From Gemmatimonadales bacterium (GTDB taxonomy: Bacteria; Gemmatimonadota; Glassbacteria; GWA2-58-10): a DNA stretch of 64,000 bases. The first letter of the stretch is position 1, and the number at the start of each line of letters is the position of its first letter. The position numbers and the translations under genes were made by a program. The notes under the pieces are model-generated. The model was not told the DNA's origin. It saw nothing but the letters and a program-made list of their open reading frames with translations, and did no database searches. Below, piece after piece: positions 1-64,000 of this stretch. The DNA is taken from positions 1 through 64,000 of the forward strand of contig JAJRTS010000070.1 in the NCBI GenBank assembly GCA_024278175.1, in the 5' to 3' direction.

Positions 1-338
1 CCCCCCTTCTTGGATTGCTCTGGCTCCGGAAGAAGCGGCGATATCTTCTCCCAGTATGCTTCGCTTAATAACTTCACTCTTCGGGCCATTGGTTATCACC
101 TCCGGCCCCAATAATTTACTCGCCAATGGGCAAAAGTATAGAACAATATTCCAGTTATGAAACAGCTTCTAGGAAACTGGAACAAGAATCACGTTAGTGA
201 ATTTCCACAATCAACTTGACATCACATTGCGCTCTTCCCAGCTTGAAGCAAGCGACTCCTGTTGTTGCTACGATACGTCATCCAATACCACCAGGATTAT
301 CAATGCCTTTAACCACTCCTTTATCTCCGGCAGGGTAA

Positions 339-677
339 ATGAGCTACAGTGTTTATGTAATCGAGCTGGACAAAGAATTCGCGGACCTGCGGAAGGCGAA
401 AGAGGCGAACCCCTGCCGAAATCCTGACAGGCCGTGTGTCTATGTCGGTTACACTTCCAAGTCCCCCCGGGCGCGGTTTAAGCAGCATATGTTCGGGAAA
501 GTGGGAAAAAAAGGATATAGACTCTGTTCGCGGGTGGTTTATAAATATGGAATCAAGCTGATGCCCGAGTTGTATGCGTACTTCAATCCTATTCTCAAAA
601 AAGATGATGCGATGGAAGTGGAGATTCTGCTGGCGAAAATTCTGCGCAAGTGCGGCTATACGGTCTGGCAGAATTAA
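339..677 (+). CDS. GIY-YIG-like domain small protein
   Basis: 112-aa ORF; 'YSVYVIEL...VYVGYTSKSPRARFKQH' resembles the GIY-YIG nuclease fold start (Y-V-Y-x...VYVG-T...R...H). Confidence 0.55.
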   Translation: MSYSVYVIELDKEFADLRKAKEANPCRNPDRPCVYVGYTSKSPRARFKQHMFGKVGKKGYRLCSRVVYKYGIKLMPELYAYFNPILKKDDAMEVEILLAKILRKCGYTVWQN

Positions 678-1429
678 AGCAAGGCCAGAATAGCGCTGCT
701 TTGTTATCTTAGGGATATGGATATTTGCGGTTGTCGTCTGCCTCGCAGGGGCGATGACAGTTAAGTTGAGCATGGAGGGAGAGCAATGCGGATTTGTCTG
801 CACTTTGACCCCTCATGTCTTTAATCCTCCTGTTATCAATCGTTTAACTGAGTAAGTAATCGGGTAGCATGCAAGGGTAGTAAAACCCTTGAGGGTGAGA
901 GTGTAGGCAAGAGCTAGGGTGGAACTGAGAGGTAGTGCCGGGGGCCGGGAAGTAGAACGGCCCGGTGACCACGCAGATAATCGAAACTGCCAAGTGCCGA
1001 TTACATTAGGGATCGATGGCCACCGGGCCGATAGCGAGAATTCAAAGGGAGCGGAACGGATGTAATGAACACTTGGCATAAAGACATTGTAAAACCTCCG
1101 GGCCGGGGAAGTCAAGCCCTGGGCGAAGAAAAGGACAAGGACACGCTCGCTTGCCCGGCGGCTGTGGCTGCACCCCGCCCCGGCAGCCTTGCCGCCCGGT
1201 GTCGGTTCGGGCGCGTCCTGCGCCCTCACCCTGCGCTCGCTCTGCATGGAGCCGGCCAGGTCGCCGGCGGCTCCATGGCCGGCCCGCGCTCGCCGGCGGC
1301 ATCGCGCTTTCAGCGTGTAGCAAGCCGGGCGCGGCCCGGCGCGGCAAACCGCCCCCTCCACCTACTGCCGCGCCGCCTGCGCCCGGCTCGGCGGCTATCT
1401 GTTTTCTCGCGTTGCCAGCACCCTTTGAG

Positions 1430-1505
1430 AACCCACGCCCCCCGGCTCGGGCACTGCGCTTGCAGGCCTCCGGCCTCCACGGCTGCAAGCTCGCGCCCTC
1501 GCCCC
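1430..1505 (+). repeat. GC-rich stem-loop repeat, copy 1
   Basis: AACCCACGCCCCCCGGCTCGGGCAC-[GCTTGCAG...CTGCAAGC stem]-GCGCCCTCGCCCC; shares both conserved flanks with 3226-3290 but has a different central stem. Confidence 0.5.
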
Positions 1506-1713
1506 GGCCCGACTCCCCGCCCCGCCCTGCAGAAACCCCGGCCCCGCAAAACCCCTGACAGCAGCCGCCTACGGCTTAAAAATATGTGGCAGTAAAGGCC
1601 AAGCTCGCGTTGCTCGTGGCCGCTGGCCAGCCTTGACAGCCACAAAGGCCGCCGGTAAGGCGGCTGCCTGTTCACCACCGCCGCCCCGCCAAACCAAAAC
1701 CCCAGGGGGAGCA

Positions 1714-2040
1714 ATGCGCGGAGTCAGAGTGTGTTTCGTGGCCGGAGTGCGCCGGGAGCAGGACATATTTTACATCGAGGGCCGGGGGGCCGTGCCGGTA
1801 ACTCCGGCGCTGTGGGCGTTATTCGCGGACGGGCAGGGAGCGGCGTTCGCCTCGCTGGCGGCGCCGGAGCCGGTGCCGGTGCCAGCGGAGCAGCGGGGGC
1901 GGGTACTGGCGTACCTCGCCCGCTCCGGGCCGCTGGTGGTGCTCTCCCCGCGCTCATTCTGGCCGCTGGCCGTGCACTGGTGGCGGGATCTATATGGCAG
2001 CAAGGGGTTGTACGGGCCGCCGGTAAAGCCGCTCCGGTAG
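1714..2040 (+). CDS. hypothetical protein
   Basis: ATG at 1714 preceded by CAGGGGGAGCA (SD-like); 108 aa with mixed hydrophobic composition; no family recognised. Confidence 0.4.
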   Translation: MRGVRVCFVAGVRREQDIFYIEGRGAVPVTPALWALFADGQGAAFASLAAPEPVPVPAEQRGRVLAYLARSGPLVVLSPRSFWPLAVHWWRDLYGSKGLYGPPVKPLR

Positions 2041-2206
2041 GCCGTGCCGGGCCCCACTAAAAGCGAAGTTGTACAAAAGGGCCGGGCGGAGCGCACCGGG
2101 GGATCGAGCCGGGGCATCGAGGGGGCGAAGGCGGGGCGGCTGCGCACGTACAGCAGCCGCCATGCCTGAGCGGTCGGGGAGTCGTGGGGGGCAGGGGGAA
2201 AAGCTG

Positions 2207-2278
2207 GCTGGCGCATAACGCAATTATGTAAACTTGGCAGGGATGCCACCAGTTTGCATAATACTAAGTTATGCGAGC
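2207..2278. other. inverted pair of Xer/dif-like recombination sites forming a long hairpin
   Basis: GCTGGCGCATAACGCAATTATGTAAACT (2207-2234) and inverted AGTTTGCATAATACTAAGTTATGCGAGC (2251-2278), separated by TGGCAGGGATGCCACC; AT-rich island in GC-rich DNA. Confidence 0.55.
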
Positions 2279-2481
2279 AGGGCCGCCCAGGACGGGCGGC
2301 CAGCGACCAGCCAGCTTGCAGGGAGGAAGGCCGCAGGGCTTGCGTCCGGACGTGGAGAGTACTTAAGATAGGGTAGCCGCCGGGCAGGTAGGGCGGTTGT
2401 GGCCGGGTCACTCGGGCCGCTGAATCAGTGGAGGCCGTACGGTGCACTTACTAATCCCTGATGCTCAGCGGCCCGTACTTT

Positions 2482-2964
2482 TTAGTAAACGTTGCGGTCA
2501 GGGTCAATGCCCAGGACTCTGGAGAGGTCGCGGCGGTAGTTCTGATCACTATCGTTTTCTGTAGCTAATTGCCACTTCTTCATTCTGCGTAAATAATTCG
2601 TGTAGAGAGCGGCCTTGAAGTCTGCCCGTTGCTGAGGGGTACGTAGACGGCGCATTTCCCAACCAAAGAGGCCGTAATGCGTATAGGCATCAGAGAGACA
2701 CCAGGTGGTAACCCGCCGCCCCGGAAACATCCCCTGCTTGATCTTGACAATGAATCCCCGCTTTTGCAGTTCCTTGAGTGCCCTGCTGAACGTGGAGGGC
2801 GGCATTCCTAATTGTAGTTCAGCGTGTGTAAAAGTGAACGGAAAAGGAAGCTCATCCCCTTTGTGATACTGGTATTCCATCGCTAAAAAAACATCCTTAG
2901 CCGCAGAGGGCAGGGAACGCCAGACAGTGCCGTAAGGAATAATCGGAGCGGTGAGGTCAGTCAT
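2482..2964 (-). CDS. winged-helix (replication/plasmid-type) DNA-binding protein
   Basis: MTDLTAPIIPYGTVWRSLPSAAKDVFLAMEYQ...FTHAELQLGMPPSTFSRALKELQKRGFIVKI: HTH region; ORF track starts at 3069 but ATG at 2964 is more natural. Confidence 0.7.
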   Translation of the reverse strand: MTDLTAPIIPYGTVWRSLPSAAKDVFLAMEYQYHKGDELPFPFTFTHAELQLGMPPSTFSRALKELQKRGFIVKIKQGMFPGRRVTTWCLSDAYTHYGLFGWEMRRLRTPQQRADFKAALYTNYLRRMKKWQLATENDSDQNYRRDLSRVLGIDPDRNVY

Positions 2965-3225
2965 GGAAACCCCAAAGGAAGATTGATGAAGTAGAGCCAC
3001 CCCACGGCGCGCGTCCTGCGCGCCTGCCAGCCGGGAGCCGTGCGCCGGGCTTGCCCGCCCACGCGCCACGGCTCCGGCCCCGGCTTCCCACCCCAGGACA
3101 GAGCGGAACGCTGATCAAGTTGAGCCCCACCGCCCCCCGCTGCCCGGCGCGGGGCCACCCCCACCACCGGGCAGCGATCGAGGGGCAAGTACCGTACCGG
3201 GCAGGTCGTACCGTCAGCCCCGGAA

Positions 3226-3290
3226 AACCCTGCCCCCCGGCTCGGGCACGGAAGTTGCTAAACGTTCGCAGCTTCCGCGCCCTCGCCCCC
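3226..3290 (+). repeat. GC-rich stem-loop repeat, copy 2
   Basis: AACCCTGCCCCCCGGCTCGGGCAC-[GGAAGTTGC...GCAGCTTCC stem]-GCGCCCTCGCCCC. Confidence 0.5.
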
Positions 3291-3300
3291 GCCGAAGAAA

Positions 3301-3639
3301 TCAGTTCTCGAACAGTGCAATTATGCTCTGAATTATAGACGATTTATAAATCTTATCGGCATCGTAAGGCCCATACCGGGCTTGCCTGCGCTTGGAGATT
3401 TGAACCAGGGCAGGTTTGCTACCTTTGGCAGCGTGTTCAACCAAGCCCATCAACCGGGCCGGGGCGTAGCTGTCGGCCATGGATAAAGCTTTCTTCGTAG
3501 CTGGCGGAAACCGGTGCCAACACTGCAAGCACACGTACATTTTACCGGCTTTAGAACCCTTGCAAAAGGGGCAGGTACGGCTACCGAAAACCAGCTTAAC
3601 AAACTTGAGAGACAGGTATTTATACTCTGAGGGTTTCAT
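3301..3639 (-). CDS. small zinc-ribbon-like protein
   Basis: CPFCKGSKAGKMYVCLQC: CxxC-N11-CxxC pattern; overlaps the integrase stop by 4 bp (likely co-transcribed). Confidence 0.6.
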   Translation of the reverse strand: MKPSEYKYLSLKFVKLVFGSRTCPFCKGSKAGKMYVCLQCWHRFPPATKKALSMADSYAPARLMGLVEHAAKGSKPALVQISKRRQARYGPYDADKIYKSSIIQSIIALFEN

Positions 3640-4565
3640 GGTCTGCTCCGGGCTGAGATTGGAATAACCTTGCGCTCGGTGGAGTCCGGGAGTTTGAAAT
3701 CAAGATTGCGCTCTGCAGGGTTTGCCATCCGGTTAACGTACCTGGTGTAAATCCGGGTGGTTCGCGGATCAACGTGCCGCAGCATCTTGGAAACTTCTTC
3801 CTCGCTTGACCCACGGGAAAGGGCAATAGTTGCGGCTGTGTGGCGCAGAGAGTGAGCGGTATAGCGGGGGCCAAAAAGACCAACAGCGTTTAAATGTTCC
3901 CGGAAAGTACGGGTCAAACAGTTGGCTGTTATAGGTCTGACAGGAGTGTCTAAAGTGTAAAAAATGCTGTTGCTTTTCCCTTTCGGGCCGGGACGAACAG
4001 AGAGATAAAACTTGATTTGCTCGGCCAGGTGCGGCATTAATTCTACACAGGCATCGGGGTACACGTGACCTTTTCCCTGAACGCTGAGAAATGTCCGGGA
4101 ATCCTGCTGATAAATATCACCAATCAGGGAACGCTGTACCTCGCAACTTCTGAGGCCGCAGTTGATCATGAGCAGGATCATACAAATATCCCGGCGGCAT
4201 GGCTGATCGTACTCGGCAAGGTGGGCAAGCAGTAAATCAACTTGCCGTTCCGTGAGCGGCAGGCGGGAATGTTCGAACTGCTTCCGGGTGTAATTTCTGA
4301 GGCCATGGCCGATATCCGGGAACAAACCTTCATGGCCCAGCCAGGCAAAAAAACGCCTCATGGAGCTAGCGTAACCCTGCATCGTGCCATCTGAACCGCT
4401 CCAATCCTGCATCCACTTAACAAGAAGTTCGCGGGATGGTACTCGTCCAGCGCAAAAGCGGAGGTAAGACCGTAATGCCACACGAGGATTCTTCTTCGAA
4501 ATCTCAGCCATCAACTGATCATTTAACCACTGTTCCAGCAACTGAACAAAATCAGGCAAAGCCAC
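3636..4565 (-). CDS. tyrosine recombinase / integrase
   Basis: GLRSCEV (R), HSLRHTAA (H-x-x-R), [15 protein letters not shown] (H...Y): catalytic motifs of phage-integrase family; GTG start at 4565. Confidence 0.93.
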
Positions 4566-5089
4566 CTCCGGGAAAAAGTGATAGAGGGGTCGACATTAAC
4601 CCACGATGTTTACCCGTAAAAATTTGGGTTGATGCCGATGCCTGTCCCGGGGTTATCAAAGATATTTTATATCGGGCCGCACAGAGGGTGCGCGTGCAGC
4701 TCACTCTTGTAGCCAACAGGCTGCTCCGGCCGCCGCAATCTCAGTATATCACGGCGGTTGTGGTACCCGCCGGTTTCGATGTGGCCGACAGCAGGATAAT
4801 CCAGGAATTGCAGCCCGGTGATCTGGTGATAACCGCGGATATCCCGCTTGCCGCCGAGGTGCTTGAAAAGGGAGGACATGCGCTTAATCCACGGGGGGAG
4901 CTTTATACACGGGACAACATCGACGAGCGCCTTGCCGTGCGCAATTTCATGGATTCCCTGCGCGGCACGGGGGTGATGACCGGCGGCCCCCCGTCGTTGA
5001 GCCAGAGTGACCGCCGGGCTTTCGCCAACATGCTGGATGCTTTCCTGACCAAATATGGGCAGGCGCAAGGATCCGGCCCGGCCGGTTGA
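4436..5089 (+). CDS. YaiI/YqxD family (DUF188/UPF0178) protein; N-terminus chimeric or mis-started
   Basis: [25 protein letters not shown]...[35 protein letters not shown]; conserved domain begins at 4616 but no ATG/GTG/TTG lies nearby in frame. Confidence 0.8.
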
Positions 5090-5222
5090 TTTCCACTCTG
5101 TTTGATCGGCAGGGCAATAGAAGTGGATAACGGCAGGCCGGTGCTTGAATTTTTTATAGCCGGGTAATACCTTATCCGTGAGTGGACTTGCGGCATGTTT
5201 ATTGAAAAGCAAAGGAAGGGCG

Positions 5223-6560
5223 ATGAACAGGATCGAGGATTTCGATTGCCCGGAGCATGATAAAAAACCTGTGGAACCGGGCGATGCGATTAACCGGCGA
5301 GTGTTCATGCATAATTCCCTGGCTGTGCTCGGTGGCCTGACCATGCTTGGCGGCTCAGCGGCCAGCCACGGTGTTTTGTCCGCCATGCCCGCGGCTGAAT
5401 CGGCCGAAGCGGACGTGAGCGTAATCGGCCCGTACGGCCGGTGGGCGGCCGGACTGGTCGGGGACGAGCCGCCCCCCCTCTCGTTTCGCAGGAGCGAATG
5501 GCAGGAGCTGGAGCAATGGCGCAAGGCCGCCGGTGAGCGTGTTGTGGAGCGCCTGGGGGTTCCTGATATCGGCGGTTTGCCGCAAGTGAAAGTGAACAGG
5601 CAGTACACCCACGACGGCCTTCACGTGGAAGAGCTCTCATGGCAATTGCCCTACGGACGGCCCACCGAGGCCATCCTGCTCAAGCCGGAGAATGCAAAAG
5701 CCCCCCTGCCCGGGATCATGGCCTTCCACGACCACGGCGGCAACAAGTATTTCGGCAAGCGAAAAATCACCGCCACTTCCAGCCGGCTGCACCCCTTGAT
5801 CGAAAAACACCAGGCGGAATATTACGAAAGCCGGGCCTGGGCCAACGAGATAGCCAGACGGGGATATGTGGTGCTGGTGTCCGACGCCTTCCCGTTTGCC
5901 AGCCGCCGGGTGATGCCCAAGGATGTGCCGGAGCGGCTGCTCAAGGGCTGGCAGGGCTTGAGCGATGACGACCCGGAGAACCCGGGGCACATCGTTGCCT
6001 ACAACCGCTGGGCCGCCAATCACGAGTCGACAATGGCCAGGTCCCTGTTCTGCGCGGGAACCAGTTGGCCGGGCGTTTTCATGACCGAGGACCGCAAGGC
6101 GCTGGACGTTCTCTGCGCCCGGGATGATGTTGACGCGGAGAGAATCGGCTGCGGCGGGCTCTCGGGCGGGGGAATGCGCACCGTGTTTACCGGGGGGCTG
6201 GACCCGAGAATAAAGTGCGCGGTCTGTGTGGGCTTTATGACCACCTGGCGGGATTTCCTGCTCAATAAGTCGTTCACACACACCTGGATGACCTACGTGC
6301 CCATCCTCCCGCGCGAGTTGGATTTCCCGGAAATCCTGGGCCTGCGCGTGCCCCTGCCCACCCTGGTGCTCAACGACAGAGACGATTTCCTGTACACCAT
6401 GCCGGAGATGACCCGGGCCGACGGGATCCTGCGGGAGGTCTATGATAAGGCCGGTGCCGGCGAACGATACAAATGCTCGTTTTATCCCGGTGAGCACAAG
6501 TTCGACGCCGCGATGCAGGCCGAGGCTTTTGATTGGTTAGACCGCTGGCTGAAGGCTTGA
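5223..6560 (+). CDS. alpha/beta hydrolase (acetyl-xylan-esterase/dienelactone-hydrolase-like), possible Tat export
   Basis: NRRVFMHNSLAVLGGLTMLGGSAA leader; GGLSGGGMRT nucleophile elbow; GEHKFDAAM His region. Confidence 0.8.
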   Translation: MNRIEDFDCPEHDKKPVEPGDAINRRVFMHNSLAVLGGLTMLGGSAASHGVLSAMPAAESAEADVSVIGPYGRWAAGLVGDEPPPLSFRRSEWQELEQWRKAAGERVVERLGVPDIGGLPQVKVNRQYTHDGLHVEELSWQLPYGRPTEAILLKPENAKAPLPGIMAFHDHGGNKYFGKRKITATSSRLHPLIEKHQAEYYESRAWANEIARRGYVVLVSDAFPFASRRVMPKDVPERLLKGWQGLSDDDPENPGHIVAYNRWAANHESTMARSLFCAGTSWPGVFMTEDRKALDVLCARDDVDAERIGCGGLSGGGMRTVFTGGLDPRIKCAVCVGFMTTWRDFLLNKSFTHTWMTYVPILPRELDFPEILGLRVPLPTLVLNDRDDFLYTMPEMTRADGILREVYDKAGAGERYKCSFYPGEHKFDAAMQAEAFDWLDRWLKA

Positions 6561-6634
6561 GCTTGGCGGCGTGCGGAAAAAAACGGTTGATGTGGTTTCT
6601 ATTTCCTTCGTAATATCAATACGAGGTTATTCAG

Positions 6635-8302
6635 ATGAGAAGCGATCAGGTTAAAAAAGGCGACGCTCGCGCTCCGCACCGCAGCCTTCTGCGTGCCACG
6701 GGGCTTAAGGAAGATGATTTCGACAAGCCGTTTATCGGTATCTGTAACTCGTTCAACCAGGTTATTCCCGGCCACGTGCATCTGGACAAGGTGGCGGAAA
6801 AGATTGAACAGAGTATCCGCGCTGCAGGCGGCATGCCGTTTCAGTTCAACACGATCGGTATCTGCGACGGTGTGGCGATGGGCCACCGGGGGATGAAATA
6901 CTCGCTGCCATCCAGGGAAGTGATCGCCGACAGCGTGGAATCGGTGGTCAATGCGCACTGTTTCGATGCGCTGATCTGCCTTCCCAACTGCGATAAAATT
7001 GTTCCCGGTATGCTGATGGGTGCTCTGCGGACCAATATCCCGACCGTGTTTGTCAGCGGCGGGCCGATGGCCGCGGGCAGAATGGCCGATGGCCGGGTGG
7101 TGGACCTGATCAGCGTTTTCGAGGGAGTGGCCGCCCGCCAGAGCGGGCAAATCGATGACGCGGAGCTGTTGGAACTCGAGCAGAAAGCGTGCCCCACCTG
7201 CGGAAGTTGCTCGGGGATGTTCACCGCCAACTCGATGAACTGCCTGTGCGAGGCTATCGGAATCGCGCTGCCCGGCAACGGCACGATCCTGGCCGTGGAC
7301 CCGCGGCGCCAGGAACTCTATGGCAGGGCGGCCAGGCGCGCGGTGGAGATGGCCCTGCTGGGTGGCCCCCTGCCGCGCGATCTTGTTACCGTTCAGTCTC
7401 TCGATAACGCGTTCGCTCTGGACATGGCCATGGGTGGCAGCACCAACACGGTCCTGCACACGCTGGCAATCGCCCGCGAGGCCGGAGCCCGGTACGACCT
7501 CGAGCGGATCAATTAGGTCTCCGGACACTGCCCCAATGTCTGCAAGGTCGCTCCCAGCAGCAACTACCACATTGAGGATGTCGACCGCGCCGGCGGGATC
7601 AGCGCTATCCTGAGCCGCATTGCAGCGGTAGAGGGTTTGCTGAACCTGGACTGCCCCACTGTCAGCGGGGCCACGCTGGGAGAGAATATCGCCGGAGTAA
7701 GTGTGCTGGACGAGGAGGTTATCCGTCCGCTCGAGCGCGCTTACTCCGCCGATGGAGGCCTTGCCGTGCTCAAGGGCAACCTGGCCGAGCAGGGAGCCAT
7801 CGTGAAAAAAGCCGGTGTTGCCGCAAGCATGCTTTCTTTCGAGGGGGAGGCGATCTGTTTCGACTCTCAGGAAGAGGCCTGCGAGGGTATCTTGGCCGGG
7901 AAAGTGAAGGCCGGACACGTGGTGGTTATCCGCTACGAAGGACCAAAGGGCGGACCGGGGATGCAGGAAATGCTGGCTCCCACCTCCTACATCATGGGCC
8001 AGGGCCTGGGCGAAAGCGTGGCCCTGATCACCGACGGCCGTTTTTCCGGCGGCACGCGCGGCGCGTGTATCGGCCATGTGTCGCCCGAGGCGGCCGAGGG
8101 TGGTACAATCGGTCTGCTCAAGGACGGGGACACGATTACGATAGACATCCAGCAGCGCCTGCTGGCCGTGAACCTGAGCAGCGAGGAGTTGGAAAAACGC
8201 CGCGCCGTTCAGCAGCCGTTCACCCCCCGGATCACCGAGGGCTACCTGGCGCGTTATGCCCGGATGGTGCAGAACGCCAGCACGGGAGCCGTGCTCGAAT
8301 AA
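6635..8302 (+). pseudogene. ilvD: dihydroxy-acid dehydratase interrupted by in-frame TAG at 7514-7516
   Basis: Frame is continuous across TAG: ...[39 protein letters not shown]...; [24 protein letters not shown] motif. Confidence 0.9.
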
Positions 8303-8473
8303 CCACGGAGGTTGAACCCGTCCGCTCCGGGCGCGTACGGCAACAATCGGCAAAAATCCCCCTTAGCAAAGAGGGTGTCTGCGCAGCAGGGGGGGGGGTG
8401 TTACAACAGCTTCAAACCGCTGGAACTCAACGTGTTTTTTCGAGTACGCTTATAGTGAAGAAAAGCAGTGCAG

Positions 8474-8498
8474 GGGCGACGCATGCGTCGCCCTTTTT
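8474..8498. terminator. palindromic terminator GGGCGACGCATGCGTCGCCC-TTTTT
   Basis: Perfect inverted repeat followed by T5, downstream of ilvD. Confidence 0.8.
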
Positions 8499-8537
8499 AT
8501 TGTGAATCCGTGGTTACTGCCGGAATGCGTCCAGCTC

Positions 8538-9446
8538 TTAAAAGGTAAAACTGTAAAAAACCCCGGCCAGGAATGCACCCGCCATCGTGAATGCCACGTA
8601 GAGCGCCACGGCCCTGAGGCCGAAACCCGCCTGGAAGGCGTAGAGCGCGGAGAGCTTGGTGGCGGGTCCGGAGATGAAAAACGCCAGCACCGCACCGCCG
8701 GAAAGCCCGAGCTGGTGCAGGGCTTCCATGATCGGGATCGAGGCGCCGCCGCACTGATAGAACGGTACTCCCAGCGCGATTGCGATCAAAATGGCGGAGT
8801 AGCCGCTGCCGGAGAACAGCGTGCGGATGAACTCCGGCGGCACCAGCGCCATCAGGGCGGCGCCCAGCAGCAGACTGATGCTGAATATTTTCAGGATGAA
8901 CAGGCCCTGCTTTCGCAGGGCGAGCCATAACGGTCTGCCGAAGTTGTGGCTGTCAAGGGCGGAGCCGGCAAGCTCATCGGCGGGCCGCAGGGTGAATCGT
9001 CCGGCCACATTTTTACTGATCAGGCCGGCTCCCGCGCCCAGGCAGAACGCGGTCAGTACGCGCGCGATGGCCATCGGCAGGCCGAACGCCCCCCAGGTGA
9101 GCAGAAACAGGTTGGGGTCTATCAGCGGGCAGGCGACCAGGAAGGCGATAACCACGGCGGCGGGCATTCCGGCGGAGAGCAAAACAGCCGAAAACGGCAC
9201 GGCCAGATACACCGGCAGCGGTGCGGCTATCCCGGCCAGGGTGGCCGCTGCGATGCCCGGGGCGGAATTGGAACGGAGGATGGTTATTTGCGGCAGTCGG
9301 AGCGTGAAGCGCTGCAGCAGGGCGACAGCAAATATGCCGGCGATCAGGAAAGGGAGCAGCCCGAGCGCCAGTTCGAGGAAATTATCCAGGATGCGGTATG
9401 TATAGGTCCTGAAAAAGACCGCATTGAATCGATCCAGCAGGTTCAA
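8538..9446 (-). CDS. YraQ/UPF0718-type permease
   Basis: Multi-TM; PLPVYLAVPFSAVLLSAGMPAAVVIAFLVACPLIDPNLFLLTWGAFG and GVPFYQCGGASIPIMEALHQLGLSGGAVLAFFISGPATK. Confidence 0.75.
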   Translation of the reverse strand: MNLLDRFNAVFFRTYTYRILDNFLELALGLLPFLIAGIFAVALLQRFTLRLPQITILRSNSAPGIAAATLAGIAAPLPVYLAVPFSAVLLSAGMPAAVVIAFLVACPLIDPNLFLLTWGAFGLPMAIARVLTAFCLGAGAGLISKNVAGRFTLRPADELAGSALDSHNFGRPLWLALRKQGLFILKIFSISLLLGAALMALVPPEFIRTLFSGSGYSAILIAIALGVPFYQCGGASIPIMEALHQLGLSGGAVLAFFISGPATKLSALYAFQAGFGLRAVALYVAFTMAGAFLAGVFYSFTF

Positions 9447-9499
9447 GCCGTCCTCTCCGGCCGTGGGTATATGGGTATATCCGTCCGCGCCCGTGGTTA

Positions 9500-11371
9500 T
9501 TAATTGCCCTTAAGTGCCTTGAGTATCCCCAGCAGGTCGAAAATGTCCACCCGGCCGTCGGCGTTAAAATCGTAGCCCGGGTCCGGGCTGGGCTCACGCA
9601 TCACTTTCAGCAGGGCCAGCAGGTCGAAAATACTGATCAGCCCATCGTTGTCGTAGTCGCCGTTAACCCGGCCCCTGGCGCTGAACTGCGCCCCGGCGAG
9701 ACGGTTTCCGGCGTAGAGACTGTCGATTGCAGGGTCGCCGGTTTCCGGCTCACAGATGTTGAGGCTGAAACGGGCGACGCCCGCTGTTTGCTTAACTTTG
9801 ACCAGCAGCGTATTGAGGCCCTCGCGCACCTGCACGTCCACGACGTCGTTGGGAAGCTTGTGTACCCGCACTCCGCCGTCGTAGTTATAGACCCGCTCCC
9901 CGTTGAGCCAGACCTGCATCTCGCCGTCCGAGCCGGCCCAGAGTTTTGCCTCCTGCGTCCGCGGGGCCTCCAGGTAGCTGCCCGCATAGTAGATGCAATC
10001 GACCGTATCCTGATAAAACCCGGCCGGGTCGATCAGATCGTCATAGAAGAACACCGCTTCGCTCCAGCCGCCAACGCCCGCCGAGGGCTGGGCGTTGGCT
10101 TCGCCCACCGGCAGGTCCACCTCATCCATCGACGTGCTGAAAAACGGGCCGTTCAGCAACCAGCTCCGGTTGCCCTGGCCGTAATAGCGGTATGACTTGT
10201 TCCTGAACGAGGCGTTCATCTGTTTCTCGGCCTTGACGAACGGCGTGGCGGATTCCTCGATAGTGTTGCCCCGGATGGTTATTTTCTGCGGGTCGTTCTG
10301 GCCGAACCCGACCAGGGCCGCCAGGGTGATATGCTCCACATCGTCCGGGTTGATGTCCATCAGGCGCGCGCAGACCGCGTCCACGCTGACGATATCGGCC
10401 CCGGCCACGATCATGTTGCGCCGCATCGCGGTCCCCCAAGAGAATTTAGACTTCTCCTTGCCCACGATTGCATCGACAACCACGAAATCTGAGCCCACCG
10501 TGCGCGCGATGTCCACGAAACTTTTTTGCAGCACGTTGGCCGTGTGGTCCAGCCCGATGCCGTTATTGTTGTAGCCCTGGTCTTTCGACCAGCCGTAGGT
10601 CATTCCCGGCAGCACTCCCACATAGTTTTTCAGGCCCACCGTGATCCCGGTAGTGTGGACTTTCAACACGGGTACGTTGATGATAAAGTCGGCCTCCAGC
10701 ATGGTTTTGGGCAGGTAGAAGAACCACTGGGCATCGGAAAGGGCAGGCGAGGCGGCGGTGGTGGCCTCCACGTCGTCGTAGTTCAGGTCCACCCAGTCCA
10801 CGTCCAGACCCGGATAAGACGTGTCGGCGCGAAGGTCCTCGATCATCCCCTTGAAGCCGGACATATCGTACCCGTCCTCACGCAGTGACCAGCTTGGTGC
10901 GTTAGCAGTGCCCGGCCGCGCCCAGCCGCCCGCGCCCTCGGCCACGCGGATTTCAAACTCCGGGTTGATCCGGTAGAGCATCAGCACCAGCGCCCGCACT
11001 ACCCGCCAGTCGGTAACGCAGCCGTTGCCCCGCACCGCCGGATCAACAAGGTTGGGCTTGAGCACGATTTTACGGTCAGCGGGCTCCAGGTATTGCTCGA
11101 AACCGCCGGCCAGATTTACAGCCTGCTCCACCATCGCAGCCACCTGCTGATAGCTCAAAGTGCCCGAAACCGAAGCGGGGTCGGCAAGGTCCTGGTTATC
11201 GCTGCGCACAATCGCCACAGTGCTGGTTTTGTCCGGATCGTAGCTCCATGCCGAGTCCCAGCCCCAGCGGGTATGCTGCACGGCACTCTGGGAGAAGACC
11301 GCATAGTCGATAACCACCAGGGCCAGCAGCGCGGCAATCAGGATTTTGCGTTTGCCTGAGATCAAGGCCAA
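9500..11371 (-). CDS. DUF362 domain protein with C-terminal dockerin-like repeats
   Basis: IVLKPNLVDPAVRGNGCVTD...NVPVLKVHTTGITVGLKNYVG (DUF362-like); C-terminus NGDYDNDGLISIFDLLALLKVM...YDFNADGRVDIFDLLGILKALKG. Confidence 0.85.
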   Translation of the reverse strand: MALISGKRKILIAALLALVVIDYAVFSQSAVQHTRWGWDSAWSYDPDKTSTVAIVRSDNQDLADPASVSGTLSYQQVAAMVEQAVNLAGGFEQYLEPADRKIVLKPNLVDPAVRGNGCVTDWRVVRALVLMLYRINPEFEIRVAEGAGGWARPGTANAPSWSLREDGYDMSGFKGMIEDLRADTSYPGLDVDWVDLNYDDVEATTAASPALSDAQWFFYLPKTMLEADFIINVPVLKVHTTGITVGLKNYVGVLPGMTYGWSKDQGYNNNGIGLDHTANVLQKSFVDIARTVGSDFVVVDAIVGKEKSKFSWGTAMRRNMIVAGADIVSVDAVCARLMDINPDDVEHITLAALVGFGQNDPQKITIRGNTIEESATPFVKAEKQMNASFRNKSYRYYGQGNRSWLLNGPFFSTSMDEVDLPVGEANAQPSAGVGGWSEAVFFYDDLIDPAGFYQDTVDCIYYAGSYLEAPRTQEAKLWAGSDGEMQVWLNGERVYNYDGGVRVHKLPNDVVDVQVREGLNTLLVKVKQTAGVARFSLNICEPETGDPAIDSLYAGNRLAGAQFSARGRVNGDYDNDGLISIFDLLALLKVMREPSPDPGYDFNADGRVDIFDLLGILKALKGN

Positions 11372-11702
11372 ACCCCCGCGAGATTTTTTTATAGTGAGCT
11401 ACTTGGAATGGATTTAACAGCTGGTTGCCTGCAATTTTTTTGTCGCCTCAAGTGCGAGACAAGTCTATTGAACATATTAGCGGGCAACAGGTAAAACAAG
11501 GAAAAAGACATGCCGGGGCGTTATTCTCCGCGCCCGGAAGCTTAAGATGGATGGGCTGACAGAAGTAACGGGAAATCCGCGCACAAGTTGCTTTTGATCA
11601 AGTGGGCCGCCCAAAAACGAGATTCAGCGGCCCTGATTTCAAAGAGGGCGGTCCGGTGTTTGCAGGTCACCCTCGCTGCAAGTAGCGGTTTTGTCCACAT
11701 AT

Positions 11703-11719
11703 TGGCGGCGATATTGCAA
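11703..11719 (+). promoter_or_regulatory. candidate sigma54 (-24/-12) promoter of the histidine kinase gene
   Basis: TGGCggCGATATTGCAA: TGGC and TTGCAA at canonical spacing, ~75 bp upstream of 11795. Confidence 0.45.
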
Positions 11720-11794
11720 TAGCGGTGCGCTCTAGTTTAATATATCTGTAATGTATCTGTAAACTTCTACGGTTCCTTTTTTCTCACGGGCGGA

Positions 11795-13858
11795 GTGTTG
11801 CTCAAACGCGCAGGCATCTCACCTCTTTCCGCGGCGGCGGTGTTTCTGGTGCTGCTGGCCCTGTTGCTGCCGATTGTGGCCTACCTGGGATATCACAGCA
11901 ACCGGGCCAACCTTGAGCGGATGCTGTTCAGCAAGGGCTCGGCGATGATCGAGTCGGTGGCGCACGAATCGGAGAACTCCCTGCTTGCCGACCGGGAGAT
12001 CACCGACGTGATCACGGCGGGGATGGAGCAGGTGTGCAGGATGGCGCTTTATTTATCGCGTGGCTCCGCGGTCCCGTCCTCCGTTCTTGACTCGCTCGCC
12101 CGCACCGCGCGGGCGATAAGAGTTGATCTGTTCGACTCGGCCGGGCAGCTCACGGCCTCGAGTGCCCCGGACAAGGCGCCCGTCATCATGCCGCCTTCAC
12201 TGCTGGAGCTGGAGTTGGGCGAGGGAGTGTATTCCGCCTATGTTACGGATCAGGGCCGCTTTACTGAAAACGCGCCGGCGGACGAGCGCTATTTAACTGT
12301 CACCGTGGCCGGGCAGGGGCGGACGGCTGTTTGCTATCTGGAGGCGTCCAGACTGACAAATATCCGTCGCAGACTGGGGCTGGGGTTGATTTTCGACGAC
12401 CTGTCGTCGGTGCAGGGAGTCCGCTACACCGTGCTTCAGGACAGCGCCGGGATTATCGCGGCCTCGTTCAATGTTACCAGCCTCAGCAGCCTGGAGCAGG
12501 ACCCGTTTTTCGCTTTCGCCGCCGCCGATAGTATCCGGGGACGCTTTATCGAGTTCGAGGGCGAGCCTGTCTACGAGCTGGCCACGCCGTTCAGCTTCGA
12601 GGGAGAGTCGTTCGGCTTCCTGCGGCTGGCGGTTACCACCGGCGAAATTCGCGCTATCGCCCGCGGCGACCGTAACCGGATCCTGCTGGGCATGATGGCG
12701 CTGATGGCGTTGCTGGGCATGGCCGGCCTGCTTTACTCCCACGGCCGCAAACAGTTGAGCATGGAGATCGAGCATCTGAAGGTGAAGGGGTTCTCCGCTA
12801 GCGTGCTGGACTCGATGACAGAGGCGGTTGTGGTGCTTGACCAGGACGGGCGGATCGTGCTGATGAACGGCGCCTGCTCTGAAATCTGTAACCGCGTGGG
12901 GCCGGAAACCGGCGAGGGTGGGATGATTGCCGAGCTCCGTCCGGAGCTGGCGGAAGTGGTGGCCGGCAGGCGCGCGCGGGAGGTGAGCGTCTCGGAGCTG
13001 GAGCTGCCTCTGCCCGGACGGAGCGAGCCGCTGCCGCTGCTGGTCACCTGCACGGGCCTTGAACTGGCGGGAGCAAGCTACACAACCATGATCCTCACCG
13101 ATCTCTCCGACAGGAAACAAGCCGAGTTGCTGGCCCTTCGCTCCCAGCGTTACCAGGCAATGGCCGAGATGTCCGCCGGGGTGGCCCACGAAATTCGCAA
13201 TCCGCTCAACGCGATCGGGATGAACATCCAGCGCCTTAAATTGGAGTTCTCTCCGGCAGCACAACAGCAGCGGGAGTACGAACAGTTTATCGACACGATC
13301 CGCGGCGAGATCGACAGGCTGAACGAAATCGTGGAACAGTTCCTGCGTTTTTCCCGGTTCCCGCACCCTCGGATGCGCCCCGGCAGGCTGGACCTGCTGC
13401 TAAGCGAAACCGCCGGGTTCCTGGCTCCCGAGTTCGAGTCCGGCCAGGTGGAACTTGAGCGGCGGATCGACACCGCGGGCCAGGCGTCGTTTGACCCGGA
13501 CCAGATCAGGCAGGTTTATCTGAATCTGCTGCGCAACGCGTCCCAGGCGGCGGGGCCGGGCGGCCGGGTGGGGATTACGGCGAGGCGGTCGGATGATAGC
13601 TATCTGGTGGAATTCAGCGATAACGGCCCGGGTATTGCAGCCGCTGAGCGGGAACGTATTTTCGAGCCATTCTATACCACCAGGGCTTCGGGCAGCGGGC
13701 TGGGACTGGCGATAGTCTCCCGGATAGTCAACGAGCACGGTGGAGAAATTAAGGTTGAGAGTGAACCGGGCCGCGGCTGTGCGTTTCTGGTCTCGCTCCC
13801 GCTGAGAGAAAATCAGCAGGAAGGCCCGGCGGATACACTTTTGCAGCAAGGAGAGTGA
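11795..13858 (+). CDS. membrane PAS sensor histidine kinase (NtrB-like)
   Basis: N-terminal TM, second TM segment, PAS-like region, HEIRNPLNAIGMNIQRL H-box, GTG..SGLGLAIVSRIVNEHGG G-boxes. Confidence 0.92.
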   Translation: MLLKRAGISPLSAAAVFLVLLALLLPIVAYLGYHSNRANLERMLFSKGSAMIESVAHESENSLLADREITDVITAGMEQVCRMALYLSRGSAVPSSVLDSLARTARAIRVDLFDSAGQLTASSAPDKAPVIMPPSLLELELGEGVYSAYVTDQGRFTENAPADERYLTVTVAGQGRTAVCYLEASRLTNIRRRLGLGLIFDDLSSVQGVRYTVLQDSAGIIAASFNVTSLSSLEQDPFFAFAAADSIRGRFIEFEGEPVYELATPFSFEGESFGFLRLAVTTGEIRAIARGDRNRILLGMMALMALLGMAGLLYSHGRKQLSMEIEHLKVKGFSASVLDSMTEAVVVLDQDGRIVLMNGACSEICNRVGPETGEGGMIAELRPELAEVVAGRRAREVSVSELELPLPGRSEPLPLLVTCTGLELAGASYTTMILTDLSDRKQAELLALRSQRYQAMAEMSAGVAHEIRNPLNAIGMNIQRLKLEFSPAAQQQREYEQFIDTIRGEIDRLNEIVEQFLRFSRFPHPRMRPGRLDLLLSETAGFLAPEFESGQVELERRIDTAGQASFDPDQIRQVYLNLLRNASQAAGPGGRVGITARRSDDSYLVEFSDNGPGIAAAERERIFEPFYTTRASGSGLGLAIVSRIVNEHGGEIKVESEPGRGCAFLVSLPLRENQQEGPADTLLQQGE

Positions 13859-13860
13859 CA

Positions 13861-15213
13861 ATGTCTGCGCACAAAATTCTGGTCGTGGACGATGAGCAGG
13901 CGCAAAGAAGCACGCTGGCGGGGTTTCTGGCCAAGCGGGGCTACGAGGCCGTCGAGGCCGCTTCCGGCGAGAGCGCCCTGGAGCAGATAGATACCCGCGA
14001 TTTCGACCTGGTGCTCACCGACCAGAAAATGACCGGTATCAGTGGGGTGGAGTTGCTTGAGCGGATCAAGCAACGTAATCCCGAGATAGAGGTGATCCTG
14101 ATCACGGCTTTCGGCGACGTGCGCTCGGCCGTGCGGGCCACCAAGGCCGGCGCTTTCGATTATATCACCAAGCCGGTGGATCTGGAAGCGCTGGAAATAT
14201 CAATCGGCAGGGCGCTGGAGCGCCGGCAACTGGTGGCGGAAAACCGCCTGCTGCGCCAGAGTCTGGAGCAAAAGCACAGTTTCAGCAACATTATCTCTGC
14301 CAGCGGTGCGATGGAGGATGTGCTGAACATGGCCGCGCGCGTGGCCCGTGTCGATTCTCCCGTGCTGATTACCGGCGAGAGCGGAACGGGCAAGGAAGTG
14401 GTGGCCCGGGCGATTCATCAGGCCAGCGGGCGGGCGAACAAGCCGTTCGTGGCGGTGAACTGCGCGGCTCTGAACAAAAACCTGATCGAGAGCGAGTTGT
14501 TCGGCCACGAGAAAGGCGCGTTCACCGGTGCTGTCAGGGCCCGTGGTGGAAAGATCGAATCCGCGGGCGGGGGAACCCTGTTCCTGGACGAGCTGGGCGA
14601 AATCAGCCCGGAAATCCAGGTCAAGCTGTTGCGCTTTCTGCAGGAGGGTACGTTCGAGCACGTAGGCTCGGACCAGCAACTTCATGCCGACGTCCGTCTG
14701 CTGGCGGCCACCAACCGCGACCTTCAACAGGCCCTGAACGAGGGCAATTTCCGCGAGGACTTCTATTACCGGATCAACGTGGTCAATATCCATATCCCGC
14801 CCCTGCGCTCCCGTCGGGAGGATATCCGCTGCCTGGCGGAACATTTCGTTGAGACCAACGCAACACGGCTTGGAGATAAAAAAATCAGCCGGGAGGCGCT
14901 GGACGCGCTGCTGCGCTATGACTATCCCGGAAATATCCGCGAGTTGCAGAACCTGGTGGAGCGGGCGATGGTGATGGCCCGGGGTGAGACGATCACAATC
15001 GGCGATCTTCCGCCCTCGCTGGCGGACAGGGTGCCTGTTGCCGAAGGTTCCGCCGCGCAGGAGGGCTCGCTGCCGGCCTCCGTGCAGGCGCTCGAAATAC
15101 GGATGATCCACGAGGCGCTGGAGCGGGCCGGCGGTGTGCAGGTACGCGCCGCCGATCTGCTGGGGATTACCGAGCGTAACCTGCGCTATAAGATCAGGAA
15201 ACTCGGTCTTTGA
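13861..15213 (+). CDS. sigma54-dependent response regulator (NtrC family)
   Basis: REC (VVDDEQ), GESGTGKEVVARAIH Walker A, ESELFGHEKGAFTGA (GAFTGA), C-terminal Fis-type HTH. Confidence 0.96.
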   Translation: MSAHKILVVDDEQAQRSTLAGFLAKRGYEAVEAASGESALEQIDTRDFDLVLTDQKMTGISGVELLERIKQRNPEIEVILITAFGDVRSAVRATKAGAFDYITKPVDLEALEISIGRALERRQLVAENRLLRQSLEQKHSFSNIISASGAMEDVLNMAARVARVDSPVLITGESGTGKEVVARAIHQASGRANKPFVAVNCAALNKNLIESELFGHEKGAFTGAVRARGGKIESAGGGTLFLDELGEISPEIQVKLLRFLQEGTFEHVGSDQQLHADVRLLAATNRDLQQALNEGNFREDFYYRINVVNIHIPPLRSRREDIRCLAEHFVETNATRLGDKKISREALDALLRYDYPGNIRELQNLVERAMVMARGETITIGDLPPSLADRVPVAEGSAAQEGSLPASVQALEIRMIHEALERAGGVQVRAADLLGITERNLRYKIRKLGL

Positions 15214-15226
15214 ACTGATCCGATTA

Positions 15227-15266
15227 TTCGACCAAAATGTCGAACCGGCTCGACCTTTTTGTCGAA
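15227..15266. promoter_or_regulatory. candidate NtrC-type enhancer: two palindromes
   Basis: TTCGAC-CAAAAT-GTCGAA (15227-15244) and CTCGAC-CTTTTT-GTCGAA (15249-15266), exactly 22 bp apart, ~130-150 bp upstream of a -24/-12 match. Confidence 0.65.
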
Positions 15267-15372
15267 CGCAACTGTCCGGCAAGCGGTTGGAAATTGAAGC
15301 TGAAGAATGCGATGCCCCCTAAGCTGTTGTAAATAAAGGGGTAACATGTGATGGCGGGCGGCGGCCATGTGC

Positions 15373-15388
15373 TGGCACGCCATTTGAC
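15373..15388 (+). promoter_or_regulatory. candidate sigma54 promoter
   Basis: TGGCACG-CCAT-TTGAC; matches TGGCACG-N4-TTGC except GC to GA. Confidence 0.6.
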
Positions 15389-15468
15389 TATACTTGGGCT
15401 GCGCGCACTTCTTCGCAGTTTATTTTCAACCGGTTCAAGATGAACCAATGTCGGGAGGAATGGGAATT

Positions 15469-16194
15469 ATGAGACCGCTGAGAATTTTTCTGGCAATTCT
15501 GCTGGCCGCCGGGTTATCCAATGGTACGACCGCTTTCGCTCAGGACGATGATGGAGTTGTTGTTAACACTGGCCGGATGATGGGCCATGGAATGGCCCGG
15601 GGCGGCAGCCTCGGTTTTATCGATGCCGACGGCGATGGGATCAACGACCGCCTGCAGGACTCGGACGGCGATGGCGTGATCAATGTGCTCGATCCCGACA
15701 GCAAGCTTTACCGCGATCCGGCCACCCGCACCGGCGCAGGCCACGGCATGGGTTTCGTGGATGAGGACGGCGACGGGATCAACGACCGCCTGCAGGACTC
15801 GGACGGCGATGGCGTAATCAACGTGCTCGATCCCGACAGCAAGCTTTACCGCGATCCCGCTACCCGCACCGGCGCAGGCCACGGCATGGGTGTCGTGGAT
15901 GAGGACGGCGACGGGATCAACGACGGGCTGCAGGACTCGGACGGCGATGGCGTGATCAACGTGCTCGATCCCGACAGCAAGCTTTACCGCGACCCCTCTA
16001 TCCGACGCCGGGGCGGTATGCATGGCGGTGGCCGTGGCATGGGTTTTGTGGATGAGGATGGCGACGGGATCAGCGACCGTCTGCAGGACTCGGACGGCGA
16101 TGGCGTGATTAACGGCCTGGACCCCGACAGCAAACTTTATCGCGACCCCTCTATCCGACGCCGTGGCGGTATGCGGGGCGCCGGCCGCAGGTAA
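15469..16194 (+). CDS. secreted Ca-binding-type (thrombospondin-3/EF-hand-like) repeat protein
   Basis: Signal peptide RPLRIFLAILLAAGLSNGTTAFA; four repeats of G(F/V)VDEDGDGINDRLQDSDGDGVINVLDPDSKLYRDP at 15613, 15751, 15889, 16042. Confidence 0.85.
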   Translation: MRPLRIFLAILLAAGLSNGTTAFAQDDDGVVVNTGRMMGHGMARGGSLGFIDADGDGINDRLQDSDGDGVINVLDPDSKLYRDPATRTGAGHGMGFVDEDGDGINDRLQDSDGDGVINVLDPDSKLYRDPATRTGAGHGMGVVDEDGDGINDGLQDSDGDGVINVLDPDSKLYRDPSIRRRGGMHGGGRGMGFVDEDGDGISDRLQDSDGDGVINGLDPDSKLYRDPSIRRRGGMRGAGRR

Positions 16195-16210
16195 GCAACC
16201 GGTTTATCAA

Positions 16211-16245
16211 TGCCCGGAGCCTCCGGGATACGGGGGCTCCGGGCA
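16211..16245. terminator. intergenic hairpin (terminator/attenuator)
   Basis: TGCCCGGAGCC...GGCTCCGGGCA 11-bp stem followed by TTCTGTTTG. Confidence 0.6.
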
Positions 16246-16282
16246 TTCTGTTTGTCAGCTGATACGGATGTGGATGGGCAAA

Positions 16283-17029
16283 ATGAATAGCGGACGGGAA
16301 TACAGATGCCTGATAATCGCCTTGAGCCTGGTGCTGGCATGGGGCGTTTCGTCCGTTCATGCCCGGCCGGAGAGCGACAAGCAGCCGGCCGGCTCGGAAA
16401 GCTCACAGCGTAAGGAGCCTCGGCAGGTAAGGAGTGAGCAGGGTGCCGGAGAAGGGCTGAAACAGAAAGTGGAGCGGGGCAGCCGGACAGCCGCTGGTGG
16501 AGAAAAGACGGTGGTTGTGCTTCCATTCGGTTTTGTGGACAAGGACAAGAACGGGGTGAACGACCTGTTTGTCGATGCCAACGGTGACGGGGTGAATGAT
16601 GTTTCGGTCAAACCATACGCTCACAAGTTCAAGTTTGTGGATAAGGACAAGAACGGGATTAACGATCTGTTTGTCGATGCCGACGGCGACGGGGTGAATG
16701 ACCTGAAGATCCGTTTTGCTGACGCCGACAACGATGGGATAAATGACAATGTGGTCGATACCGACTGCGATTTTATCAATGACATTACAGGACTTAAATA
16801 CAGCCGTAAAAGCCTGCGAGGATACAAGTTCGGTTTTATCAAGGAAGAGCGGATGCTGATGCGGGGTTTTATCGACGAGGACGGCGACGGGCTGCCGGAT
16901 TTTCGTCAGATGAAAATGCGAGGGGCTGGAATTCCACCGGGATACGATCGTTTTATCGACAGGGACGGCGATGGGATTGACGACCGGAGGCAACATCGGA
17001 GAAAGCACATGCGAGGCAGAAATGAATAG
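16283..17029 (+). CDS. secreted Ca-binding-type repeat protein
   Basis: MNSGREYRCLIIALSLVLAWGVSSVHA signal; (F/K)VDKDKNG(V/I)NDLFVDA(N/D)GDGVNDx repeats. Confidence 0.8.
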   Translation: MNSGREYRCLIIALSLVLAWGVSSVHARPESDKQPAGSESSQRKEPRQVRSEQGAGEGLKQKVERGSRTAAGGEKTVVVLPFGFVDKDKNGVNDLFVDANGDGVNDVSVKPYAHKFKFVDKDKNGINDLFVDADGDGVNDLKIRFADADNDGINDNVVDTDCDFINDITGLKYSRKSLRGYKFGFIKEERMLMRGFIDEDGDGLPDFRQMKMRGAGIPPGYDRFIDRDGDGIDDRRQHRRKHMRGRNE

Positions 17030-18278
17030 AGTGTTCGTTTTACTAGTCGCGGGAGCGCTGGCGCTGGCCGCCGGTGCGAGTGCGAAAACCGATTTTAAGG
17101 TCGGCAACTGGACGTTGGCCGACAATAATGTTTTCCGTAATTTCAGTGGTGAGGGCGACGTTGTGTTCATGCCCTACGCCCAGTTGGGTTACGCAACCGG
17201 TATCACCGAGGCTTCCAGTCTGCGCTTCGGCTACAGCGGGGATTTTTACTTGTTCAACGAGATGAGCCGCCGCGATTTCTCGGTCCACTCGGGGGATTTC
17301 AGCTACAACCATCTCTGGCCGGAGTCAAATACGCTGTTCTCCGTGGGCGCCAGCGTGGAAACCCGCTTTAACCCGTCCGACTACAGCTACTACAACTACA
17401 CAACCGGAGGCGTATATGGTAGTTTCAAGTATTACCTTCGCGATGACCTGATGCTGCTGGCCCGCTACAACCTGGTCGGCAAGCGGTTCAAGGAGTTCAC
17501 CGAGTTTAATTTCTCCGAGCAGGTGTTCGATCTGCGCATCAGCCGCTTCCTGCCCTCCCGTACGACGTTGAGCATGAATGCGACCTACTACTACAAGTCG
17601 TATACATCCGATGTGGAGACTCTCGATTCCACTTTCGTCACGGCCGAAGATATTTCAAACCGGATGGGTTCGATGGGAGGGGTCCGGGGATGGGGCATGA
17701 GAAGGCGTCTGGAGATTCCTCTGCCCGATGATTTCGAAGGGTTTTTTCGCTACAATGTGCAGTCGGAGCGGTTCGCCAGCACCAGCCAGTTTCGGCTGGG
17801 AGCCAGCGTGGCCCAGAACGTGGCCGAGGGCACGGGGCTGATGCTGGCCTATACCGCCAGGATCAATCCCCAAAGTCGCAACCGCTACCTGACCAGTCTG
17901 GGCGAGTCCGTGCTCAACAACGAAGAGTTGTTCGACGACCACTACAGCTACAACGGCCATGAGGCCAGGGTGCAACTGCGTCAACTGTTGCCCGGCCAGA
18001 GTACGCTGACTCTGCGCTTTACAGTGCGGAGCCGCAAATACAGCGGTCGCCCGGCTTACGACCTGGTGGGCAACCCTGTTGCCTCCGGGCGGAGCAGGCT
18101 GGACAAGGCGATGCTTTTCAGCGCCCAGTTTTCCAGGACGATTTCCACGGGCTGGCTGGGCGCTCTGGAAAGCCTGGATGTCGTACTCCAGGGCGGCGCT
18201 GGCCGCAACAGTTCCAACGACGAATACTACGACTACAAGAGCGCGTGGCTTTCCCTGGGTGTGGAAAAGGGGTTCTGA
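17022..18278 (+). CDS. predicted outer-membrane beta-barrel
   Basis: MNRVFVLLVAGALALAAGASA signal; alternating amphipathic strands; terminal ...LSLGVEKGF; overlaps previous CDS by 8 bp. Confidence 0.7.
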   Translation: MNRVFVLLVAGALALAAGASAKTDFKVGNWTLADNNVFRNFSGEGDVVFMPYAQLGYATGITEASSLRFGYSGDFYLFNEMSRRDFSVHSGDFSYNHLWPESNTLFSVGASVETRFNPSDYSYYNYTTGGVYGSFKYYLRDDLMLLARYNLVGKRFKEFTEFNFSEQVFDLRISRFLPSRTTLSMNATYYYKSYTSDVETLDSTFVTAEDISNRMGSMGGVRGWGMRRRLEIPLPDDFEGFFRYNVQSERFASTSQFRLGASVAQNVAEGTGLMLAYTARINPQSRNRYLTSLGESVLNNEELFDDHYSYNGHEARVQLRQLLPGQSTLTLRFTVRSRKYSGRPAYDLVGNPVASGRSRLDKAMLFSAQFSRTISTGWLGALESLDVVLQGGAGRNSSNDEYYDYKSAWLSLGVEKGF

Positions 18279-18502
18279 GCTCAGGGTGGAAATAAAACCT
18301 TTGATGCCTTTTCCAACTTAACGGTTTTTAACGGTTCCAACCGCGGCCCGGCTTTTGACAGGCTGGTTGCGCAGGACGAATGCCGGTAATCGGCCGCGCA
18401 TGTGCCGCCGCCGGAAATGGCGCTTAATCGAAAAGAACGCCTCGCGGCTGGCCGCGGGGTAAGCTGTTGCAGTGACAAGAGGAGCAGCTTAAATCCTCCC
18501 TG

Positions 18503-18530
18503 TCCCCCCTTTGCTAAAGGGGGGGGGCAG
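18503..18530. repeat. short palindromic C-rich/G-rich repeat
   Basis: CCCCCCTTTGCTAAAGGGGGGGG; related strings at 8355-8400 and 41850-41975. Confidence 0.6.
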
Positions 18531-18728
18531 AGGAGTTAATTTCCCGCCATATCTGCCCAATATTACAGCCCGGCCCGGACTGACCGGCCGGGCCTTTTGT
18601 TTCCCCTTATCGCGTGCTGTTCCCCCTCCATTAGTCTATGCTACGATTTGTTTTGCCAGATCGTGCCGATGGCTGCAAATTCATCACTACGGAAGTTAAT
18701 CAATCCAACAATCCGCAAGAGGTGGGCA

Positions 18729-20177
18729 ATGCAGCAGCAGATCGTCGACATTCTGGAAATATTCGAACAGATCAACGCAATTCCGCGCGAATCCAAGAAC
18801 GAGCAGGCCATTTCCGGCTGGCTTACGCAGTGGGCCGAGCAGCGCGGCCTGGCTACCCGCTCCGACAAATGGGGCAACGTGGTGATCGAGGTGCCGGCAT
18901 CAAACGGCTACGAAGATGCGCCGACCCTGGTGATTCAGGGCCACATGGACATGGTCTGCGAGAAGACTGCCGATTCAAACCACGATTTCAGTAAAGACCC
19001 TGTCCGGTCGCTGATCGACGGGGACTGGCTGACGGCCGACAGGACCACCCTGGGAGCGGATAACGGGATCGCAATTGCGATGGGTCTGGCGCTGGCGGAA
19101 AGTGAAAACACGGCCCATCCGGCGCTTGAACTGCTGTTCACGGTGGACGAGGAGCAGGGGATGACCGGCGCGGCCAATATCGAGCCGGGTTTTATCAGCG
19201 GCAAGGTCATGCTTAATCTCGACTCGGAGGACGAGGGCGTGTTCACGATCGGCTGCTCCGGCGGCCGGGAAACGATTATCGAGCTGCCGCTGGCCATGGA
19301 GCCCCTGCCGGCAGCGATGGAAGTCTGCTCGCTTAAGGTCGACGGTCTGATGGGCGGCCACTCCGGGATAGATATCGGCAAGCACAGGGCCTGCGCCAAC
19401 AAGTTGCTCTCCAGAGCGCTCCACCGTCTGCAACAGGCCTGCCCGCTGCGGCTGGTGCGGCTTCAGGGCGGTACGGCGCACAACGCCATCCCGCGCCAGG
19501 CGCTCGGCGAAATAGCCGTTGAACAGGGCCGGTTCGAGTCCCTGCGGCAAATCGTGCAGGATTGCCAGAGCGAGCTGAACTCCGAGTTCGCAGCCCGCGA
19601 AAGTTTTTTGTCGCTTACGTTTGAGCGTATCCACAGCAATGAGAACAAATCCGCCGCCGCCGGGCCGGACTCCCGGCGGGCCGTGCTGCTGCTGAACGCC
19701 GTGCCCCACGGGGTGGTCTCGATGTCAGCCGATGTGGAGGGCAAGGTCGAGACCTCCACCAGTTTTGCGGTGCTGGGCTTTAGCGATGGCAAGCTGGAAG
19801 TGCTCACCAGCCAGCGCAGCTCGGTGATGTCCAGACTGGACGCCCTGTCGGCGGAGATCGCCTCTATCGCCGCTCTGGCCGGGGCGCAATACCGTTTCGG
19901 CAGCGAGTACCCGGCCTGGCCGGCTAACATGCAATCTCCGCTGATCGTCAGGTGTGGCAGGCTCTACAGCAGTATGTTCGGCAAGGAACCGGTGTTCGAG
20001 ATCATCCACGCCGGTCTGGAGTGCGCGGTGCTCGGCAGAACATATCCGGAGATGGACATGATCTCGCTGGGCCCGACTATCGAGAACCCGCATTCGCCGG
20101 ACGAGCGGATGAATATCCCCTCGCTGGAAAAAGTTTGGAAGTTCCTGCTGGAGTTGTTGAAATCCTTTAAGGCATGA
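18729..20177 (+). CDS. pepD: aminoacyl-histidine dipeptidase (PepD, M20)
   Basis: QGHMDMVCEKT, DGDWLTADRTTLGADNGIAIAM, FTVDEEQGMTGA, LNLDSEDEGVFTIGCSGG. Confidence 0.92.
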   Translation: MQQQIVDILEIFEQINAIPRESKNEQAISGWLTQWAEQRGLATRSDKWGNVVIEVPASNGYEDAPTLVIQGHMDMVCEKTADSNHDFSKDPVRSLIDGDWLTADRTTLGADNGIAIAMGLALAESENTAHPALELLFTVDEEQGMTGAANIEPGFISGKVMLNLDSEDEGVFTIGCSGGRETIIELPLAMEPLPAAMEVCSLKVDGLMGGHSGIDIGKHRACANKLLSRALHRLQQACPLRLVRLQGGTAHNAIPRQALGEIAVEQGRFESLRQIVQDCQSELNSEFAARESFLSLTFERIHSNENKSAAAGPDSRRAVLLLNAVPHGVVSMSADVEGKVETSTSFAVLGFSDGKLEVLTSQRSSVMSRLDALSAEIASIAALAGAQYRFGSEYPAWPANMQSPLIVRCGRLYSSMFGKEPVFEIIHAGLECAVLGRTYPEMDMISLGPTIENPHSPDERMNIPSLEKVWKFLLELLKSFKA

Positions 20178-20260
20178 CCGCGGTATGAGCAACGGCGGAG
20201 CGGGAAGGGAAGCGCAACCATTCCCGGCGTTGGCCTGCCGATATCAGGTTGGTTCGTGGC

Positions 20261-20293
20261 AAAAAAGCCACCCTGAACACGGGCGGCTTTTTT
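20261..20293. terminator. bidirectional terminator
   Basis: AAAAAAGCCaCCC...GGGcGGCTTTTTT between convergent genes. Confidence 0.85.
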
Positions 20294-20332
20294 GATATTG
20301 TTTTGTATCGTGATTGTCCGGACTAAAGCAAA

Positions 20333-21280
20333 TCAGCCGTACCAGGGCCTCTCCCGCTGGATTTCCTTGGAGAGCATGTTCTTGGTCAGAATCACGTCCT
20401 CGCGCACCTGGAAGTCGAACATGCCGGCGCACAGAAAATCGGCCCCGTTCTCGAACGCGTAGCGGAAACCGTCGCGGGGGTGAATCGCGCCGGCGGCCAG
20501 CACCTTGTAGGCGATCCACGGCTTCTCAACCGTCTTCATGAACTCGGCGGTCTCCTTCGGTGTGGTGGAGAAGATGTTGTCGTGTTCCTCCTCCGGGATC
20601 GCCGACCAGTAGCCGTGATGGTGCAGGGTCTTCATAAAAAAATCGGTGTCGATTCCGGCCTTGACAATCTCCATCGGAACTTCCAGCGCGTGCCCGGCGC
20701 AACCGGCAATCAGGCCGTTCTTTTTGATAAATCCGGTGACCTCGCCCAGCACGTCCACCTTGCCCTCGGCCACCAGCTTGTCGGCAATCCCGCCCATGAT
20801 GAACGCACCCACGGCGCCGTTGTCGATAGCGAGCTGGATGTTGCTGGTCAGATCTCCCGGCTTGGGATAAGTCTGAGCCAGCCACTGGATTTTGCCGCCG
20901 CGCTCTTTCCTGTACTTGCCCAGCAGGCGGACAATCTGATCATCGCAGCGGAAGATGACCGTGTTGATCCCGTTCTCCTCGCACAACTGCACCGTGTCGA
21001 GCACTTTCTCATCGGTGTGGTAGGCCTTGATCAGGCTGGAGGCGTAGATCAGGTCGCGCGCGTGGGCGAACCCGCTGACCAGGTTGCCGCCGCACATCAG
21101 GCGGCTCAGCGTCACATTCCCGATTTTACCGGTCTGCAGCCCCTTGACCGCCGGTTCCCTGGGCGTGTCGTGCTGCTTTTCGGCCAGGTTTCTTTCCTCG
21201 CAACTGAGCATCACGCCGGCCCCGGTGGCTCCCAGCGCGGCCCGGGTCAGGAAGTTTCTGCGGCTTAGACTGTCTGCCAT
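20333..21280 (-). CDS. Tat-exported TIM-barrel-like protein, paralog A
   Basis: SRRNFLTRAALGATGAGVMLSC; LMCGGNLVSGFAHARDLIYAS; clearly paralogous to 36265-37191. Confidence 0.7.
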   Translation of the reverse strand: MADSLSRRNFLTRAALGATGAGVMLSCEERNLAEKQHDTPREPAVKGLQTGKIGNVTLSRLMCGGNLVSGFAHARDLIYASSLIKAYHTDEKVLDTVQLCEENGINTVIFRCDDQIVRLLGKYRKERGGKIQWLAQTYPKPGDLTSNIQLAIDNGAVGAFIMGGIADKLVAEGKVDVLGEVTGFIKKNGLIAGCAGHALEVPMEIVKAGIDTDFFMKTLHHHGYWSAIPEEEHDNIFSTTPKETAEFMKTVEKPWIAYKVLAAGAIHPRDGFRYAFENGADFLCAGMFDFQVREDVILTKNMLSKEIQRERPWYG

Positions 21281-21393
21281 CTCTCGCCTCCGGTTTTTTT
21301 GCGGATAAAACCATTAACTTCTGGGCAACTCAGGATAATTACCGTCTGATTATATTATAGCAGAAAATATATACTTGCGAAAGCGCTGCAGTA

Positions 21394-22971
21394 TTATTTC
21401 CCTCCGGCCGGTAATTTTACTGTCTCTCCGCTGTCGGGAACCCGTACGATGCGGAAACCCACTTCCATGCAGTCGGAATACCACCACTTGCTCTTGGGCT
21501 TGTGTGGGTCGGTCAGCAGCCAGGCGTCGTGGTGGGTGCTGCCCCGGCTGGCCGAACGGAAATCGGCCGGGTCGCTCAGATAGGAGCCGCCGCGCACCAC
21601 GTACTCAACTCCGCCCGGTGGTCCGACGGGATCAACCACGGCCCCGGTTTCCGGCCCGCCAAGGCCGTCATCTAGCCGGTAATAGGCGTCCGGTGCGTAA
21701 TAATCGAGGCAGAACTCCTTGACGTTGCCCAGCATGTTGTACAGGCCCCACGGGTTCGGCTCGTTGGTGTAGGGGTTTTGCACCTGGCCGGCGCTGTTGC
21801 GCGCGAAAAAGACGAAGCGCGCGGCCTCGCCGTCCTGTGCGCCGAACAGACGGTTGAGCAGGGGACGGGCGCTGAGTTTGCGCGGGTCGCCCTCGAAAAA
21901 GTAGGGGGTGGTGGTTCCCGCCCTGGCGCAGTATTCCCATTCGGCCTCGGTGGGCAGACGGTATTTTTTACCAGTTTTCTTCGACAACCACTTGCAATAT
22001 TCCACTGCCGCGTGATAGGTCATCGAATAAGCCGCTTCCCAGCCGCCGATATCCGAGGAACCGTACTTGGGGGTGGGACCGGTGCGGGTGTCCACGTCGC
22101 CGGTGTCGGGCTGGTAGCCGGTCAACGTGTCCCTGCGCGCCGGTTGCGAGGTCTCGTCGAAATAGGCACGGAACTCGTTCCAGGTCACCTCGGTCTCGCC
22201 GATCCAGAACGGGCTGAGCGCCACTTCGTGTTGCGGCCCCTCATCCTGTTTGCGTAGCGGCTCATCCTCCGGGCTGCCCATCAGGAAAATTCCGCCGGGG
22301 ATCGCCGTCATCTCGAACGTAACATCGGTGCCGGGGATCGTTTCCGTGTAACCTTTGAACTCCTCGCCGGTCCCGGGCCGGTTGGCCGGCCTGGTTCGCC
22401 GTGGCGCTGCGGCCGCATCCGCGATCAGGGTTTCCCCCCGGTAGTGCCCAACCGCCTTATGGCAGTTGATGCAGCGTAGTTTGTCGGGTTTGTCGCCCTG
22501 GCCCTCGTAATGTTTGTGGGCCTCCACGCCCTTGGCCGTCAGTCCGGCGCTGTAGAGTTCGGCATGGCAGCGGCGGCAGGAGCTGTCATAGGTGTAATGC
22601 CGGGCGTTGTAGAGTGCCGAGCGCTCAAACCAGTCGATCTTGTCCGTGTCCTTGAACAGCGTACTGAACACGTCGCGGATTCCCATCCGGGCTTTTTCGC
22701 TCAGCTGGTACAGGCCTGCGGGCGGAAGGTGGCACTCGGAGCAATGGACCACCACGCCGCTCTCGTTTTTGTAATGTGTCGAGAGGGTCCAACTGGAATC
22801 GGCCGCCGGGTGGACATGGCAGGAGACGCAGAAATCGCTTGATGAAGTGTAACGCAGCCCGGCAAGAGCCAGCAGCACGGCCGCCACGCCGACAGCCATG
22901 CCCGCAAGCAACTGGCGACGGCCGCCGAGGAAACCGGCCAGCGCCGAGATCAGGCGTGAAAGCGACGGCAT
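21394..22971 (-). CDS. NapC/NrfH-like tetraheme cytochrome c fused to FGE-sulfatase-like (SUMF1) domain
   Basis: CVSCH, CSECH, CRRCH, CINCH; then IPGGIFLMGSPEDEPLRKQDEGPQHEVALSPFWIGETEVTWNEF...LPTEAEWEYCARAG...VVRGGSYL...VGFRIVR. Confidence 0.88.
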   Translation of the reverse strand: MPSLSRLISALAGFLGGRRQLLAGMAVGVAAVLLALAGLRYTSSSDFCVSCHVHPAADSSWTLSTHYKNESGVVVHCSECHLPPAGLYQLSEKARMGIRDVFSTLFKDTDKIDWFERSALYNARHYTYDSSCRRCHAELYSAGLTAKGVEAHKHYEGQGDKPDKLRCINCHKAVGHYRGETLIADAAAAPRRTRPANRPGTGEEFKGYTETIPGTDVTFEMTAIPGGIFLMGSPEDEPLRKQDEGPQHEVALSPFWIGETEVTWNEFRAYFDETSQPARRDTLTGYQPDTGDVDTRTGPTPKYGSSDIGGWEAAYSMTYHAAVEYCKWLSKKTGKKYRLPTEAEWEYCARAGTTTPYFFEGDPRKLSARPLLNRLFGAQDGEAARFVFFARNSAGQVQNPYTNEPNPWGLYNMLGNVKEFCLDYYAPDAYYRLDDGLGGPETGAVVDPVGPPGGVEYVVRGGSYLSDPADFRSASRGSTHHDAWLLTDPHKPKSKWWYSDCMEVGFRIVRVPDSGETVKLPAGGK

Positions 22972-23371
22972 CAGCTACTCCTCTTTTCTTTATTGCGGAA
23001 AGAAATTACCGCCGACCCGCCCGGGTTCAATCGGTTGTGGATTATAATTGACGGATCAGGGCGGGACAGATGGTAGAAGCGCAAAACTTGCCAATGATAA
23101 AACGAAACCCGGGATATTTCAAGAATGAGCTTGCGTTTTTCTTGTATGGGATGGAAGTTCCAGACACGCAGTATTGGCGGCCGGGAGATAAAAGGACGGC
23201 TTGAGCGGAAACGCTGCGTGTCGGTACCGCTGTCGCTCCCCGGACGTGCTGCTGCTCGTCTCCCCTTTGCTTGTCTTCACAAACAGATTGAACTATTTTG
23301 CATTGATCCTGTTCTTAGGATACCGCACTTACCTCTGTTACCCGCATTACACAAAACTGGAGTCAAAGCAG

Positions 23372-25801
23372 GTGCTCAAACAGCTATCGGTTTTTACGCA
23401 TGTGGCCTGGATTATGCTTGCCGTGACCTCTCTGGCCGGTTGTTCCGATTATTCTGCTAATTTTGCTAATGCTGTCGAAAAACATGGGACCGCTGCCGAA
23501 AAGACTTCCGCGGCAACCTGGCGCACCGTGGGCCCCGGAGGCGCGGGAGCGATGTTCGAGGCCACTGTCAGTCCTCACGATCCGGACGTCTTTTTCATGC
23601 GCTGCGACATGACCGGCGCCTACGTCACCGAGGACGGTGGCGCAAGCTGGCGCACGTTTAACCTTCGCACGGTGGTAAGGGCGCTCGAATTCGACCCGCT
23701 GGACCCCAACACGATTTACGCCTCTAACTCCGGCCTCTATGTCTCCCACGATCTGGGCCATCGCTGGCGGCTGCTCTACCCCGATCCGGCGAACATAACG
23801 GCCGAGAAGATGGTCGGCGACGAAGCGGGGCACAGTCTCGTGACAGTGGACGGGATGCCCGGCGGGGCGATCGAGCGCATCTGCGTGGACCCTGTCGACA
23901 ACGGAAGGATTTATATCGCGGTGGTGCCGCCGGGCGCCGACAGTGTCCGGCTGATGGCCAGTACGGACAAGGGCGCATCATGGCGGACGCTGGCAAATGT
24001 GATGGGCCGCAAGGCGCTGGAGATATTCTCCCCGCGCGTGACCGGCGCACCGGGCCGGGTGGCGCTGGTGACCGACCGCGCGTTCGCGGCGGTGGACCTG
24101 GCCGATGGAGCTGTCGAATACAGTGAATTGCCCATCAAGACTATCCGGGAAGCCACCGGCGGCGCAGGTGGTGGAGGGGGCGGCGTTATCTACCTGCTTG
24201 CGGGATACGGCCAGCGCAGGAGCCTGGATGACTGGGGCGTGTTCCGCAGTGACGACGGCGGAGAGAGTTGGCAGCGGCGCAGCTCCGGGCTGGAAGGTGA
24301 ATGGTCCGGCGGTGATACGGCCCCCGCGAGTTTGATCAGCCTGGACGCGTCCGCCGCGCATCCCGAGACGCTTTATCTGTCCATCGGCGAATTTCCCGCG
24401 GACGTGGACGGTAAGCTGGAATACCACGCCGGGATCATGAAGTCGTCCAACGGCGGCAGGGACTGGCAGTGGGTGTACCGTGCCAACAGCGAGGTCGTTT
24501 TGAGCGCCAATTCCAGCGAATACTGGCGCGACTGGAGCTATGGCACCGGTGACTGGTCGCCCTGGTCCGTGGGCGTCAGTCCCTCGGATCCGGACGTATG
24601 CTACGGGGCCGGCACCCGCAACCTTCGCACTGTCGACGGCGGGGCGCAGTGGCGGCAGATTGTAAGCGACAACCTTCCCGATGGTTCCTCCGCCACGCGG
24701 GGCACCGAGGGCACCACCACCTACGGGGTGCATTTCGACCCGTTCGACGACGAGCATCTTCTGATCAGCTACACCGATCTGGGTGCCTACCATTCGTTCA
24801 ACCGCGGTAAGAGCTGGTACCACACGATCAAGGGAATCCCCGTGGAATGGCGTAATACCTGCTACTGGGTCGAGTTCGACCCCGAAGTGGAGGGGCTGCT
24901 CTGGGGCGCGTGGACCAACGTCCACGATCTCCCGCGCTCCAAAATGTACCGCTCCGGCAACCTGGTCAACGGCAGGAAAAAAGGCGGCGTGGCGGTTTCC
25001 CATGACAGTGGCCGCTCGTGGGAGAAGTCCAACTCCGGGATCCCTCCCGCAACCGTGTGCACCCATATCGTCCTGGACAAAAACAGCCCCGCGGATTCAC
25101 GCACCCTCTACGTGTGCGGGTATGGCTCCGGCGTGTTCAAGTCTGTCGATGGCGGCCGGAGCTGGAACAGCGCTGACAACGGCCTGGGGGCGAACCGCAA
25201 TGCGTGGCGGATTACCCTGCTGCCCTCGGGAACCCTCTACCTGATCGTGGCGCGCGGCTATGAGGACGGCCGGGTTGTGGACGGCGCTCTCTACCGCAGC
25301 GACGACGGGGCGGAGAGCTGGAGACTCGTGGCGCTCCCGGATGGAGTCAACGCGCCCAACGACCTGGTTTTCGATCCCTCCGACCCGCGCAGGATGTATC
25401 TCAGTTGCTGGCCATCCGAGCGGGAGCAAAGCGAGCGCCACGGCGGGCTGCTTCGTACCGAAGACGGCGGTGAGAGCTGGGAGCGCGTGTTCGACGGCGA
25501 TGCGTATGTTTATGCCGCCGCGACAGACCCGGACAACCCGTCCACGGTCTTTATCGCCACGTTCGAGAGCGCGGCGTTCCGCAGCGATGATCGCGGCGAA
25601 AGCTGGCGCAGGCTGGAAGGCTATAATTTCAAGTGGGGGCACCGTCCTGTTCCTGACCCCCATAACCCCGGTATGCTTTATATCACCACTTTCGGCGGCA
25701 GCGTGTTCCACGGGCCGGACCAGGGCGTGCCCGGCGCTTTCGAGGGAATCGAAAACTGGGAAGAGTCCTGGCGCTGGCATGGGTTAACGGCCGCCGATTG
25801 A
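23372..25801 (+). CDS. BNR-repeat (sialidase/VPS10-like beta-propeller) lipoprotein
   Basis: SLAGCS lipobox; many S.DGG.SW / S.D.G.SW repeats; likely GTG start 23372 rather than 23201. Confidence 0.8.
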   Translation: MLKQLSVFTHVAWIMLAVTSLAGCSDYSANFANAVEKHGTAAEKTSAATWRTVGPGGAGAMFEATVSPHDPDVFFMRCDMTGAYVTEDGGASWRTFNLRTVVRALEFDPLDPNTIYASNSGLYVSHDLGHRWRLLYPDPANITAEKMVGDEAGHSLVTVDGMPGGAIERICVDPVDNGRIYIAVVPPGADSVRLMASTDKGASWRTLANVMGRKALEIFSPRVTGAPGRVALVTDRAFAAVDLADGAVEYSELPIKTIREATGGAGGGGGGVIYLLAGYGQRRSLDDWGVFRSDDGGESWQRRSSGLEGEWSGGDTAPASLISLDASAAHPETLYLSIGEFPADVDGKLEYHAGIMKSSNGGRDWQWVYRANSEVVLSANSSEYWRDWSYGTGDWSPWSVGVSPSDPDVCYGAGTRNLRTVDGGAQWRQIVSDNLPDGSSATRGTEGTTTYGVHFDPFDDEHLLISYTDLGAYHSFNRGKSWYHTIKGIPVEWRNTCYWVEFDPEVEGLLWGAWTNVHDLPRSKMYRSGNLVNGRKKGGVAVSHDSGRSWEKSNSGIPPATVCTHIVLDKNSPADSRTLYVCGYGSGVFKSVDGGRSWNSADNGLGANRNAWRITLLPSGTLYLIVARGYEDGRVVDGALYRSDDGAESWRLVALPDGVNAPNDLVFDPSDPRRMYLSCWPSEREQSERHGGLLRTEDGGESWERVFDGDAYVYAAATDPDNPSTVFIATFESAAFRSDDRGESWRRLEGYNFKWGHRPVPDPHNPGMLYITTFGGSVFHGPDQGVPGAFEGIENWEESWRWHGLTAAD

Positions 25802-25831
25802 CGGGTTTGTGTAAAGCGGCAAAATATAATT

Positions 25832-26074
25832 GAGACCTTTGAAAAATTGGACGACTGAATTGTTTTGAGGGAGTTTTTTCATCTCACTCATCTTTGTGAA
25901 TCAAAAGAGAATGCAGGGGTTGCTAATTATAACTACATGATCTGACCGAAAGATATGCCCCTTGATAAAAAGTTTTGGAAAAAGAGTGGGGGAGTGTGAG
26001 GGGAAGAGAAAAGAACCTTTTTAAAAAGGTTTTGTCTCTTCCCCTCACCATGCTTTGATTAAACCAAAGGTCTC
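25832..26074. mobile_element. MITE-like element, copy 1
   Basis: GAGACCTTTG...CAAAGGTCTC ends flanked by exact ATAATT direct repeats (25826-25831, 26075-26080); internal palindrome GAGGGGAAGAGAAAAGAACCTTTTTAAAAAGGTTTTGTCTCTTCCCCTC. Confidence 0.75.
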
Positions 26075-26133
26075 ATAATTATAAAGCCGGACGATCAGCC
26101 TGATTCCGGCCGCTCATTAAGGAGGTTCAAGCA

Positions 26134-28155
26134 ATGTTGAAGAAATCGCTCGAAACAGTCCTGCTTCAATGCGCAGTCCTCGGGCTGTTTGCTGCCAGCT
26201 CTGTTAGCGCAAAAATCGATCCAGCCTCGGCCAGCCTGGATACCATGCAGATCGGAAGTTATCTCCAGGCCCTGGCCGACAGTCTGGGAAAACAGGCCTG
26301 GCGGCGGGTGGATAGCAAGGACAAGCTGGAGGCCGAGCGGGAAAAGATGCACAAGGAGTTCATGTTCATGCTCGGGCTGGACCCGTTGCCCGAGCGCACG
26401 GACCTGCATGTTAAGACAGTGCGCACTATCGAGCGGGACGACTACACGGTCGAGGTGCTCCAATATCAGAGCCTGCCCGGATTCTACGTGGCGGCTAACC
26501 TCTACAAGCCAAAGCAGGGCAAGGGGCCCTTTCCGGCGGTGCTCTGGGGGCCGGGCCACGGCAACGGGGAATTCGGCACCAAGCAAAAGCGCCAGAGCCA
26601 TGCGGCGATGTGGGCCAGGGCCGGTTATATCTGCATCGTGGTCGACCCGGTTCAGGCCTCGGAAGTTTACGGCATCCATCACGGCCTGGCGGGTTACGAC
26701 CTGGACGAGTGGTACTCGCGCGGCTACACGCCGATGGCTATCGAAGTCTGGAACGCGATGCGTACCGTGGATTACCTGCTGACCAGGCCGGACGTGGACG
26801 GCGCCAGGCTGACGCTCACCGGCGTGTCCGGCGGGGGCGCCCTGAGCTGGATGGCCGGTGTGGCGGACACCCGCTTTGCCGTGGTCCAGCCGGCGGCGGG
26901 TACCTCGGAAATCCCGGCGCATATCCGTTACAACCTGCAAAACATGCACTGCGACTGCGCCTATTTCGGTAACACCTACCAGCACGACTGGACCAGCATG
27001 GCCGCGCTGGTTGCTCCGCGCCCGCTGCAGTTGCATTGCTCCACGGGCGACGCTTACTATCCGCCCGAGGGCTACCTTCCTGTGCTGGCAAGGGCCAAAG
27101 AGGCTTTTTCCTGGTACGGCAAGGAGGATGCGGCCGCGCTTAGCGAAGTTCCCGGCCCCCATACGTATAATGTGGTCCAGCGCCAGCGGAGCGTGGAGTT
27201 CAGCACCCGCTGGCTGCTGGGCAGGGAAGTCGAGATCAAGGACCGGGAAATCACACCTGTTCAGGCCTCGCAACTGGGAGCGCTGGGCGGAATCAACGCG
27301 GAGCACCCGGACAATATCAACGCCAGGGTTTACGAGTACCTGCTGCCCGCCCACCAGGTAACGATGCCCTCGGAGAGGGCCGCCTGGGAGACTCGCCGCG
27401 CACAGGTGATGGACAAGCTGCGGAGCGTGGTGCTGCGTAATATGCCCACCGGCCTGACACCCCACGCCAGCGGCCGGACAGAGGGTGAAGACGGGTATCT
27501 GCTGGAAACCGAGCCGGGAATCAGGGTGGGGATGTATGCCAGTATTCCCGCAGAGGGTGGCCCGATGAAAGCGGCGGTGCTCTATGTCGCCTCCCCGGGG
27601 GACAGCTACGGCAGTACTCTCTGGAGTTTCATGAAACCGTGGCCGCTTGCGGAAAAACAGAGTTCCAAGTACATGGTCTACCCGCGCGGAGTGGGCCGCG
27701 CAAGCTGGGACCACGACAGGCTGAGCCGGTACAAACGCGACGCCTGGATGCTGGGGCGCACGCTGGATGACATGCGGCTGGCCGATATCCTCTGCGCAAT
27801 CGAGGCCGTGGCCACCGATCCGGCCAACGGGAATATCGAGGAGCTCTCGCTGGTGGGTAAGGGCGAGGCGGGGATTCTGGCCGCGTACGCCGCCCTGCTC
27901 GACGAGCGCGTTACGCGGGTAGTGCTGCACATGCCCACCGAGACCCATCTGGATGGCCCGGACCTGCTCAACGTGCTGCGCTTCACGGATATTAAAGAAA
28001 CCTTGGCGATGCTGGCCCCGCGTTGCGAGCTGGATATCATTACCCACGATATTGATGATTTCTCTTTGACCGGAGATATTTACGGACTGATGGGTGCGTC
28101 GGAAAAATTCCGCGATTGCGTTTCGGTCACCCAGGCGCTGAACCTGAAGCACTGA
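26134..28155 (+). CDS. secreted alpha/beta hydrolase (acetyl-xylan-esterase/prolyl-oligopeptidase-like), two hydrolase-like halves
   Basis: LTGVSGGGALSWMAG nucleophile elbow; signal peptide; second half contains SLVGKGEAGILAAYAAL. Confidence 0.8.
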   Translation: MLKKSLETVLLQCAVLGLFAASSVSAKIDPASASLDTMQIGSYLQALADSLGKQAWRRVDSKDKLEAEREKMHKEFMFMLGLDPLPERTDLHVKTVRTIERDDYTVEVLQYQSLPGFYVAANLYKPKQGKGPFPAVLWGPGHGNGEFGTKQKRQSHAAMWARAGYICIVVDPVQASEVYGIHHGLAGYDLDEWYSRGYTPMAIEVWNAMRTVDYLLTRPDVDGARLTLTGVSGGGALSWMAGVADTRFAVVQPAAGTSEIPAHIRYNLQNMHCDCAYFGNTYQHDWTSMAALVAPRPLQLHCSTGDAYYPPEGYLPVLARAKEAFSWYGKEDAAALSEVPGPHTYNVVQRQRSVEFSTRWLLGREVEIKDREITPVQASQLGALGGINAEHPDNINARVYEYLLPAHQVTMPSERAAWETRRAQVMDKLRSVVLRNMPTGLTPHASGRTEGEDGYLLETEPGIRVGMYASIPAEGGPMKAAVLYVASPGDSYGSTLWSFMKPWPLAEKQSSKYMVYPRGVGRASWDHDRLSRYKRDAWMLGRTLDDMRLADILCAIEAVATDPANGNIEELSLVGKGEAGILAAYAALLDERVTRVVLHMPTETHLDGPDLLNVLRFTDIKETLAMLAPRCELDIITHDIDDFSLTGDIYGLMGASEKFRDCVSVTQALNLKH

Positions 28156-28220
28156 CGGGGGGGCATGAATCAAACCTGGGGCGCCAGTCAGGTCCGGAAA
28201 GTTTTTTTGCCGCCACATCC

Positions 28221-28269
28221 TTGCCGCGCGTAGAAACGTGTTGAATAAACACGTTTCTACGCGCGGCAA
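28221..28269. other. perfect 22-bp inverted repeat
   Basis: TTGCCGCGCGTAGAAACGTGTT-GAATA-AACACGTTTCTACGCGCGGCAA, 24 bp before the GH16 start. Confidence 0.85.
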
Positions 28270-28293
28270 ATCAACCGTACGGGAGGTGTCCGG

Positions 28294-29142
28294 ATGGAGA
28301 TGGATCGCAGGGAGTTCCTGAAAACTACGGGCGCGAGGCTGTGCATGCTGATCCCGGCCGGGTTCATTACGTCAGGCTGCTCGAGCGGAGCCACGGAGCT
28401 GGAAAGGATGGTGGATCCGGAATTCCTGCCGCCCATCCCGGACGGAGCAAAGTGGGAGCTGGTCTGGAGCGATGAGTTCGGGGGCGGGCAGCTTGACCGC
28501 TCTCTCTGGGAAACTCCTGCGGGTGTGCGCCGCGATGGCTACTGGGCCGAGGAGGACAGCTATCTCGACGGCGAGGGAAACCTGGTACTGCGTACCCGCG
28601 AGAGAGATGGCAAATACTACTCCGGTGCTGTGCGCACCAAGGGGACGTTCGAACACCGTTTCGGCTATTGGGTGGCCCGCTGCAAGTTCCACACCGAGGT
28701 GGGGCACTGGCCCGCGTTCTGGCTGTTTTCACCAGGAGTCGGCTCCGTGGGCGATGAGGGCCGTGATGGGACAGAGATCGACATCATGGAAAAACCCTGG
28801 CCGGACGAGGACAGGATCAACCTGGCTCTGCACTGGGACGGCTACGGAGAAGATCACAAAAGTGATGGCAGGCAGGTGATTGTTCCGGGTGTCAGCCGGG
28901 GTTGGCACACGTTTGGCCTGCTCTGGTCTCCCGGGGAGTATGTGTTCTATATCGACGGGCAGGAAGTGTGGCGCACGAACGCGGGTGGAGTCTCGCAGGT
29001 GCCGGCCTATGTGAAACTTACGGACGAGGTTGGTGACTGGGCGGGTGATATCGCCGAGGCCAGGCTGCCTGATTACGCCTTGTTCGATTACGTCCGGGTT
29101 TACGATTACGCGGGTGGCGGCATGGGCAAATCGGTTCCCTGA
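28294..29142 (+). CDS. glycoside hydrolase family 16 (Tat lipoprotein)
   Basis: EIDIMEKPW catalytic motif (ExDxxE); WSDEFGGGQLDRSLW; RREFLK...SGC leader. Confidence 0.9.
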   Translation: MEMDRREFLKTTGARLCMLIPAGFITSGCSSGATELERMVDPEFLPPIPDGAKWELVWSDEFGGGQLDRSLWETPAGVRRDGYWAEEDSYLDGEGNLVLRTRERDGKYYSGAVRTKGTFEHRFGYWVARCKFHTEVGHWPAFWLFSPGVGSVGDEGRDGTEIDIMEKPWPDEDRINLALHWDGYGEDHKSDGRQVIVPGVSRGWHTFGLLWSPGEYVFYIDGQEVWRTNAGGVSQVPAYVKLTDEVGDWAGDIAEARLPDYALFDYVRVYDYAGGGMGKSVP

Positions 29143-29257
29143 GCAGCAAGGGCGATATCAGCGCCGGATCCGCTGGTGAAGCTGCATAACTGTTTTTTAC
29201 AGAAGTCGATAACAAAACTTGCATCGCGGTAAATCAACCGAAACGGGAGGTGTCCGG

Positions 29258-30706
29258 ATGGAGATGGATCGCAGGGGGTTCCTGAAAACAGCGGGAGCGG
29301 GGCTGTGCATGCCGATGCTGGCCGGAATCAGTAGCTCCCGGGCGGCCGGGGGCGGCCTGCCGAATATTGTGCTGGTGATGGCCGATGACCAGGGTTGGGG
29401 TGATATGGCCTATAACGGCCACCCCGTGCTGAAAACTCCGAATTTCGACGAGATGGCGGCCAACGGTATGCGCTTCGACAGGTTCTACGCCGCCCACCCG
29501 GTCTGTTCGCCCACCCGTGGCAGCGTGATGACCGGGCGCAACCCGAACCGTTTCGGCTGTTTCCAGTGGGGCAATACCCTGCGGCCCCAGGAAGTGACTC
29601 TGGCCGAGGCGCTGAAGACCGCCGGTTACGTTACCGGCCATTTCGGCAAGTGGCATCTCGGCCCTGTCAGAAAGGGCAGCCCGGTCAACCCGGGAGCCAG
29701 CGGGTTCGACGAATGGCTGAGCGCCCCCAATTTCTTCGACAACGACCCGATCCTGAGCCGTGAGGGTCTGGCGGAGCAGACAAAGGGCGAGAGTTCGATG
29801 GTCACCGTGGACGCGGCCCTGGAATTTATCCGTAAGCACTCGGGCGCGGAGAAACCCTTTCTGGCCGTGGTCTGGTTCGGCTCGCCGCACCTTCCGCACC
29901 GGGCGCTGGACGAGGACCGGGCACTCTATCGCGACCAGCCCGAGGAACTTCAGAATTTCTACGGCGAGATTACCGGCATGGATCGGGCGTTCGGCAAGCT
30001 GCGCGATGAGCTTCGCTCCAGCGGGCTTGCCGATAACACGATCCTCTGGTACTGCAGCGACAACGGCGGCCTGCCGAAAGGCGGGGCCACCGGGGGGCGG
30101 GGGCATAAGGGGCAAATCTACGAGGGCGGCCTGCGGGTGCCGGCGATCCTGGAATGGCCCAAACGCCTGCATGCCCCCAGCGTTACGAACATTCCCTGCT
30201 GCACGAGCGACTTTTACCCCACGCTGCTGGAACTAACGGGAGTCAATATCGAGAACCAGCCGCCGCTCGATGGTGTGAGCCTGGTGCCGCTGCTGGATGG
30301 GGCGATGCAGAGCAGGCCGCGGCCGATCGGCTTCTGGAACTATCCTGAGGGTGGCGTGCCCACTCCCAGCGCACTGTGGATGGCAGAACTGCTGGAGGAC
30401 CAGCAAAGCGGCGATATGCTGGGAGACGTCTCGAAACTCCGCCTCGAGGCCGCGACGATCAGCAAGCACTACCCGGAGGACACGTTCCCCGGCCATGGGG
30501 CCTGGCTGGACTGGCCGTGGAAGCTGCACCGGATTCAGGACGGGCAGGGCCTGGTGAGATTCGAGTTGTACGATTTGCAGCAGGACCCGGATGAAAAGCG
30601 TGACATCTCCGCAGCAAATCCGGGGAAGGTTGAAGTGCTGGCCGCTCAGTTGCAGCGCTGGCAGGTATCGGTGCTGCGCAGTCTGAACGGCAAGGATTAC
30701 CGTTAG
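29258..30706 (+). CDS. type I sulfatase (Cys-type), Tat-exported
   Basis: NIVLVMADDQGWGDMAYNGHP; CSPTRGSVMTGR; GKWHLG. Confidence 0.95.
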   Translation: MEMDRRGFLKTAGAGLCMPMLAGISSSRAAGGGLPNIVLVMADDQGWGDMAYNGHPVLKTPNFDEMAANGMRFDRFYAAHPVCSPTRGSVMTGRNPNRFGCFQWGNTLRPQEVTLAEALKTAGYVTGHFGKWHLGPVRKGSPVNPGASGFDEWLSAPNFFDNDPILSREGLAEQTKGESSMVTVDAALEFIRKHSGAEKPFLAVVWFGSPHLPHRALDEDRALYRDQPEELQNFYGEITGMDRAFGKLRDELRSSGLADNTILWYCSDNGGLPKGGATGGRGHKGQIYEGGLRVPAILEWPKRLHAPSVTNIPCCTSDFYPTLLELTGVNIENQPPLDGVSLVPLLDGAMQSRPRPIGFWNYPEGGVPTPSALWMAELLEDQQSGDMLGDVSKLRLEAATISKHYPEDTFPGHGAWLDWPWKLHRIQDGQGLVRFELYDLQQDPDEKRDISAANPGKVEVLAAQLQRWQVSVLRSLNGKDYR

Positions 30707-30736
30707 GAAATCAGGCGGATGAATTGGCGCTCGCCG

Positions 30737-30765
30737 AAGCGCCCGGCTTATGCCGGGCGCTTTTT
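30737..30765. terminator. terminator between convergent genes
   Basis: AAGCGCCCGGC-ttat-GCCGGGCGCTTTTT. Confidence 0.9.
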
Positions 30766-31871
30766 CATGCCAGCGGAATCCTGACCGACACACGGACGAG
30801 TCCGTCTTCCGCTGTGTCGAGCGAGATGCTTCCGCCCAGGGTTTTGGCGATTAACTTTGCCGAGTAAGTCCCCAGGCCGGTCCCGCCCTGCTTGCCGGAA
30901 GTGAACAGCTTCTCGAAAAACTGCTCACGGACCTCGGCGGATATCCGGCCCGGGTTGGTGATTGTCACCGTGCCGAATGCTTTGCCGAATTCTTTCTCGG
31001 GCGCGCATTCCAGCGTCACCCGCCCACCTGGTGGACAGGCTTCCAGCGCGTTGCGGACCAGGTTGGAAAACATCGAGTAGCAAAGCAGCTCCTCGCCCAG
31101 CAGCTTGAGCTCGCAACTGTCGCGTGGGCCGAAACCGACCTCCACGTTCCGGGTTCTGGCCAGTTCGCTGTTGTCCCTGATTACACTGCCAAGGATCTTG
31201 ACCGGATTGAACGGCACAGGGTGTAGTTCGTAGGTGCCGCGTTCGAGTTTGAACATGTCCAGGGAGCGGTTGATCATTTCCAGCATCCGGTAGCCGGAGT
31301 CGCGAATCATTTCCAGGCAGGCCAGATTGTCTTCCCTGTTGCCGTAGTCGTCCATTACTAAATTGGAGAATCCGATAATCGAGGACAAGGGGCTTTTAAG
31401 GTCGTGACGGGTGATCTGCTCAACGTCCTCGCGCAACTTGGCGGCCTCGATCAGTTCCAGGTTCTGGCGCTCCCGTTTGCCGCGCGCCCCGGAGAGTTCC
31501 AGGTGGTTACGCACCCTGGCCTTGACGATCGGCGGGCTGATCGGCTTGGTGATGTAATCGATAGCTCCCAGTTCAAGCCCGCGGGCCTCGTCCTCGTCCT
31601 CGGTCATGGAGGTGACGAAAATAATCGGGATCGCGGCTGTGCGGCTGTCCGCCTTGATCCGTCTGCAAAGCTCCAGGCCGTCCATGACCGGCATCACAAT
31701 ATCGAGCAGGACCAAATCCACCGTCCTGGAGCCGAGAAGCTCCAGCGCCTGCTCTCCCGCCGTGGCGAACAGGACCTGGTAATCCGGCCTGAGCACCTCG
31801 TGGAGCACCTTGATATTGACCGGCTCGTCGTCCACGACCAGAACCGTGTGCTGCTCGGGGTGATCATCCAT
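30765..31871 (-). CDS. response regulator-histidine kinase hybrid
   Basis: REC ([23 protein letters not shown]) then [17 protein letters not shown] and [19 protein letters not shown]. Confidence 0.93.
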
Positions 31872-34800
31872 CTCCGGTCTCCTCGGGTTCAGCTTTCAAT
31901 TGCCTTGCGAGTTCCGCCAGACTTTTGCGCGCCGCCGCGTAATCGAGATCGCGAATCTGCTGTTGCGCCCGCTGGGCGATCAGCGTCCCCTCCTCGCCCT
32001 CTTCGAGCATTGCGGAGATTCGGCTCAGCAACTCGGAGGCGGCCATATCGTTATCGGCCAGCAAGTTGTCCAGGCGCGCCAGCATTTTGCTCAGTTCCAC
32101 CTGACCACGAGACGGAGCCCCGGAGCTTTCTTCCCGCTCCTGCTCAAGCGCACCGTCGAGTTCCGCCGCCGCCCTGATGATATTTTCCATTCCCGCCTCC
32201 AGCTTGTCCAGCAGCGGATCCATGTCCCTGTCCTCCGCGCTGCCCAGCGCCGCCTCGAGTTCCGCCGCCGTATCGTGCACGGAGAGTGCGGAGAGGTTTC
32301 CCGCCACTCCCTTGAGGGTGTGGGCCAGTTTGCGCGCTCTGTCCCTGTTGCCCTGCTCCAGCATCCTCCTGATCTCCGCCGGGGAGTTCTGGTGTCTGGC
32401 CGTAAAATCGAGAATCAGATTGCGCAACAGCTTGCTGTTACCGGCAACCCTGCGCAGCGCGGAGTCGAGGTCGATCCCGGGCAGGCCGTCTGGAGGATTT
32501 TTCCGTGGCGCCGGCTCAGCGTCCGGGCCGGCCGTGGAGCGCTTCCCGCCGGTGACGAGCAGAGCGAGGATTGTATCGTAGAGGCTGTCCGGGTCGATCG
32601 GTTTGGTGAGGTGCTCGTTCATGCCGGCCTCCAGGCTTCTTTCCCTTTCGCCCGAGACTGCGTGCGCGGTCATCGCCACAATCGGCAACTCGCTCAAGCG
32701 TGGCTGCGAGCGAATGATGCGGGTGGCCTCGTACCCGTCCATCACCGGCATCTGGATATCCATCAGCACGATATCGAAATCGCCTTTTTCAGCCTCTGCC
32801 ACCGCCGCCGCGCCATCGGCGGCGATAACGACCTTCATGCCCGCGCTCTCGAGCAGCTCACGAGCTACCTGCTGGTTGATCTCGTTGTCCTCGGCCAGCA
32901 GAACCCGTCTGCCCGTCAGTTGCTCCAGTCCGATTGCCCTGTCCGCGCCGGTGGTTCCGCCAGTGCCGGTTTTGTGATGTTTGACGCCGAAAACGTCCAT
33001 GATCGTCTCGAGCAGGGCTGATGGTGTTACCGGCTTGACCAGGAAGGCCTTGATCCCGACTCTTTCCGCCTGGCGCCGCGCCTCCTCGCGGCCGTAGCCG
33101 GTGACCATGATAACCGTGGGGACTTTGGGTATGTTCCGGGTTTCGTTAATCCGGCGGGAGGGTTCGATCCCGTCCATTCCCGGCATGCGCCAGTCCATGA
33201 GTACGAGTTGAAACGGATGTTTTTCCGGTTCGGCAGCCAGTTCCGCCAGGGCTTCGGCCCCCGATGATACGGCTCTCACGCGGAAGGACAACGATTCGAG
33301 CATCTTCCGCAGCGCGCGCCGCGAGGTGCGGTTGCTGCCAACCACCAGTATTTTCATCCGCCGCAGTTTGGCCGCAGCAGTACGCACCGGGTCCTGACCG
33401 GGGTGCTGTTTGTGAAACATGGAAGTGAAAGTGAACGTGCTGCCCTTGCCCACCACGCTTTCCGCCGTTATCCGGCCGCCCATCATTACAGCCAGCCGTT
33501 TGCAGATGGCCAGGCCGAGGCCCGTGCCGCCGAAACGCCGTGTGGTGGTCCCGTCGGCCTGGGTAAAACTCTCGAACAGCGAGGGCAGCAGATCCGTCTC
33601 GATCCCGATCCCGGTATCGCTGACAGAGAAGCGCAGCTTGACCCTGTCACCGTGTTGCTCGGCCAGTTCGACACTGAGCACAATCTCGCCCCGCTCGGTA
33701 AACTTGATCGCGTTGTTGGCCAGGTTGATCAGGATCTGATTGAGTTTAAGCGGGTCGCCCACAAGTTTGAACGGGATGTCCGGGGCGAAGCGGTAGATTA
33801 TTTCCAGGCTTTTTTCCTCGGCGCGCAGGGTGACAATGTCGGCCAGGTTTCTCAGGACGTTTTCGAGGTCGAATGGGATGGATTCGAGCTCCAGCTTGCC
33901 GGCCTCGATCTTGGAGAAATCGAGGATGTCGTTGATTACGCCCAGCAGGGAGTGACTGGCGTTGGTGATGTTGTTCAGGTAGTTGTGCTGGCGTTTGTCG
34001 AGCTCGGTTTTCAGCGCCAGGTGGCTCAGGCCGATAATCGCATTTATCGGTGTGCGGATCTCGTGGCTCATCCGTGCCAGGAAATCGCTTTTGGCCCGGT
34101 TTGCGGAATCGGCGTCGTTGATTGCCTTGGTGAGCCGGTCTTCGGCCCGCTTGCGATCCTCGATGTCGAGGTGAGTGCCCACCGCCCTGAGCGGATTGCC
34201 CCGGTCGTCCCGGTCGACCACTTTCCCCATGGACTGAATCCAGCGCCAGCGGCCGGACTTTTCCTTCAGCCTGACTTCACACTTGAAAATGGGCGATAAA
34301 CCCTCGAGGTGATCGTCCAGCGCCTGCATGAACCGTTGGGAATCCTCGGGGTGAATCAACTCGTTCCAGGAAGTGATCGCCGGTTCTATCTCTCCCCTTC
34401 TATAGCCGAGAATAGCCAGCCAGCGGTCGTCGTGCAGAATATCGCCGGTGGTTATGTCCCAGTCCCAGAGGCCCAGGCCGGCGCCCGCCAGGGCAAGCGA
34501 CAGCCTCTCCCTGCTGATTTTCAGTGCGTGTTCCGCTCTTTTTCTCTCGGTTATGTCACGGCCGGAGAGAAAAAGATACTCGCCGTGTTCGTACTGAAGG
34601 CGGGTTGCGGTAACCTGCGAGTGAAATTCGCTGCCGTCGCTGCGGCGGTAGCGGGTTTCATACTCGTAGTCTCCACGTTGGCGCACCTGCCGCCAGATCT
34701 CGGCAAAGCGCTCGGCGGTCATCTCGGGATTAATCTCGAAGATCGACAGGCGTTTGAGCTCCTCCCTGGCGTAGCTCAGATCACGGGCAAACGACTCGTT

Positions 34801-35946
34801 GACGTAATGATGGCGTCCCTGGGAATCGACCAGGCTTATGTTGTCCGGCGTATTGTCCAGGGCGAAACGGGCGAGCATCAAGTTGCCCCGGTCTTCGATC
34901 CTGCCGATCCCATACCTTATCCCGATAACGGAAAACAAGCCAAGCAGGAGCAGGGCCACTCCGTAGAGGATTAACCATCTACGCTCAAGCGCCTCGATCC
35001 CGGCGGCCTGCGGCAGGTCGTCGATTATCCTGACCAGTTTCCATTTGTACTGCTCCGGATAAGCCGCCAGCTGCATCACTGCCGCGTGAGTCCTGTTGCG
35101 TAGCTCACATGCCCTGGCCAGTGGATAGATCGCAGTAAACAACACGAGCCTGTCGTTATCGATCAACCGGCCGCTGTCCGCCGGGGCTATTTTTCCCCAT
35201 AAGTCCGGATTCTCGTCAGCGAAACAGCGCTCGTGTCCGAGCACCCGGCCCCATTGAGCGCCAGCGGGGCCGCCCCTGAGGTAGTGGCCGTCACTGCTGA
35301 GCAACAGGTTGTTTTTCTCGGGGATCAGTTCCAGGAGATTGTCAGCCAGGTAATTCAGGACGACAATTCCCCGCAGACGGCCGGCGGAGTCGTATACGGG
35401 AGCCGAGAAACGCATTGTCGGCTTATACGGCAGCTCCACCCGGTTTTTTTCGATATTGAGATCCAGGGGTGAGACGAAGCATTGGTCCCTCTGGAGCAGC
35501 AGCGTACGTTGCACGTAGGGACGCTGACTTTTGTCGGCCAGATGCTCGTTATCCACAACGGAAGGATTCCCATCATTGTAGTTGATCCTGACTACTTCCG
35601 TCCCGTCGATTCCGATAAAGCGCACCTGGTCGTAGACGCCTTTGGCCGCGGCAAGCTCGCGATAACTGTTTTGCAGATGTTCGATACCCACGTCTCCGGC
35701 CAGGAAGCGCTGCAAGAGCTCGGAATCCACCAGGTAATCGAGATCGCCGATAATGGATTTCAATTCGACCGGAATTATGCCGGCGGTTTCGTTCAACTGG
35801 TCGACTTGTCTTACGGTAAAGCTCTCCAGCCGGGTTTCGGACTCGGTCTTGACTGTCAGCCAGATCACGGCGGTGAGCGCCAGGCCGGAAGCCAGGAACA
35901 CCGCCAGACCGGTTAACCTTACCCTGTTCAGCGCCGATATCGGCAT
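31864..35946 (-). CDS. hybrid sensor kinase (sensor-PAS-PAS-HisKA-HATPase-REC-REC-HPt)
   Basis: [80 protein letters not shown]. Confidence 0.95.
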
Positions 35947-36214
35947 GGGAGGCTCTCCAAAGCAATCGTCGGAAACCGTGGTTCTTCCACAGCCGCCGTA
36001 CTTGTGAGCAGGTAATTAAAAACCGCTATCGGGATTATCTCCCAAGCAGGCCTTTTTGTCAATTCCACTTTGATTGCGGCGTATCGTCCAGAAGCCGCCG
36101 CGAAGCGGACTGCCGGAACGATATGCTCTATGACCGGGCGGTAATAATGGACAAGCATTACAATCCGGTCAAAGATTTGGGTAGGGAAGGTGATGAGGGA
36201 GCGATGCGGATGAA

Positions 36215-36250
36215 GCCCAAGAAGCCCGGTAGCCACCGGGCTTCTTGGGC
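36215..36250. terminator. perfect 16-bp hairpin at 3' end of minus-strand gene
   Basis: GCCCAAGAAGCCCGGT-agcc-ACCGGGCTTCTTGGGC; no U-tract. Confidence 0.6.
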
Positions 36251-36264
36251 GAGTGGATAACTAC

Positions 36265-37191
36265 TTACGCACGCCACGGACGCTTGCGCTCAAGCGGTTC
36301 ATCCAGCATCTTCCTGACAATCGCCACGTCGTCGCGTACCTGCCAGTCGAACATGCCGACGCAGATAAAGTCCGCGCCGCGGCGGAACGCGTGCGCGAAT
36401 CCCTCCGCGGGCCTGTCCCGTCCCGCGCCCAGTACCTTGAACGCGATCCAGGGCTTTTCCAGGTCGCTCATGTAGCTCTCAATTTCCGCCGGATCGCTCG
36501 ACAGGTAGCCCACCTTGTTGACCGTGTACATGTAAAAATCCGGTTCGATCCCGGCCTCCACCGTGGCCTTGATCGTCTCCAGCTTGTGCGCGCCCATCCC
36601 GCCCAGGATTCCGGTCTTTTTCATCCCCTCCACGTATTCGCCGATCAGCTCCACCTTGCCCTCGCTCACCGCCGTATCCGCCCGGCCACCGTGGAAATAG
36701 ATCCCCATCGCACCATTGTCCCGGGCCAGCCTGGCGTTTTCCACCGGGTCGCCCTGCTCGGGAGCGCTCTGGGCGATCCAGTTCAAGGTTCCGCCCATTT
36801 CTTTTTTGTACTTCGTGTAATGCTCGATGATGTGCGGGTCGCAACGCATCAGAGTGGTGTTGATTCCGTTGCGTTCGGCCAGTTGCCAGGTTTCCCAGAT
36901 TTTTTCGCTGTTGAAATAGCGCGTCATCAGCGCCGACTGGTAAAGCAGATCGCCGGCATGGGCGGAGCCTGAAATCAGGTTGCCGCCGATTATCATCCGG
37001 CTGATCCCGCGCCCCCCGAGTTTGCCGTGTTGCAGGCCTGTCACCGGTTCCTTACTTGTCTCCTGTGTTTCCCTGCGGGCGCCAATCTGGGCCAGCAGGG
37101 CCTGGTGTTCGAAACCCAGCCCGGCGGAAACTGCTGCCGACAGACCCAGCGAACGTTCGACAAATTTGCGGCGGTTCAGCTTATCTCCCAT
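36265..37191 (-). CDS. Tat-exported TIM-barrel-like protein, paralog B
   Basis: LNRRKFVERSLGLSAAVSAG; MIIGGNLISGSAHAGDLLYQS; WIAFKVLGAGRDRPAEGFAHAFRRGADFICVGMFDWQVRDDV. Confidence 0.7.
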   Translation of the reverse strand: MGDKLNRRKFVERSLGLSAAVSAGLGFEHQALLAQIGARRETQETSKEPVTGLQHGKLGGRGISRMIIGGNLISGSAHAGDLLYQSALMTRYFNSEKIWETWQLAERNGINTTLMRCDPHIIEHYTKYKKEMGGTLNWIAQSAPEQGDPVENARLARDNGAMGIYFHGGRADTAVSEGKVELIGEYVEGMKKTGILGGMGAHKLETIKATVEAGIEPDFYMYTVNKVGYLSSDPAEIESYMSDLEKPWIAFKVLGAGRDRPAEGFAHAFRRGADFICVGMFDWQVRDDVAIVRKMLDEPLERKRPWRA

Positions 37192-37345
37192 GGGACAGCC
37201 CTCCACTTGGAAAGAAAGAAACACTACCCCTGCAAATAACCTGATACCTAATTGTAAGGTATGTTACGCCTCGATTACAACATAATTATCATCACTCCGG
37301 AGTTTTTTTCTTCACCGCCGGTTCTGCTGATTTTGCAGCAGGCTC

Positions 37346-37445
37346 AACCAGCCGGCCGGCGCGCGCATCGCAAGATGCGCGCATCCCTCCCGGGATGCCG
37401 GTGCTTTTGGGCACCGGCGCCGGCCGGCGCGGGGCACCGCTGGTT
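37346..37445. other. nested palindromic four-way-junction structure (possible structured RNA or mobile palindrome)
   Basis: AACCAG:CTGGTT; CCGGCCGGC:GCCGGCCGG; GCGCGCATC-GCAA-GATGCGCGC; ATCCC-TCCC-GGGAT; GCCGGTGC-TTTTGG-GCACCGGC; lies between divergent genes. Confidence 0.7.
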
Positions 37446-37610
37446 TTCCCGGATTGCCGCAATCATCCGTTTTTTTCTTAACAATGCTGTCGATTGCTGT
37501 TATCATTTATGCGCTGCTGAAATACAGATCATCTCAATGCATTCTTCTTTTTTGTATAGAGGTCATGCTCAATCTCTTATCCGGCCGCGCTACGGCCGTG
37601 GAGGTGCCTG

Positions 37611-40600
37611 ATGCATAAAGCGTTATGCAGGTTGATACTTGTACTTGGAGTGTTTTTGCTCTCTGGCGCGGCGTCCGCCTGGAGCCGTCTTAACGTGTTC
37701 AACACGTTCGAGGACGCGGCGGAAATTGAGGCGCTGACAGTAACCGGCGCGGTGAAAGCAGTCCAGTCCAGCCGTTACTCTACCTGGAAGACGAATTCGC
37801 TGGAGGTGGAGTTTCCGGCCTCCGGTGGTGCTATCGAGCTGGGGGGAGTGCCCGGAGACTGGCGGGGGCAGAGTGCGCTGCTGGCGTTTGTCTGGAGCGG
37901 GCAGCCGTTTGAGCTGACAGTTGAAGTTACAGACCATGACGGCAACCGATACCGGAAAACGTTCGGGCTCAGAAGCGGAGCCAACCACATTCAGCTCGAC
38001 CTTCGCAAGCCCCAGACGCTGAACATGGCGAAAATGGAATCAGTAAAGATCTCCACGGATACGCCCGGGACAATCTATCTCGACTGCATTGCTCTTAACA
38101 CCTATAACAAGTTTCTGGAGCAGCGCGGGCGCTACGATTTCCAGTACAAGATGGACATCGAGACCCCGCATTTCGCGTGGGCCAATCCGCTCGATGGCGG
38201 TCCGCTGAACGTTTACGCGCTCAGCGGCGTAATCGACGGCCGGGCGATAATCGAGCTGGCCCAGCGCCTGGAGATAAACTACACCGCCACCACCATGGGT
38301 ATCCGCCAGGGGATGAATTATTACGGGTTCGGCGAGTTTTACGACGAGCGCCGGGGCGGACCGTCGCTGATTCACACCTATATCGCCGATGACCTGTATC
38401 ACGGCCCGGATTTCGATGTGATCCTCTGGCCGGCGCTCCAGCCTTGGGAGACGTATCCGCAGGAAGTCCGCGATGAAATCCGCCGTCAGGTGGAGGAAGA
38501 AGGCAAGGGCCTGGTGCTGATCTATCCGTTCACCGAGCGGGATGACGGGGCCGGGTTGTGGGACGTTTCTCCGTTGACCGAGGTTGGCAAGTACGTGCCT
38601 GTCTGGCCCGAGGACCAGGTGCAGCCGGATATGTCCGCAGGCGACAAAAGTCCCTGGAAAATCAGTGCCGAGCATTTTATCACCCGTGGCCTGGCGCTTG
38701 ATGCGTTGCCGCAGGGACAGATGGCGGTGCTGAGTTCCAAGCCTGCGGGCGATGTGCTTATCGAAACCGAAAACGGCACCCCGGTGCTGGCCGTTCGCCA
38801 GCTCGGCAAGGGCCGGGTGGCTGCGTTCGCCTACAGCCAGCGCGGGATGATTCCAGAAGTGAGCGATCTGTGGGAAACCGGGCTGCACTACGATTACTGG
38901 GACTACATGTGGTCGCTGGTGGCACGCGCTACGGTCTGGGCGGCCGGGCGCGAGCCGGGTGCGGCAATCGAATCGCTGGTGCGCAGCGGTGACCGGGCGC
39001 GGGTCACTCTGGCCGGCAACGTCCCGGCGGGCAAGCTCAGCGGACGGCTGATCGACAGCGATGGCGCACTGCTGAAAGAATTCGATGAGCCGGTTAAGGC
39101 AGGCGCGAAATCGGCCGGTTTGAAGCTGCCCGCGAACCTGCCCGGCGGGAAGAGTTTTCTCGATATCAGGTTGGTTGGCCCCGACGGTTCACTGGACTGG
39201 GCGACAACTGTCGTTGAGACGGAACCCCTTGTCCGTGTGTCCCGCCTGAAGCCCAGCGAAGACCGTGTTCAGCTTGGCGGGGAAGTGAGCGTCACTGTCA
39301 GCCTCAGATCAAGCCAGCGCCGGCCCTGCAAGTTAATCGCCGGTCTCTATGACAACTACGGACGCCTGCTGGACGAGCATGTGGAGCAACTCACCGTCAC
39401 CGGTGACGCCGAGCGTACACTGGTCTTCAGCAGCGCGGGAGCGGCCAGTCACCTGGCCGTGGTAAAGTGCCGGGTCGAGGTTGGGGGGATGGTGCAGGAC
39501 CGGGCGGAGGCGGAGGTGTTCGTGCTGCAAAAACGGGTCTGGGACGATTTCGACATCGTAATGTACCTGTTCGGTCCCAACCCGATGCCCGGGATCTGGC
39601 CGGTAATCGACCGTCAGTTGCAGCGGATGCACGTCACCACGCTCTCCTCGTACCCCGTGGACAACTGCAAGCACGCCAACTACATGGTCCAGGCCCAGAC
39701 GCGGGTCAGCGGGCAGGAGTCGCCCGACCGCGGCCCGGACCGCGAGTACTACGACGCGATGAAACACAAGTATCTCGAAACCGGCGACAAGAGCGTGCTG
39801 GTGCGCAAGTATTGTCTCAACGACCCGTCGTACAGGGAGCTGATGCGCGAGGAGCTCCAGCGGCTCAGCTCGCCCTGGGTCCCGTTCTCGCCGCTGAGCT
39901 ATTACGTGTACGAGGAACCGTCGCTGACAACCTACGGCGATGCGGTCGACATCTGTTTCAGCGAGCACTGCATGACCGCCATGCACCAGTGGCTCAAGGG
40001 CGAATACGGCACTCTGGAGGCGGTGAATAAGCAGTGGGGTACTGCGTTCAAGTCCTGGGACGATGTTGTTCCGGACGACTACAAAGAGGCCCGGGCGCGC
40101 GGTAACTATTCCTCCTGGGCCGACCATCGTACGTTCATGGAACGCACCTACGCCAACAGCTACAAAATCATCTACGAGGAACTGCGCAAGCTGGACCCCA
40201 ACGCTATCGTGCTCAACTCCGGGACCCAGGAGTCGGCCCCCCATAACGGCTGCGACTACAGCCTGCTCAACCAGTACACCCTGCACCTGAACGCCTATCA
40301 GTACGAGATCCACCGCAGCATGAACCCGGAAATTAAAATCTCCGGGGGTGCGGGCTACGGTGTGATCGGCAAGAGCGTGTTCCATAATTTTTACCAGAAC
40401 CTGTTCAAGGGCGCAAACGGCGGCCTGTACATCTTCTGGCAGTACTGCACCATAGACCCGGACCTGACGCTGAACCAGAGCGCGCTGGACATGGTGGAGG
40501 GTTTCGATGAGCTCCGCGGCCAGGGGATCGGCAAGCTGGTGGGGCTGGCGACGCCGGATAACAACGGGATCGCGGTGCACTATTCGTATCCCAGCATCCA

Positions 40601-41741
40601 CGGGAGCTGGATTGTCGATGGCGAGGTGAAAGACCGGGTGACCTACGACACCAGTCCCTCGTTCAACCGTTTTCAGGAGAATACCACCGGCTGGCTGGAA
40701 ATCCTTCGCGACTGCGGGCTCCAGTTCGACTTTATCGCCTACAGCCATCTGGAGGACGGCCAGTTGATCGAGAAGGGCTACGACACGTTCGTGATGCCGA
40801 TGAGCGTGGCGCTCAGCGACGAGGAGATCGACCAGATAGCGCGGTTCGTGCAGGCGGGCGGCACGGTTATCGCCGACGGGCTGCCGGGGGTGATGGACGA
40901 GCACTGCGCATTTAGAACCAACTCAAAGCTCCAGAAACTTTTCGGAATAAAAGCTGCAAAAAGTTCGGCCGCCGGCATTATCGCCGCCGACGGGGAGCCG
41001 AAACTGAAACTGGCGGGAGCAAAGTCGCTCAAGCCCGGCAAGGGCAAGCCGACCCTGCTGGTCAACCATTACGGGCAGGGCAAGGCGATTTTGCTCAACT
41101 ATTTCCATCACACCTACAGCCGGGACAAGCTGGACGGCACCAATGGCCCGGCCCTGGAGAACCTTCGCGCCGTGCTGGCCGAGGCCGGCAAGAGTCCGAA
41201 AATCAGCCTCACCGGTGCCGGCGGAGTGCCGGTGAGCGACTGCGAGCGTTACCTGTTCAACAACGGCAGCACACGTCTGCTGGGGCTGGTGCCGGATATG
41301 GGCCGCGCCCGGACCGAGCAGATAGAGGTCCGTCTGGACGGCGAGTACGCGATCTACGACGTGCGCGACAGGCGCTACCTCGGCAGCGGAGACCGTTTCC
41401 GCACCGAGATCGAGCCGGGCGTGCCGCGACTGTTCGCCTTCGTGGACGGCAGGGTCACCGGCCTGGAACTTCAGGCGCCGGCCACGGCCGGACTGGGCCA
41501 GGAAGTGGCGCTCAATTTTGACATCACCGGAGCCGCCGGCCTGCGCTCCGTGGCCTGCATCACTGTTACCGATCCAAGCGGCGAGGTACGCTCAATTTAT
41601 GGCGGCAACAGTGATATCGAAGGCTCATCGGGGGCGGCTTCTTTCCGCACGGCGCTCAACGATCCGGCCGGGCAGTGGCTGGTGTAGGTGCTGGAAACTG
41701 TCAGCGGAGAACGCAGCAGGCAGGTGATCAGGATCGAGTAA
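37611..41741 (+). CDS. large secreted GH42-like (beta-galactosidase-like) protein; in-frame TAG at 41685-41687 may truncate the last 17 residues
   Basis: TIM-barrel-like central region (EHCMTAMHQWLKGEYGTLEAVNKQWGTAFKSWDDV); after TAG the frame continues VLETVSGERSRQVIRIE-TAA, completing a typical C-terminal Ig-like strand. Confidence 0.75.
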
Positions 41742-41796
41742 GCGGTTGGCGATAAGCGCGGGGGCGAACCTCGTGTTCGCCCGTATTGGTTTTCAG

Positions 41797-41828
41797 AAGG
41801 GACACGGCATCTGCCGTGTCCCTTTTTC
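41797..41828. terminator. terminator
   Basis: AAGGGACACGGCA-TC-TGCCGTGTCCCTTTTT. Confidence 0.9.
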
Positions 41829-41849
41829 TTTGGAGAACAAAAACACAAC

Positions 41850-41975
41850 CCCCTGTTTCCTCCTTTGCTAGGGGGGATTTAAACCTCTATGCCCGGCCCG
41901 CCAGGCGCAAAGAAGCGATAGTCGTTCAGTTCCCCCTTAATAAAGGGGGTGCCCGCGCGGCGGGCGGGGGTTGTA
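41850..41975. repeat. paired C-rich/G-rich short repeats
   Basis: TTCCTCCTTTGCTAGGGGGGATTTAAA ... TTCCCCCTTAATAAAGGGGGTGCCCGCGCGGCGGGCGGGGGTTGTAAA. Confidence 0.6.
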
Positions 41976-42066
41976 AATCGGCATGCTTCTTCTGCTGTTT
42001 GCAGGTAATTCCTTGAAAATGCTCTGAATAGCTATAGTTACATGGCCCTGTTTTTTCAATACTTCT

Positions 42067-43455
42067 CTAGAAAACGTCCTGCACTTCCAGCTTTTCCCGG
42101 AAGAACCTGGTGCGCACGGCCAGGTAGATTACGCCCACGGCCAGCCAGCTTCCGCCCACTATGAACGTCTGCGGCGGCAGGTTCTTCCAGATCGTGAGGC
42201 AGGCCAAAAAACCCACGGCCGGCGGCAGGAAATTCTTGAAGAATGAGCCGATGCTTTTCTTTTCAGCCCGGAAAAAATATTCGCGGATCGAGGCCATGTT
42301 GACCAGCATGAACGCGATGAACGCGCCGAAATTGATCAGATGGGCGCACTTGTCGTAGGTCAGTACATTAGCCCCGAGCAGGCTCAGCGCACCGATCAGC
42401 AGCAGGTTATAAGACGGGACTCCGGTGCTGGCGCTCAGGTGAGCAAAAAACCACCGGGGAAGCACACGGTCGCGGCCCATGCCGTAGAGGATCCGCGAGC
42501 CGCCGGTCATCCCGGTCACCCCCGAGCCGATAGTGGCCACCAGCAACGTCAGCGCAATAGCCTCCTCCAGCGCATGGCCGCCCACCAGGTTGCCGATCCC
42601 GATCATCGCCTTATCCAGCGCGTTCTCCGGCCCGAACTTGACAGCCATGTTCCGCAGGAAGCCCTCCCACTCGCTCCACGGCACGGCCACCTGGGCCAGG
42701 TAAATCTGGATGCCGCTCCACACGCCGGTGATCAGGCAGGTCAGCACGGCGGCCAGCAGGATATTACGCCGGGGGTTCTCCACTTCCTCGCTCAGCGTGG
42801 TCAGGCCATCGAACCCGATATAGGTCAGCGCGGCCAGCGCGGTCCCACGGAAAATCACGGTCCAGTTAAAAGTGGAGCTGTGGTAGAACGGCTCGGTGGT
42901 AAACAGGCTGTTGAACCCGGTCCCGTGCCAGATGTGCCAGATCGCCGCGCCCATGTACCAGAACACCACCATGCTCATCCCGATCACCAGCACGATGTTG
43001 ACCCTCGCCGTGGCCTTGATCCCTTTCAGGTTGAGCCAGGTGAAGCCGGCGGCGAACAGGAAGAACCAGGCGCGGGTGGGTACGAAGGGCAGCAGGTGGT
43101 TGGCGGCGATCCCGCTGTAGAGCGTGCAGATCACCGGCACGATCAGGTAGTCGAGAAACATCGTGAACCCGGCCAGGAAGCCCAGGAGTGGGTGGAGGCC
43201 CCGGCCCACGTAGGTGTAGGCGCTGCCCGCGGCCGGGTAGCGGTTGGCCATGCGGCCGTAGCTGATGGCGGTGAATATAATCGCGATCATCGCGCAGAGG
43301 ATTGCCGTCACCGCATGGCCCATGGAATCACGGTTGGCGAACCCGAACAGCGCCATCGGCGCCACGGGCTGGATCAGGATGATACCGTAGATAACCAGGT
43401 CCGACAGGGTCAGTACGCGCCGGAGGTGGGGAGCTTCTTGTCCGTTGCCGCTCAT
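42067..43455 (-). CDS. APC-family amino acid permease
   Basis: 12-TM-like ORF; PVAPMALFGFANRDSMGHAVTAI, YPAAGSAYTYVGRGLHPLLGFLAGFTMFLDYL. Confidence 0.92.
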   Translation of the reverse strand: MSGNGQEAPHLRRVLTLSDLVIYGIILIQPVAPMALFGFANRDSMGHAVTAILCAMIAIIFTAISYGRMANRYPAAGSAYTYVGRGLHPLLGFLAGFTMFLDYLIVPVICTLYSGIAANHLLPFVPTRAWFFLFAAGFTWLNLKGIKATARVNIVLVIGMSMVVFWYMGAAIWHIWHGTGFNSLFTTEPFYHSSTFNWTVIFRGTALAALTYIGFDGLTTLSEEVENPRRNILLAAVLTCLITGVWSGIQIYLAQVAVPWSEWEGFLRNMAVKFGPENALDKAMIGIGNLVGGHALEEAIALTLLVATIGSGVTGMTGGSRILYGMGRDRVLPRWFFAHLSASTGVPSYNLLLIGALSLLGANVLTYDKCAHLINFGAFIAFMLVNMASIREYFFRAEKKSIGSFFKNFLPPAVGFLACLTIWKNLPPQTFIVGGSWLAVGVIYLAVRTRFFREKLEVQDVF

Positions 43456-43849
43456 AGAGTGGCTCCGTGGCTGTGGGATTATCGGTGGAGTACACGGCAG
43501 CGGGTTTCGAGGTGCTGCGGTAACGGATAGAGATTAAACGCTACTCAGCGCCCGTGTCAATGGTTTCAGTTGGTACTGCGATAATACGGAACTGAAACTG
43601 CAATCCGGGCCTGCTGGTGCCCAACTCATTGGCGCGGATAAGTAATAAGCCGAATCGTCCACCCCCCTCCAACCGCTTTTCCGTAAAAAAGTTTGATCTA
43701 CAATCCCCGGCGTGTAATATTCCATCGTGCGGCCCGTTTGAGTAACCAAAGCACAGCCGCCACTTTCTGCACAGCTCACCGGACTTTTATCGCCGGAACG
43801 AATACAATACTTACGCACGAACCAACCTAACTCCATCACGGAGGCAGCA

Positions 43850-45340
43850 ATGTCATCAGCTATCGGACGGCGTGATTTCCTGCGGGCGGCGGGAGCGGCC
43901 GCCGCCGGACTGGCCATGCCCGCTTTTCTTGGCGCGGCAGGCAAAACCGGCGGTAAACGCCAGCCCAATATCGTTTTTATCATGGCCGATGACCTGGGAC
44001 TGCGCCATCTGGGCTGCTACGGCGGCAAGAAGATCGACACCCCCAATATCGACCGCCTGGCCGCGGAGGGCATGCGCTTTACCGAGACCTACGCCGGCTG
44101 CACCGTCTGCGGGCCCAGCCGCAGTGTGCTGATGACCGGGTTGCATAACGGACACGCTCCCGTGCGAGGCAACAGCGGCGGGATTCCTCTTCGCGATGAG
44201 GACGTCACCGTAGCCGAGGTGCTTAAAGCCGCCGGTTACGCCACCGGCGGGTTCGGCAAGTGGGGCCAGGGCGAGGTGGGCACCTCCGGCGTGCCCGAAA
44301 AGCAGGGGTTCGACACGTTCGCCGGTTACTACCACCAGATCCACGCCCATTTCTACTATCCCGAATACCTCTGGAAGAACAGCCTCAAGTGGCCCCTGAC
44401 CGGCAACGAGGCCGGGGGGCGCTACCCTGGCGATGGCCGTGGGCAGCGTAACCAGTACGCCCCCGATGAACTGCTGAAGCTGGCGAAGAATTTCATCCGC
44501 GCCAACGCCGACCGTCCGTTTTTCTGCTACCTGCCCACCATCATCCCCCACGTGGAACTGGCGGTGCCGGATCAGGAGCTGGTGGAAAAATACCGGGCGC
44601 GTTTCGGTGCGGAGGAGCCGTTTTACGACCCGCGGCCCGGCTATATGGGTTCGCCCTGGCCGATGGCTACCTATGCGGCGATGATCGAGCACATGGACAA
44701 CAACGTGGGCCAGGTGATGGCCCTGCTGGCCGAGCTTGATCTGGACGAGAATACAATTGTGATCTTCACCTCCGATAACGGCGCGCAGGGAAGTTACGGC
44801 CACTCGAAAAGCCGCTTTTTCGAGTCTTTCGAGCCGATGAAGCCCTATCGCGGCAGCAAGGGCAGCATGTACGAAGGCGGTATCCGCGTACCGATGATCG
44901 CGCGTTGGCCCGGCAAAATCGCCGCCGGAGCGGTCAATGATTCGCTGGCCTGGTATTTCGCAGATATCCTGCCCACGTTCGCCGAGCTTGCGGGCGCCAA
45001 GCCCCCTGCCGGTCTTGACGGAATGTCGGTGGTACCGGCGCTGATCGGCGAGAAAGCGGCCGGCCACAAACAGAAGCAACACGATTTTCTCTACTGGGAA
45101 ATGCCCAGCCAGAAGGGCCTGCGCCAGGCGCTGCGCATGGGCGAATGGAAAGTCGTGCGCGAGACCGGCGGCTCAGCGCTGGAGCTGTATAACCTGAGCG
45201 CCGATCCCGGCGAGAACAAAGACGTGGCCGCGGCAAATCCCGGGATAATGAAAAAAGTGGAGAAAATCCTGGCCACCTGCCGGGTGGAGGCCCGTCCCCA
45301 GGTGGAGCCTGTTGCTGTCCAGGGCCGCCGCTATTATTGA
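43850..45340 (+). CDS. type I sulfatase (Cys-type), Tat-exported
   Basis: GRRDFLRAAGAAAAG; NIVFIMADDLGLRHLGCYGG; CGPSRSVLMTG. Confidence 0.95.
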   Translation: MSSAIGRRDFLRAAGAAAAGLAMPAFLGAAGKTGGKRQPNIVFIMADDLGLRHLGCYGGKKIDTPNIDRLAAEGMRFTETYAGCTVCGPSRSVLMTGLHNGHAPVRGNSGGIPLRDEDVTVAEVLKAAGYATGGFGKWGQGEVGTSGVPEKQGFDTFAGYYHQIHAHFYYPEYLWKNSLKWPLTGNEAGGRYPGDGRGQRNQYAPDELLKLAKNFIRANADRPFFCYLPTIIPHVELAVPDQELVEKYRARFGAEEPFYDPRPGYMGSPWPMATYAAMIEHMDNNVGQVMALLAELDLDENTIVIFTSDNGAQGSYGHSKSRFFESFEPMKPYRGSKGSMYEGGIRVPMIARWPGKIAAGAVNDSLAWYFADILPTFAELAGAKPPAGLDGMSVVPALIGEKAAGHKQKQHDFLYWEMPSQKGLRQALRMGEWKVVRETGGSALELYNLSADPGENKDVAAANPGIMKKVEKILATCRVEARPQVEPVAVQGRRYY

Positions 45341-45427
45341 TTGTTAACAAGACACAGGGGACGTTCGCTTTCGATATCGCTACCGATGGAAGATGTAATA
45401 CATGGCAAGAGGTAACTGGAGTTGGCG

Positions 45428-45736
45428 ATGCCGGAGCAGGAGAAATACGAAGTTCGTATCGATGAAGATATCAAGGAATTGATTCCGGAATTTCTTGCCG
45501 GCAGGGGGAGAGATGTTACGCTGCTCCGTGAGGCTGTCGGCAAGGCCGACTACCGGTCGGCGGGGCGGATTGCGCACGCAATTAAAGGGTCCGGAGGCTC
45601 TTACGGCTTCGTCAGGATCTCTGAGCTGGCTAAGGAGATCGGAGCGGCGGCCCGCAACGGGGACCGGGAGCTGCTGGCGGCAATGGTGGAGAGATTAGCT
45701 GATTATCTGGCGAACGTAAAAGTGAAATACGATTAG
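45428..45736 (+). CDS. stand-alone HPt-domain protein
   Basis: AGRIAHAIKGSGGSYGFVRISELAKEIGAAAR: HPt phospho-His motif. Confidence 0.85.
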   Translation: MPEQEKYEVRIDEDIKELIPEFLAGRGRDVTLLREAVGKADYRSAGRIAHAIKGSGGSYGFVRISELAKEIGAAARNGDRELLAAMVERLADYLANVKVKYD

Positions 45737-45744
45737 CCCCACGG

Positions 45745-47091
45745 TCAACTGTCCCGGATGATTCCGTGCTCTTTGATTTTCTTGATCAGGGTCGGCCGGC
45801 TGATACCCAGCAGGCGGGCCGCATGAGTATTGTTATAGCCGGTCGTGCGCAGAGCCTGCTCAATCGTCTCTTTCTCCGCTTCCGCCAGCGAGCGGGCGCC
45901 GGAGGCGGGACCGGCTTTTTTCAGCGCGGGAAAATGCACGGGGGCCAGCGGTTTGCCGCCGGCGACAATCAGGGCGTACTGGACCATGTTTTCAAGCTGG
46001 CGGATGTTGCCGCGGTAATTAAACTCGCTCAATCTTTCAAACAGCCCCGCAGCCAGTTTCCTCGGCCTGCCCTTATTGTAAATCTTCACGAAATGATCGA
46101 TTAACTCAGGCAGGTCTCCCCCGCGTTCCTTGAGCCGGGGCAGGCGGATCGGGAAACCGCTGATCCGGTAAAAAAGATCCTCGCGGAAACGTCCGTCGGC
46201 GACTTCGCTGTCGAGTTCCTTGTTGGTGGCTGCTATTATCCGGCAGTCGGCGCGTACGGCCGTGTTGGCGCCCACCGGTGTGATTTCTTTTTCCTGGATC
46301 GCCCGCAGCAGCTTGGCCTGCAGGAACAGCGGCATGTCTCCAATCTCGTCAAGGAACAGTGTTCCCCCGTCGGCCAGCTCGAACTTGCCCTCGCGCGAGT
46401 TGGTGGCGCCGGTGAACGAGCCTTTCACGTGGCCGAATAACTCACTCTCGGCCAGTTGCTCCGGAATGGCCGAGCAGTTGATCGTAACAAAAATCCCGTC
46501 GCGCTGCGGGCTGTTGTAATGGATTGCCCTGGCCAGGATTTCCTTGCCGGTTCCGGTCTCGCCGTGCAGTAGCACGTTGATATTTTCCGGGGCGGCCAGC
46601 CGGGCCAGGTTGATCATCGTTCTGGTGGGCATCGAACTGCCCACTATTTCCTCGAATCCGGGGTAGGAGGGACGTTTCGCGCTCTGCGCCGCCGGCTCGG
46701 ACTCAGCTCCGCTTGCCAGCTCGGCCCTGATATTGCTTACCAGCACCGCGAATTTCCCGGGGTCTCCCAGGTCCGGCTTATGAAAATAATCGACAGCCCC
46801 CGACTTGAGCGATTCCACCACTGTTTTGGTATCGCCCAGCGAAGACAACATTATTACAGGTAACCCGGGTTTGTCCCGCTTGATTTCCCGTAGCAGTTCC
46901 AGACCCTCCCTGCCAGCGGGAATCCTGATATCCAGCAGAACGAGCGAAGGGTCCCGCTCAAGTTCCAGCCGGCACTGCTCCGGGCTTGTCGCACTGAGCA
47001 GCACGAAATGCTCCCTGCCCAGCTTGACGTTCATCAGAGAGTGGAGTTCAGGGTCGTCATCAACCAACAGGATTACGGGATTGCTTGCCAT
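45745..47091 (-). CDS. sigma54-dependent response regulator (NtrC family)
   Basis: VDDDPELHSL..LLDIRIPAGREGLEL; GETGTGKEILARAIHYNS; GSFTGA variant; Fis HTH NNTHAARLLGISRPTLIKKIKEHGI. Confidence 0.95.
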   Translation of the reverse strand: MASNPVILLVDDDPELHSLMNVKLGREHFVLLSATSPEQCRLELERDPSLVLLDIRIPAGREGLELLREIKRDKPGLPVIMLSSLGDTKTVVESLKSGAVDYFHKPDLGDPGKFAVLVSNIRAELASGAESEPAAQSAKRPSYPGFEEIVGSSMPTRTMINLARLAAPENINVLLHGETGTGKEILARAIHYNSPQRDGIFVTINCSAIPEQLAESELFGHVKGSFTGATNSREGKFELADGGTLFLDEIGDMPLFLQAKLLRAIQEKEITPVGANTAVRADCRIIAATNKELDSEVADGRFREDLFYRISGFPIRLPRLKERGGDLPELIDHFVKIYNKGRPRKLAAGLFERLSEFNYRGNIRQLENMVQYALIVAGGKPLAPVHFPALKKAGPASGARSLAEAEKETIEQALRTTGYNNTHAARLLGISRPTLIKKIKEHGIIRDS

Positions 47092-47391
47092 TGCCCGCCC
47101 CGGAGTAACGTTATTTCCTGCATTAGTTCTTCCATGCCTTCTACTTGATAATATATAAGCTTACTATCGAGGCGGCTTCGTGTCAACGGGCTTTGCCCTG
47201 AGCGGAGTGCGCATCGGCCGGGCCAAATGTAAATATTCTTTACAGTGTTTGGCGGAAAATCGCTGTTGTTCTTTGAGATGGTATGGAGTAACTCCATGTA
47301 TTTTTGCACTTAATTTCCCGGCACGGAGTTTGTAATAGGAATTGACTGTGATTTGAGACAATTGCAGGCCCGAAGCAGGGATTCACCCGTT

Positions 47392-47838
47392 ATGAAGCTG
47401 GATCAAATGGTTTCGCCCATCAAATATCCGCTGGTTGGAATGGCCATGCAAATGACAAAAGAGGAGCAACTGGACATCGTACCAATACTGTTCGATGGGC
47501 CGGGAGCATTCCTTACGCGTGCAGGGCAGCTTATCGACATAGCCAGGGCCTGCCTCCTTGGCCTCCTTGCTGCCGAAAGGGAGCGTGGGGGCGAGGAATG
47601 CGCTGTGGAAAACCTGCGGTACTTTCTGGGGATCATCCGCACCGGCGCCGGTTTCTGGCATCTCGACAGTGCGGCCGGTCAGGCCAGGGTAGTGGAGAAT
47701 TACATGCGTTACGTGCAGGATAATGGTTTTGAGGTGACGCCGGAATTGGCCGACACTCTGTTCGATTCGCTCGACACTCTCGAAAAGCTCATCCAGCAGG
47801 CAAGCCGATCACTTGCGCGGCGCAACAAAACCAACTGA
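47392..47838 (+). CDS. hypothetical helical protein
   Basis: 148 aa from ATG 47392; no family recognised. Confidence 0.55.
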   Translation: MKLDQMVSPIKYPLVGMAMQMTKEEQLDIVPILFDGPGAFLTRAGQLIDIARACLLGLLAAERERGGEECAVENLRYFLGIIRTGAGFWHLDSAAGQARVVENYMRYVQDNGFEVTPELADTLFDSLDTLEKLIQQASRSLARRNKTN

Positions 47839-47850
47839 AGTGACTGTTAT

Positions 47851-48043
47851 GAGACCTTTGCAAAAAGAATTCCGAGTACCCTCAGGGGCGACCGGCCGGT
47901 CGCCCACGGGCGGACACATGGGGAAAGCCCCTACGAAATAGGTGATATGTTTGGGCTTGAAGTCCATTTTATCATTTATATTTCGATTCAGGGTTGCTGA
48001 TAAATAATTTTCACAACCGGTCCGGGATTAAGTCGAGGGTCTC
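47851..48043. mobile_element. MITE-like element, copy 2
   Basis: GAGACCTTTG start, GGTCTC end, exact TGTTAT duplication at 47845-47850 and 48044-48049; contains GGGCGACCGGCCGGTCGCCC palindrome. Confidence 0.7.
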
Positions 48044-48104
48044 TGTTATCTATTTCCTTCCCTTCCCCGGTTCACCGGCTGATAGCAGTGGAAAGAAAAA
48101 ATGA

Positions 48105-48143
48105 ATTGAGGGGCCGTTGAAAAACATTCAACGGCCCCTCAAT
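48105..48143. terminator. perfect 17-bp hairpin between convergent genes
   Basis: ATTGAGGGGCCGTTGAA-aaaca-TTCAACGGCCCCTCAAT. Confidence 0.85.
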
Positions 48144-48146
48144 GGC

Positions 48147-50795
48147 TCAGAAATCAACTTTCAGCGTTCCCGCCGTGCTTTTCTTCCCCGGCGTCAGGTT
48201 CTTCAGCACCCTGAGCGCTCCGCTATCCGGATCGCCGATTTCCACGCAGTACGGGCCCGCCCCGAAAACCATCGGCTGGAACGACTGTCCCTCGATCCGC
48301 AGAGCATATACCAGCTCGCCTGTTTTTCCATCAAGCACGCGGATCACCGGATCGCCGAGGCCGACTACCCGCAGCTCCGGCAGCCAGCCCGTGGGCTTGC
48401 GGCCGTAGTTCTCCAGTTGCTTAACCGTCAACGGCCAGCCCGGATAGGGTTTGGCGTTCGCTGCCGAGGGGTCGACCCAGCGCGGCCAGTTGGCCAGCGA
48501 CACCGTGCGCCCGGCGCGGTCGAAACGCACTATGCCGTAGCCGGGGGCGCGATTGTTGATCCAGCGCGGCTCAATATCCACGGTCATCGGGTTGGAAACC
48601 GCGTGGACCGAGATCAGGTTGCCGAACCCGTCACGGTAGTCCCCGGTGTAGCGCGGCGAGCCGGGCTGGTGATTAAGTCCCGGCTCCGGCGGGAACCACC
48701 TGCGCGGCCACACGTTGGCCACCGAGGGGACGCAGAGCGCATAGGGCGCGTCCCGCCACTGGTCGATCCCGTACTGGATCATGCTGCCCAGGTGCTGGTC
48801 GCCGGCGATATGCACGGCGAAAGCTTTTCTCATTCTGCGCAACGCCTCGTTGCGTCCGGTTTGCGGCCAGCCGTTGGAGTCGTGGTCCTGCACCAGGATG
48901 TCGTTTTTAGCGTACTCTCCGGGGGCGAGCACCCGCAGTTTCGGCACCACGGCGTCGGCCCGGGCCGGTGGTGGCAGCGTGGCCACGTTGGCGAATATCG
49001 TCTGGCTGATTACGGACTTGAACCAGGCTCCTCCGCTCCAGTCACCCGCCCAGGCATCCAGGAAGTCCAACTGCCGCTGGCCCAGCAGCACGGCCCCGTC
49101 CACGTCGCCGTCGCGCGCGGCGTCATAGTCCGGGTTCCCCGACCAGCCGTTGGTTATCTCAGCGGTGGGAATGGCCGGCTGCGGAGCGCTTTTGAATTTG
49201 CGGTCCTCGATAATGGCGAAACTCACCCCGCCGTAAAGCAATTCGCAATAATAGACCGAGATCCCCTGATCGACCGGTGTGGGGTCCCAGGGGTCGGGCA
49301 TGTGGGCGGTCTGGGTGCGCTGGATCATGTTGACCCACACCGGCGGCATCGTGTAGCCTCCGGCGTCCTGATCCCGGTTGTGGGGCATCCCTTCCTTATA
49401 CGCCGCCCTCCCGCCAGCGCCCCAGATATTGCCCTGGAACACGTCGTGATCGTCGGGCAGGCAAACCGAGGGAAGCTTGCGGGTGAGCGACTCGTACTCC
49501 CAGCCCCACATGTACCAGCGGCGAAGGTAGTCCAGCACGGCCAGGCGGAACTGGTCGCCGCGCAGCACGCTGTAGCTGCCGGTGCGCTCATAGATCTGAT
49601 CTCCGGTGAAAACCAGCAGGTCGGGCTCGTGGACCGAAACGTTGCGGACGATATCAGCGTGGGGGAAGCCGAAATCGTTATTGCCGGTGAACGCGGCCAC
49701 CACCAGTTCCGGCTTGTCCACCGGATCGGCGGGGATTGCGCCGTCGTAGCGCTGCTCCAGACCCGTAAAGCGGTCACGGTAGCAGACGCGGTAGTACATA
49801 TCCCGGCCGCTGTTCCAGTTCGCCACGCGGAACGTGGCGGTGCGGGCCAGCGGGTCGATCGGTTCCTCGGCCACAACCGTCCTGGGGCCGCGCGGATCCG
49901 GGCCGATCTCCAGCACGGCGGTGCGCGAGTTGTTGCCCACGGGGGCCAGTTGAGCGGTAAGCTTCATCACACCCCTGCTCAGCGTGTGGTAGCTAAACAG
50001 AATCGGCCCCCATGCGCGCTCTTTGTGCGCCACCAGTTTGTCTCCCGCCGCTTTCCAGTCGCGGAACCAGAACAGCACGTTGCCCCCCTGGCCGCGGCCC
50101 AGGGGATAGGCGCCCATCGTGCCTCCCACGGGTGGACGGGGCGCACTCCAGTCGGCCTGGTAGGTGGCTCCCCTGCTGCACACCAGCGCCACGCTGCCCT
50201 CGATCCAGCCGGGGTCGATCCCCCGTCGCTCGACACTGGCCAGACGCTTGCCGCCCGAGTCCAGGGCGTCGAGCCGGAGCTTGTAGGTTGCGCCGTCCGG
50301 TTCGGCTTTCAGCCGCAGAGTCAGGTTATCCAGTTTGCCGCTCAAGCCTGCTTTACCTTCGGCCGGATCGCCGATAAACAGGACTCCGCCGGTGGTTACG
50401 CCCACGGGCATCCCCACCCCGTAGATCACCTCGTCGCGGTAGTCGCCGAATTCTCCCTGAACGCCCACCCTGAACCCGGCCCAGCCGTTGTCGAGTTGGC
50501 CGCCGCCGGGCTCTAACCGCCCGAGCGTTACCTGCATCGTCAGCTTACCCTCCTGTGCGCCGAGCCTGTGGGTAAGCAGGTAGGCGTTACGGTCGTTGCC
50601 GCCGCGCCAGCATTCGAGCCGTCCCGCGCGCACGCGCCAGTCGGGCAGCGGGTTGGTCCAGTAGTCGGCCCCGGCCCAGGGCCGCTGCAGGCCGTCCGGC
50701 CAGTGGCTCGAGAAACTTGCGGCGTCCGCGCCGGCGGAGGCCGCGAACAGGGAAGCGATGAGCAGACACGCAGGGAAAGCGAAGTGGCATCTCAT
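48147..50795 (-). CDS. PhoD-like metallophosphatase
   Basis: FTGDQIYERTGSY, CLPDDHDVFQGNIWG, VHIAGDQHLGSMIQYG. Confidence 0.85.
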   Translation of the reverse strand: MRCHFAFPACLLIASLFAASAGADAASFSSHWPDGLQRPWAGADYWTNPLPDWRVRAGRLECWRGGNDRNAYLLTHRLGAQEGKLTMQVTLGRLEPGGGQLDNGWAGFRVGVQGEFGDYRDEVIYGVGMPVGVTTGGVLFIGDPAEGKAGLSGKLDNLTLRLKAEPDGATYKLRLDALDSGGKRLASVERRGIDPGWIEGSVALVCSRGATYQADWSAPRPPVGGTMGAYPLGRGQGGNVLFWFRDWKAAGDKLVAHKERAWGPILFSYHTLSRGVMKLTAQLAPVGNNSRTAVLEIGPDPRGPRTVVAEEPIDPLARTATFRVANWNSGRDMYYRVCYRDRFTGLEQRYDGAIPADPVDKPELVVAAFTGNNDFGFPHADIVRNVSVHEPDLLVFTGDQIYERTGSYSVLRGDQFRLAVLDYLRRWYMWGWEYESLTRKLPSVCLPDDHDVFQGNIWGAGGRAAYKEGMPHNRDQDAGGYTMPPVWVNMIQRTQTAHMPDPWDPTPVDQGISVYYCELLYGGVSFAIIEDRKFKSAPQPAIPTAEITNGWSGNPDYDAARDGDVDGAVLLGQRQLDFLDAWAGDWSGGAWFKSVISQTIFANVATLPPPARADAVVPKLRVLAPGEYAKNDILVQDHDSNGWPQTGRNEALRRMRKAFAVHIAGDQHLGSMIQYGIDQWRDAPYALCVPSVANVWPRRWFPPEPGLNHQPGSPRYTGDYRDGFGNLISVHAVSNPMTVDIEPRWINNRAPGYGIVRFDRAGRTVSLANWPRWVDPSAANAKPYPGWPLTVKQLENYGRKPTGWLPELRVVGLGDPVIRVLDGKTGELVYALRIEGQSFQPMVFGAGPYCVEIGDPDSGALRVLKNLTPGKKSTAGTLKVDF

Positions 50796-50932
50796 TTAGA
50801 CGGTTCCGGTTTAATGGTGGTGAAACAGGAATCTAACGGGCCGCCTGAAAAAATATTCAACGGTCCTGAAATTTAATTTATTAACACGTTGTTAACGGTT
50901 TGGAAAAGCATACAATGAAGCCGATGCCCCGG

Positions 50933-52060
50933 TCAACAGTTTTGACCGCTGATTTCCACGATTCTGTAGCGCTGCGTCAATTCCGGCCGGCCGGCCGCCC
51001 AGGCGCTGTCGTAAACCAGCAGGGCTATCTCATCCGGGTCGATTTGATCGAGGTGCAACTGGCCGTGGATACGCCACTCGCGTTCGCCGCTCCAGTCGGT
51101 CAGCCTGCCCCGCCGCTGACTGAAAATTTTCTCGGCGGATGACAGTTGAGACGGCATCTCATCGTAGTAGCGCACCTGGCGGGCACCCAGCGGCACCAGG
51201 GCGTCCCTGCGAATTGCTATCCCGTAGGGCTCCATGTTCCAGCGACGGTAGCGGCTGCGCCAGCGCATCATTGCCAGTGCCTCCAGCGGCGGCAGGGAGG
51301 TCAGGCTGACAGTCATCTCGGAGGCCGCCATGTGAGTGCCGGAACCGCGCACCACGCCCCCGGCCAGAATCGCCGCCAGCGTTGCCGGGGCGCTGCGTAC
51401 ATATTTTTCAGGCTCATTCAGTATGTCCCGGTAATACTCGGCAGCCGTCTCACCGGGCCAGGGTCCGGGGCGGGAATGGGTCCAGTGGGTCAGCCAGCCC
51501 TGGCCGAAAGCTGCCAGCTCGGGATTTAAGAGCTTCCTGTCAAGATTGTAACGCGGCAGCCAGCTTTCTTTGCTGAATTCCACCCTGTAATCTTCGCAAA
51601 CCTTCCCTCCCCCGGTCCTGTAATCTCCCAGCAGCGTATCGAGCCTGCCGCCGGGCCTGAGGGACAGGGGGCATACCAGCCCGGCCAGTTAGAACGCCAG
51701 GGTGTCGCGCGCACGGAGGAAAGCTTTGCTGTGGCCTGCCCCGGTGAATACCGGTTCCGTCAGTGAGTGGTCGAGGCCCAGGTTGTCCAGGCAGCGCTGA
51801 AAATAACGTTGCCCCGCGCCGTTGTCCCGGCCGGGAAGGATCGGCTTCTGGTGGAAACCTCTTTGCGCCGCCGCGAACGCGGGCAATTCCCAGCCAGGCA
51901 AGCCGACACTGGTGATTATAGTGTTGTCAGCGGGATCGAGCGAATCGAGAGCGGCCGTTGCCGCGCGCACCCAGGGGGCGGCCCCGGTGGTGAACCGGCC
52001 GTGGGAGGAACTGAGCAGCAGTACCGATCTCTTGCGGCCCACGGGCCCGGTGGGAGCCAT
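50933..52060 (-). pseudogene. uncharacterised protein interrupted by in-frame TAA at 51689-51691
   Basis: Same frame upstream (...GAGHSKAFLRARDTLAF) and downstream (LAGLVCPLSLRPGGRLDTLLGDYRTGGGKVCEDYRVEFSKESWLPRYNL...). Confidence 0.65.
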
Positions 52061-52106
52061 TTGTTGACCTCGATTGTTTTTTCAGGCGGCCCGCAACCGG
52101 CGGGCA

Positions 52107-53549
52107 TCAGCCTTTAAGGGGCCAGAGTTCCGACGGCGACCGGGCGGCCTGCAGGTATCCCTCCAGGCGCGCGGCGATTTCGCTGTTTTGCGCAGCCAGG
52201 TCTTCCCGCTCTCCGATGTCGCCCAGCAGGTCGTAAAGCTCCAGGGGCGAGGACGGGGTTTTGCGCACGCCCTTCCAACGGCCCGAGCGCACGGCCTGGC
52301 TGGTCCCGCCCCCTTCGTGGAATTCCCAGTAGAGGTAGTCGTGTTCGCGCTGGGCGCCCCCGCTAAGAGCCGGCAGGTAGCTGATCCCGTCCAGCCCGGG
52401 CGCTCTGGTGGCGCCGGCGAGTTCGCAGGCCGTGGGCAGGAAGTCCCAGAAGGCGGAGGCGTGGTCGGTAACGCTGCCCGGTGTTATCCGGCCCGGCCAG
52501 CGGGCAATCATCGGTACGCGGATCCCACCCTCGTAAAGGTCACGCTTGATCCCGCGCAACGGCCCGTTGCTATCGAAAAAGTCCGGGTCGTTGCCGCCCT
52601 CCGCGTGGGGGCCGTTGTCGCTGGTGAAAAAGACGACCGTGTTTTCGGCGATTCCCAGCTCGTTCAGCAGATCCATTACCCGGCCCACGTCGCGGTCCAG
52701 CCGGGAGACCATCGCGGCCATGTTTTTCTGCTGCTCCGGCCAGTGGCGGTTGCTGTATTCTCCCTGATCCGGGACCTCCATTCCGTGGTCGCCGGCCTCG
52801 TTGTTGGCATGCGGGATCGTGGGTGAAAAATAGAGGAAGAACGGACCATCGCTGTTCTGGCGGATAAAATCCAGTGCTTTGGAGCCGATGACATCAGAGC
52901 TGTAGGTTTTCTTGACCCGCGCCTCTCCGGCACCGTCGCCGCGCCTGGGCTCCGGCATCTCGTTGCCCTCCAGCGGCACTTTCCGCTCGTTTTCGAACAG
53001 GTATTCCGGGTAGTAATTATGAGCGTGCCGTTGGCCGAGGTAGCCGAAGAAATAGTCGAATCCCTGGTGGTTGGGGTGGCCCGTGGAGCCGGGGCCACCC
53101 AGGCCCCACTTGCCGCACAGGCCGGTGGCGTACCCCGCCTGCCGGAGCAGTCCGGCCACGGTGACAGTGCCCTCGGGCAGAGGTTCCTGCCCCATGGGTT
53201 TCACCTCGCGGTTGCCGCGGATATAGCTGTGGCCGGTGTGCAGGCCGGTCATCAGGCAGCAGCGCGAGGGCGCGCAGACGGTGCTGCCGGCGTAATGATC
53301 CGTGAACCTGATCCCCTGCGCGGCCAGCCGGTCGATATTGGGTGTGCTGATCTGCTGCTGGCCATAGCAGCCCAGGTCGCCGTAGCCCAGATCGTCGGCC
53401 ATGATGTAGATAATATTCGGCGGCGCGGAGGTGGATTCAGGTTGCGGCGCCTGGCGGCTTCCGCAGGCAAGAGCGGCAGTGGCCGCGGCGCCGGCGGTTG
53501 TGATCAGGAACGACCTTCTGTCCATTTTGTCGGTTCGGTTGCTTGGCAT
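52107..53549 (-). CDS. type I sulfatase (Cys-type), Tat lipoprotein-like
   Basis: DRRSFLITTAGAAATAALACGS; NIIYIMADDLGYGDLGCYGQ; CAPSRCCLMTG; GKWGLGG. Confidence 0.95.
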   Translation of the reverse strand: MPSNRTDKMDRRSFLITTAGAAATAALACGSRQAPQPESTSAPPNIIYIMADDLGYGDLGCYGQQQISTPNIDRLAAQGIRFTDHYAGSTVCAPSRCCLMTGLHTGHSYIRGNREVKPMGQEPLPEGTVTVAGLLRQAGYATGLCGKWGLGGPGSTGHPNHQGFDYFFGYLGQRHAHNYYPEYLFENERKVPLEGNEMPEPRRGDGAGEARVKKTYSSDVIGSKALDFIRQNSDGPFFLYFSPTIPHANNEAGDHGMEVPDQGEYSNRHWPEQQKNMAAMVSRLDRDVGRVMDLLNELGIAENTVVFFTSDNGPHAEGGNDPDFFDSNGPLRGIKRDLYEGGIRVPMIARWPGRITPGSVTDHASAFWDFLPTACELAGATRAPGLDGISYLPALSGGAQREHDYLYWEFHEGGGTSQAVRSGRWKGVRKTPSSPLELYDLLGDIGEREDLAAQNSEIAARLEGYLQAARSPSELWPLKG

Positions 53550-53757
53550 TGACGGCGCTCCTGCGGTGATGATTGAAAGGATATGCATCCATCGATGTAA
53601 CAGAGGGAAAGTTTCGGTAGCAGGGATGGTATTGAAAGTAGCGTTGAACACCGCGCCGGTCAAAGGTAAAAACGTGGAGCAGTCAGGCGTGGGCGGCACG
53701 GTTCGAAGTGCCTTGCTCAATCGCCGCTTTGAATATATTCATTCACCGGCTATGATA

Positions 53758-53967
53758 AAGGGGTGTTGAAATAAAACTCTCAACGCCCTTGAGTGCAAAT
53801 TTTTGCCCCGTTGGTTGTCAAGGGCAAGGCAAGTCGTTTCTTTTGCCTGTTCTGTTACTTGTGCTATCCCAAGCGGTTGCATCGTCCGTTCCGTTTTTCA
53901 CTGGCCTAGCGAGAAACGGCCCTTGACAACCATGCGCCCGTACTTTCGAATATTTCAACACGCTTCC
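53758..53967 (+). repeat. hairpin + TIR element, copy A
   Basis: AAGGGGTGTTGAAATAAAACTCTCAACGCCCTT hairpin then TTGTCAAGGGC(53815)...GCCCTTGACAA(53929); homologous to reverse complement of 59582-59793. Confidence 0.75.
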
Positions 53968-54124
53968 AAAAGAGGGAATTCGCGCGGCGGGGGGGCGCTT
54001 AATAATATGGAGTGATTGACAAGTCTGCTGATATGGCGTTGACACGAGACGCCTTTCATGGTCTAATAAGCATGTAACTATCGGGAAGCTGATCTGACGG
54101 CTGGTAATAACTAAGGATTGGAAG

Positions 54125-54979
54125 ATGAATACAAAACTATTCGGACAATTTCTGCTCGAAGAGGGAATAATCGACCCCGAGCAGCTTTACGAGGCGTTGC
54201 GCTACCAGCAGGAAAACAACAAGGTGCTGGGGGAGTTGGCCCGCGACGAGGGCATCCTGAGCGCGCAGCAGGTTGGCGAAGTACTGGATTGGCAGTTGTG
54301 CGAGGACCGGGATTTCGGCGAGGCCGCGCTGGAGATGGGCTTACTGGACAGCGATCAGCTCGGCAACTTGCTGCGTATTCAGCGCGAGCGGCGCGTTTAC
54401 CTGGGTGATGCGCTGGTGGCGCTGGGCGCGTTGGACGAGCAGCGGATGAAAAGCGAGTTGGAACGTTGCACATCGGAGGGTGATCAGCCGGACTACCTGC
54501 CGGAGCGGAGTGATGAAGAGGATGGCGGAGATGTGTCGCTGACTCTCTGGAGCATTTTCAGCCGTGTGCTGCCGCGATTCACTGGCGGGGCCATTCTTTC
54601 CGGGGGATTCTATCCCACCATCAAGCATCCTGAAACCGGCCGGAGATTCAGCCGGCGCGTTACAGGTGACATGGAGTTCGAGCTGGTGATCCTGATCGAG
54701 GACGAGTTGAACGAGGTGATTAACAACTCGGGGCAGGGCAAGAGCGCCGCCGCCATGCTGACAAGTATTCTGGAAGTTTTCTGTTCGAGGATGGAAGCGA
54801 CCGGCGTGACGGTCGCTCCCGCCGGTAAAGCTAAAAGCATCGGCCCCAAAGCGCTGGACGAGCGTAAGCGCAAAGCGCGCCGCACCAGTTGCGTGGAATT
54901 CGTGCTGCTCCAGCCGCCGCTGCCCGCCGGGGAATTTCACCAGATCAATTGCTGCCTGCTTATGGGCAAGGGATGCTGA
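54125..54979 (+). CDS. protein with tandem MshEN-like repeats and C-terminal CheX-like domain (tentative)
   Basis: FGQFLLEEGIIDPEQLYEALRYQQ / LGELARDEGILSAQQVGEVLDWQ / FGEAALEMGLLDSDQLGNLLRIQ / LGDALVALGALDEQRMKSEL. Confidence 0.65.
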   Translation: MNTKLFGQFLLEEGIIDPEQLYEALRYQQENNKVLGELARDEGILSAQQVGEVLDWQLCEDRDFGEAALEMGLLDSDQLGNLLRIQRERRVYLGDALVALGALDEQRMKSELERCTSEGDQPDYLPERSDEEDGGDVSLTLWSIFSRVLPRFTGGAILSGGFYPTIKHPETGRRFSRRVTGDMEFELVILIEDELNEVINNSGQGKSAAAMLTSILEVFCSRMEATGVTVAPAGKAKSIGPKALDERKRKARRTSCVEFVLLQPPLPAGEFHQINCCLLMGKGC

Positions 54980-54989
54980 GCGCCGGCGC

Positions 54990-55955
54990 TCAGAATCCGG
55001 CGGGTTTCTTGTAGATCAGCAGCAGCGGCAGGCGTTGGTTATCGTCTACGAGGCTGGGCTGAAAATTACCGTCCAGTACGATAAAAATCCGCCCCTTCCC
55101 CACGGCCAGTCCCTCGCTGTTGCGGTAGCGGTCCATCCGCTGACGGTACCTGTAACGGGGATCGTCGCCCTCACGCCGGAACGAGGCTACGGCGGTCACT
55201 TGCCCCGTTTCCGGATCCAGCCTGTAGACCATGCTGGCGCTACGTCCCAGCGCGTACAGCGCCCCATCGCTGCACTCCAGCCCGGTGATGTCGTGGTTGC
55301 CCGCTATGGCGAATACCGTATCGGGTTTAACGCCACCGGTACTGTCCAGGGTGTAGCGCGCTATCAGGCCGGGGAACATTTCGTTGGCCAGGAACAGCTT
55401 GTCCTCCAGCAGGGCTATCCCCTCGAACCCGTTGTTGATCCTGCCGCCGGCAAGCTGATCGTGCCACAGGGCGAGTTCGCGATAGGCGGCCACCTGACGC
55501 ATCGCGCCGCTGCCGGGGTCGAATTCAATCAGCAGCCTGTCGCGCTCATCCACGGCCCACAGCTTGCCGTCGCCCGCCACGGCCACTCCCTCCAGGTCGA
55601 ACTTATGGGCTTTACCGCTCCGCTCCGCCATGCTTGCAAACCGGTTCTGATCTTCGAGTGCTTCCAGCGCCTCCAACCGCGGATTTTTGTTCGAGCTCTC
55701 GAGCACATCCTCCAGCCTGATCCGCAGCAACACCGGGTTCTGCAACTGCCAGCCCACGGGGGCCGGGCCGTTGTCATCGCTGAAATACAGGTAGCCATCG
55801 CCGCCAAGCGCCAGCCCGGACAGGTTGAGCGCTCCCTGGCTCTGAAGCCGGAGAGCGCGCTCCAACTCCAGCACCAGCGTATCCGGGGCCGCCGCTGCGC
55901 ACCAGCCGCACAGCGGTATCGTCAGCAGCGAAATCAAGGCGATCAACAGTTGCAA
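54990..55955 (-). CDS. phytase-like esterase / SdiA-regulated-like beta-propeller protein
   Basis: LEGVAVAGDGKLWAVDERDRLLIEFDP, NNGFEGIALLEDKLFLANE, NSEGLAVGKGRIFIVLDGN. Confidence 0.65.
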   Translation of the reverse strand: MQLLIALISLLTIPLCGWCAAAAPDTLVLELERALRLQSQGALNLSGLALGGDGYLYFSDDNGPAPVGWQLQNPVLLRIRLEDVLESSNKNPRLEALEALEDQNRFASMAERSGKAHKFDLEGVAVAGDGKLWAVDERDRLLIEFDPGSGAMRQVAAYRELALWHDQLAGGRINNGFEGIALLEDKLFLANEMFPGLIARYTLDSTGGVKPDTVFAIAGNHDITGLECSDGALYALGRSASMVYRLDPETGQVTAVASFRREGDDPRYRYRQRMDRYRNSEGLAVGKGRIFIVLDGNFQPSLVDDNQRLPLLLIYKKPAGF

Positions 55956-56250
55956 ACGACCCCTCCTTAGGGAGCAGTGTGGCCGGTAGTGATGACAGTT
56001 GCGGCTTTAGTGGAGTTAATTATGCTCAACCACCGGCCGTGCTGTCAAGCGCGAAGGCGGTGAGAGGCGCCGCGCAAGGCTCGGCGGAACGGGTAAAAAG
56101 ATTGACATCGCACGGCACGGGTTTCTATATTAGGCCCTGTCGAAATCCGTTGAAATTACAATATTTAAGGGCCGCCGGGCATGGTCGATCGGCGGGTGGA
56201 CTATTCTGGTTCCGGCTCCGGTTACGGGAGCCGGCGCGGGAGAGCGTGCG

Positions 56251-56979
56251 ATGAAGGGCGTCGTTCTGGCCGGAGGACTCGGCACCAGGCTGCATCCGTT
56301 GACCAAGGTGATCAACAAGCATCTGCTGCCGGTGTACGACAAACCGATGATCTTTTACCCGATTGAAACGCTGATCAACGCGGGTATCGAGGACATCCTG
56401 ATCGTTACCGGCGGCAACCACTCCGGTGATTTCCTGCGCCTGATCGGCAACGGCCGTCAATTCGGCCTCAAGCACGTCAACTACACCTACCAGGAGGGCG
56501 AGGGCGGGATTGCCGACGCCCTGGGCCTGGCTCGTCATTTCTGTGGTGATGATAAGATGGTGGTGATCCTGGGCGACAACCTGATCGAGAACAATATCGC
56601 TCAGGCAGTCCGCGATTACGACAGTCAGAGCGAGGGCGGCAAGGTGTTGCTCAAGAAAGTCCACGACCCGCAGCGTTTCGGCGTGGCCGAGGTGGAGGGT
56701 GAGCGCGTGGTGCGCATTGTGGAGAAGCCGAAGGAGCCGAAAAGCGACCTGGCGGTGGTGGGGATCTATTTTTACGACCCGCGGGTGTTCGAGTTTATTG
56801 ACCGCCTGGAGCCCTCGGACCGCGGTGAGCTTGAGATAACCGACGTCAACAACATGTACCTTCAGCGCGGCCAGTTGACCCATTCGATGTTAGAGGGCTG
56901 GTGGACCGACGCGGGCACTTTCGATTCCCTGTTGCGGGCCAATAACATGGTGGCTGAATCCGGCGCCAATAAGCTCTGA
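56251..56979 (+). CDS. rmlA: glucose-1-phosphate thymidylyltransferase-like nucleotidyltransferase
   Basis: MKGVVLAGGLGTRLHPLTKVINKHLLPVYDKPMIFYPIETLINAGI. Confidence 0.88.
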   Translation: MKGVVLAGGLGTRLHPLTKVINKHLLPVYDKPMIFYPIETLINAGIEDILIVTGGNHSGDFLRLIGNGRQFGLKHVNYTYQEGEGGIADALGLARHFCGDDKMVVILGDNLIENNIAQAVRDYDSQSEGGKVLLKKVHDPQRFGVAEVEGERVVRIVEKPKEPKSDLAVVGIYFYDPRVFEFIDRLEPSDRGELEITDVNNMYLQRGQLTHSMLEGWWTDAGTFDSLLRANNMVAESGANKL

Positions 56980-57035
56980 ACGCCGGTGGGAAAGTTCCGC
57001 CGCCCCGCCCGGATGTGGAGGCGTTTTTACCGGCA

Positions 57036-57207
57036 TTTTTGTGTATCAAAAAAACAGGCCTGTTAATTGTAACTGTATGATCTTACTTAAAGATATGCCC
57101 CTTGATAAAAAGTTTTGGAAAAAGTGAGGGGGAGAGAAAAGAACCTTTTTAAAAAGGTTTTGTCTCTCCCCCTCACAATTCTTTCAATTTTTTGATTAAA
57201 GCAAAGG
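57036..57207. repeat. truncated/diverged copy of the 25832-26074 element
   Basis: GTTAATTGTAACTGTATGATCTTACTTAAAGATATGCCCCTTGATAAAAAGTTTTGGAAAAAG...GAGGGGGAGAGAAAAGAACCTTTTTAAAAAGGTTTTGTCTCTCCCCCTC; right end CAAAGGTTTC. Confidence 0.75.
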
Positions 57208-57234
57208 TTTCTTTTTAGAGTAAGGGCTAGGCAA

Positions 57235-58248
57235 ATGAAACTCCTGGTTACCGGCGGGGCCGGTTTTATCGGCTCCAACTTTATACTGCACGTGCTGGAG
57301 ACTGTTTCCGGCGCGAGGGTGATTAATCTGGACGCGCTCACCTACGCCGGCAACCTGGAAAACCTGGCCGCTGTCGAGAACGACAGCCGCCATCAGTTTG
57401 TCAAAATGGATATCCGTGACCGCGAGGCCGTGGCGCGGTTGTGTGTGGCCGAAAAACCGGACGCGGTGGTCAATTTCGCCGCCGAAAGCCATGTGGATCG
57501 CAGTATCGACGGGCCGGAGGTGTTCGCACAGACCAATGTGCTCGGTACGCTGAGCCTGCTGGAGGCGACGCGCAAGGCGGGCACGGGCGTATTCTTGCAG
57601 GTCAGCACCGATGAGGTCTACGGCACGCTGGGAGCCGGCGGCTCTTTCAGCGAAACCAGCCCGATCCAGCCCAACAGCCCATACGCGGCCAGCAAGGCGG
57701 GTGCGGACCAGTTTGTGCGGGCCTATCATCACACCCACGGGATGGACACGCGGATCACCCGTTGCAGCAACAACTACGGGCCGTACCAGTTCCCGGAGAA
57801 GCTGATTCCGCTGATGATCACCAACGCCATGGAGGGCCGCGGGCTGCCGGTCTACGGCGATGGCCTCCATGTGCGCGACTGGATCTACGTTACCGATCAC
57901 TGCCGGGCGATTCTGGCCGTGCTGGAAAAAGGCGCCGCCGGCGAGGTCTATAATATCGGCGGAGTGCATGAGCTGCCCAACATCGAGGTCGTGCGCACGA
58001 TTGTCCGTGCCGCCGGGGCCGATGAGTCGCTGATCGAATTTGTTAAAGACCGCCCCGGCCACGACCGCCGCTATGCTATCGACAGCTCCAAAGCCCGCCG
58101 GGAGCTGGGCTGGGAGCCCCGGGTGGGCTTTTCCGAGGGGATCGGGCGCACGCTGGCCTGGTACCAGGCAAACCGGCGATGGTGGGAGCGGATCAAGAGC
58201 AGTGAATACCGGGATTATTACGAAAAAATGTACGGGAACAGGCTATGA
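57235..58248 (+). CDS. rmlB: dTDP-glucose 4,6-dehydratase
   Basis: MKLLVTGGAGFIGSNFILHV; STDEVYGTL; YAASKAGADQFVRAYHHTHG. Confidence 0.95.
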   Translation: MKLLVTGGAGFIGSNFILHVLETVSGARVINLDALTYAGNLENLAAVENDSRHQFVKMDIRDREAVARLCVAEKPDAVVNFAAESHVDRSIDGPEVFAQTNVLGTLSLLEATRKAGTGVFLQVSTDEVYGTLGAGGSFSETSPIQPNSPYAASKAGADQFVRAYHHTHGMDTRITRCSNNYGPYQFPEKLIPLMITNAMEGRGLPVYGDGLHVRDWIYVTDHCRAILAVLEKGAAGEVYNIGGVHELPNIEVVRTIVRAAGADESLIEFVKDRPGHDRRYAIDSSKARRELGWEPRVGFSEGIGRTLAWYQANRRWWERIKSSEYRDYYEKMYGNRL

Positions 58249-59123
58249 GGGTGATGGTTACCGGGGCCGCCGGAATGTTGGGAGCGGACCTGAGTGCGCT
58301 GCTGCGCTCCGGGCATACCGTTGTAGCGGTGGACATCGCGGATTTCGATATCACCGACCCCGTTGCCTCGGCCGCGGCGGTCAGGGACAGCGGGGCGCAG
58401 GCGGTTATCCACTGTGCCGCTTTTACGGACGTGGAAAAAGCCGAGACCCACGGGGAAGCCGCCCTGGCGGTTAATGCCCGGGGCAGCCGGAATATTGCCG
58501 CCGGATGCAGGAAAACGGGCGCGCGGCTCTACCTGATCAGCACGGATTTTGTGTTCGACGGCCTCAAGGGTTCGCCGTACGTGGAATCCGACCGGCCGAA
58601 CCCGCTGAGCCAGTACGGCCGGAGTAAGCTCGAAGGCGAACAACTGGCCCGCCGGGAGCTGGGTGAGAAGCTTTCCGTGGTGCGTACCGCCTGGCTCTAC
58701 GGCGGGAGCGGGGAAAATTTCCTGACCAAGCTGCTGCGGTTTGCCGCCAGGGGGAACACTGTCAGGGTGGTGGATGATCAGTACGGCAGCCCCACCTGGA
58801 CCGTGGCGCTGGCCGAATGTCTGGCGCGGATGCTGAAGGCGGGAGCAGCCTCGCCGCTGTACCACGCAGCCTGCACGGGAAGGTGTGCGCGGTTCGAGAT
58901 GGCCCGTGAATGGTTCAGGCTGCTGGACCTGGACAGCATAGAGCTGGAGCCGGTGGGCAGTGACACGTTTCCTTCGGCTGTCAGCCGGCCTGTTGACAGT
59001 ACGATGGCCGGGGATGCTCTGGAACGGGAGGGAATCGGGGGGCTGCCGCCGTGGCGCGAGGCCCTGGGGCGGTTTGCGAACAATGGTGGTAAAGAGCTGG
59101 CGAAACAAATACTGGGTGGGTGA
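58245..59123 (+). CDS. rmlD: dTDP-4-dehydrorhamnose reductase
   Basis: MRVMVTGAAGMLGADLSALL; ISTDFVFDG; SQYGRSKLEGEQLA. Confidence 0.93.
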   Translation: MRVMVTGAAGMLGADLSALLRSGHTVVAVDIADFDITDPVASAAAVRDSGAQAVIHCAAFTDVEKAETHGEAALAVNARGSRNIAAGCRKTGARLYLISTDFVFDGLKGSPYVESDRPNPLSQYGRSKLEGEQLARRELGEKLSVVRTAWLYGGSGENFLTKLLRFAARGNTVRVVDDQYGSPTWTVALAECLARMLKAGAASPLYHAACTGRCARFEMAREWFRLLDLDSIELEPVGSDTFPSAVSRPVDSTMAGDALEREGIGGLPPWREALGRFANNGGKELAKQILGG

Positions 59124-59554
59124 TGAGCGGTTTCGAGCAGAATGACACGAATAAAGACAGCGGAAAACTCTGGCGCTGGCTGCCGGTGGCGCTGTGGCTG
59201 GTGCTGATTTTTACGTTGAGCAGCATCCCGCTCAGCGGTCACGTCATGCGTCTGTTCCGTCACCAGGACAAGCTGGTCCACGTGGTCGAGTACGGTATCC
59301 TGGGAGCTCTGCTGGCCAGGGCAGTGTTCGTTCCCGGTGCGCCGGTATTGCGTTACTGGGGTTGTATCGCCGCCGCGGTGCTTGTGGGGGCGCTCGACGA
59401 GTTTTATCAGAGTTTCATCCCCGGCCGGATGATGGACTGGCACGACCTGCTGGCCGACACCGCCGGAGCGCTTGTTTTCGTCTGGCTCTGGCTGGCTTTT
59501 AGCGGTGCGGGATTATTCAAGCCCGCCGGTGTCCGGGCCGAAACCGAAAGTTGA
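59120..59554 (+). CDS. VanZ-family membrane protein
   Basis: FTLSSIPLSGHVMRLFRHQDKLVHVVEYGILGALL...GALDEFYQSFIPGRMMDWHDLLADTAGAL. Confidence 0.9.
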   Translation: MMSGFEQNDTNKDSGKLWRWLPVALWLVLIFTLSSIPLSGHVMRLFRHQDKLVHVVEYGILGALLARAVFVPGAPVLRYWGCIAAAVLVGALDEFYQSFIPGRMMDWHDLLADTAGALVFVWLWLAFSGAGLFKPAGVRAETES

Positions 59555-59581
59555 TTTTTTACCGTTAAAAAACAGGGTTAG

Positions 59582-59793
59582 AAGCGTGCCCGCAAAATAC
59601 GAAAGATGGGAATCTAAGGTTGTCAAGGGCCGTTCCCGCTGTTGCTGGCCGAAAGTTGGTGTGAACAATGTAACCACTTGATATAATATAAATAGCAGCA
59701 TTATAAAAAGGAACGGCTTGTCTTGCCCTTGACGGCCAACCGAGCGAAATTTTTCATTCAAGGGCGTTGAATGCTTTTATTTCAACGCCCCTT
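59582..59793 (-). repeat. hairpin + TIR element, copy B (inverted relative to A)
   Basis: TTGTCAAGGGC...GCCCTTGAC core and AAGGGCGTTGAATGCTTTTATTTCAACGCCCCTT hairpin; ends 12 bp before hisS ATG. Confidence 0.75.
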
Positions 59794-59804
59794 AAGACGA
59801 GACA

Positions 59805-61160
59805 ATGGACTACAGGGTACCCAGAGGCACGCAGGATATTCTTCCCCCCGCATCGGGCCGGTGGCAACGCGCGGAGGGCGTGGCGCGGGAGTTGCTGGAG
59901 CGTTTCGGCTACAGCGAAATCCGCACGCCGGTTTTCGAGATGAAGGAACTGTTCCTGCGCACGGTGGGCGAGGAAACCGATATCGTGCAGAAGGAGATGT
60001 ACACTTTTTCCGACCGCAAGGGCCGCCAGTTCGCTCTTCGCCCCGAGGGTACCGCGCCGGTGATCCGCAGCTACGTGGAGAACTCGCTGTGGAAGGATCA
60101 CCCGCTGCTCAAGCTTTTTTACATGGGCCCGATGTTCCGTTACGACCGGCCCCAGAGGGGCCGCTACCGCCAGTTCCATCAGATCGGGGCCGAGGCGGTG
60201 GGCAGCCTGAACCCGGCTGTGGACGCCGAGGTGATCTCGATGGTGGCGATGATCCTTCGCGCCGCCGGAATCGAGCGGGTCACGGTGAAGCTCAACAGCC
60301 TGGGCGAGGCCGAAAGCCGGGAGCGCTACACCAGGGCGCTGCAAAGCTATTTCGGCGCGGTGCGATCCCGGCTTTGCGGCGACTGCGACAAACGCCTTGA
60401 ACGAAATCCACTGCGGGTACTGGACTGCAAGGTCCCCGCCTGCCGTGAGCTGGCCGCTGATATTCCGCCGATGGAGGATTACCTCAGCACTAAGAGCGGT
60501 GAGCACTACGAGCAGGTGCAGGCCCGCCTTAAGCGGCTGGGTGTAAAGTTCGAGAAGGACAAGCACCTGGTGCGCGGCCTGGACTATTATACCCGTACCA
60601 CGTTCGAGTTTCATCACGGTGAGTTGGGCGCATCGGTGGCACTGGGCGGCGGCGGCCGCTACGACCGGCTGGTGCGCGAAATCGGCGGGCCGGACACACC
60701 GGCTATCGGTTTCTCGCTGGGCACCGAGCGTGTGCTGCTGGCCGCCGAACGCGACAGGCGGGACGCCGCCGGGGATGCTCCTTGCGACCGCTCGATGATC
60801 TACCTGGCCTGGATCGGTGAGAAGGCCGGCGAGGCGGCGTTCCTGCTGGCCAATGCCTTGCGGCGCGCGGTGCGCGTGGAACTGGAGCTGGAAAGCCGGA
60901 GCATCAAAGCCCAGTTCCGGCAGGCGGGCAAGCTGGGGGCGGGCTACGTTATCGTGCTCGGCGAGCGCGAGCTGGCCGAGGGCAGGGTGCAACTGAAAGA
61001 CATGACCACGGGCGAGCAGCGGGATTTTTCGTTGTCTGCTCTGGCGGATTTTATAACCAAAGAGATGGTCGGGTATCGTAATGATAAATCGCCGCACGGG
61101 CGGATCGACCGGAACCTGGGCGGGCAATTGGACGAGGCGCTGGCCTCGCTGCAATTCTGA
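59805..61160 (+). CDS. hisS: histidyl-tRNA synthetase
   Basis: YRVPRGTQDILPP; FRYDRPQRGRYRQFHQIGAEAVG; VRGLDYYTRTTFEF. Confidence 0.97.
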   Translation: MDYRVPRGTQDILPPASGRWQRAEGVARELLERFGYSEIRTPVFEMKELFLRTVGEETDIVQKEMYTFSDRKGRQFALRPEGTAPVIRSYVENSLWKDHPLLKLFYMGPMFRYDRPQRGRYRQFHQIGAEAVGSLNPAVDAEVISMVAMILRAAGIERVTVKLNSLGEAESRERYTRALQSYFGAVRSRLCGDCDKRLERNPLRVLDCKVPACRELAADIPPMEDYLSTKSGEHYEQVQARLKRLGVKFEKDKHLVRGLDYYTRTTFEFHHGELGASVALGGGGRYDRLVREIGGPDTPAIGFSLGTERVLLAAERDRRDAAGDAPCDRSMIYLAWIGEKAGEAAFLLANALRRAVRVELELESRSIKAQFRQAGKLGAGYVIVLGERELAEGRVQLKDMTTGEQRDFSLSALADFITKEMVGYRNDKSPHGRIDRNLGGQLDEALASLQF

Positions 61161-61175
61161 GGAGGTAATCAGGTT

Positions 61176-62972
61176 TTGATGGATAGCCAAAAGCTGCAAA
61201 CTCAATATCGTACCGACACCTGCGGTGGTCTGAGGAAAGAAGATGACGGCAGGGAAGTTACCCTGGTGGGCTGGGTTTTCCGCTGGCGCGACCACGGTGG
61301 CATTGTTTTTATCGACATGCGCGACCGCTACGGCGTTACGCAGATCGTGTTTGACCGTAACAGCGCGGAGCAGGATATCGACTCGCTGGCCCACAAGCTG
61401 CGCAGCGAGTTCGTGATCCAGGTCAAAGGCCAGGTCCGTCCCCGTCCCGAGGGCACGGTCAACGAGTCGCTGCCCACCGGCGAGGTCGAGGTCAGCGCCA
61501 CTCACCTGGAGATCATCAGCGAGAGCGAGAACCCGCCGTTCCGGCTCGACGACAAGGGCGAGGTGGGCGAGGACATCCGCCTGCAGTACCGCTACCTGGA
61601 CCTCCGGCGAGAGGAGCTTCAGCGCTATATCCGCATCCGTCACGACGCAGTGATCGCGGCCCGCAAGTACATGGATACCCTGAGTTTTCTCGATATCGAG
61701 ACCCCGATCCTGTGCAAGCCCACTCCCGAGGGCGCGCGCGATTTTCTGGTGCCTGCCCGGATGCATCCCGGCAAGTTCTACGCCCTGCCCCAGAGCCCGC
61801 AGATCTACAAGCAGATTCTGATGGTCAGCGGGTTCGACCGCTACTACCAGATCGCGCGCTGTTTCCGCGACGAGGCCCTGCGCGCCGACCGGCAGCTCGA
61901 ATTCACCCAGATCGACATCGAGATGTCGTTTATCGACGAGGACGATATTATCAAGGTGACCGAGGGGCTGATGGAAACGATTTATCGCCAGACCCTGGGC
62001 ATTGAGCTCAAACCGCCGTTTGTGCGCATGGGCTATGACGAGTGCATGGAACTCTACGGGATCGATCGCCCGGACCTGCGTTACGACCTTCAGATCAAGG
62101 ACCTCTCCGACGCCTTCCGTGGCTGCGAGTTCCGCGTGTTCAACCAGATTCTCGACACCGGCGGCCGTATCCGCGGGATTGTCGTGCCGGGCGCGGCGGG
62201 CTACAGCCGCAAGGAACTCGACGACATCAATGCCGTGGCCGTGGACATGGGTTCCAAGGGCTGCGTGTGGCAGCGCGTGGGCGGCGGCGGCGAGCACGAC
62301 AGCTCGATCAAGAACATCGTCAGCCAGCCCTATTTCGACAAGGCCGCCGAGTTGGCCGGGGCCTCCCGGGGCGACCTGCTGGTGTTTGTCGGCGGTCCGG
62401 ACTCGCTGACCAGCAAGGTCCTGGCCCGCCTTCGCCAGTACCTGGCCGCCAGGGAAGGGCTGATCGACAAGAACAAGCTTTCCTTTCTCTGGGTCACCGA
62501 TTTCCCGCTGTTCGAACGCGACGAGGCCACCGGGGCGCTCAGTTCGTCGCATCACCCGTTCACCAGCCCGCATCCCGAGGACCTGGACAAGCTGGAATCC
62601 GAGCCGGAGAAAGTGCGCAGCCGCGCCTACGATATCGTGCTCAACGGCTACGAGATCGGCGGCGGCAGTATCAGGATTCACAACCCGGACGTGCAGCGCC
62701 GGATTTTCCGCGCCCTGGGTATCAGCGACGAGCAGGCCGAGTACAAGTTCGGCTTCCTGCTCAAGGCGTTCCAGTACGGTGCGCCGCCCCACGGCGGAAT
62801 CGCGATGGGCATGGACCGGGTGGCGATGCTGCTGTGCGGTACGGACTCGATCCGCGACGTTATCCCGTTCCCCAAAAGCTCGAAAGCCAGCGGGCTGATG
62901 GAGGATGCGCCGGCGATGGTTGAGGAGAAGGAACTGCTGGAGCTGCACATTCGCAAGATCGTCAAGAAGTGA
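61176..62972 (+). CDS. aspS: aspartyl-tRNA synthetase
   Basis: VTLVGWVFRWRDHGGIVFIDMRDRYGVTQIVF; FRDEALRADRQLEFTQIDIEMSF; GIAMGMDRVAMLLCG. Confidence 0.97.
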   Translation: MMDSQKLQTQYRTDTCGGLRKEDDGREVTLVGWVFRWRDHGGIVFIDMRDRYGVTQIVFDRNSAEQDIDSLAHKLRSEFVIQVKGQVRPRPEGTVNESLPTGEVEVSATHLEIISESENPPFRLDDKGEVGEDIRLQYRYLDLRREELQRYIRIRHDAVIAARKYMDTLSFLDIETPILCKPTPEGARDFLVPARMHPGKFYALPQSPQIYKQILMVSGFDRYYQIARCFRDEALRADRQLEFTQIDIEMSFIDEDDIIKVTEGLMETIYRQTLGIELKPPFVRMGYDECMELYGIDRPDLRYDLQIKDLSDAFRGCEFRVFNQILDTGGRIRGIVVPGAAGYSRKELDDINAVAVDMGSKGCVWQRVGGGGEHDSSIKNIVSQPYFDKAAELAGASRGDLLVFVGGPDSLTSKVLARLRQYLAAREGLIDKNKLSFLWVTDFPLFERDEATGALSSSHHPFTSPHPEDLDKLESEPEKVRSRAYDIVLNGYEIGGGSIRIHNPDVQRRIFRALGISDEQAEYKFGFLLKAFQYGAPPHGGIAMGMDRVAMLLCGTDSIRDVIPFPKSSKASGLMEDAPAMVEEKELLELHIRKIVKK

Positions 62973-63130
62973 GTCCTGAGGTTAATCAATGGACTTCGCT
63001 TGAATTATGGTGCAAAAAGTCGCAGATTTAGCTGAAGGCCATTGCCGGGACGGGGAGTGCTGAAGGGGAGTCGGTTCTCGCCGCGGCGAACCGGCAAGGG
63101 GCAAAATAATCTGGAAAGGACCGGGCAATA

Positions 63131-64000
63131 TTGGTAACGACCGCCGATAGCAGCGAAGCGACACGCAGGATACCGATGGAGGGGGTGGACTTCCAGGGAT
63201 TGTTCGGGCCGAACGACCGCAACTTGCGGTTGCTGGAGACCATGTTCGGCTGCGAGGCTTATCTGCGCGGCGAGCAGATGGTGCTCAGCGGGCGGGAGCC
63301 GGAACTGGAGGAGATGGAGCGTACGCTGCGCAGGCTGATCGCGATGGTGCAGACGGGCCGTGAGTTGCAGAGTGAGGAAATCGGGATGGTGGCCAGCCAG
63401 GTCCGTAATGGCGAGACCATTGACGGCGAGGTGTTCGAGGCGGCCAATATCTACATGACCGGCCGCAAGAAAGTGATCAAGGCCCGCGGACCAAGCCAGG
63501 ACAAGTATTTGCGAATGATCCGCCGCAGTGATATCGTGGTCGGAATCGGCCCGGCGGGTACGGGTAAAACCTACCTGGCGGTGGCGGCGGCCGTGGATGC
63601 GCTGAACAAGAAGCAGGTCAAGCGGATTATCCTGGCCCGCCCGGCTGTGGAGGCCGGCGAAAAACTGGGCTTTCTTCCCGGCGACATGCAGGAGAAAGTG
63701 AATCCCTACCTTCGCCCGCTCTACGATGCGCTGGAAGACATGCTGGTCGACGACAAGGTGGAGCGGCTGATCGAAAATGGAACGATTGAAATTGCACCGA
63801 TCGCGTTCATGCGCGGCCGCACGCTCAATGATGCATTCGTGATCCTGGACGAGGCGCAGAACACCACCCGCTTGCAGATGAAGATGTTCCTGACCCGTCT
63901 GGGCCTGAACAGCAGGGCCGTGATCACCGGCGACAAAACCCAGGTGGACCTTCCAGGGGAGAAAATGAGCGGACTGTTGCAGATCGAGGAAATCCTGAAG
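63131..64000 (+). CDS. PhoH-family ATPase, truncated by window end (start 63131 TTG or 63176 ATG)
   Basis: IVVGIGPAGTGKTYLAVAAAVDALNKKQVKRIILARPAVEAGEKLGFLPGDMQEKVNPYLRPLYDAL...VILDEAQNTT...GDKTQVDLP. Confidence 0.93.
   Translation, partial: MVTTADSSEATRRIPMEGVDFQGLFGPNDRNLRLLETMFGCEAYLRGEQMVLSGREPELEEMERTLRRLIAMVQTGRELQSEEIGMVASQVRNGETIDGEVFEAANIYMTGRKKVIKARGPSQDKYLRMIRRSDIVVGIGPAGTGKTYLAVAAAVDALNKKQVKRIILARPAVEAGEKLGFLPGDMQEKVNPYLRPLYDALEDMLVDDKVERLIENGTIEIAPIAFMRGRTLNDAFVILDEAQNTTRLQMKMFLTRLGLNSRAVITGDKTQVDLPGEKMSGLLQIEEILK

Follow-up and report, generated by a model that had tools for sequence, protein, structure and literature searches.

A dispersed cloverleaf palindrome of Glassbacteria, probably maintained as a DNA structural site

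Between two divergent genes of the window, the 64,000-nucleotide stretch of Gemmatimonadales DNA analysed here, lies a sequence whose letters can be drawn as a four-way junction, raising the question of whether it acts as an RNA or as DNA. A first-pass annotation of 37346-37445 offered two readings, a riboregulator of a flanking gene or a palindromic mobile unit that could be extruded as a cruciform, and all its letters and coordinates proved correct on re-check. The fold was confirmed as a closing stem and three hairpins joined with zero linker bases, foldable on both strands. The features of the locus are given below, where the ortholog is that of a sister species in the same genus (G001).

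36265..37191, minus strand: left neighbour, 308 aa, with a Tat-signal-like start and no Pfam or NCBIfam match
37251..37280, minus strand: promoter-like TTGTAA-18-TACAAT between the cloverleaf and the left gene, identified by consensus alone and without clear conservation
37351..37428, no strand assigned: whole cloverleaf unit, a 10-bp closing stem around three linker-free hairpins; match to covariance model R2, E 2.9e-10
37351..37360, no strand assigned: closing stem, 5' side, GCCGGCCGGC; from the fold, identical in the ortholog
37361..37382, no strand assigned: hairpin A, GCGCGCATC-GCAA-GATGCGCGC; from the fold and the family alignment
37383..37396, no strand assigned: hairpin B, ATCCC-TCCC-GGGAT; from the fold and the family alignment
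37397..37418, no strand assigned: hairpin C, GCCGGTGC-TTTTGG-GCACCGGC; from the fold and the family alignment
37419..37428, no strand assigned: closing stem, 3' side, GCCGGCCGGC; from the fold, identical in the ortholog
37478..37506, plus strand: promoter-like TTAACA-17-TATCAT with a TG extension, between the cloverleaf and the right gene; kept as TTAACT-17-TATCAT in the ortholog
37611..41687, plus strand: right neighbour, 1358 aa, with GH42-type beta-galactosidase domains

The junction is more stable than shuffled sequence. RNAfold gave -84.2 kcal/mol for 131 nt of the plus strand (z -5.0), a value equalled by none of 200 shuffles, and the minus strand of the element formed the mirror structure (z -5.9). 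When 82 nt were folded as single-stranded DNA, the two strands reached -43.0 and -41.8 kcal/mol (z -7.0 and -6.7), so that RNA and DNA parameters, the check on both strands that the annotation had proposed, each yield the junction on either strand. In a scan for zero-linker three-hairpin junctions, the unit formed 32 Watson-Crick pairs, compared with at most 21 in 12 shuffled 64-kb windows; together with the folds, this bears out the junction of three hairpins without linkers. Since the closing stem and the arms have GC in common, the branch point is free to slide over two pairs at near-zero cost. The annotation had also described an outer stem, AACCAG:CTGGTT, and a fourth hairpin, GCGG-GGCA-CCGC; both are present in the letters and absent from the ortholog and the other copies, and the unit is therefore restricted to 37351-37428.

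Searching for dispersed copies in the same genome, as had been suggested, showed that the unit is repeated. BLASTN against this genome (G000; 4.18 Mb, 113 contigs) returned two more copies with 74-77% identity and the same fold, and covariance models, R1 and then R2 built from a cleaner register, brought the total to eight sites, on C59 (the window), C47, C106, C74, C25, C32, C7 and C63, a count from a draft assembly in which copies may be missed. Relatives within the same family carry around 13 copies (G001), 25 (G002), 14 (G005) and one or two (G003), and the covariance-model search found none in G004, also of this family. Two shortened copies, from G002 and G003, are L061 1501-1573, which has lost one arm, and L053 1501-1559, which has short arms; both still form closed branched folds. 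Across 292 other genomes of the phylum, which is Gemmatimonadota in GTDB, no copy was found using strict filters with few candidates scored per genome, a setting in which weak copies could be missed, and phages, plasmids and viral contigs gave no cloverleaf match. Scanning a genome collection with the A-arm pattern retrieved 54 stretches, 19 of which belong to Glassbacteria RIFCSPLOWO2_12_FULL_58_11; among the 35 sites in other taxa, 12 were folded and none was a cloverleaf. The family has thus been found only in this Glassbacteria family, an uncultured lineage. Rfam returned no match to the unit at gathering or permissive thresholds, and a literature search for bacterial repeats shaped as cloverleaves or four-way junctions retrieved nothing matching. 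The repeat family is real and, as far as Rfam and the literature searched show, not listed before.

Two further repeats of the window are distinct from the cloverleaf. An unrelated palindrome, GTGAGGGG(A/G)AGAGAAAAGAACCTTTTTAAAAAGGTTTTGTCTCT(T/C)CCCCTCAC, occurs twice (25996-26048 and 57107-57193), nearly identical over ~53 bp, and forms a further family of dispersed repeats whose tip is AT-rich. Among the simple hairpins of the window, the longest perfect one lies at 28221-28269, a 22-bp inverted repeat with a 5-nt loop.

Structure is conserved across the copies, whereas sequence varies. Every one of the 43 aligned copies forms a three-branch junction, and in 26 no junction base is left unpaired. 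What can be recognised from genus to genus is arm A (GCGCAT/ATGCGC), the best-conserved arm of the family, together with arm C (CxGTGC/GCACxG) and the inner closing stem; arm B is the most variable, free to change in both sequence and length (10-35 nt) with its pairing kept. In a 16-row alignment, in which the middle of long B arms was replaced by a short loop and the B arm counts by its base pairs only, 97.9% of cells are paired and 14 pairs show two-sided changes, distributed over all four helices. The covariation score was 0.277, compared with 0.075 after shuffling and at most 0.053 when partners were slid, figures that are not probabilities, as the 16 rows are mutually related. The annotation had named in advance, as a sign of RNA, compensatory change in at least three helices. 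Such changes were found, in every helix, yet they do not discriminate RNA from DNA because both strands fold equally well.

Evidence on strand, orientation, neighbourhood and promoters speaks against a strand-specific RNA. Over 57 copies, a set that includes three loci fetched twice, the difference between plus- and minus-strand folding energies averaged -0.03 kcal/mol, splitting 27 versus 29 (p 0.96), and G-T wobble pairs were roughly balanced between the two strands (37 versus 28). Where the flanking genes are in tandem, the unit lies along the direction of transcription in five cases and against it in eight. The neighbouring genes are functionally unrelated, encoding an amidohydrolase, a GFO/IDH/MocA protein, a heparinase-like protein, a DNA ligase, symporters, a methyltransferase and others, and no common function was found among them. 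A cis-regulatory RNA or riboswitch, expected in the leaders of related genes and in fixed orientation, does not fit such unrelated neighbours and random orientation. In the window, a predicted promoter stands between the copy and each of the two divergent genes; being upstream of both promoters, the unit would be in neither leader. Regulation of a flanking gene by RNA, the first of the two original readings, is accordingly disfavoured by neighbours, orientation, strand balance and promoter placement alike. An intrinsic terminator was considered as well, but no T run follows the unit, and the single scan match, which the ortholog lacks, falls inside the unit, at hairpin B.

A broader RNA role can also be envisaged, in which the transcribed unit would protect mRNA ends, act as an attenuator or serve as a small RNA. 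Many copies sit 15-80 nt past stop codons, distances that are approximate since genes at other loci were called by a simple codon-usage method, and this placement, like the strong covariation and the highly stable RNA folds, would suit such a role. The missing strand preference in stability and wobble pairs, the random gene orientation, the unrelated neighbours, the position of the window copy relative to the promoters and the lack of an Rfam match make it unlikely. RNA function is disfavoured, and the evidence points to DNA.

Comparison with the sister species shows how the unit is kept. Seven of the eight copies have an ortholog in G001 between the same neighbours. For the window copy, 65/66 aligned stem positions (98%) match, compared with identities of 53% in the loops and 48% in the 120-bp flanks. 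Read side by side, the four stems drawn for the unit agree with the ortholog in every letter and the differences fall in the loops, the ortholog carrying a GAA triloop where the window has the GCAA tetraloop. In the remaining pairs, stems are 91-100% identical and intergenic flanks 29-42%, higher where flanks enter genes. The arms are nearly unchanged between species while the surrounding DNA has drifted. One G001 copy, on C22, is missing from G000, where the syntenic gap on C2 measures 82 bp; in this empty site, 14 bases match the 3' closing stem and flank and may be left over from a deletion. The orthologous loci and this presence/absence locus together show that most copies are inherited in place, while some have been gained or lost. 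Exact insertion ends were sought in the flanks, which are too diverged, and were not found. An A-arm variant is shared by L060 and L063 (G001) and another by L046 and L047 (G000), while the sister-species orthologs are without it, a sign of concerted evolution; gene conversion between copies probably happens and could account for part of the stem conservation. For the window locus it is unlikely, because neither its B arm nor its closing stem recurs in any other copy read from this genome.

Whether the unit is still a mobile element is addressed by its ends. In G005 (L201-L210), the cloverleaf is the centre of a ~230-bp miniature inverted-repeat element (MITE) with 17-bp terminal inverted repeats, CCCGGATTATTCATRAA, and an imperfect YTAR target, and contigs often end in the MITE. 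Units in G002 have a weak CCCGG-type motif ahead of the closing stem and no terminal inverted repeats; in G000 and G001 neither terminal repeats nor a flank motif was found, and shared sequence ends at the closing stem. Two copies on G001:C62, separated by 2 kb, were considered as possibly enclosing a transposase; the enclosed gene is sulfatase-like by motif. A purely selfish, non-autonomous element of MITE or REP type, moved by a transposase in trans and keeping its stems only while active and by gene conversion, would explain the G005 context with its CCCGGATTATTCATRAA ends and YTAR target, the presence/absence locus, and the observation that dispersed copies within a genome are more alike than copies of other genera. 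Such an element, once dead, would not keep seven of eight copies orthologous with stems 91-100% identical, and the bare ends in G000 and G001 as well as the failure of Y1 and RAYT-like searches to find a matching transposase speak against it as well; we consider it rather improbable as a full account.

The second of the original readings held in part, as the unit is a dispersed palindrome with copies at many unrelated loci of the lineage; the REP/RAYT affiliation attached to it did not hold. REPs are 20-40-bp palindromes marked by a GTAG (or CGTC) tag that is conserved, and in a REP system a RAYT gene lies between two inverted REPs, usually with >100 copies per genome (PMC2817692, PMC3733652). 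The cloverleaf units span ~60-100 bp, carry no tag, number 8-25 copies per genome where beyond traces, and flank no RAYT. Y1-transposase matches were limited to IS200-type proteins and RAYT-like proteins scoring under the curated cut-off, no cloverleaf was found near the 12 matched loci, and the matches do not track the family, as G005 has copies and no match and G004 has matches and no copies. The RAYT-like Y1 proteins themselves (L129, L131, L132 and L133; 175-306 aa, from G001, G002 and G004) fall below the NCBIfam cut-off and adjoin no cloverleaf. That the unit is a REP/RAYT system proper would agree with its being palindromic, intergenic and multi-copy and with RAYT-like proteins in those three genomes. 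It is nevertheless very improbable given the missing GTAG tag at the unit ends, the absence of copies adjoining RAYT-like genes, the low scores, and the failure to see a RAYT-like protein in copy-bearing G000 and G005, set against one in G004, which has no copies.

The likeness to REPs, BIMEs and REPINs lies in being GC-rich, dispersed intergenic palindromes with arms kept complementary, and roles in supercoiling and mRNA stability have been proposed for these repeats (PMC2817692, PMC3116915, PMC3733652). The cloverleaf differs in being larger, with three hairpins and a closing stem, few copies and neither a GTAG nor a CGTC tag; it has no flanked transposase, and its copies are conserved at orthologous loci between species. 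It resembles bacterial MITEs in G005, where it sits mid-element between terminal inverted repeats, whereas units in the genus of the window and in G002 lack such repeats and the whole unit is the palindrome. The palindromic GC clusters of yeast mitochondria are likewise GC-rich and mobile with changes concentrated in the loops, yet they occur in other organisms, share no known sequence with the cloverleaf and are simpler palindromes, the commonest being 42 bp (PMC4478555); they are unrelated to it. Finally, structured RNAs in Rfam share the multi-helix junction with covariation, but none matches at or near the gathering score, and the cloverleaf has no strand preference.

Taken together, the window element is one copy of a dispersed intergenic ~60-100 bp palindrome specific to the Glassbacteria family, each strand of which can form a three-armed four-way junction; it was probably once mobile. 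Transposition or gene conversion would have spread the unit before it became fixed, and selection would now keep it as a DNA structural site. With less certainty, it may act as DNA by extruding as a cruciform, an action suggested by its symmetry, place and conservation. The window copy lies between two predicted divergent promoters, where negative supercoiling should accumulate, and a putative protein might bind the extruded unit, reading both arm sequence and junction shape. By analogy, the unit could serve as a topological or architectural site, like the BIMEs of enterobacteria, for which binding by gyrase, IHF or another nucleoid protein would be expected, and not as a transcript; the cloverleaf would thus work most like a BIME-type architectural palindrome, yet it is no REP by definition. 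More tentatively, it could be speculated that the chromosomal site is recognised as a built-in, near-immobile four-way junction, the extruded double cloverleaf being read by a Holliday-junction-type or architectural protein of Glassbacteria, with selection keeping it at fixed loci to sense supercoiling or to insulate.

Most short palindromic repeats of bacteria consist of one hairpin or a doublet and are linked to transposases already known. A repeat that makes a junction-perfect cloverleaf of either strand, is found in one family and keeps its arms almost to the letter at orthologous loci suggests selection on DNA shape. The repeat deserves listing in repeat libraries, lest it be mistaken for a riboswitch, and it offers a concrete test case for whether extruded DNA junctions can be functional chromosomal sites.
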